IMG/VR virus record: IMGVR_UViG_3300046817_001352
Location: 1 to 28,781 of that record
DNA length: 28,781 nt
Origin: a virus
Reading direction: 5' to 3' (one strand)
In this document: piece by piece, positions 1 to 28,781 of the stretch
How the letters are laid out: the number at the start of each line of letters is the position of its first letter
Position numbering within the stretch: position 1 is the stretch's first letter
The notes under the pieces: model-generated
Seen by the model: the letters and a program-made list of their open reading frames with translations, nothing else
The model's database searches: none
What the model was told of the DNA's origin: nothing
Translations under genes and position numbers: made by a program

Positions 1-1242
1 GCGATCGAGCGCTTGTTTCAACAAAACAGGAACAAGTTTCTCCGCCCGTGACTTTACGTTGTTGAGCAAAATTTGGGCGACTTTTTCACTGTTATCCCAA
101 CGACGAGGGTCCGCGGAATTCCGCTTGTAAATCCGGGCTTCCAACGCTGCGAACGTCTTATCTTTTATCAAATTTTGTTTGATCCCATTTTCAACAAAAG
201 ACATGATATCATTTTTCCACTTATCGGTTAATTCCATTTTACGCGCTGTAAGTTCCTTTGTTAAATTCGAGGTTACCATCGGCCGCACAAGACTATCGTG
301 CTTGGAAATATAATTTGTGTTGAAATACTGGGCATCCCGCTGTGCGTACTGAACATCTTTGTCGTTTAGGTCCACTCCGCGGTTGGGAACTAATGACGGT
401 CGTGCTCCTGGAGTCGCCGCGGCTTGCTCTCCATACCCAAGTTTGTTCTTCGCTGTTCCCCACCAATCAGACATCTGGAGCGCATAGCCGCCCAACTTCG
501 CCGCAAGTTTTGCCGCGCCTTCGTGATCGCCCGCATCGAGTTTCGCCTGGTATTCGGAAGCCACTCCCCGGACGGAGTCAAAGAATGAACTGAATTTTCC
601 ATCAGTGACTTCATCAAGATGCCCTTTCGTAATTCCCGAAGCGACTGCAGTATAGTCACGGGGGAGCGTTTCTTTCAGCAGTTCCAGCGCGTTACTTGTG
701 AGCGAGATAAACGCTTCCGGTCCTGCTTCGTCCTGAAGAAGGCCCGCCAGCAATTCACTTTGCTGCGTCGCATCGCCGGACCTGAATTGTTCCATCTCAC
801 GGGCGAAAGCTTGCGACTGTTCATGCGCGACGCGCATATCCTCGACACCGCCAGGAAAAAGTTCTGTAATTTCCTGAACAGCTTCGCGGCTTCCAATCGG
901 AGATGACTTAAATCCATTGAGTTCTCCATAAGTTTCTTCGAGCCACTTCTTCATCGGTGCGGAAACATTGCCGTGGTCGAGCAAACCTTTCAGTTCCGCG
1001 GGGGCGGTTTCATACCACTCAGGACGCGCAGGTTGTTCTCCTGCCGCACCGCCTTCGGTTCCCGACGCCCCAGGAGCAGCGGGATCAGTCACCCCCGTGC
1101 CCGATCCGCCGGCGGCAGGAGAACTTTCATCAATCAACGAATTTCCAACACTCTCCAGGATATCGAGATTTGATGCTCCTGAATCATAAATCGAACTTCC
1201 TGTGTCTGCCGCTGCTGCGGCGCCGGGGGTTTCGGGCGTCAT
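1..1242 (-). CDS. Scaffold-like/head assembly protein, partial (C-terminus outside window)
   Basis: The frame stays open from an ATG at 1242 to the left edge (414 codons, no stop). The start has a good SD (AAGGAG, 7 nt upstream) and overlaps the portal stop as ATGA. The first 75 or so residues are low-complexity and rich in Ala, Gly, Pro, Ser and Glu. The rest is charged and largely helical, with many Lys/Glu and almost no Cys, ending in a basic helical stretch at the edge. In tailed phages the gene after the portal is usually the scaffold or a head-maturation protease, and no protease motif is seen. The scaffold assignment therefore rests on position and composition, not on a recognised domain. 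A minor capsid protein is the alternative. Confidence 0.6.
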   Translation of the reverse strand, partial: MTPETPGAAAAADTGSSIYDSGASNLDILESVGNSLIDESSPAAGGSGTGVTDPAAPGASGTEGGAAGEQPARPEWYETAPAELKGLLDHGNVSAPMKKWLEETYGELNGFKSSPIGSREAVQEITELFPGGVEDMRVAHEQSQAFAREMEQFRSGDATQQSELLAGLLQDEAGPEAFISLTSNALELLKETLPRDYTAVASGITKGHLDEVTDGKFSSFFDSVRGVASEYQAKLDAGDHEGAAKLAAKLGGYALQMSDWWGTAKNKLGYGEQAAATPGARPSLVPNRGVDLNDKDVQYAQRDAQYFNTNYISKHDSLVRPMVTSNLTKELTARKMELTDKWKNDIMSFVENGIKQNLIKDKTFAALEARIYKRNSADPRRWDNSEKVAQILLNNVKSRAEKLVPVLLKQALDR

Positions 1243-3635
1243 TGTTGTTCTCCTTGTTTTTTGTCTTTCTGGTCCTTCGGATCAGGCTTCGGCGGGGCCG
1301 TAGCCTTCAAATCTTTCTGCATAGCATGCTGCACTTGAAAATCCTGCGGGCTGAGGTGAATACCCTGTTTCTCTAGTTCCTGCGCGATCGCTTCCGGCGG
1401 CATTTTGTCAAGTGGAACGTTGATCGAAACTTTTGCCGGCGGAGAATTCTGCGCCGCAAGAGCCTGCATGCGCTGCTGGTGTTCCTGCGCGTGCAAGATT
1501 ACATTTTCATAACCTTCCGGATTATTTTCTGCGGCGTCCATTCCCGCATCTGAATTTGCCCATTGCCGGCATGTGGCAAATTCCATGTCGTCATGATCCA
1601 GAGGCTTGATCGGAACGGAGGACTGCATTCCAACAACCGCAGCCTTTGTCGGATCAGGTTCATTCGGGTCTTTCATCGGTTCAGGCCCGACTCCAGGGGC
1701 CAGCATCATTTCAATTTCTTTCAGTTGCTTCAACCTGGAATCTTCTCCGGCCACAACCCAATCCGTCATTCCATAGACATTCTTGATATATGCCTGATTC
1801 GCGGGTTCCTCAAGATCAGCGGCGAGCATCGGATTCTTTTCCGCCATTGCGATAAACTTTTCAACAACACTTTGCTCGTCACTGAATAGTGTCGGATACC
1901 CGTCATCCGCTTCCGCGTATACGTTGAAATTACCTTTGCGAATGGCAATAGGATTAATTGCCTGCGGTTTCTTCGTCGGGTCTTGTGTGGATAGCGTTAT
2001 ATCTTTATTACGGTTGTTCGCAAACTCACGAACTGCGTTGTACATGGTTTTTTCATAAACCGATTTCAACCGGCGGTAAAAGAACGCCACACGTCCCATG
2101 GACTGCTGCAACTGCATCTTATAGCCAGACGCCGTTTTGTCGGCGACACCCTCCGCCTGGGCGCCCACAAGTGCCGGAAATATTCCCGTAAGGAATTGCC
2201 CAATTGGGCCGGCCAGGGCGTCCAGGCGAGAGATCAATGCTTCAGGAACTTGTGCGGCTTGCGGTTGCCAGAACAAATCTCCAATCGCCGCCAACTGGTC
2301 TCTAAAATTTACAGGAACGAATTGAGAAACTTTCGCGGTCATTTGCTGTACGGCCGCTTTGTTGATTGCTTTCGCATCATGGAAGATCGGAGGGATGCCA
2401 AAAACAAGGTACTCATGAAATAGATTGGACAAGATATTAATCTGGTCCTGCACGTCGACAAACGGTTCACCAATTCCCGGACGAGCCATGCCACGGCCTT
2501 CTGTAGCTGATTCCACTGACCAATGATCGTCCATGTTCTCATTCGCGGCGGCTGCGAAGCGGGCGCCGACCCAGTGCACTAAGGCACCTTGAGGGAAACG
2601 CTGCAACAGCCGGCCGCGAATCTTTTCATCGTCAATGTACCAGAAGCAGGACGGACGCATCCACATGCGCAACACCGTGGTTATATCTTCCATCGCATCG
2701 GAAGGCATGACTGGGGCGATGTTTCCACGAACCGCGGCTCTGAACAACCGGGCAAGCACATCGTCATCCCGCATATCCGATACCGACGGAATTTTTCCTT
2801 GAAGCCACGGGTAGGTCGCGTGAGCCTTCGATTTCGGAATGTCAGTAAACAAACACAAATAATCCATATCGGACTGGCTGTCCGCCCACATAGGAACTGA
2901 AACGTCAAGCGCTCCATGAATTGAAATTACCGGCCGGCTCTTCGGGACATTTGTCAACTGTCCTGTTTGGGGATCGACTTCGTATCCGAACTGCGAACCA
3001 TCTGTCACTTCCCGAACGTATGTGGCCATGAGGCCGCCGGTAAACCCGTGGTATGCGAGTTTAGAACAAAGCATCGGCGCATTGTTCCAGCGCGAAACAA
3101 GTTCAGAAGCCGAGGTAGCGTGCTTCGCGGATTCAATATCTTCACGGCGATTGGGGTCCTCAGGATGGAATGGAACCCCAGGAACGTTTTGCGCCGCCGT
3201 AGTCATAAATGACTCAGCATAACCTTTATAGAAATTCGTTACAAAGTCAAATGATTCTGCTTCGTAAGACTCCGCGGAAACGATCGAACCGTTCGGGCCA
3301 ACGCCATTCCATTCCTGCTGCGAACCGTTCCAGAATATCTTTTGTTTCCCGAGATAGTACAATTCCGACCGGCCAGCCCTGTAGATTTGCATCCTGCGGG
3401 CTACAATGATCTGGCGGGCGCACTTCGTGAGAATCGTTTTGAGTGCCGCACATGCTTCTGGGTCTTCCTTTTCAAGGTCCGCCATCGACGCCTGCGGGTT
3501 CGGCACGCCCTGTGTCTGGGAATCTGTGTCGAGCGGGGCGACGTTACGCGCCTGGTCCAGCCGGCGCATAAGTTTCTCATCCGGCGGCGGAGTATTCGGA
3601 TCGCGCAACGTCATCGCATTTGTGAAAGCAGCCAT
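1239..3635 (-). CDS. Portal protein
   Basis: This 798-aa protein would form the dodecameric ring at the head vertex through which DNA is packaged and ejected. Support comes from size (P22-type portals are about 700-800 aa), position downstream of the terminases, and an acidic/aromatic helical central region rich in Gln and Asn with a long helical stem-like segment (about residues 490-560). The C-terminal tail is Pro/Lys/Gln-rich and looks disordered (about 770-798). Its ATG overlaps the stop of the preceding 42-aa gene as TAATG; the nearest purine-rich SD is too far upstream, so translational coupling is likely. Its stop overlaps the next start as ATGA. I recognise the overall pattern rather than a diagnostic motif. 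Confidence 0.8.
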   Translation of the reverse strand: MAAFTNAMTLRDPNTPPPDEKLMRRLDQARNVAPLDTDSQTQGVPNPQASMADLEKEDPEACAALKTILTKCARQIIVARRMQIYRAGRSELYYLGKQKIFWNGSQQEWNGVGPNGSIVSAESYEAESFDFVTNFYKGYAESFMTTAAQNVPGVPFHPEDPNRREDIESAKHATSASELVSRWNNAPMLCSKLAYHGFTGGLMATYVREVTDGSQFGYEVDPQTGQLTNVPKSRPVISIHGALDVSVPMWADSQSDMDYLCLFTDIPKSKAHATYPWLQGKIPSVSDMRDDDVLARLFRAAVRGNIAPVMPSDAMEDITTVLRMWMRPSCFWYIDDEKIRGRLLQRFPQGALVHWVGARFAAAANENMDDHWSVESATEGRGMARPGIGEPFVDVQDQINILSNLFHEYLVFGIPPIFHDAKAINKAAVQQMTAKVSQFVPVNFRDQLAAIGDLFWQPQAAQVPEALISRLDALAGPIGQFLTGIFPALVGAQAEGVADKTASGYKMQLQQSMGRVAFFYRRLKSVYEKTMYNAVREFANNRNKDITLSTQDPTKKPQAINPIAIRKGNFNVYAEADDGYPTLFSDEQSVVEKFIAMAEKNPMLAADLEEPANQAYIKNVYGMTDWVVAGEDSRLKQLKEIEMMLAPGVGPEPMKDPNEPDPTKAAVVGMQSSVPIKPLDHDDMEFATCRQWANSDAGMDAAENNPEGYENVILHAQEHQQRMQALAAQNSPPAKVSINVPLDKMPPEAIAQELEKQGIHLSPQDFQVQHAMQKDLKATAPPKPDPKDQKDKKQGEQQ

Positions 3636-3763
3636 TAGTCTTTTTTCTTCAACTCCTCAACAATCTTCTTACCGGCTTCCGCCAGCTTGTTCAATCCTTC
3701 ACGCGTCGGTTTCTGCTGTTTGCGGGCCAACGCGCGAAGGGCATGGACGTTTCGTCGTTTCAT
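3635..3763 (-). CDS. Basic helical mini-protein, 42 aa
   Basis: This short frame lies exactly between its neighbours: its ATG follows the upstream TAG by 2 nt and its TAA overlaps the portal ATG (TAATG). The product is highly charged, with many Lys/Arg and a Lys/Glu helix ending in KKKD, and no membrane segment. There is no clear SD, so translation probably depends on coupling. The function is unknown. A small head-assembly or portal-associated peptide is possible from position only. Confidence 0.6.
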   Translation of the reverse strand: MKRRNVHALRALARKQQKPTREGLNKLAEAGKKIVEELKKKD

Positions 3764-3765
3764 AG

Positions 3766-4215
3766 CTATGCCGGTTTGTCAGTTGGGTCGGGCTTATTCA
3801 GCGCTGCCTTCTGTTCGTCAGTCAACACGGGTTCGGCGGCCGGCGCGGGTTCAACAACCGGTAATTGTACAGGAGCCAATCCCTGGGCAGGGGTAGGCGC
3901 CGATGGCGCGGGACTTTTTTCAATAACGTCAAACCCAGAGGCTTCAAGCGCTGTTTTCATTTCCAGCACTGTCATGAAACGAATGACCGGAACAACTTCA
4001 CGTTGCATCTGGGCTTGCTGCTCCTCCGGCGTGCAATCCATGAAATACAAATCGGCGGATAGAGGACCTTCCGTAGTCGCCATCACTTGCTGTACTTGGA
4101 ATTGCTTGAGCAGTTTGCTGCAGCGCTCATGCTCGGCGGGACTAAGCGGAATGAACTGCACGCGAACCGTATACCCGCTTTGATCGCTTCTAAGCAGGGT
4201 TGCTTTGTTTTGCAC
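3766..4215 (-). CDS. Hypothetical late protein, 149 aa, Pro/Ala-rich tail
   Basis: The start chosen is GTG at 4215, preceded by AAAGGAG with a 6-nt spacer. A TTG seven codons upstream lies inside that SD and is unlikely. The N-terminal ~90 residues form a mixed alpha/beta region that includes the stretch PLSPAEHERCSKLL. From about residue 100 the sequence turns Pro/Ala/Glu-rich (SPAPSAPTPAQ and similar), which suggests a flexible linker or tail. It overlaps the upstream gene by 26 bp. I do not recognise the family. Its place between terminase and portal suggests a packaging or head-completion role. Confidence 0.7.
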   Translation of the reverse strand: MQNKATLLRSDQSGYTVRVQFIPLSPAEHERCSKLLKQFQVQQVMATTEGPLSADLYFMDCTPEEQQAQMQREVVPVIRFMTVLEMKTALEASGFDVIEKSPAPSAPTPAQGLAPVQLPVVEPAPAAEPVLTDEQKAALNKPDPTDKPA

Positions 4216-4465
4216 TTGAATCTCCTTTAGGAGCAAATTTAGATTCTAATCGGCGTCTTTCACTTAACCAGTCGGTTGAAGATACGGGCTTCGGTTCCAA
4301 TTCATTCTGTTCTGAATTTGACAGACGAACCCGAATCTCTTCAAATTTCTTGTCATACTCGTTACAGCGCTCTTCGAGTTGCTTGATAACATTACTCTGG
4401 GCAATGACAAAATCTTCGAGCGCCGCAGTTCGCGTCCAGGGCCAATTGAATGTAATCCACTTCAA
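4190..4465 (-). CDS. Coiled-coil hypothetical protein, 91 aa
   Basis: It starts with TTG at 4465. AGGAGG lies 5 nt upstream, and the start overlaps the terminase stop as TTGA, so the rare start codon is well supported. Residues ~15-50 are a heptad-like charged helix (QLEERCNEYDKKFEEIRVRL), consistent with a coiled coil. The C-terminus is polar. The family is not recognised. The operon position between large terminase and portal suggests an accessory packaging or head protein. Confidence 0.7.
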   Translation of the reverse strand: MKWITFNWPWTRTAALEDFVIAQSNVIKQLEERCNEYDKKFEEIRVRLSNSEQNELEPKPVSSTDWLSERRRLESKFAPKGDSSAKQSNPA

Positions 4466-5907
4466 CTGAACCTCCTGTTTGGACGCGCCATTGTGTACGG
4501 CGTGTTATCCGTAGCCTGAACTTCTTCCCGCATCACGCGCTGCATGAAGTGCTGCCGGCTGGTCTGGTCTGTCAGATGCGAAACCCTGGACAGCACGCGC
4601 TGCTCAAGGGGCATCTGCGACGGCTGCAGCTTGCTCTTTAATCCATAACGCGCGGAATCCGCGGGATCATCCCCGTCGACCTTCAAAACATCTTCCGGGT
4701 TATCCGGGTCACGCGTCAATGTCGGCAGACATTCAATTAGTTTCACACAGTCACGATCAATGACCCAATATTGTTTGTCGAGCAACTGGTACATCAACAT
4801 CCATCCACCAATGCGATCATTGTCGGCATGAAAGGCACGGGGCAGGCCGTGCTTTTCAAGCTCGTCGCTGATTTGCAGGCCGACGGTGTATGGAGAATCA
4901 CGGCGATTGAACGCGTCTGGCGACAAGTAGATGTAATCGATTTTCTCGTCCAGGCCGTTCATTTTCGATTTCGTGGCGATTTCCTGAGCCAGCTCGCTGG
5001 GAGTCAACTTGCTCTCAACAAACTCTCGATAGGTATACACGCGTCCATCAGGCAACGTCGTGTGCCAGTAAACCGCTGCGTTATGGGCGAACCCCCAATC
5101 GATACTGACCCACTTCGAATACCAGGGCTGTACTTCAATACCGTGATCGCAATTGCGATCCTTTAGAAAATTATCAAAGAATGTTCCAATGTGCAAATCC
5201 CATACGCCCTCAAGAAACATCTGCCGCATGTGGGTTGGCAGGGCGCGCAGCGAATTCAAATAACCTTCATCGTTTGCGTAGATCGGATTATCCCAAATCA
5301 AGGCGCGTATGAACGCGTACTCCGAAGGATTGTACGGCGTATTCTCTTCCCAGGCAGCCGGTCTTTTCTTGTCAATCCATAATGACTTCACCCATTCGTG
5401 TCCTATGTTGCCTGGGTTCGTCGCGCCGGCCATGTTCGGAAACGAGCCGGCCACGGGGCAACGGTTGCGGCTGGTCAAGAACAGCCACTGCTTCAGCACA
5501 AACATAGTGAGCTCGTCGACTCCTATGAACAGGAATTCGCCGCCCTGGTATTGAAAGATATCTTTTTCATTTTCAGAATAGCCGAAGTAGGTCTTCGAAC
5601 CGTTCGGCCATTTCATAATCTTGTCAGACTCGAGGTACTGGCCGCCGATCTTCGTCCATTGCGGAAGGATGTGCCGGCGAAAGCTTGAGATAATCGATTT
5701 CTCAAGTTCTTTGAACGAATTTCTTAATAGGAGCGAGTCCGACCCTGGAACTTCAGCCGCCTGAATACAGCAATCCTCAAGCAACGCCCGTGACTTTCCA
5801 GGGCCGGCTGCACCGCCGAACAGACGATACTTCGCAGGATTCCTATGGAATTCCTGCTGCCGTGGGAACGGCTTGTATGTCTCCGGGCTATTGGACGCTG
5901 GTATCAA
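4462..5907 (-). CDS. terL: Terminase large subunit
   Basis: This is the ATP-driven motor and headful or cos nuclease that packages DNA through the portal. Visible motifs are Walker A GGAAGPGKS (residues 31-39), Walker B FLFIGVDE (125-132, catalytic E132), and a coupling motif GATNPGN (161-167). The RNase H-fold nuclease follows, with SIDWG (D270) and LSPDAF (D331) as metal ligands. A late Asp-rich DSARYGL segment near residue 440 matches the third conserved acid in many TerL proteins. The length of 481 aa is typical. The start is TTG at 5907, with AGAAGG only about 3 nt upstream; no better start precedes the ATPase domain. It overlaps the small terminase by 20 bp. Confidence 0.95.
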   Translation of the reverse strand: MIPASNSPETYKPFPRQQEFHRNPAKYRLFGGAAGPGKSRALLEDCCIQAAEVPGSDSLLLRNSFKELEKSIISSFRRHILPQWTKIGGQYLESDKIMKWPNGSKTYFGYSENEKDIFQYQGGEFLFIGVDELTMFVLKQWLFLTSRNRCPVAGSFPNMAGATNPGNIGHEWVKSLWIDKKRPAAWEENTPYNPSEYAFIRALIWDNPIYANDEGYLNSLRALPTHMRQMFLEGVWDLHIGTFFDNFLKDRNCDHGIEVQPWYSKWVSIDWGFAHNAAVYWHTTLPDGRVYTYREFVESKLTPSELAQEIATKSKMNGLDEKIDYIYLSPDAFNRRDSPYTVGLQISDELEKHGLPRAFHADNDRIGGWMLMYQLLDKQYWVIDRDCVKLIECLPTLTRDPDNPEDVLKVDGDDPADSARYGLKSKLQPSQMPLEQRVLSRVSHLTDQTSRQHFMQRVMREEVQATDNTPYTMARPNRRFS

Positions 5908-6454
5908 TTACCTTCTCTTTCCGTTCTGGTCGCTCGATATGATTGATGATCGTCAAGTTGTTATTCGTCACGCTGCCCGGGTCCTCACCCGTTTTAGCAT
6001 AGGACCCATGCAGCCTGAAACTCATGTCCAGAGCCGCGCGCCGCGGTTCCCAGGCAACCAACGGATCGCTGTAAATGATTTCACCTGGTGCCATCGATTC
6101 GTTTCCTTCAGCGTCTTCAATGAGCATTCCATTTTGCTTGAAGACTTTCACTTCCGTCGCGTTCAACATCGGCTTCAGGTAGTCATTAATCAAGTTCTCT
6201 TGGTTCAATCCAACCCGGTTCATGATGTCAGGAGCCTTGCGCCTGATCCGTTCCAAAATTTCCCATCCGGCTTTGTTCGCGTTCTGCCCCGTGTAACCAG
6301 CCGCCTTATATGCTTCGGCAATAGTAGAACCCGCAGTCAAAGCTTTAATCAGAGCAATTTCCCGAGGCAAAAACTTCTGTTCTTCAACGGGATGTGCTAT
6401 CCCATCGGCTCTTGGCCGGCCACGTCCGCGTAATCTCGGTTTTTCTTTACTCAT
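5888..6454 (-). CDS. terS: Terminase small subunit
   Basis: Predicted DNA-recognition subunit of the packaging motor, placed directly upstream of terL. The ATG at 6454 overlaps the upstream stop as ATGA, giving 188 aa; a longer TTG version lacks this coupling. The N-terminus is basic (RGRGRPR, possibly DNA-contacting). A helix-turn-helix follows, around residues 30-60 (TAGSTIAEAYKAAGYTG), typical of TerS/terminase_2-type proteins. A helical oligomerisation region and a polar C-terminus complete it. Identification is by the HTH plus gene order. Confidence 0.85.
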   Translation of the reverse strand: MSKEKPRLRGRGRPRADGIAHPVEEQKFLPREIALIKALTAGSTIAEAYKAAGYTGQNANKAGWEILERIRRKAPDIMNRVGLNQENLINDYLKPMLNATEVKVFKQNGMLIEDAEGNESMAPGEIIYSDPLVAWEPRRAALDMSFRLHGSYAKTGEDPGSVTNNNLTIINHIERPERKEKVIDTSVQ

Positions 6455-6657
6455 TTCCTCACCACTACACGGCGTTGCCGGACTTCCTTGCAAGTACCGC
6501 AGCTAAATTTCTTTACCGAATCTTTAGGCTTGAACAAATTGCAGCAACCGAGTTCTTTACTGACTCCGCCAACAACCTGGACGATTTCACATTCCGCATC
6601 TTTCTTCGCACCGTCCAATTCCATGTAACCGGCGGCAACTTGCGAAACCTTGCTCAC
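6451..6657 (-). CDS. Small Cys-rich protein, 68 aa, zinc-ribbon-like
   Basis: The start chosen is GTG at 6657, which overlaps the upstream TGA as GTGA. An alternative GTG four codons earlier (6669) is possible. The C-terminal half carries two cysteine pairs, CC and CGTC, about 17 residues apart, with a basic tail (RQRRVVVRK). This could be a small zinc-binding fold. The stop overlaps the terS start as ATGA. The family is not recognised. Confidence 0.6.
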   Translation of the reverse strand: MSKVSQVAAGYMELDGAKKDAECEIVQVVGGVSKELGCCNLFKPKDSVKKFSCGTCKEVRQRRVVVRK

Positions 6658-6791
6658 AGTGTCCGCCACAATTGCTCAATAAACTCAATCCCGTATCCAA
6701 TGATGCAGAATACTTCAATCGCGATGATGATTCCCATCGCCAGCCACATACAATCGCCGATCGTAATCTTGTTTTGCTCCATCCCGTGCAT
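6654..6791 (-). CDS. Single-pass membrane mini-protein, 45 aa
   Basis: Its ATG overlaps the stop of the upstream gene (TGATG) and its own stop overlaps the next GTG (GTGA). After a short polar N-terminus, residues ~14-35 are a strongly hydrophobic segment (MGIIIAIEVFCIIGYG) with one embedded Glu. A much longer reading of the same frame exists, but its upstream part is the shadow of the overlapping small gene. The role is unknown. A holin or other inner-membrane peptide is conceivable but not shown. Confidence 0.6.
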   Translation of the reverse strand: MHGMEQNKITIGDCMWLAMGIIIAIEVFCIIGYGIEFIEQLWRTL

Positions 6792-6964
6792 CAGCGTTTC
6801 TTTCGAACGATTATTTTCTTCTTGCCCGCGTTCTTGGTCGAAGCAAAATCGTGAAGCTGGGAGTGCGACATGTTCAGCACACCTTTGTTCTTCGAGTACA
6901 GAGCGGAGGGATTGTGCTCGGCGATCGCCATCAGTCTTCGTTGCGATTCGGATTTCGCCGGCAT
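6791..6964 (-). CDS. DUF3008-like small phage protein, 57 aa
   Basis: It begins with ATG at 6964 after an excellent SD (GGAGGAGGGATT). The N-terminus MPAKSESQRRLM and the central MSHSQLHDFASTK match the pattern I know from the DUF3008 family of small phage proteins (MPAKS-x-Q-x-x-LM near the start, DFA-x-T near the end). A Lys-rich tail follows. The family has no established function. The gene is short and easily missed. Its stop overlaps the next ATG as TGATG. Confidence 0.75.
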   Translation of the reverse strand: MPAKSESQRRLMAIAEHNPSALYSKNKGVLNMSHSQLHDFASTKNAGKKKIIVRKKR

Positions 6965-7000
6965 AATCCCTCCTCCCTGTTAGTTCAGCGATCGGCATTC

Positions 7001-8665
7001 TTAGTTCAGGAATTCGAGCGATGCATCGAGAGCCTGCGCTCCTGGGTTGTTCGTCGCGCCGATTCCTTCGAACCATACGCTGATCCTGGCGTTTGTTGTC
7101 AGGTTGATAGAACCGGATGCCGCGACGGCAATATCCGCTCCATTCCTGACAAGCGTAGTCGCGCCGGCCGCCAGATTCTGAGTTGAATATCCGTTGACGA
7201 GCGCGGTTCCCGTCGCCCCAACTGTCAAAACCTTAACCGTGCAAGTCCAGGTTCCGTTGTATGCGGCGCCAGTTCCCGTGGCCGTGTCAAGCACGTCGCA
7301 AAGTTTTGTAGGAACTGAAGCGGTATTCGTTCCATTGGCATCCCAGGACACAACCAGGTGAGTTGAAGTATCGCCGCCATCCGTGTAGGTCCATTTGCCT
7401 GTGACCCTGAATTCGGCTCCAATGTAATTCAAACAGTTCGCTGGAAGCGACCAGCTCACCATAGGATTCGGAACCGTGGTTGCCGACGAACCGTTGATAC
7501 CGCCGGCCGCCGAAGTCTGCACCATGTTCGCGGAAGTCAATCCGCATTGCCCCATGCGGTTTCCAGGAGAATATTTATAAGTAAGCGATGAATTGGTCAT
7601 CGGATGCTGGGCTGTGATCGTCGCGGCCGTAGTCGCCAAAATTGGGTAGGTCATCGCCGTGCTGACCGGATACGTTGTAATCTGCGCTCCACCCGTGAAC
7701 AGAGCGTCGGCGCCGTACGTCGAAGTCAATGAACAACTCGGAATCGGCGTTAGCTTTGAAAGCGTGCAGACACTTGAAGTCGGAGGAATCTGATAGGCAA
7801 GGGCGTACGTTCCGCCTGACAGCGAAAGATAGGGAACCCAACCGCATGCCCCCGTGTTTCCAGTAACCGGAGTGGCAATATCAATCGCTTTAGAAGCGAC
7901 GGAAGTCCAGGTTGTGGTTGCCGATGCCGGACCTTCATTTCCAAAGCAATCCATATATGTAACGGCGACGAATACCGCGCCGCCCCATGATGCTGAACCC
8001 ACTACGTTCGCATCTGAACACGCCTGGTGCGTCGCATCGCAGGCCGCTTGACCTGTAACCGGAACGCCGGATGGAACAGCTAGCGCCAATCCCGTCGGAG
8101 TTGGAGACCAGGGCTGCATCGTTCCATGCACCATGCTGAGAACCGTCACGTTATTGAATACTGCGGTCGATGCGTTCATAAGCGCGTCGGTAATTGACGT
8201 GTTGTTGCTGACAAATACCGGTCCACCGCCATTGACCGTCGCCACGTTCGCCGCTTCGTCAAAACCACCACTACCTGAAATCACGGGGGTGCCGGCGCCA
8301 TGCGCGTAAGTGAATGTGGCGGTCACGGTGCAAGTGGCAATGCTCGATACACCGCAATTGGATACTGCGGAAGGCGTGACTGTTTCCTGCGTGGCGCCAA
8401 TTCCTACCGTGATCCTAGTCGTAGTGGTGAACGGCGAGAAAGATTGCCCTTGCGGGGTTGTAACATATCCGCCAGCAGGGAATGTAATCGAATATGCTCC
8501 TGTACCTGTGGAACCTGAAACGACTCGCAATTGCCACTTGCCGAAGTTCGCGGCGTCCCAGGTATTTGAATAACGTGCGGTTCCGTTGTATTGAACACGT
8601 TGCGCGTGAACCGGCGCCGTCAGAACCGCGAGGGCCAGCAGTGCCACCAATAAAAACTTTTTCAT
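7001..8665 (-). CDS. Exported beta-rich protein with signal peptide, 554 aa
   Basis: Residues 1-21 are a textbook Sec signal peptide: two Lys, a hydrophobic core of about 14 residues, and a VHA cleavage site before Q22. The mature part is Thr/Ser/Gly/Ala-rich, low in charge and predicted beta-strand-rich. It has 12 cysteines, an even number compatible with disulfides in the periplasm or outside. The last ~180 residues look like the beta-sandwich domains of phage fibre or decoration proteins. ATG at 8665 has AAAGGAG 10 nt upstream and overlaps the phosphatase stop (ATGA). A Sec signal is odd for a virion protein, so a surface or periplasmic role during infection must also be considered. Confidence 0.8.
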   Translation of the reverse strand: MKKFLLVALLALAVLTAPVHAQRVQYNGTARYSNTWDAANFGKWQLRVVSGSTGTGAYSITFPAGGYVTTPQGQSFSPFTTTTRITVGIGATQETVTPSAVSNCGVSSIATCTVTATFTYAHGAGTPVISGSGGFDEAANVATVNGGGPVFVSNNTSITDALMNASTAVFNNVTVLSMVHGTMQPWSPTPTGLALAVPSGVPVTGQAACDATHQACSDANVVGSASWGGAVFVAVTYMDCFGNEGPASATTTWTSVASKAIDIATPVTGNTGACGWVPYLSLSGGTYALAYQIPPTSSVCTLSKLTPIPSCSLTSTYGADALFTGGAQITTYPVSTAMTYPILATTAATITAQHPMTNSSLTYKYSPGNRMGQCGLTSANMVQTSAAGGINGSSATTVPNPMVSWSLPANCLNYIGAEFRVTGKWTYTDGGDTSTHLVVSWDANGTNTASVPTKLCDVLDTATGTGAAYNGTWTCTVKVLTVGATGTALVNGYSTQNLAAGATTLVRNGADIAVAASGSINLTTNARISVWFEGIGATNNPGAQALDASLEFLN

Positions 8666-9252
8666 TTGTTTGCCGCTCCTTTGTGGATTACGAGTTTCTT
8701 CTTGCCATTCCAGGTTACGAATCCCGATGGTGCTGGACCGCCGCGAGTCGGGTCTTTGAATTTCCCACCGAATAAGTGATGGCTGAGCTCGCGGAGATTT
8801 CTTGAGTGAGTGACGACGGCCGGCCGGCCGCCTGACGAAACAATTCGTTTAATTCTACCGATTGCTTTATTTGCTTTTCCATCCCACGCAGTAGTTGATT
8901 CGCCTCCCGGCATTTTCTTGTCTGGAGTCCGCATGGCCAGGCGCCTGATCCGAGGTTCGCCAGTTTTTCTTGGTGTTCCTTCGAGCGAGCCAAAATCCTG
9001 AGGCAAGAGTCCACGGTCAACTTTGAGTTTGACGCCTGCAGCTTTCGCAATTTGCTTTGCAGGTTCTTTAGCGCGGGATAGCGGCGAGGTGATAACCACA
9101 GTTGGCTTAAATCTTGCAATGCGCGGGCCAATCGCCTGTGACTCTCGTTTTCCTTTGGCGTCAAGCGGGTAATCACGGGTTCCTTTCACAACGTCAGATG
9201 CATTGCCTGTCGATTCACTGTGTCTGACAAATATCGCCTTTACTTTCCTCAT
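8662..9252 (-). CDS. Histidine phosphatase superfamily protein, 196 aa
   Basis: Branch of the phosphoglycerate-mutase-like fold that forms a phospho-His intermediate. Visible residues are the RHS motif (R10-H11-S12, in place of RHG), TSPLSRA with R60, FGSLEG (E90), PGGES (E118) and the second catalytic His in VVTHS (H148). All core catalytic positions are therefore present. The substrate cannot be told; members act on phosphosugars, nucleotides, phosphoproteins or polyphosphate. It is translationally coupled to the Tad2-like gene before it (ATGA) and to the exported protein after it (ATGA). Confidence 0.88.
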   Translation of the reverse strand: MRKVKAIFVRHSESTGNASDVVKGTRDYPLDAKGKRESQAIGPRIARFKPTVVITSPLSRAKEPAKQIAKAAGVKLKVDRGLLPQDFGSLEGTPRKTGEPRIRRLAMRTPDKKMPGGESTTAWDGKANKAIGRIKRIVSSGGRPAVVTHSRNLRELSHHLFGGKFKDPTRGGPAPSGFVTWNGKKKLVIHKGAANK

Positions 9253-9491
9253 GCCGCTGCTGCGGCCACGAATTCCCAGTCAATGGCCAGGATATCGGTT
9301 TGCGAAGCCAGCCAGGGAACCAGATCGCCCTGAACAGTCTTCATATAAATATAAGGCAGTGTCATCTTGCTGTGGGCATCCGGAACCTGCAACGCCAACC
9401 ACATGCCGCGACCATTCCAACCTTCACGAGCCACCTTCTGGCCGGCCCGCAATCGTTTCAGTGCTTCGCCAAAGTCAAATACTTCGCCCAT
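9249..9491 (-). CDS. tad2: Tad2-like Thoeris anti-defence protein (DUF2829), 80 aa
   Basis: The sequence matches the DUF2829 pattern: FGEALKRLRAGQKVAREGW at residues 7-25, then a GMWL motif, a YIYMKT strand, and LVPWLASQTDILAIDWE near the C-terminus. Characterised Tad2 proteins (for example from phage SPO1) bind and sequester the cyclic ADP-ribose-type signal made by Thoeris ThsB, so that the ThsA effector is not activated. The length is close to the family norm. ATG at 9491 follows GGAG with a 6-nt spacer. Position in the late operon beside a phosphatase is unusual. Family membership is confident; anti-Thoeris activity in this protein is inference. Confidence 0.85.
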   Translation of the reverse strand: MGEVFDFGEALKRLRAGQKVAREGWNGRGMWLALQVPDAHSKMTLPYIYMKTVQGDLVPWLASQTDILAIDWEFVAAAAA

Positions 9492-9501
9492 CGTTAACTC
9501 C

Positions 9502-9969
9502 TCATACCAGAATTTTTCCGACCATTTTTGTCGCGTTGTTTACCGTAATCGAATTCAAAATCAATCGTAGGAACAATTCCCGCACGCCGGTTACAACTTT
9601 TGAATTTACAAGCGCGTGGTCTGTAGAATCTGTATCAATCGTCACATATTCGGAATCAACATCGCGCATTGCGCCTTGCAGCGAAACAGACAACGCGGAT
9701 GGAGCGAAATCAAACTCGGTGACATAAGTCACGGTGCGTGAACCTGGATCGATCGCCGTCGCCGGCTGACATACAGCAACACGCTGGCCGGCTTGCGGCG
9801 GTGCCGCGGGAATTGTCTCGAAGGTTTCTTGCTGAACTGTGGGAGGACCTGAAGAACCTGGATTGCCCTGACCGCCTACGTTGTGGTTCCAATCCATGCT
9901 GCCAAATGAATATCCTACCCCGCCTGACTGGAGTGATTGTGGTGGAGTACTGTTTGAATAAGCTGGCAC
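9502..9969 (-). CDS. Hypothetical late protein, 155 aa, first gene of leftward operon
   Basis: It starts with GTG at 9969, preceded by GGGAG with a 6-nt spacer. The first ~60 residues are Gly/Pro/Ser/Gln-rich and probably disordered. Residues ~75-155 look beta-rich and end in a hydrophobic segment. No Sec signal or membrane helix is apparent. It resembles a minor virion or decoration protein in composition but I do not recognise a family. It is the promoter-proximal gene of the leftward operon. Confidence 0.65.
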   Translation of the reverse strand: MPAYSNSTPPQSLQSGGVGYSFGSMDWNHNVGGQGNPGSSGPPTVQQETFETIPAAPPQAGQRVAVCQPATAIDPGSRTVTYVTEFDFAPSALSVSLQGAMRDVDSEYVTIDTDSTDHALVNSKVVTGVRELFLRLILNSITVNNATKMVGKILV

Positions 9970-10003
9970 TTGATTCTCCCGTTCCTGTTTCTAAAATCGC
10001 TTG

Positions 10004-10041
10004 GGGTTCAACCTGCCTCCAGGAGTGTAGGAGTTGAACCC
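10004..10041 (-). promoter_or_regulatory. Late leader stem-loop with GGAGG in loop
   Basis: A perfect 9-bp inverted repeat (GGGTTCAAC 10004-10012, GTTGAACCC 10033-10041) encloses a 20-nt loop. Read on the minus strand, the loop contains CCTGGAGG, an SD-like element not followed by a start. It lies in the predicted 5' leader of the leftward operon. A second short stem (GCCCG/CGGGC, 10052-10063) lies just before it. It may stabilise the mRNA or regulate its translation or elongation. Confidence 0.5.
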
Positions 10042-10073
10042 GCCGGCGATCGCCCGTTCGGGCAGCGGGGCGG

Positions 10074-10104
10074 ACTATACCCGAATCATGGTATGTCTTG
10101 TCCA
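10074..10104 (-). promoter_or_regulatory. Candidate leftward sigma70-like promoter
   Basis: On the minus strand, TGGACA (10104-10099) resembles a -35 box and TATAGT (10079-10074) a -10 box, each 5 of 6 to consensus. The spacer is 19 nt, longer than the ideal 17, so strength is uncertain. Transcription would begin near 10067 and pass through the leader hairpins before the first late gene. Confidence 0.4.
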
Positions 10105-10133
10105 CAGTTTAAACTCGGCCACATGTTAATAAG

Positions 10134-10151
10134 ATGTTTAAAAGTAAACAT
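10134..10151. promoter_or_regulatory. Operator-like palindrome ATGTTTA-N4-TAAACAT
   Basis: Perfect 7-bp inverted repeat with a 4-nt centre (AAAG). An 18-bp dyad of this form between divergent operons is typical of a binding site for a dimeric HTH regulator. No regulator is encoded immediately beside it; the HTH genes at 13604 and 23077 are candidates within the window. Confidence 0.45.
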
Positions 10152-10174
10152 GAATAAATGCCCTGAACTTGGTA

Positions 10175-10276
10175 GTTATTCACTATTATTTAGTCATGGC
10201 GTTTTTATATACTTTTTATAGGAGTGTGTCTAAGAAAAGTATATAAAAAAGGGCTCGCTAAATAATAGTGACTAAC
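10175..10276. repeat. 102-bp nested palindrome, possible origin or cruciform
   Basis: The outer arms (10175-10193 and 10258-10276) match at 18 of 19 positions as inverted repeats. The inner arms (10202-10216 and 10235-10249) match perfectly over 15 bp and are very AT-rich (A/T runs around TATATA). The two gaps between outer and inner arms are each exactly 8 nt, so both pairs fold in register into one long hairpin with an 18-nt loop. It lies about 100 bp before the primase-helicase gene, which is a common place for a replication origin. A transcription-terminator or regulator-binding role is the alternative. Confidence 0.7.
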
Positions 10277-10297
10277 GAATCCAATGTTATTTTATTA

Positions 10298-10338
10298 AAA
10301 ATAACGTTGTGCAAGAACATACACGCCCGATGTATTAT
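10298..10338 (+). promoter_or_regulatory. Repeated 20-nt box, copy 1, with -10-like TATTAT
   Basis: The box at 10298-10317 fits the consensus AAAATARYRYTGTRCAARAA shared with two other sites (12756, 21019). A -10-like TATTAT lies at 10333-10338, 15 nt after the box, and the primase ATG is 63 nt after the box. The left half of this copy also has an inverted partner (AATGTTATTTT, 10283-10293). It is probably a promoter or activator site for the rightward operon. Confidence 0.6.
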
Positions 10339-10380
10339 TCGTGGGTTCGTAACTGTAAACTATCAGGAGGTTCCACCTAA

Positions 10381-12675
10381 ATGCCCGCTGGACGCCCGAA
10401 GACCTATACCCGTGTATCTCAATCTGCATTTAAGAACATCCCCGATGAATTGAAGAAAGTTCCGCAATGGATTTGCTGGAAATTATTTCAAAGAGAAAAT
10501 GAAAAGTTTTCAAAGATGCCGATCAATCCACACACAGGTTTAGAGGCATCAACAGACAAGCCCAGGACGTGGGGCACGTACCAGGAAGCCGTTAATAGAT
10601 TCATTGCAGACACCACATTACACGGTTTGGGATTCGTGTTTACCGCAACCGACCCTTATACAGGAATAGATATCGATGATTGCCGTGATAAAGACACGGG
10701 TGTCATCGCCGACTGGGCATTATCGGTTATTGAGCCAATGGATTCTTATACCGAAATTTCTCCATCTGGAATGGGAGTGCGAATCATCATCGAAGCAAAT
10801 TCTCCTGGTGAATTTAAGCGTCGTAATAAAATTGAAATATACTCTTCCGGACAATATCTGACGATTACGGGAGATGTATATGGAACGCGGTTGCCTGTTG
10901 AAAAACGGCAACAAAAACTTGATGAACTATATTTAATGGTATTCGGAGATGACATCAAGAAGAAAGAACGGCCGGCTCCGGAAGTGCATAAAGACGCCAA
11001 GCTGGCTCGCATTCAAAAGATTAAAGATAAAGACCTGCTGGACAAAGCCGTTCAGGCGGCGAACGGGCCGAAGTTTACCAGGCTATGGGAAGGGAATCTT
11101 GAAGACCACGCAGGAGACCATTCTCGGGCGGACCTTTCTTTATGCGCGATCCTATGCTACTGGACGCGGGCAGACGGGCCAAGAATAGATAAACTCTTTC
11201 GCCAGTCGAAGCTATTCAGAAAGAAATGGGATGAACGGCACGGTAAACTCACATATGGTGAAATGACTGTCAACCAGGCGTTGGGGGCAGCCGGCGCCTT
11301 ATACGACCCGGATTCTGATTCGTCTAATATAACAACTAGGAATGATATAGGGAACGCCGGCATATTCGTGCAGATGGTTGGAGATGATTTCCGCTGGTGC
11401 CCGCAGTGGAAAATGTGGCTGCACTGGAATGGTATTTCCTGGGAGCGGGATGCCGAACCCGAATTGCGACGTGCGACGGAAATTGTCTCTGCGGAATTAT
11501 TAAGGCGTGCCGCGCAGCAGCCGCCTGATGAATCTAAGAAAGAAAGACAGTGGGCGATCGATGCCGGTCAACTCTCGAGATTAAATGCTATTGACCAGAT
11601 TTCAAGGCAGCGGTTGATTGTCCGCACAAATAACTTTGACGCTGACCCGTTCTTATTTGCCTGCGCGAATGGAGTAATCGACTTGCGTGAAGGCAAACTC
11701 CGCGAAGGGCGCAAAGACGATTGGACCACCAGGCTGTCGGATATCGCTTATGATCCTGATGCAACCTGCCCGCTGTTCGAGAATTTCCTCCTGGAAGCCA
11801 TGGAAGGAAATAAAGAAATGGTTGAATACCTCTGGCGTGTTCTCGGGTATTGCCTGACAGGCGACACATCCGAACGGTCATTTTTCTTACTGCACGGGCA
11901 TGGCCGTAACGGAAAGACCACATTCGCCGAGGTCCTGCACGCGCTCGCGGACGGTTACGGACAAACAGCCAGGTTCTCCACGTTCCTCAGGAAGAATCAG
12001 GTGGCCACGGGTGCCAACGATGACGTGGCGCACCTGGTCGGCGCCCGTGTCGTAATCGCGTCGGAAGCCGACGACGCGGCAACGCTGGATGCCGCGGTTG
12101 TGAAAACGCTCACGGGTTCGGACACGATCCGGGCAAGGTTTTTATACGGCCGGGAATTCGAATTCAAGCCGGCGTTTAAATTATTTATGGTGACAAACCA
12201 CGTCCCTAAGATTCAGGAATCTTCGCACGCGCTCTGGGATCGCCTGCACCGGATACCGTTTGGATATCGCGTTCCTGAAAATAAAATAGACAAAAAACTT
12301 CCGCTTAAACTTTTCGGCGAGCTCGATGGAATTCTTGCTCGTAGTGTGCGGTCCTGCCTTGACTGGCAGAAGAACGGTCTCCAGCCGCCTGAAAAAGTAA
12401 TCAAGGCCGGCGAGGAGTTAAAAGAGAATATGGATACGCTCGGGCAGTTTATCCGCGACATCGTTGTGAAAGATGAAAACACAAAAATACTGCATTCTGT
12501 TTTGTACGACGATTACGTGAGATGGGTCAAGGAAAATGGAATGCGGTTCCCCGTGACCAGGCGCACGCTGGCAATTTATCTGCGCGAGCACGATTTCAGC
12601 TCATACAATGGCGGAGGAAACTATCTAACCTGGAAAGGGATTTCGACACGGGGAGAAGGGCAGAGCTCGCTATAA
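10381..12675 (+). CDS. Primase-polymerase/D5-like superfamily 3 helicase
   Basis: Predicted replication initiator of 764 aa that primes and unwinds DNA. The N-terminal ~200 residues resemble the primase-polymerase (AEP, NrS-1-type) domain: VPQWICWK near residue 30, metal-binding GIDIDD (D97, D99), and SPSGMGVRI, where many relatives have His in place of Arg. A linker with charged helices follows. The C-terminal half is the P4/D5-type helicase: Walker A GHGRNGKTT (506-514), an acidic Walker B-like ASEADDA segment, and a VTNHVP sensor motif. SD AGGAGG lies 10 nt before the ATG. It is the first gene of the rightward operon, next to the nested palindrome. Confidence 0.9.
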   Translation: MPAGRPKTYTRVSQSAFKNIPDELKKVPQWICWKLFQRENEKFSKMPINPHTGLEASTDKPRTWGTYQEAVNRFIADTTLHGLGFVFTATDPYTGIDIDDCRDKDTGVIADWALSVIEPMDSYTEISPSGMGVRIIIEANSPGEFKRRNKIEIYSSGQYLTITGDVYGTRLPVEKRQQKLDELYLMVFGDDIKKKERPAPEVHKDAKLARIQKIKDKDLLDKAVQAANGPKFTRLWEGNLEDHAGDHSRADLSLCAILCYWTRADGPRIDKLFRQSKLFRKKWDERHGKLTYGEMTVNQALGAAGALYDPDSDSSNITTRNDIGNAGIFVQMVGDDFRWCPQWKMWLHWNGISWERDAEPELRRATEIVSAELLRRAAQQPPDESKKERQWAIDAGQLSRLNAIDQISRQRLIVRTNNFDADPFLFACANGVIDLREGKLREGRKDDWTTRLSDIAYDPDATCPLFENFLLEAMEGNKEMVEYLWRVLGYCLTGDTSERSFFLLHGHGRNGKTTFAEVLHALADGYGQTARFSTFLRKNQVATGANDDVAHLVGARVVIASEADDAATLDAAVVKTLTGSDTIRARFLYGREFEFKPAFKLFMVTNHVPKIQESSHALWDRLHRIPFGYRVPENKIDKKLPLKLFGELDGILARSVRSCLDWQKNGLQPPEKVIKAGEELKENMDTLGQFIRDIVVKDENTKILHSVLYDDYVRWVKENGMRFPVTRRTLAIYLREHDFSSYNGGGNYLTWKGISTRGEGQSSL

Positions 12676-12755
12676 CCGCAGGTGAAAGAAAAGTGAAAGG
12701 GTGTTGATAACCTCATCACCCCTCAGCTGTTGCTAGTCCTAGTACCATTTTGTTG

Positions 12756-12794
12756 AAAATAATGCTGTACAAAAATACGAACACACTGTAATAT
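12756..12794 (+). promoter_or_regulatory. Repeated 20-nt box, copy 2, with -10-like TAATAT
   Basis: The box at 12756-12775 fits AAAATARYRYTGTRCAARAA. TG-TAATAT (hexamer 12789-12794) lies 13 nt downstream and looks like an extended -10. The 152-bp gap between the primase stop and the next gene holds this box and nothing else I can recognise. It would start a second rightward transcript at the mini-protein cluster. Confidence 0.6.
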
Positions 12795-12827
12795 TGTATT
12801 CAGTTGATCGGGCAGCAGGAGACTGAA

Positions 12828-13010
12828 ATGAATAAAACAACGGTAGATATCGCGGAATACGTGGCGAAGAAATTCAGACCATGCAGTTTAGAACAGGCTC
12901 GAAGAATGCAGTCCTATATGGAAGAAACTGGGCTGGATTTTTCGGAATGTTCGCGGAAAAAGTTTCATCGGGCGATCGAAGAAGCGTATAAGGGTATTCC
13001 GAACCTATAA
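12828..13010 (+). CDS. Hypothetical protein, 60 aa
   Basis: ATG at 12828 has AGGAG with a 6-nt spacer; an in-frame TTG 24 nt upstream has no SD. The protein is charged and mostly helical, with two Cys (CSLEQ, ECSRKK) and no membrane segment. It is the first gene after the second repeated box. The family is not recognised. Confidence 0.7.
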   Translation: MNKTTVDIAEYVAKKFRPCSLEQARRMQSYMEETGLDFSECSRKKFHRAIEEAYKGIPNL

Positions 13011-13051
13011 CCGACAACCCGTCCTGAACGGACCTGGTTGAGGAGAAGGAA

Positions 13052-13249
13052 ATGATTGAGATAATCGTTACCGAATATGAAATGAGCCACGGGAAACGTC
13101 CTCGAGGAATTGGCCAGTGGGCCTTCCAGATGGGATACCGGGCAGTAAGTGAACCTTATTGGGTAACTGGTTCTTACGGAACCGCGGTAAAGATTGCCAG
13201 GCAGAAGGCTCGTGAATTGGGAGTATCTGTTATAGTGGTGTTGCCATGA
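13052..13249 (+). CDS. Hypothetical protein, 65 aa
   Basis: SD GAGGAGAAGGA directly precedes the ATG. The small alpha/beta protein has an N-terminal strand (IEIIVTEYEM), a central aromatic stretch (WAFQMGYRAV), a helix with SYGTAVKIARQKA, and a C-terminal strand (VSVIVVLP). The pattern suggests a compact globular fold of unknown function. Its stop overlaps the next ATG (ATGA). Confidence 0.75.
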   Translation: MIEIIVTEYEMSHGKRPRGIGQWAFQMGYRAVSEPYWVTGSYGTAVKIARQKARELGVSVIVVLP

Positions 13250-13419
13250 CCTGCGACCAATGCGAAATGCTCAACATCAACGGCCACGCCTGCCACGAAA
13301 CGGGCTGCCCGAATGCTCGTAAGGAGTGGGATGGGTATGAGTGGGTTAAGGTTTATGAATGTCCGGAATGCGGTTCCACGGTCCGCGAATCCGAGACCTG
13401 CTGCGGGAGTCAGGACTAA
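13246..13419 (+). CDS. Zinc-ribbon mini-protein, 57 aa
   Basis: Short frame coupled at both ends (ATGA with the upstream gene, TAATG with the downstream one). It carries an N-terminal CDQC, later HACHETGC, then CPECG and a CC pair near the end. This gives at least two CxxC knuckles, so one or two zinc sites are likely. The role is unknown; small phage zinc ribbons often bind nucleic acid or host proteins. Confidence 0.75.
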   Translation: MTCDQCEMLNINGHACHETGCPNARKEWDGYEWVKVYECPECGSTVRESETCCGSQD

Positions 13420-13604
13420 TGAAAATTAACAAAGAAGAAGTAATTCAGTTATGGCATATAGCTCGGGTTGCCTTAGACCTACCGTCGCGTTTTGACCGTT
13501 TGCAGTATGTAAAGCGAGAATATCTCAAGGCGCACCCGGAATGGCTTGCAAAACCAACAACTTTGTGGATTGAAATTTGTGACGCGACATTGGTGATGCG
13601 GTAA
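13419..13604 (+). CDS. Hypothetical protein, 61 aa
   Basis: The start at 13419 (TAATG overlap with the zinc-ribbon gene) is preferred over a longer in-frame version that would overlap that gene by 60 bp. The product is basic and helical with several Trp/Tyr (QLWHIARVAL, EYLKAHPEWL). Its stop overlaps the next ATG as TAATG. The family is not recognised. Confidence 0.65.
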   Translation: MKINKEEVIQLWHIARVALDLPSRFDRLQYVKREYLKAHPEWLAKPTTLWIEICDATLVMR

Positions 13605-14245
13605 TGGAAACTCCCCTCCGCACCCTGAAACCCGGAGCCGTATTTCATCTTGACCTGTATGAATACGGCATGAAACAAGGTATCTTGGTTGACGTCACGC
13701 GGGGTTCGGCGACGGTGGCCTGCAAGTCGACGAAACCTCCGCGGGTGATCGTCTCGCAAGACGGCCGGAAGTCGAAGCCGATCGCAGCACCCGACATTAT
13801 TCAGCACTGGGATTTGGATACTCTCGTGGTTCCCACGGGCGAGTCCGAAGATGTTCAAAGGTGGTTAGACAAACTAAAAGGAGAAACGACCATGGCAACC
13901 GCAGCAGCAGCAATCACGGGAAAGAAATCGGCAAAAAAGGCGGTGAAGGCGAAGGAACCGAAGAAACTTCTCACGACCCGCTACACCGTAACGGCGAAGG
14001 CAGTCCCCGAGAAGGTCGGATACGAGAACGAGGAAAAACAGACGCACAACGCCGTGATCTACCGCGCGCTGAAGGCCGCCAAGGAACCCTTGACCTTCTC
14101 GGAAATCACGGACGCGATCGGCAAGAAGGAATTCGGGTCCGAATCAAAGGCCGTCGACAATATTTTCCGGTGGCACATTCAGGACCTCATCAAGAAGGGC
14201 TTCGTGAAGTCGATCGAGAAACGCGAGGAAGTCGAAGCGGCCTGA
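13604..14245 (+). CDS. Putative winged-helix DNA-binding protein, 213 aa, with internal start
   Basis: Two-part protein. Residues 1-95 are a small beta-rich domain. Residues ~97-130 are an Ala/Lys-rich basic linker (ITGKKSAKKAVKAKEPKK) like histone or nucleoid-protein tails. Residues ~140-205 resemble a winged helix: a helix HNAVIYRALKAA, then LTFSEITDAIGKK, and WHIQDLIKKGFVKSI. Codon 97 is an ATG (13892) with a good SD (AAAGGAG, 8 nt), so a short 117-aa basic form could also be made. It probably binds DNA as a regulator or nucleoid protein; the exact family is not recognised. Confidence 0.75.
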   Translation: METPLRTLKPGAVFHLDLYEYGMKQGILVDVTRGSATVACKSTKPPRVIVSQDGRKSKPIAAPDIIQHWDLDTLVVPTGESEDVQRWLDKLKGETTMATAAAAITGKKSAKKAVKAKEPKKLLTTRYTVTAKAVPEKVGYENEEKQTHNAVIYRALKAAKEPLTFSEITDAIGKKEFGSESKAVDNIFRWHIQDLIKKGFVKSIEKREEVEAA

Positions 14246-14273
14246 GCGGGGCACGCAAAGGTCGCGGCCGGCA

Positions 14274-14379
14274 AGGAACGCACGGCGTTATGACCCGTGC
14301 GTTCCTCGAGGGATGCGATCCCTAACACTCAGGAACGCGGGCGCGGCAGTACCGGATTAACCGGCCGGAGCGCGCCCGC
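14274..14379 (+). ncRNA. Three consecutive strong stem-loops, candidate structured RNA
   Basis: In the 161-bp gap after the winged-helix gene there are three perfect hairpins: 12-bp stem 14274-14285/14295-14306 (9-nt loop); 6-bp stem 14309-14314/14318-14323 (3-nt loop); 9-bp stem 14337-14345/14371-14379 with a 4-bp CCGG inner stem. None is followed by a T-run, so simple termination is unlikely. AGGAACGC occurs in both the first and third elements. It is very GC-rich compared with the flanking small genes. It may be a structured leader for the next gene, a processed RNA or an RNase-stable spacer. Confidence 0.45.
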
Positions 14380-14406
14380 CTCTCCTAAACTTGAACAGGA
14401 GGCATC

Positions 14407-14496
14407 ATGCTTCACTTCGCGGAATGGCTCGTATCGGCCGGTCTGATTTTGTGGCTCGGCTGCTTGGCAATTGAAACCGTTTTCGAAGGATTTTAA
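14407..14496 (+). CDS. Membrane mini-protein, 29 aa
   Basis: AGGAGG lies 4 nt before the ATG. The whole product is one membrane helix (WLVSAGLILWLGCLAIETVF) with acidic residues at both ends. It follows the structured stem-loop region directly. The function is unknown. Confidence 0.55.
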   Translation: MLHFAEWLVSAGLILWLGCLAIETVFEGF

Positions 14497-14500
14497 GCCG

Positions 14501-14686
14501 ATGAAAGTCAAACTAAGAATAGATGAGGTGTACCCTTGTCTTATTGTCAATAAAGAATTTTTGGGTGGTGAAGAAGTTGAAATTCCAGACGAATTATATA
14601 ACAAATTTTGTAAGTTAAGTCACGAGTTACAATTGGCAGAAGATGAAATACAAGAAATTTGGGATAAACAGGAAAAAACCAAATGA
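14501..14686 (+). CDS. Hypothetical acidic protein, 61 aa
   Basis: The start is ATG at 14501, 4 nt after the mini-protein stop, with AAGGA about 10 nt upstream. It has an N-terminal strand pair (VKLRIDEVYPCLIV) and an acidic C-terminal helix rich in Glu and Lys. It is distinctly AT-richer than its neighbours, with AT-ending codons, suggesting separate acquisition. Its stop overlaps the next ATG (ATGA). Confidence 0.7.
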   Translation: MKVKLRIDEVYPCLIVNKEFLGGEEVEIPDELYNKFCKLSHELQLAEDEIQEIWDKQEKTK

Positions 14687-14931
14687 GCCGGAAGAAAACT
14701 CCCAAAGGGAAGGCGCTGCTCCACGCCCTCCAGCGCATGCAGAAAAACAAAGACGGATATACTCACTCCACGGATTCGCGGCAGCAGGCCCGCGCCCGAT
14801 CGCGGATGAAGGCGAAGGAGCACGTCACGAATTTATATGGACCGGAACCCAGGGAGAACCGCCGCGCCCTGGAGCTCGCGTTTGCCAAGACATTTGACAA
14901 GCAGGAAAGGATCAGGGTTATCAAACCATGA
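14683..14931 (+). CDS. Hypothetical basic protein, 82 aa
   Basis: It is coupled to the preceding gene by ATGA. It is rich in Lys, Arg and Gln and helical throughout (ALLHALQRMQKNK, RQQARARSRMKAK), with no membrane segment. The composition suits an RNA- or DNA-binding or host-modulating peptide, but no family is recognised. Its stop overlaps the next ATG. Confidence 0.65.
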   Translation: MSRKKTPKGKALLHALQRMQKNKDGYTHSTDSRQQARARSRMKAKEHVTNLYGPEPRENRRALELAFAKTFDKQERIRVIKP

Positions 14932-15017
14932 TAGAAGCCATTTGGTACGGATTCGTTGGGTACTGCGGGTTAATGGCATTCCTGTACGCAATCGCCATAT
15001 GGAAGGATATCCGATGA
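14928..15017 (+). CDS. Membrane mini-protein, 29 aa
   Basis: ATGA overlaps at both ends place this frame exactly between its neighbours. It is a single hydrophobic helix (GFVGYCGLMAFLYAIAIW) ending in a basic KDIR. This resembles the mini-proteins at 14407 and 23000 in size and design. Function unknown. Confidence 0.55.
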   Translation: MIEAIWYGFVGYCGLMAFLYAIAIWKDIR

Positions 15018-15163
15018 ATATCAAACCGCGATTGACGGCTGACGACCTCGTGCATAGGGCAGCCCGCCGGCAATTTCGCATAAACCTGCTATTGATGGCG
15101 ATCCTGATTTTTATTATTTGGATTCCACTAGTAATTAAATTGGTCAAGCAGTTCAAACACTAA
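15014..15163 (+). CDS. Membrane protein, 49 aa
   Basis: ATG at 15014 overlaps the upstream stop (ATGA); a longer in-frame version would run through two other genes. The basic N-terminal half (KPRLTADDLVHRAARRQ) precedes one membrane helix (LLLMAILIFIIWIPLVI) and a short Lys-rich tail. It is probably an inner-membrane protein with its N-terminus in the cytoplasm. Function unknown. Confidence 0.6.
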   Translation: MNIKPRLTADDLVHRAARRQFRINLLLMAILIFIIWIPLVIKLVKQFKH

Positions 15164-15168
15164 AAAAT

Positions 15169-15200
15169 TTGCCCTGAATGTTGACTACTATGATAGTAGA
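15169..15200 (+). promoter_or_regulatory. Candidate promoter/operator before the methyltransferase
   Basis: The 46-bp gap contains the near-consensus elements TTGACT and TATGAT, but not at proper promoter spacing. It also has a 7-bp palindrome CTACTAT-G-ATAGTAG (15185-15199). The 9-mer TGCCCTGAA just before it also occurs before the nested palindrome at 10159. A regulator-binding site is at least as likely as a promoter. Confidence 0.35.
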
Positions 15201-15209
15201 AAGGTGAAC

Positions 15210-16316
15210 ATGGAATTCAAGAAGTGCCTGATTATCAACAGTTACGGCGGGAGCCTCGTCCTGGCGGCGAAGAAACTGAAACTAGACGTAATCTGTTCAA
15301 TGGAAGACACTGGCTTCGGCATAGACGTGCAGCGGGCGAACTTCCCTGACATGCCGTATATTGAACGTCTGCCTTGGCCGAAGCAAGACCTGAAAGGCGT
15401 GATGGTCATCGCTCACCCGCCTTGCTCGTCATTCAGCAACCAGTTTGCCGGCCATAAGGGAGTCGACGGAGAATCGTTCAAGTGCCATACCCGGGTAATG
15501 GATTACGCGCTTGGCCTGGGTTGTGCCAGTCTGGCAATTGAATCCGTGCCGGCATTCCTGGAAGGAGCGCGGAAAATTCACGAGCGCATGGGAAAAATTC
15601 ATGGCTACAACATTTTCAGAATCCGGCAGAACGCTGTCACGTTCGGCGTTCCGCAGTGGCGGCCGCGATGCTGGGTAATTTTCACAAAACTGAAATCGAT
15701 GCGGCTCTGGCATAAACCCCGTGTGCTTCGTATTGAAGATATTCTGCAAGCACACGGGGACGTGCTGCCGTATAATTCAGGAATCACTGGCGCCTTTAAA
15801 AAGATGGCCGCGGTCGGTATTAATGAGAAAAAAATATTCGCCGATATCCTCTCGGGCGAGCATACGGGATCGCTGTTGGCGATAGGTCAGAAGATTCTTG
15901 AAATTGACGACCCGGGACCGAACCACACGGAAGTGCGGAAGCGCTGGAACCTGGGCAGGCAGTTCGGAGTGAAACTGCCACGGGTTCTGAATCCTGAAGA
16001 ATTCGGGACCACGATTCTGCACGACAGCTCATTCTTCGTAATGGGTCGGGAACTGTTTCGCGAGGAATACTGCAAGCTGATGGGATTCCCTCCGGATTAC
16101 AAGTGGCCGGGGCAGCGAGCGAAGGATTTTCGTTTGTACCTTTCCAAAGGCGTCTGCCCGCCGGTCGCGGAGTGGATATTGAAGATGATGAAGTTGAATC
16201 TGGAAGGAGATTTAATCTTGGGAGCTGGAAAAGTACTTCCAGTTGACTTAAAACCAGGCGAGCTCGCCGACTTCCAAATCACAAAGAAAGAAGCGCTTGA
16301 GAGGAGAAACAAGTGA
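15210..16316 (+). CDS. DNA cytosine-C5 methyltransferase
   Basis: Transfers a methyl group from S-adenosylmethionine to cytosine in DNA. Motifs in order (numbering from the ATG at 15210): a motif I variant with YGGS (about 12-15) and a following acidic SMED; motif IV HPPCSSF with catalytic C72; motif VI ESV (111-113, in place of ENV); motif VIII GVPQWRPR (147-153 region); and motif X-like GVCPPVAEWI near the end. The region between VIII and X would recognise the target. No restriction endonuclease lies nearby, so it is an orphan enzyme, probably protective. A GTG two codons upstream is the alternative start. It ends by overlapping the kinase. Confidence 0.88.
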   Translation: MEFKKCLIINSYGGSLVLAAKKLKLDVICSMEDTGFGIDVQRANFPDMPYIERLPWPKQDLKGVMVIAHPPCSSFSNQFAGHKGVDGESFKCHTRVMDYALGLGCASLAIESVPAFLEGARKIHERMGKIHGYNIFRIRQNAVTFGVPQWRPRCWVIFTKLKSMRLWHKPRVLRIEDILQAHGDVLPYNSGITGAFKKMAAVGINEKKIFADILSGEHTGSLLAIGQKILEIDDPGPNHTEVRKRWNLGRQFGVKLPRVLNPEEFGTTILHDSSFFVMGRELFREEYCKLMGFPPDYKWPGQRAKDFRLYLSKGVCPPVAEWILKMMKLNLEGDLILGAGKVLPVDLKPGELADFQITKKEALERRNK

Positions 16317-17047
16317 AGGTTATCATCCTGGAAGGGCCGGATGGATCAGGCAAGACCACGCTGGCGAACGTTTTAGGTAAAGACTACAAGTACAAAATTA
16401 TTCATAATGGGCCACCAGTAGACAAGAATTTAACCGACATTTATATTGGACAATTGAGGTTTGTAGATGGCGAAGGCGGAAATTATGTATTCGACCGCCT
16501 GCACCTCGGCGAGCGTATCTACGGGAATGTGATGCGCAACAAAAGCCTGATAAACCCAATGGAAGAGAAAATTATTGAACGTCACTCGGAAGCGATGGAC
16601 GCACAAGTGGTTTTGTGCCTGCCGCCTTGGCGCACGGTCCTGGAGAACTGGGTGCGGAACGCCGCCAACGAATACGTCGACACGGTGGAGAAGCTGAAGA
16701 CAATTCATGAGATGTACGTGAAGCTTTTGTATTCCGGCCGGCCTTACGTGTGGTTCGATTATACCCGCCACCGTGTTCATTCCTTCGCGAATGCCCTCGT
16801 GGCCCTGGAAGGCACTCCGCTGCCGAAAGGCGTGATTGGGTCGCAGCGGCCGCGGTTCCTGTTCGTCGGAAAAGTCACGCCAAAACTGAATAACAACATT
16901 TTCCACGCTGGATTCAAAGAGCAAGAAATAGCTTTCACGAACGAAATAAAATACTGGGACATTGGGAACATACCGAAAGTAATTGACGTGAGCGCGGAAA
17001 TTCCGTCGGTGACGAAACTTGCAGATATCAGGAGGAGCGTAAAATGA
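16313..17047 (+). CDS. Deoxynucleoside monophosphate kinase (thymidylate-kinase-like)
   Basis: The P-loop GPDGSGKTT (residues 8-16) and a DRLHLGERIYG segment are typical of thymidylate-kinase-like enzymes that convert dNMP to dNDP. A lid-like helical stretch with NWVRNAANEY follows. The final ~65 residues, beginning near RPRFLFVGK, extend beyond the usual ~200-aa kinase and look like a separate small alpha/beta element of unknown role. It overlaps both the methyltransferase and the thymidylate-synthase-like gene by ATGA or similar, so one operon supplies the pathway. By analogy with T4 gp1 it may phosphorylate a modified dCMP; this is inference. Confidence 0.8.
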   Translation: MKVIILEGPDGSGKTTLANVLGKDYKYKIIHNGPPVDKNLTDIYIGQLRFVDGEGGNYVFDRLHLGERIYGNVMRNKSLINPMEEKIIERHSEAMDAQVVLCLPPWRTVLENWVRNAANEYVDTVEKLKTIHEMYVKLLYSGRPYVWFDYTRHRVHSFANALVALEGTPLPKGVIGSQRPRFLFVGKVTPKLNNNIFHAGFKEQEIAFTNEIKYWDIGNIPKVIDVSAEIPSVTKLADIRRSVK

Positions 17048-17916
17048 TAGTCGGAGGAGATAGTATGGGAGGAGTATGGATGAATCTGCTGGCGAGTATT
17101 CTGCACCTGGGAGACCGGACTGCGCCACGCGGGAAGCCCATTATTGAACTAATGGGGATGACCATACACCTGGAAGACATAACGAAGAACATCATCGTTC
17201 ACCCAGAGCGCAACCTGAATTATCGCTTTATGATTGCTGAATGGATTTGGATTGCCCTCGGCCGGAAAGACTTAAAAGCTTTGACCAAGTACAACAGCAA
17301 GATGTCTGAATTCTCAGATGACGGAGTAACGCTGGCCGGCGCCTATGGCCCGCGGTTGTTCCCGCAATGGCCTGGAGTTTTGACTCGATTGGTAAGAGAC
17401 CACAGGACCCGCCAGGCTGTTGCGGTAATCTACCGCCCTGGGGATGCCCTGGTGGAGTCAAAAGATATTCCCTGCACGCTCAGTCTGCAATTCTTGTTGC
17501 GCGACCAGAAATTGAATTGCATTGCGACCATGCGCTCGTCGGACGCATGGCTTGGGATTCCCTACGACGTGTTTTCTTTCAGCATGCTGACGGCCGGCCT
17601 CGCTGGAGAACTTGGTGTGCTGCCCGGATGGTTGAAAATCAATATTGGGTCGTCTCATTTATACGAGGAGCACGAACAACAGGCACGCAAAGTTTTGAGC
17701 TATCCTGAGTTTATTGACACAATCGCTTCTCCCTGGATTCCGCATATGCCACGGGAATGGAAACACGACTGGTTTGACGACCCGCACTCCCAGTTCGATG
17801 AATTCGGTCCGCCCTGGAGCACATATCATAAAGTCTTGCACTGCAAAACTTCAGAAGAAGCCAAATATATTCTTCGAAGGGCAGGAGGAGAAAATGTCGC
17901 GGCCAACTTTAGATGA
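17044..17916 (+). CDS. Thymidylate-synthase-fold enzyme, probably dCMP hydroxymethylase/methylase
   Basis: The thymidylate synthase fold is clear: GAYGPRL, catalytic Cys in DIPCTLSLQF (C144), MRSSDAWLGIPYDV (163-176) and SSHLYEEH near residue 204. In thymidylate synthases the GIPFN Asn pairs with uracil. Here it is Asp (D175), the change found in T4 dCMP hydroxymethylase, which switches the pyrimidine to cytosine. The predicted substrate is therefore dCMP with methylenetetrahydrofolate, giving 5-hydroxymethyl- or 5-methyl-dCMP. The start at 17044 has AGGAGG 8 nt upstream; ATGs at 17065 and 17080 also have SD-like sequences. The 290-aa length is within the family range. Confidence 0.85.
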   Translation: MIVGGDSMGGVWMNLLASILHLGDRTAPRGKPIIELMGMTIHLEDITKNIIVHPERNLNYRFMIAEWIWIALGRKDLKALTKYNSKMSEFSDDGVTLAGAYGPRLFPQWPGVLTRLVRDHRTRQAVAVIYRPGDALVESKDIPCTLSLQFLLRDQKLNCIATMRSSDAWLGIPYDVFSFSMLTAGLAGELGVLPGWLKINIGSSHLYEEHEQQARKVLSYPEFIDTIASPWIPHMPREWKHDWFDDPHSQFDEFGPPWSTYHKVLHCKTSEEAKYILRRAGGENVAANFR

Positions 17917-18373
17917 AGTCTACTTGCACATGCTGAAAGTTTTCGCCCTGCGCGGAACCTGTGCCCGCCGGAAAGTGGCGGCCATTTTCTGCGACCAGTA
18001 CGGCCGGCATTTGTCAAGCGGGTACAACGGTCCGCCGCGGGGATTCGCGCACTGCATCGACACCCCGTGTCCTGGGGCGGGCGACGCGCCTGGAGACACG
18101 GGCAATTGCCAGGCCGTGCATGCGGAGCAGAACGCTATACTGAACTGCACGGAGCTGGATAAGGTTCACACAGTATATTGTTCCTGCACGCCTTGTTTTA
18201 CCTGCGCGAAGATGCTGGCAAATATGCCGTCGCTCGTTCGCGTGATTGTAACTGAAATGTATTCTGACCGTCGTGGGTTTGAAATTCTCGAGCAAAGAGG
18301 AATTATCGTAAAGGAAATTCATGAGCCAAGCGAATCTATTTCAGGCGCAGACGAGTCCGATATCCCATTCTGA
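17894..18373 (+). CDS. dCMP deaminase
   Basis: Zinc enzyme converting dCMP to dUMP. It has GYNGPPRGFAHC (43-54), the zinc/catalytic HAE motif (H76, E78) and a CTPCFTC ligand set (C101, C104). Extra Cys/His around residues 53-72 may bind a structural zinc, as in T4-type enzymes. ATG at 17894 follows AGGAGG with a 5-nt spacer and overlaps the upstream gene by 23 bp. At 159 aa it is standard size. It shares its substrate dCMP with the preceding enzyme, so the two would compete or balance the pool. Confidence 0.92.
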   Translation: MSRPTLDEVYLHMLKVFALRGTCARRKVAAIFCDQYGRHLSSGYNGPPRGFAHCIDTPCPGAGDAPGDTGNCQAVHAEQNAILNCTELDKVHTVYCSCTPCFTCAKMLANMPSLVRVIVTEMYSDRRGFEILEQRGIIVKEIHEPSESISGADESDIPF

Positions 18374-20063
18374 AAGGGGTTACGACAAGCTGCCTGAGCA
18401 GTTGCCGCCGGGATTCATGTCCGCGGATTTCGAGACCACGGGTCTCAAAGTCCGCGACGGGGCACGTCCGTTTGGCCTCGCCGTCGCGAATAAGACAGAC
18501 GAGTGGTTCTTGCCGTGGAACGATCGCACAATTGAATGGTGTCTGGATCAGCTAGCAGAGCGTGATTTAGTTTTCGCGGAAGCGAAGTTTGATATTGGCA
18601 TGGCCCTGGCGGACGGGGTTTCCTTCGAGGATATGGGAATCCGTCCGCACGACGTTCAGCACTGCGCCGCGCTGCTCGACGACCGTCGGCGCAGGTTCGC
18701 GCTCGATATCCTCGCTAAGGAACGCCTAGGCCGCGGGAAGGCTGTACTCCCGCCCGGACCGATCCATGAGTTGCCCGTGGCAATTGTGGCGCCTTACGCC
18801 CGCCAGGACGCCCGCTTGACCTACGATTTATGGGCCGACTACCAAGCGGATATCAAGCGCGAAGAATTAAATGAAGTGCTTGACCTAGAGGATTCGCTTT
18901 TGTATTGTACCCTGGCCATGGAAGAAACCGGCGTCAATATCGATGTTCCGAAACTATTAAAATGGATCGATGAAGTTGAGCAAGCGAGAATCGGCCGGCT
19001 GCTGGCAATCTGGAGAAAAACAGGACTGCGGATCAATCCTTCATCCGGGCCCGACATGGCGAAGCTGTTCGGGTATCTGAATTTGTCGCATGCCAATTCG
19101 TTCACGGAACCGATTCTCGAGGAACGCGCGGAACATCATCCGGAAATCAAGCTGGCTCTAGAAGCGCGGCAGCTGGCATCGTTCCTGAGCAAATACCTTA
19201 TCAAGTATCGAGACGCGGTAGATTCCAAAGGAGTCCTGCGGTACAAGTTGCACCAGTTGCGCGCCGACGAAGGCGGAACGATTACGGGGAGATATTCCTC
19301 GAGCGGGGACTGCAACATCCAGCAGGTCATGAAACCTGACAAGCAAGCGGAAGTATTGAATAAGTGGATTCTGCGGTCGCTGTTCTTGTGCGATAAGGGA
19401 AGCCGCGGAATGCTCGATGCCGACGCATCGCAGATTGAATTCCGCCTGTTCGCCCACTACGCGGACGTTCCGAAGCCGCACTCCGCGAGGCTGGCCGAGG
19501 CATATACAAAAAATCCCGATATCGATTTCCACCAGTTGATAACCGACGACATTCTACACGGGTGCATGCCCCGTGTGCTTGCCAAGAACTGGAACTTCAG
19601 GAAACTATACGGAGGCGGCGCGGCAAAGGGCGCCCGGATGAGCGGGATGGATGTTGATGAAGCCAAAAAGCAAGACCAGCAGTACGATCGCCTGTTTCCC
19701 GAAGCTGGCCGGCTATTAAAATATTGCGAGAAGATTGCGCGCCGCCGCGGGTGGATCAAGACTTTCATGGGACGGCGTCGGAGGTTTGACGAAGGCGACC
19801 GGTATTACTCGGCACTCAACTGCGTGCTCCAGGGCGGAGCCGCCGAGCTCATGAAGTTGAAACTGCGCCACATTTACAAGGAACGGCGCACCCTGGGATT
19901 CAAACTGCGAGCCACGGTGCACGATGAATTGTTCGGGGACATGCAGAAGAAGAAAACAGAAATGCTGATGAATGAGATTCTACGGGAACAGGAGTACAAA
20001 TTGAAAATTCCAATCACCTGGTCCGTGGGAACCGGCAGAAGCTGGTATGAGAGTATGAAATGA
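18321..20063 (+). CDS. polA: DNA polymerase I-like (family A) with 3'-5' exonuclease
   Basis: Replicative polymerase of 580 aa. Exonuclease: ADFET (D36, E38), AKFD (D91), YARQD (Y159, D163), so proofreading looks intact. Polymerase: motif A DADASQIEFR (D368; Ala replaces the usual Tyr after the Asp), motif B with R418, K422, F426, Y430 at canonical spacing, motif C VHDE (H534-E536) and a QGGAAELMK helix. F426 corresponds to E. coli F762. There is no 5' nuclease domain, as is usual for phages. AAGGA lies 5 nt before the ATG, which overlaps the dCMP deaminase gene by 53 bp. Confidence 0.95.
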   Translation: MSQANLFQAQTSPISHSERGYDKLPEQLPPGFMSADFETTGLKVRDGARPFGLAVANKTDEWFLPWNDRTIEWCLDQLAERDLVFAEAKFDIGMALADGVSFEDMGIRPHDVQHCAALLDDRRRRFALDILAKERLGRGKAVLPPGPIHELPVAIVAPYARQDARLTYDLWADYQADIKREELNEVLDLEDSLLYCTLAMEETGVNIDVPKLLKWIDEVEQARIGRLLAIWRKTGLRINPSSGPDMAKLFGYLNLSHANSFTEPILEERAEHHPEIKLALEARQLASFLSKYLIKYRDAVDSKGVLRYKLHQLRADEGGTITGRYSSSGDCNIQQVMKPDKQAEVLNKWILRSLFLCDKGSRGMLDADASQIEFRLFAHYADVPKPHSARLAEAYTKNPDIDFHQLITDDILHGCMPRVLAKNWNFRKLYGGGAAKGARMSGMDVDEAKKQDQQYDRLFPEAGRLLKYCEKIARRRGWIKTFMGRRRRFDEGDRYYSALNCVLQGGAAELMKLKLRHIYKERRTLGFKLRATVHDELFGDMQKKKTEMLMNEILREQEYKLKIPITWSVGTGRSWYESMK

Positions 20064-20197
20064 GAATTTGGATCCAAATTGTGAAGATTCTGCTGTTCCT
20101 GGCGGTGCTGTTTATAACGCTCTACATTTTGAAAACCGATTTAGCGTACTTGATTTTACGGTGGAACAGGAGCTGGCATGACGGAAGCGGAATTTAG
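20060..20197 (+). CDS. Membrane mini-protein, 45 aa
   Basis: ATG overlaps the polA stop (ATGA). One membrane helix (IVKILLFLAVLFITLYIL) is followed by a basic/aromatic tail (LRWNRSW). It overlaps the nuclease gene by 20 bp. Function unknown. Confidence 0.55.
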   Translation: MRIWIQIVKILLFLAVLFITLYILKTDLAYLILRWNRSWHDGSGI

Positions 20198-20552
20198 TTT
20201 AAAGTTGAGGAAAGAGCTACAAAAGAAAATGCCCGAAGCGATCATCTGGAAAATCGCGGACCAGTTTACCGCCGGTATTCCCGATTTCGTTGTGATATTT
20301 CACGGTATAGCGACCTGGTTCGAATTGAAACTGTATACGAACAAGCGGCTGTTCGAACCGATCCAATACGCGCACCTTAAGAAACTTGAACGCGGGTTCT
20401 ATATTTTCTGGGGTAAAGACCGCGGCGTGGTGTTCCACGTGTATGAAAGCATGGAAGAAACAATGCGTAAAGCAAAAATTATGGAAAATTTTCAATTTAA
20501 AGATTTAGTAGAACAAATTCTGAGCGTCTGCCAATTGAAAGGAGTTGAGTGA
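20178..20552 (+). CDS. VRR-NUC domain nuclease, 124 aa
   Basis: PD-(D/E)xK-type nuclease with GIPDF (D36) and FELK (E49, K51), preceded by a helix with E4. This is the minimal stand-alone VRR-NUC size found in phages, where it is thought to cut branched or junction DNA. It lies directly after polA, suggesting a role in replication or recombination intermediates before packaging. SD AGGAG precedes the ATG. The C-terminal ~30 residues are helical and AT-rich in coding. Confidence 0.88.
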   Translation: MTEAEFSLKLRKELQKKMPEAIIWKIADQFTAGIPDFVVIFHGIATWFELKLYTNKRLFEPIQYAHLKKLERGFYIFWGKDRGVVFHVYESMEETMRKAKIMENFQFKDLVEQILSVCQLKGVE

Positions 20553-21025
20553 TGAGTTCATATAATGATATAGATAATAGTCCAGATGGAAGAAACAAAA
20601 TAATTGAAAAATTAAATGGGCGTAAAAGTTGGATTGAATTAGTTGAAGAATTCCTGATTGCCCGCGGCGATCCGCCCAACGCGTCAATGAACCAGGAAAT
20701 GCTTGACTCGGTGAAAGTGTTGCGTTTCCGGCTCATGATCGAAGAACTCGCTGAACTTACAATTGCCATGCACGAATCCGATCGCATCGGCTGCCTGGAC
20801 GCAGTATGCGACAGCTTGTACGTGGTAATCGGATCAGCCCTGGCGATGGGATTCGGGCCGGTGTTAGATAGCGCGTTTCGGGAAGTGCATCGTTCAAATA
20901 TGACTAAGGATTTTGAACCATGTGGTCCGGAACGAAAAAGCGGGAAGAAGGGCGCGAAGTACGAAGAACCAAATCTTGAGGCAGTTATAACGAACTACAT
21001 GGCGGGCCGCCCCGGCGAAAAATAG
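20552..21025 (+). CDS. MazG-like NTP pyrophosphohydrolase
   Basis: All-alpha NTP pyrophosphatase pattern: EELAE (E64, E65, E68) and DAVCD (D83, D87) followed by LYVVIGSALAMG. These acids bind Mg2+ in MazG/dCTPase/dUTPase-type enzymes that cut (d)NTP to (d)NMP plus pyrophosphate. ATG at 20552 has AAAGGAG 7 nt upstream and overlaps the nuclease stop (TGATG). The first ~30 codons are AT-rich. Next to a dCMP-acting block it could serve as the dCTPase, but host alarmone or house-cleaning roles are equally possible. Confidence 0.8.
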   Translation: MSSYNDIDNSPDGRNKIIEKLNGRKSWIELVEEFLIARGDPPNASMNQEMLDSVKVLRFRLMIEELAELTIAMHESDRIGCLDAVCDSLYVVIGSALAMGFGPVLDSAFREVHRSNMTKDFEPCGPERKSGKKGAKYEEPNLEAVITNYMAGRPGEK

Positions 21026-21058
21026 TATTGTGCAAGAAGTGCAAAAACGAGGTAAAAT
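21019..21058 (+). promoter_or_regulatory. Repeated 20-nt box, copy 3, with -10-like TAAAAT
   Basis: The box at 21019-21038 fits AAAATARYRYTGTRCAARAA, overlapping the last codons of the MazG-like gene. TAAAAT lies at 21053-21058, 14 nt downstream. The next gene starts 75 nt after the box. The 88-bp gap contains nothing else that I recognise. It would start the helicase transcript. Confidence 0.6.
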
Positions 21059-21113
21059 TGTATCATGATCGAACTTGAAATTTGGCGTGTCAGTTCCTTA
21101 AGGTGCTCGACAA

Positions 21114-21329
21114 ATGAATACAAATAGAATAGTGAAAGAATGCCAAGAATTTTACGTAAATGAACTTGGAAATTTTCGTTGTACTAGACCTGAAGGTCAC
21201 ATAGGTCCACATAGTGGAATGGACCCTTGCTGCGATTGTGACAACTTATTTGACGACGGAGACATTGTTGATGAAAACTATCCAATTTGTGGATGCCCAT
21301 GTCATGGGGAACCTGACGGTGGCTCATGA
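21114..21329 (+). CDS. Cys/His-rich zinc-binding protein, 71 aa
   Basis: SD AAGGTG lies 8 nt before the ATG. The motif CTRPEGHIGPHS is one I know from small zinc-binding phage proteins (C-x5-H-x3-H). It is followed by CCDC and CGCPCH, giving at least two possible zinc sites. It is acidic and AT-rich in coding. It is the first gene after the third repeated box. Function unknown. Confidence 0.75.
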   Translation: MNTNRIVKECQEFYVNELGNFRCTRPEGHIGPHSGMDPCCDCDNLFDDGDIVDENYPICGCPCHGEPDGGS

Positions 21330-21496
21330 TTGAATTGAATGACAGCGATCCTTCAAAGCCCGCTAAGCCCGAGGCTGATATGTCTGTGACAATATCCCTG
21401 CCGATAGGACGGCGTGCAAGTACAAGCCTTGCCGGGGAACTCCCATATATTTTGGAGTATCGGGCAGAGAACAATGACACCGGAGGATCGCTGTGA
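21326..21496 (+). CDS. Hypothetical protein, 56 aa
   Basis: It is coupled at both ends (ATGA from the upstream gene, GTGA into the helicase). The N-terminus is polar and Pro/Asp/Lys-rich; then a beta-like stretch MSVTISLPIG and a short Leu/Tyr-containing end. No domain recognised. Support is from exact overlaps rather than from sequence. Confidence 0.55.
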   Translation: MIELNDSDPSKPAKPEADMSVTISLPIGRRASTSLAGELPYILEYRAENNDTGGSL

Positions 21497-23007
21497 TTCA
21501 ATTTGACATCAAGAAGTTCAAATCGGTTCCCTTTGCTCACCAAGTTGAGGGAGTCAAGGCTTTGCTGAAGAATCCGGCGTTCGCCCTATTCGATGAAATG
21601 GGCGCCGGAAAATCCAAGCAAGTAATAGACGCCGCCTGCATCCTGGCCGAAGCCCGTGTCATTGACACGGTGGTCGTTGTGGCGCCAGCGAGCGTGCGGT
21701 GCGTGTGGATTGATCCGGAGATTGGCGAGATAAAGAAACACGCATGGCTTCCATCCTACGTATTTGAGTTTCACTCTAAGACAAAACAAATTTGGGCGAG
21801 TGAAGGAAATAATGAAGAAGGTAGATTATGTTGGTACGTAACCAACTACGAATTCCTCCGTCAGCCCGAACGGCTCAAGGAATTCATGAAGTACATCCCG
21901 AAGCGCACGCTGCTTGTCCTGGACGAAGGCTCCTACATTAAATCCAGAACGGCGAAGCAGACGAAGGCCATTCTGAAACTCAGGGAAATCTGCGATCGCT
22001 GCGTACTCCTCAATGGAACGCCGGTTACGGATTCGCCCCTCGACCTCTGGGCGCAGATGAAAGTTCTCGACCCGCAGATTCTCGGGCGGAAGTACACGAA
22101 TTTCTACCACTTCCGGGCGAACTACGCAGTCATGGGTGGTTGGCAGATGAAGCAGGTCGTGGATTACATCAACATCGACAAACTATCAAATATCATCAAA
22201 CCTTATGTGCTGCGCCGGGAGAAGAAAGACTGCCTGGACCTGCCGCCTAAACTGTACACCCAGAGGGAAGTTGCCTTGTCGCCGGCCGCATGGAAGATGT
22301 ACCGTGAGCTCAAGAAAGAGGCAGTCATCAGCCTGGGGCCGGACCATACCCACGTGGAACCTAATTCGGCGGTGCGAATCATGCGCCTAGCTCAATTGAC
22401 AAGTGGGTTTCTGGGCGGAGTTTTAGAAAAGGGACAAGAAGAACTTGATCCTTCACTATTCGCCGAAATTAGTAAAACTATCGACACTTCTGACGAGAAA
22501 ATAAAGTGGATGTTGGAGTACTTGTTGCACGAATCGAAATCAAAATTTATAATTGTTTGGACTCGCTGGAGAAATGAACGGGAACGAATGGTAAAGGAGC
22601 TACGAGAAGCGAAAGGAAGCCATTGTTTGTTCCAGATTTATGGAGACCAAAAAGCCTCTGAAAGAAACATGGCAGTACAGTTTTTTTCTGGAGTCACAAC
22701 AGATAAAAAACCAGTAAAAAGTATTCTGATTGCCCAACCTCAAGCCGGCGGCATTGGTCTCAATCTCGTGGCGGCGACCGAGGCCGTGTATATGAGCAAC
22801 CTGTATTCCCTGGGTTCCCGACTTCAGTCCGAGGACCGCTGTCACCGCCCTGGGCAGGAACACCCCGTGACTTATGTTGACCTCATAGCCACGGGACCGA
22901 ACGGTCAGAAAACTGTTGATAGTGCGATTCTGAAGGCTCTGCGTGAAAAACAAGAAATAGCCCATTGGACGTGTGAACGTTGGAGGAAGGAGCTGAGCGA
23001 TGATTGA
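21493..23007 (+). CDS. SNF2-family helicase/ATPase
   Basis: Superfamily 2 DNA translocase of 504 aa. Motif I is MGAGKS (36-41), motif II DEGS (144-147, for DEAH), motif III LNGTP (174-178), motif V region GIGLNLVAA and motif VI RCHRPGQ. The Q-like AHQVEG sits near the start. Such phage proteins probably remodel replication forks or help recombination. GTG start has GGAGG 6 nt upstream and overlaps the previous stop. Bases ~22400-22735 are clearly AT-richer than the rest of the gene with no loss of reading frame, a sign of mosaic exchange. Confidence 0.9.
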   Translation: MIQFDIKKFKSVPFAHQVEGVKALLKNPAFALFDEMGAGKSKQVIDAACILAEARVIDTVVVVAPASVRCVWIDPEIGEIKKHAWLPSYVFEFHSKTKQIWASEGNNEEGRLCWYVTNYEFLRQPERLKEFMKYIPKRTLLVLDEGSYIKSRTAKQTKAILKLREICDRCVLLNGTPVTDSPLDLWAQMKVLDPQILGRKYTNFYHFRANYAVMGGWQMKQVVDYINIDKLSNIIKPYVLRREKKDCLDLPPKLYTQREVALSPAAWKMYRELKKEAVISLGPDHTHVEPNSAVRIMRLAQLTSGFLGGVLEKGQEELDPSLFAEISKTIDTSDEKIKWMLEYLLHESKSKFIIVWTRWRNERERMVKELREAKGSHCLFQIYGDQKASERNMAVQFFSGVTTDKKPVKSILIAQPQAGGIGLNLVAATEAVYMSNLYSLGSRLQSEDRCHRPGQEHPVTYVDLIATGPNGQKTVDSAILKALREKQEIAHWTCERWRKELSDD

Positions 23008-23080
23008 CCTTATTGCCGCATTATTTCTACTAGCCTTTGCAATAATTATGCTGAAGATCAGCGATAGAAGGCCGAGATGA
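23000..23080 (+). CDS. Membrane mini-protein, 26 aa
   Basis: AAGGAG lies 7 nt before the ATG, which overlaps the helicase end by 8 bp. It is one hydrophobic helix (LIAALFLLAFAIIML) with a basic tail (KISDRRPR). Its stop overlaps the next start (ATGA). Function unknown. Confidence 0.5.
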   Translation: MIDLIAALFLLAFAIIMLKISDRRPR

Positions 23081-23277
23081 CACGATTTCTGAAATGCTCT
23101 TGTGGCGAGATGATTTTTACCAGGCGCAAGGCGGACCACGAGAAGTCAAGGTGGCACGCAGTGGCGAACGAGTGCCGGCTGCTCCGGGCCAAAGGAATGA
23201 CCTACGCGGAGATTGCCCGCCAGGTTGGACTCAAGCGCAATTACGTCACGGTGAAACTGACGAGGGAAGGATTATGA
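23077..23277 (+). CDS. Zinc-finger plus HTH regulator, 66 aa
   Basis: The N-terminal part has CSCG then HEKSRWH, which gives a C-x-C and H-x5-H arrangement like a small zinc finger. The C-terminal part (MTYAEIARQVGLKRNYVTVKL) is a classic helix-turn-helix. It is probably a small DNA-binding regulator and is one candidate for the operators near 10134 and 15185. Confidence 0.75.
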   Translation: MTRFLKCSCGEMIFTRRKADHEKSRWHAVANECRLLRAKGMTYAEIARQVGLKRNYVTVKLTREGL

Positions 23278-23471
23278 TGGAATGGGAAGTCAAAGAAACT
23301 AAGCAAGGTACTCCGTCCGCTATATTTAAGGACGGAGATAAGGTCATTGCAAAAGTTTATTTGTCTTCTGATAAATATGTTTTGCGAATTGTTCTTCCAG
23401 AATGGGACAACTTGAACAATATTACGTTGAACTACCCGTATAAGATCATTGATTTTAAGAGGAAAGTATGA
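23274..23471 (+). CDS. Hypothetical beta-rich protein, 65 aa
   Basis: Two adjacent ATGs (23274, 23277) are possible. The first overlaps the upstream stop (ATGA); the second has better SD spacing (AAGG, 6 nt). The product has alternating strands (WEVKETKQ, KVIAKVYL, KYVLRIVL) and an AT-rich coding sequence unlike its neighbour. No family recognised. Confidence 0.65.
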   Translation: MMEWEVKETKQGTPSAIFKDGDKVIAKVYLSSDKYVLRIVLPEWDNLNNITLNYPYKIIDFKRKV

Positions 23472-23701
23472 CTTTCTTTCCGATTGGCGTGCACGAGATA
23501 ATTTTAGAGAAGGAGAAGCTATCAGAATCTGAAGCCCGCGAAAAAATTAAAAATGCGGAACTGGTTCTGACGAAGATGCGTGGATTCGGACATGCCATAC
23601 AAATGGATACCCAGTTTGATGAAAACAAAAAATTCCTCTCGGCGCGAGTCTTCCACTATCAAACGTGCAAAGCCTGCGTCGAAATCCAAAGGAAGAGGTA
23701 G
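23468..23701 (+). CDS. Hypothetical protein, 77 aa
   Basis: It is coupled to the previous gene (ATGA), with SD AAGAGG before the start. It has an N-terminal strand, a charged helix (KLSESEAREKIKNAELVL), and a C-terminal CKAC pair. A single zinc knuckle or a redox pair is possible. Function unknown. Confidence 0.7.
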   Translation: MTFFPIGVHEIILEKEKLSESEAREKIKNAELVLTKMRGFGHAIQMDTQFDENKKFLSARVFHYQTCKACVEIQRKR

Positions 23702-23706
23702 GTCAC

Positions 23707-24204
23707 ATGCCCGGAAAATGGTCCAAGCTAAAAGGGAAGATTCCGAAGTTTGAAATCGATTCTTCCTGGCAGGAGAAAGTTGATGAGTCCAAGAAAGCAT
23801 ATATTGGTCTTGATTCAACGGAACTGACCCGTGAATTCGCAAGACGGCGGGCGATGAAAAAAACTCTTGAGGGACATATAAGCCTTGAGAATACGGAACT
23901 GGAAGCCATTTCACAAATTCTGATTAAGGACCTGGAAGGGTCCGAAATCCAGAAAATCGGACTCACCACGGGTGAAACGGGCTACATCCAGGACGAGCCG
24001 TATAGCTCGGTTGAAGACAAAAAGAAATTGATGGCCTGGATTAAGAAAAGCAAGCTGACGGATATTCTCACGGTCCACTGGCAGACGTTGAATGGGATAG
24101 TGAAAGAACGACTTGGCGAGGGCAAGCCGTTGCCGCCAGGAGTTAAAGCTTTCCTCAAGACTTCCTTCCGGCTGCGTGGCGGGGGTAAGGAAGAAGAGGA
24201 ATGA
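23707..24204 (+). CDS. Hypothetical protein, 165 aa
   Basis: The start chosen is ATG at 23707 (GAGG about 8 nt upstream); a longer version would overlap the previous gene. It is charged and helical, with a regular helix pattern (ELTREFARRRAMKKTLEGH, ELEAISQILIKDLEG), then VHWQTLNGIVKERL and a Lys/Glu-rich C-terminus. It lies between the helicase and the possible ssDNA-binding protein, so a replication accessory role is likely from context only. Confidence 0.75.
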   Translation: MPGKWSKLKGKIPKFEIDSSWQEKVDESKKAYIGLDSTELTREFARRRAMKKTLEGHISLENTELEAISQILIKDLEGSEIQKIGLTTGETGYIQDEPYSSVEDKKKLMAWIKKSKLTDILTVHWQTLNGIVKERLGEGKPLPPGVKAFLKTSFRLRGGGKEEEE

Positions 24205-24401
24205 GGTTTTCGTTTGATTTTGAACAAAACCAATTTGCTCTGCCAATTCGGTTTTGGAGAAAACCGAGAGTTATGATATTCTTAAATTCTCCTATTCGCA
24301 AGGAAGTTTCAACCTACCCGAACTACTTGCGAATTGTTTGGTGGTATTGGGATATATGCCTACAATGGGGTAGTAAACTAAAGGAGAAAAAGACGTCATG
24401 A
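24201..24401 (+). CDS. Hypothetical aromatic-rich protein, 66 aa
   Basis: It starts with ATGA overlap and ends overlapping the next ATG by 4 nt. It is rich in Phe, Trp, Tyr and Arg (SFDFEQNQFALPIRFW, LRIVWWYWDICLQW) and AT-rich in coding. No recognisable domain. The last ~20 codons hold the SD (AAAGGAG) of the next gene. Confidence 0.55.
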   Translation: MRFSFDFEQNQFALPIRFWRKPRVMIFLNSPIRKEVSTYPNYLRIVWWYWDICLQWGSKLKEKKTS

Positions 24402-25255
24402 AGACAGGAAAAGCAAAGACAAAAGAAACGGAAAAACAACCAGGCCCCACACCCCCGGCAGAAACGGCGGCGATCGACCGGCCGGCCCAGACTGCCCTTG
24501 CGCGGCCGGCCTCGCGTGGTCCGGTCGAGGGATTCGAGAACATGGGCGCCGAGGACGTCACGCAGCCGCGCCTCATGCTCACCCAGAACGGGACGCCCCA
24601 GCGCAAGGAAGAAAATGACAATTACATCGAAGGCTTGAAGGAAGGAGACTTTTTCAATTCCGTGACCGGCGAGATTTACGGAAAAAAGGTCCGCATCACC
24701 CCCGTGATGTTCTTCAAGCAGAACCTGCTGTTCCAGGATATCGACGAAGGCGGCGGACTCCTCTGCCGCGCCGTAGATGCCAGGCATGGCGTGGGAACCC
24801 CAGGCGGGGACTGCGCGACCTGCCCCAAAATGCAGTGGATCGACAATGAACCGCCCGAGTGCATGCTCTACCACAATTATGCCGCCCTCGTCATTCCTGA
24901 CAAGGGCGCCCCGAACCTGGACGCCCTTGTCATTGTGTCCATGAAGTCGACCAACATTAAAATGGCGAAGGACTGGAATTCGCTCATGCGCATGCGCCAG
25001 GACGAGAATCACAACCAGCTTCCCATGTGGCGCGGGATTTATGAACTCGAATCCCAGTTCCGTCAGGAAGGGAAGTATTCCTGGTACGTCGCCGTACCCA
25101 AGAACGCCGGGATGCACAAGGCCGGACTCAACGCCGCCTATAATTCCTGCCACGATGCTTATCTCGCGGTACGAGAAATGTACGCGGCCGGCAAACTCAT
25201 GTTCGAAGCCGAAACTCTGGCCGCGGATGCCGAGTCGTTTGACCGGTCGATGTAG
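24398..25255 (+). CDS. Possible ssDNA-binding protein, 285 aa, Cys-cluster
   Basis: The N-terminal ~50 residues are Lys/Pro/Ala-rich and disordered. From residue ~52 comes the pattern DVTQPRLMLTQ, then GDFFNSVTGEIYGKKVRITPV, beta strands that resemble a phage family I know as unnamed proteins beside polymerases. Four Cys (123, 139, 142, 155) in a GGDCATCP context could bind zinc. Its GC-rich, strongly biased codons suggest high expression, and it is the last gene of the replication block, followed by a hairpin. A single-stranded-DNA-binding role is a reasonable guess, not shown by a motif. Confidence 0.6.
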   Translation: MKTGKAKTKETEKQPGPTPPAETAAIDRPAQTALARPASRGPVEGFENMGAEDVTQPRLMLTQNGTPQRKEENDNYIEGLKEGDFFNSVTGEIYGKKVRITPVMFFKQNLLFQDIDEGGGLLCRAVDARHGVGTPGGDCATCPKMQWIDNEPPECMLYHNYAALVIPDKGAPNLDALVIVSMKSTNIKMAKDWNSLMRMRQDENHNQLPMWRGIYELESQFRQEGKYSWYVAVPKNAGMHKAGLNAAYNSCHDAYLAVREMYAAGKLMFEAETLAADAESFDRSM

Positions 25256-25262
25256 AGAATGG

Positions 25263-25292
25263 GTCCACCCGTGATCATATACACGGGTGGAC
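25263..25292 (+). terminator. Strong hairpin, probable intrinsic terminator
   Basis: Perfect 11-bp stem (GTCCACCCGTG 25263-25273, CACGGGTGGAC 25282-25292) with an 8-nt AT-rich loop, followed by TTAATTTC. The U-tract is short, so termination may be partial and let some transcription reach the small genes beyond. It lies 8 bp after the stop of the preceding gene. Confidence 0.7.
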
Positions 25293-25322
25293 TTAATTTC
25301 AAACCGCATTGGAGGGGAAGGA

Positions 25323-25685
25323 ATGATCCTGACGAAGGAACAAATTGAAAAGGCTCGCAACACTTACTGTGTTGATTATGAAACCGATAACTGGATAGAT
25401 ACGATAGACGACATCGAATCCCGCCTGAAGGCTGCGATGGAGCGGGCGAGAATAATTGAAGAAATGTACGATCAGGAGTATGGATTGGAGCACGGCGGTG
25501 TCGCTAAGCAACTCAATCAGGTCCAAGCGGCCTACGAGCGCGGGTTGATGGATGCAGCGGACGTGAAGGTAACTTGTTGGAACATGGAAACCATGAAGCC
25601 TGAAGGCAGCACTCCATTACCGGAATGGGCCAGAAATGCAATCCTCGCCCTGAAGAACCGGGGCGCGAAAGGGAGTGGAGAATGA
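25323..25685 (+). CDS. Hypothetical protein, 120 aa
   Basis: The start is ATG at 25323 directly after GGAGGGGAAGGA; an in-frame ATG 36 nt upstream has no SD and lies close to the hairpin. It is acidic and helical, with a likely coiled-coil stretch (DIESRLKAAMERARIIEEM) and a Pro-containing end (PLPEWARNAILALK). Family unknown. It opens the distal small-gene cluster. Confidence 0.75.
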   Translation: MILTKEQIEKARNTYCVDYETDNWIDTIDDIESRLKAAMERARIIEEMYDQEYGLEHGGVAKQLNQVQAAYERGLMDAADVKVTCWNMETMKPEGSTPLPEWARNAILALKNRGAKGSGE

Positions 25686-25891
25686 GCGAAATCACCGTTG
25701 ATTTTTACCGTTACATTGAAGATAAAAGCGGACTTGGCGGCACCGTGGTGGCGTTTCGGATACCCGATTCCGCTCAGATTCTCAGCCGTGACCCAGAGGA
25801 ATTTATGCGTTGGTGCTACGAACAGATGATTTCTATTGGAAAAGATGCCAAGAATCCGATGCGTCGCACAGTGCAGGAGCCATCGAAATGA
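25682..25891 (+). CDS. Hypothetical protein, 69 aa
   Basis: ATG at 25682 overlaps the upstream stop (ATGA). Small alpha/beta protein with strands at ITVDFYRYI and VVAFRIP, then helices (DPEEFMRWCYEQMISIG). No family recognised. Confidence 0.65.
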   Translation: MSEITVDFYRYIEDKSGLGGTVVAFRIPDSAQILSRDPEEFMRWCYEQMISIGKDAKNPMRRTVQEPSK

Positions 25892-26037
25892 CCGACAAAC
25901 TAGTAGAAAAAATACGCCGTTGGTGGTTCGGCTTATGCCCTATTTGCGGCAAAGAACTTAATTGGATTAACGCTTCTACTATGTGGCAAGAAGAATTTTA
26001 CGAAGGATTTTGTCCAGAACATTTGAGGCAGCGATGA
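25888..26037 (+). CDS. Zinc-ribbon mini-protein, 49 aa
   Basis: It is coupled by ATGA at both ends. A basic/Trp-rich N-terminus (KIRRWWFG) leads to CPICGKEL, and the C-terminus carries CPEHLRQR. CxxC plus CxxH gives one complete zinc site. It is AT-richer than its neighbours. Function unknown. Confidence 0.65.
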   Translation: MTDKLVEKIRRWWFGLCPICGKELNWINASTMWQEEFYEGFCPEHLRQR

Positions 26038-26381
26038 CCGACGAACTCTACACCCAATCTCAGGTAGACGCCCTCCTCCAAGCTGCGAATGAGGCGGCGT
26101 TGCGGGAAGCGGGAAACATCATCCGTAGTCGAATATCGAGCTACCCTAACGTTGGGGATGGTTTTATTCCCGTGCTTGATGACGTGCGGATAGAACTCGA
26201 ATCTCTCATCCCCCAACCCTCTGCACTCGACAGGCGGCTGGCTGAGGCGCGGTTGGAGGAAGCAGAGTGGTGGCGTGCCGAAATATACAAAGGCCCTATG
26301 CGTGAGTTTATCGAGCTTGGGTTAGATGGCAAACGTATTGCCGAACTCCGTCGAGCCGTGAAAGGGGAGTCTGATGCCTAA
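26034..26381 (+). CDS. Hypothetical helical protein, 115 aa
   Basis: The start at 26034 is coupled (ATGA) and uses the same opening codons (ATGACCGAC) as the preceding gene. It is Ala/Glu/Arg-rich with long helices (AANEAALREAGNIIRS, RRLAEARLEEAEWWRAE), likely a coiled coil. No family recognised. Confidence 0.65.
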   Translation: MTDELYTQSQVDALLQAANEAALREAGNIIRSRISSYPNVGDGFIPVLDDVRIELESLIPQPSALDRRLAEARLEEAEWWRAEIYKGPMREFIELGLDGKRIAELRRAVKGESDA

Positions 26382-26559
26382 ATTACGGCATCACGTTTGG
26401 ATTCTAGTTTGGCCCGACGGAAAAGTGAGGATGGATCATGCCAACAATCCGTATGCCTACGGCACAAAAGCGCAGGCGAAGGTAGCGATTTACAATTCTA
26501 CCTACGAGTCATTACGAGCGGTTCGTTTCGAGGCTAAAAAGAGGAAATCCAATGCCTAG
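26374..26559 (+). CDS. Hypothetical basic protein, 61 aa
   Basis: SD GGGGAG lies 4 nt before the ATG, with an 8-bp overlap with the upstream gene. N-terminal beta hairpin-like HHVWILVWPDGKVRM, then AYGTKAQAKVAIYN and a basic C-terminus (FEAKKRKSNA). The small beta/alpha layout may bind nucleic acid. Family unknown. Confidence 0.65.
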   Translation: MPKLRHHVWILVWPDGKVRMDHANNPYAYGTKAQAKVAIYNSTYESLRAVRFEAKKRKSNA

Positions 26560-27100
26560 AGAGACAGTGGAGCAGTTTGCAACTAGAATTGCCAACCTGG
26601 CTGACTTCAAAAAGTTTGTCGCGGAACTCCGTGCCCGCGACCGCGAGACGGATGAAGATATGCGGGAGATTCGAATCTGGATCGCCGCGTACTTGCAACG
26701 TCGATGTGCCTGTGAATGCTCACAATGCCACACGGAAAGAAATAAACTGGCTCGCATGTTCGATGCCCTGCCCCTCGACCCGCCCGCTGCGTTTGGCCGT
26801 AGTAGGTCGATGGATGCGAGATTGAAGTCACAGGGGAAGCCACTCGACCCGCCCGCCGCCAGAAAAAGCGTTCTTGAAACTGCCACCTTGCATGAGAAGC
26901 AAGTAGCGTGTACCGACCTAAGCGATTTGCCGCCCGCCGAGGACAAGGTGTGCCCGAAGTGCGAGGGGAAGAAAACTATCTTCACTGGGCCTTTTACGGG
27001 CTACGCTAATTTGGAAACGTGCCCCGATTGCCGAGGAACCAGCAAGGTGGTGGAAAATAAAGGACAAAATGAATTTCCTAAAACGAATCCTTCGAAGTAA
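26552..27100 (+). CDS. DnaJ-type zinc-finger protein, 182 aa
   Basis: SD GAGGAAA precedes the ATG, with an 8-bp overlap with the upstream gene. The N-terminal ~65 residues are charged helices. A CACECSQCH cluster lies near residue 52. The middle is disordered with a repeated LDPPAA motif. The C-terminal CPKCEGKKT and CPDCRGTSK are two CxxCxG knuckles like half of a DnaJ zinc domain. No J-domain or other partner is present, so it is not a chaperone by itself. The role is unknown. Confidence 0.7.
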   Translation: MPRETVEQFATRIANLADFKKFVAELRARDRETDEDMREIRIWIAAYLQRRCACECSQCHTERNKLARMFDALPLDPPAAFGRSRSMDARLKSQGKPLDPPAARKSVLETATLHEKQVACTDLSDLPPAEDKVCPKCEGKKTIFTGPFTGYANLETCPDCRGTSKVVENKGQNEFPKTNPSK

Positions 27101-27416
27101 AATCGACCAGGTAAAATCGCAGTACAAAGACTGGCAAGACCCAAACAGGGAGGTGAACCCAGTGACTTGCGAAGAATTTTCACTTGAAGGAATAACTCCG
27201 GCGCTGTACGCCGGTTTTCTAGCTAAAGCAAAAGCCGCGGGAGTTAAATTTGACGGCGATCGCGCGGAAATCGATGGTATTGAACTTGATTTCAATTACG
27301 ACGCCGTATCCGGAATTATGAACATTACTCCGGTCAAACACCCATTTTACGTAGGATGCGATCAGATACAGAACCACATCCAGAGCATTGTGGCAAAAGC
27401 CAAAGGAGCAATATGA
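27069..27416 (+). CDS. Hypothetical protein, 115 aa
   Basis: The start lies 32 bp inside the previous gene, with GGA 4 nt upstream. A basic N-terminal helix (FLKRILRSKIDQVKS) leads to a domain with GITPALYAGFLAKAKAAGV, a beta stretch (AEIDGIELDFNYDAV), and a C-terminal helix. No family recognised. It is coupled to the next gene (ATGA). Confidence 0.7.
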   Translation: MNFLKRILRSKIDQVKSQYKDWQDPNREVNPVTCEEFSLEGITPALYAGFLAKAKAAGVKFDGDRAEIDGIELDFNYDAVSGIMNITPVKHPFYVGCDQIQNHIQSIVAKAKGAI

Positions 27417-27835
27417 GCTTTAAAACATTCTTTGAACACATCGGACGCGTCTTTAAAGTGGTATTCACAACCACGACCTGGGAGAAAACAGCTCTATCTA
27501 CAATGAATTACGTGGAACCTCTGGTCATCGGTATCCTCAGCCTGACGGACCCCGCCATTGTCCCGCTTGTTTCCGAAATCATGGCCTTGGTCACCCGTGA
27601 TATTAACACGGTGAAGACCGTAGTCCAGCAAGGAACTGTGGCCCCTGGAACGCCGGCGGCCGCCACCGTGGTCGCCGCGCTGCAAAGCGTGAAAGATAAC
27701 TTGAATGGATTGCTGGACGAGGCGGAAATCAAGAATTCTATAAAACGGGAGCAGATTACTTCGATTGTGACACTCGTTAACCAGGAAGTTGACGCAGTTC
27801 TCGCCAACGCGCCTCTTGCAGGACAATCTGCTTAG
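27413..27835 (+). CDS. Hypothetical hydrophobic protein, 140 aa, last rightward gene
   Basis: SD AAAGGAG lies 4 nt before the ATG. Residues ~33-62 are strongly hydrophobic (VEPLVIGILSLTDPAIVPLV), then Val/Ala-rich helices, with a C-terminal amphipathic helix. The layout resembles small phage proteins that associate with membranes or are near lysis genes, but no holin motif is seen. It is the last rightward gene, before the convergent junction. Confidence 0.65.
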   Translation: MSFKTFFEHIGRVFKVVFTTTTWEKTALSTMNYVEPLVIGILSLTDPAIVPLVSEIMALVTRDINTVKTVVQQGTVAPGTPAAATVVAALQSVKDNLNGLLDEAEIKNSIKREQITSIVTLVNQEVDAVLANAPLAGQSA

Positions 27836-27865
27836 AATTTCGGATCCAAATTTCAATAAGGTAGG

Positions 27866-27891
27866 AGGCCCTTGTCGCCAGACAGGGGCCT
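27866..27891. terminator. Hairpin between convergent operons, probable bidirectional terminator
   Basis: An 11-bp stem with one G-T wobble (AGGCCCTTGTC 27866-27876, GACAGGGGCCT 27881-27891) closes a 4-nt loop (GCCA). It sits between the rightward genes and the leftward lysozyme gene. U-tracts on either side are weak, so function as terminator is likely from position rather than from a full consensus. The remaining ~80 bp before the lysozyme stop hold nothing I can identify. Confidence 0.6.
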
Positions 27892-27969
27892 TAGACTTTC
27901 ATGGAGTAAGTGCTTGCGTGGTTGGTTGCGGTTGTGTAAGGGGAGTCCCGCGGTGAGCCTGTTAGACCC

Positions 27970-28389
27970 TCAAAACCATACTCCTTGCTCCATTTGATTC
28001 GCTAGCCGGACAGCCCGATCGCCTACTTCCTGCGCCCAGAGTGAGTTTTGCATCTGCCTGGCGGCTTCACCCCAGTTCCCACGAGCCACAGCCATTGCCA
28101 TTTGCTGGAACTCGTCAAACTTCTCAAGACCCAGGTTGAACATCATGTTGACAATAACGGCTTGGCGAATAGGGTCTAAGTTTGAAAACCACGGGAGCTG
28201 CTGTCTACAGGTATTCTCGGCCAGACGGATGTCGTTCTGGCATAAATAGTCAATTTCATCATCAGAAATTCCTCGATCTGTCAGGTTTCGCCCTACACCA
28301 ATTGTGAGTTTGCCTTTGGTGTCGAGATATGGAAATTTTTTTCTTCCCTCGTCGCGATTTAATTGACTGAGTAGATCGGGGATTCCCAT
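27970..28389 (-). CDS. Endolysin, T4-type lysozyme (GH24)
   Basis: The peptidoglycan-cleaving lysis enzyme. The catalytic triad E14, D23, T29 has exactly the T4 lysozyme spacing (9 and 6 residues), in NRDEG, FPYLD and LTIGVG contexts. A helical lobe with NMMFNLG and WEAARQM-like segments follows. ATG at 28389 gives 139 aa, a normal size; an in-frame longer version would overlap the holin-like gene and lacks lysozyme content. AAGG lies about 9 nt upstream. No signal peptide is present, so release would need a holin. Confidence 0.92.
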   Translation of the reverse strand: MGIPDLLSQLNRDEGRKKFPYLDTKGKLTIGVGRNLTDRGISDDEIDYLCQNDIRLAENTCRQQLPWFSNLDPIRQAVIVNMMFNLGLEKFDEFQQMAMAVARGNWGEAARQMQNSLWAQEVGDRAVRLANQMEQGVWF

Positions 28390-28390
28390 T

Positions 28391-28621
28391 TTAGTTCGCC
28401 TTAGGAGGTTGCTCGCCAGCCGAACCAGTAGAAGCTTTAGATCGGGAGTAGTTGGCGGCAAACAGATTCGCAAACTGAAAGAAGAACCGGTAGAATTTAC
28501 CACTGGTAGAGTCGGGCATTTCAAGGGCTCCTACAAAAGCCGAAGCCGCGTGGTAGGCCGCCAGAGTCAATCCCGACATAACCATTGGGTGCTGTTGCAA
28601 CTGGTTCCAAAGTTGAAGCAT
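28391..28621 (-). CDS. Holin-like small membrane protein, 76 aa
   Basis: The ATG at 28621 has GGAG 5 nt upstream. Residues ~13-33 form a hydrophobic helix (MVMSGLTLAAYHAASAFVGAL). A second, less hydrophobic aromatic/Ala segment (YRFFFQFANLFAANYSR) follows, then a polar tail. Pattern and place directly before the endolysin match a phage family often found next to lysozymes. It probably supplies the holin or a lysis accessory function. The stop is one base before the lysozyme ATG. Confidence 0.65.
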   Translation of the reverse strand: MLQLWNQLQQHPMVMSGLTLAAYHAASAFVGALEMPDSTSGKFYRFFFQFANLFAANYSRSKASTGSAGEQPPKAN

Positions 28622-28630
28622 AGATTCTCC

Positions 28631-28780
28631 TTATTTATGTGGTTCTATCATATCTGCAATATACAACAACTTTATCTTACTGATCGGCTCCTCTTCCGCT
28701 AGGCAACGCAGTTGATATGAGATAAGACGTCCGAATTTCTTGCCGAGTCCATTTAAATCAGACTGTGACTTTCGGGCTTG
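28631..28780 (-). CDS. Partial CDS, C-terminal 49 aa of an unknown leftward gene
   Basis: This frame enters from the right edge without a start and stops with TAA at 28631-28633. The piece is basic then Leu/Glu-rich (GKKFGRLISYQLRCLAEEE, KLLYIADMIEPHK). It ends 9 bp before the holin-like start. No family recognised from the fragment. Confidence 0.5.
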   Translation of the reverse strand, partial: QARKSQSDLNGLGKKFGRLISYQLRCLAEEEPISKIKLLYIADMIEPHK

Positions 28781-28781
28781 T

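Follow-up and report, generated by a model that had tools for sequence, protein, structure and literature searches.

In the early mRNA of phage T7, RNase III processing hairpins stand between the cistrons, and in well-studied phages such intercistronic hairpins protect or process the 3' ends of mRNAs. Another class, the PeSLs of T4-like phages, reportedly described by Comeau and colleagues in 2014, is said to consist of composite promoter-terminator motifs that mediate modular shuffling; in PeSLs a promoter lies next to a stem-loop, and several copies occur per genome. Stem-loops at translation initiation regions of T4, such as that of gene e, are treated in a section of PMC3014915. In this study, we analysed three hairpins lying between two genes of an uncultured phage, in a 28,781-base virus record (IMG/VR IMGVR_UViG_3300046817_001352), the whole of which is called the window here. 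The short non-coding stretch holding them is probably a working RNA element of its gene cluster, and is put forward as a candidate for such a role.

The plus strand of the window carries replication genes, namely a primase, a thymidylate synthase, a DNA polymerase and a helicase, and a cytosine methylase gene is also present, while an ORF on the minus strand shows terminase similarity slightly under the Pfam cut-off. Relatives of the primase were found in 1388 phage records, every one at less than 60% identity, and relatives of the methylase in two phage records at 24% identity. The gene upstream of the hairpins encodes a protein with helix-turn-helix similarity at its C-terminal end, also under the Pfam cut-off, which gave zero matches at E 0.1 when the phages were searched. 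Between the stop codon of this 213-aa ORF and the following 29-aa ORF there is a gap of 161 bases. The features of the region are as follows:

13604-14245, plus strand: upstream gene for a protein of 213 aa, which shortens to 117 aa if the in-frame ATG at 13892 is the start
14246-14273, plus strand: first 28 bases (5' end) of the non-coding stretch, none of which differs in the relative
14274-14306, plus strand: hairpin 1 (H1), 14274-14285 with 14295-14306, 12 bp perfect, 9-nt loop
14309-14323, plus strand: hairpin 2 (H2), 14309-14314 with 14318-14323, 6 bp, loop GCG
14331-14386, plus strand: hairpin 3 (H3), 14337-14345 with 14371-14379, 9 bp perfect, loop of 25
14397-14402, plus strand: Shine-Dalgarno-like AGGAGG ahead of the mini-protein, read from the sequence
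14407-14496, plus strand: 29-aa mini-protein ORF, with one residue changed in the relative (28 of 29 identical)

The three hairpins proposed in an earlier note on this DNA at 14274-14379 are thus real, with stems of 12, 6 and 9 bp, and the absence of a poly-T after them was borne out, there being no T-tract at 14274-14379. The loop of H3 contains an inner 4-bp CCGG/CCGG helix, and a 4-bp base of AGGA (14331-14334) with UCCU (14383-14386) is possible; all three stems end 5' of the Shine-Dalgarno sequence. The same note had pointed to AGGAACGC as shared by the first and third hairpins, and copies do stand at 14274 and 14331; the sequence is not peculiar to the element, however, because others lie at 18718 and 19120 and, on the opposite strand, at 12269 and 14299. 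The region is also GC-rich relative to its surroundings, as had been proposed: 69% at 14260-14379 compared with 31% at 14500-14619 and with 53-59% in 120-base segments of the upstream gene (13900-14259).

With reference to chance levels, H1 is the only stem of at least 12 bp with a loop of at most 12 in the window, and none was seen in 10 shuffles. Stems of at least 9 bp with loops of at most 25 gave 22 nested counts against 2.1 in shuffles; they lie at several places, including 10202-10249 and 15717-15759, where longer-looped stems of at least 12 bp are also found. Stems of at least 6 bp with loops of at most 8 were observed 54 times against 51.4 in shuffles, and therefore H2 by itself means nothing. 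Folding of 14260-14400 gave a z of -4.3 on the plus strand and -5.7 on the minus strand, with none of 200 shuffles as good on either strand. Among 956 segments of 120 nt scanned on both strands, the segment at 14221 ranked 3rd on the minus strand (z -5.5) and 19th on the plus strand (z -3.1), so that in the fold and in the scan alike the window's minus strand folds better than its plus strand. The pairs of H1 and H3 had probabilities of at least 0.98 in all four window contexts folded, and those of H2 at least 0.91 in three of the four; in the 14260-14400 fold H2 does not form (probability 0.0) and is replaced by a helix of the 5' segment with the H2 region, which is absent in the three longer contexts.

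Other structured sites were noticed in the window during these scans. At 10175-10276 there is an AT-rich inverted repeat of 47 nt, 81% complementary and with its arms 8 nt apart, which sits in the space that separates the leftward gene block from the rightward one, within a block common to the relative at 99.7%; a segment there has the lowest z among the 956 segments, and the repeat is a candidate for an origin or for a region of divergent control. Next lowest in z is the segment at 15661; here a 12-bp perfect stem with a 19-nt loop lies at 15717-15759 inside the methylase gene, and 15691-15790 is identical to the relative at 99 of 100 bases, compared with 93% for its block. Finally, an 11-bp perfect hairpin with an 8-nt loop (25263-25292) is located shortly after the stop of ORF 24398-25255 and is followed by TTAATTT, not a full T run.

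Eight scans of viral contigs disclosed one true relative, IMGVR_UViG_3300046816_000349. Its identity to the window falls into blocks, namely 99.7% across 8.7 kb on the left side, 90% across 13602-14318, 97% over 14318-14394, 94% over 14395-14496 and 93% over 14692-16297, with 13057-13602 of the window left unaligned as a replaced block. The upstream 213-aa gene adjoins the element in the relative too, and the gene directly downstream has been swapped: the relative has a different 59-aa ORF (L004:9755-9934, 31% GC), with a purine-rich stretch ahead of its start, between the element and the 29-aa ORF. The AT-rich ORF of the window at 14501-14686 (31% GC) has no counterpart in the relative. It can be observed that the 29-aa ORF, common to both genomes, has unlike AT-rich small ORFs beside it, before it in the relative and behind it in the window, which gives the place the look of a slot for exchangeable small genes.

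Comparatively, the non-coding stretch itself has changed little, as 9 of the 149 aligned sites of 14246-14394 differ, a comparison that leaves out a 61-nt insert of the relative. At fourfold sites the differences amount to 20 of 98 in the upstream gene (Fisher P 0.001 against the element) and to 32 of 190 downstream (9 of 34 and 23 of 156 in two genes, with the 29-aa ORF, 3 of 14, left out of the sum; P 0.002), these P values and those for pairing being exploratory, since the tests were chosen after the alignment had been seen. Six of the nine differences fall in H1 (6 of 33 sites against 3 of 116 elsewhere in the element, P 0.004). Because differences in the element are scarcer than at the fourfold sites on either side, it looks constrained, which is good though not conclusive evidence, and the mosaic make-up of the two genomes, with blocks of differing identity, may blur the comparison.

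Of the six differences in H1, four occupy two neighbouring facing pairs. The pair 14280-14300 is G-C in the window and C-G in the relative, and is thus compensated; the pair 14279-14301 is C-G in the window and a T-C mismatch in the relative, and is thus broken. The fifth difference breaks the end pair 14274-14306 from one side, and the sixth falls in the loop. The exploratory P for at least two double-changed stem pairs is about 0.002 under random placement, and that for the exact opposition of the changes is 0.006 if adjacent changes are counted as single doublet events. In H3 the single change turns a G-C into a G-U pair, which keeps the pairing on the plus strand; pairing is kept only if the plus strand is the RNA, because the minus strand would read C-A. 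The arms of H2 are kept, and the relative's stem has 9 bp with the 61-nt insert (L004:9606-9666) in its loop; the three extra pairs draw their 3' strand from the insert, which also forms helices of its own. The relative's region has only a modest folding advantage over shuffles, with a z of -1.9 (7 of 200 shuffles as good), and with pair probabilities of 0.70-0.80 for H1 and of 0.97, 0.70 and 0.32 for H3 in three contexts.

Taken over the 27 pairs of H1 to H3, and for the one relative only, one double change is kept, one double change is broken, one pair is broken from one side and one becomes G-U. Covariation as a proof was rejected, since the broken pairs (2 of 27) are no fewer than random (mean 2.6) and the one of two double changes that restores pairing is about the chance expectation; from two sequences covariation is suggestive only. 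A second compensated pair in the consensus was not counted, as its place is close to the Shine-Dalgarno sequence, at which point the alignment enters the unrelated inserted gene.

Coding through the hairpins was also rejected, as in the relative the 61-nt indel shifts the frame of the ORFs that cross H2; because this insertion is not a multiple of three, no frame crossing H2 is common to both genomes. The candidate structured RNA of the earlier note, taken as a structured non-coding element in a phage operon, gains support from this missing shared frame, from there being fewer differences than at fourfold sites on either side, and from the coincidence of the paired changes in H1. A constrained, structured non-coding element is, in short, likely. 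That the hairpins are instead chance palindromes, or a functionless and degenerating inserted repeat, is very unlikely: H2 at its chance level and a pair breakage not below random would agree with it, but the 12-bp short-loop stem is absent from the 10 shuffles, the divergence is under that of fourfold sites on both sides, and neither the window nor the relative's record has a further copy.

The earlier suggestion of a leader controlling the mini-protein at 14407 is weakened, as the relative places its different 59-aa ORF between the element and the mini-protein. Since the next gene thus differs, a leader specific to the 29-aa ORF is unlikely. A leader could in principle tune the translation of whichever gene follows through the tract UCUCCU (14381-14386), pairing with either the AGGA at the base of H3 or the following Shine-Dalgarno sequence. 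Both genomes retain the tract and, behind it, a purine-rich Shine-Dalgarno-like sequence, ahead of unrelated genes, and the folds of the relative do pair the two; two of the four window contexts, however, pair the Shine-Dalgarno sequence with the start codon in a local hairpin instead, and the two genomes have different genes in the next position. We regard such a general leader as distinctly unlikely.

In the family searches, Rfam 15 gave no match at the gathering threshold in the whole window, and at a relaxed score there were four matches in 14150-14500, all far under their gathering scores; six matches, likewise far under, were listed for 9500-9960 of the relative, where the relaxed score alone was used. 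ARAGORN found no tRNA or tmRNA gene in the whole window. No terminator-like site was found on 14274-14379 on either strand, the nearest on the plus strand, a weak candidate within the mini-protein ORF, being at 14425-14440; such sites numbered seven in the scanned stretch, fewer than the 10.2 of the shuffles. A scan for sigma-70-like promoters, and for that kind only, found none on the element, the nearest on the plus strand being at 13492-13521. With no promoter-like or terminator-like site, the element bears no mark of a separate transcript.

These results bear on the reading of the element as a separate small RNA of the phage, some 110-210 nt long, processed from the operon mRNA or made from an unrecognised promoter, which would act in trans, with RNA or protein of the host or the phage as its target, and whose middle domain would be expandable. 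The compact layout of three hairpins, the limited divergence seen in H3 and in the 28-nt 5' segment, the folded insert in the relative's middle arm and the independence from the downstream gene all speak for a small RNA; the lack of a sigma-70-like promoter just upstream and of a terminator, the Rfam matches all below threshold and the mere two sequences speak against it, and we hold it to be doubtful. Rather doubtful, too, is the bolder proposal that the two genomes are the founding pair of a new family of trans-acting, neighbour-independent phage non-coding RNAs, in which the 5' segment and the 3' hairpin would be constant, the first stem would vary in sequence with most of its pairing retained, and the central arm would be expandable by the 61-nt folded insert.

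Copies and further relatives were sought as well. A repeat element was rejected, as there is one copy in the window and one in the relative's record, both records being possibly incomplete; the minus-strand match at 14274-14306 is H1 matching itself and no second copy. Two scans of genome contigs found no relative of the element, the phages held no match to the 2-kb stretch or to the element, and the plasmids held none to the element. The relative's version had one 36-base match among the phages (E 0.7, in a tape measure gene), which was taken as chance. A pattern scan of viral contigs returned 30 stretches including the relative, and 28 of the 29 others have stems of 2-4 pairs adjoining the pattern. 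The remaining contig, L019 (7141-7162, minus strand, near the 3' end), has an 8-pair stem around the loop of H1; blastn at E 1e-3 did not match this contig to the window, nor did tblastn at E 0.01 match it to eight window proteins, and its stem is probably chance among 29 pattern matches, a distant motif being the less likely reading. Of a second pattern scan, three of the four stretches resemble each other and by eye are unlike the element, and this set was rejected.

An element acting at the level of DNA was also weighed, that is, a palindromic binding, replication or recombination site, double-stranded or extruded as a cruciform, at a hot spot of gene exchange. Gene content does change beside and within the stretch (H2 carries the 61-nt indel, the ORFs behind 14394 and 14496 are different, and the block 13057-13602 is replaced), and the structure is strong on both strands. 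The half-sites of H1, on the other hand, differ in the relative and leave an imperfect palindrome, unlike a conserved protein-binding site, and the larger AT-rich inverted repeat at 10175-10276 is the better origin candidate. We consider a DNA site unlikely.

The reading we prefer, tentatively and short of an even chance, is that 14246-14394 is a structured intercistronic segment of a polycistronic plus-strand mRNA, serving as an island of 3'-end stability or processing. The segment begins immediately behind the stop of the 213-aa gene upstream; its GC-rich stems would act in cis by stopping 3'-to-5' exonucleases, and might also, or instead, be cut by a host ribonuclease of the RNase III or RNase E type. 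As an outcome, the mRNA of the upstream gene would be separated from the exchangeable small genes behind it. The observed basis is the position, the absence of a shared reading frame, the structure potential, a divergence below that of fourfold sites, and persistence while the downstream gene was swapped; from it we infer transcription, cleavage and a stabilising effect. Protection or processing in particular is proposed because of the position together with the role of such hairpins in well-studied phages. The meaning of the locus is that an intergenic stretch is less diverged than the surrounding silent sites while small genes exchange, and the element is a concrete candidate for RNA function in a phage lineage with only one relative found.

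Compared with the known systems, the element is like the hairpins of the T7 early mRNA in having strong stems between co-directional phage genes and no terminator T-tract, and it differs from them in consisting of three separate short stems, whose cleavage is hypothetical. With the PeSLs it shares the placing of hairpins in a gap where small genes exchange, but it is without a promoter-like site in the sigma-70-like scan or a terminator-like site, and it is single-copy in each of two records, neither known to be complete. If the small-RNA reading holds, it would resemble the RNA of PMC12197685 in being a short structured RNA from a longer phage transcript, though the element gave no Rfam match at the gathering threshold and is at most a candidate for a discrete RNA. 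Although its stems stop before the Shine-Dalgarno sequence and the gene that follows is not fixed, it has in common with the stem-loops at translation initiation regions of T4, such as that of gene e (PMC3014915), a structure near a phage Shine-Dalgarno sequence.
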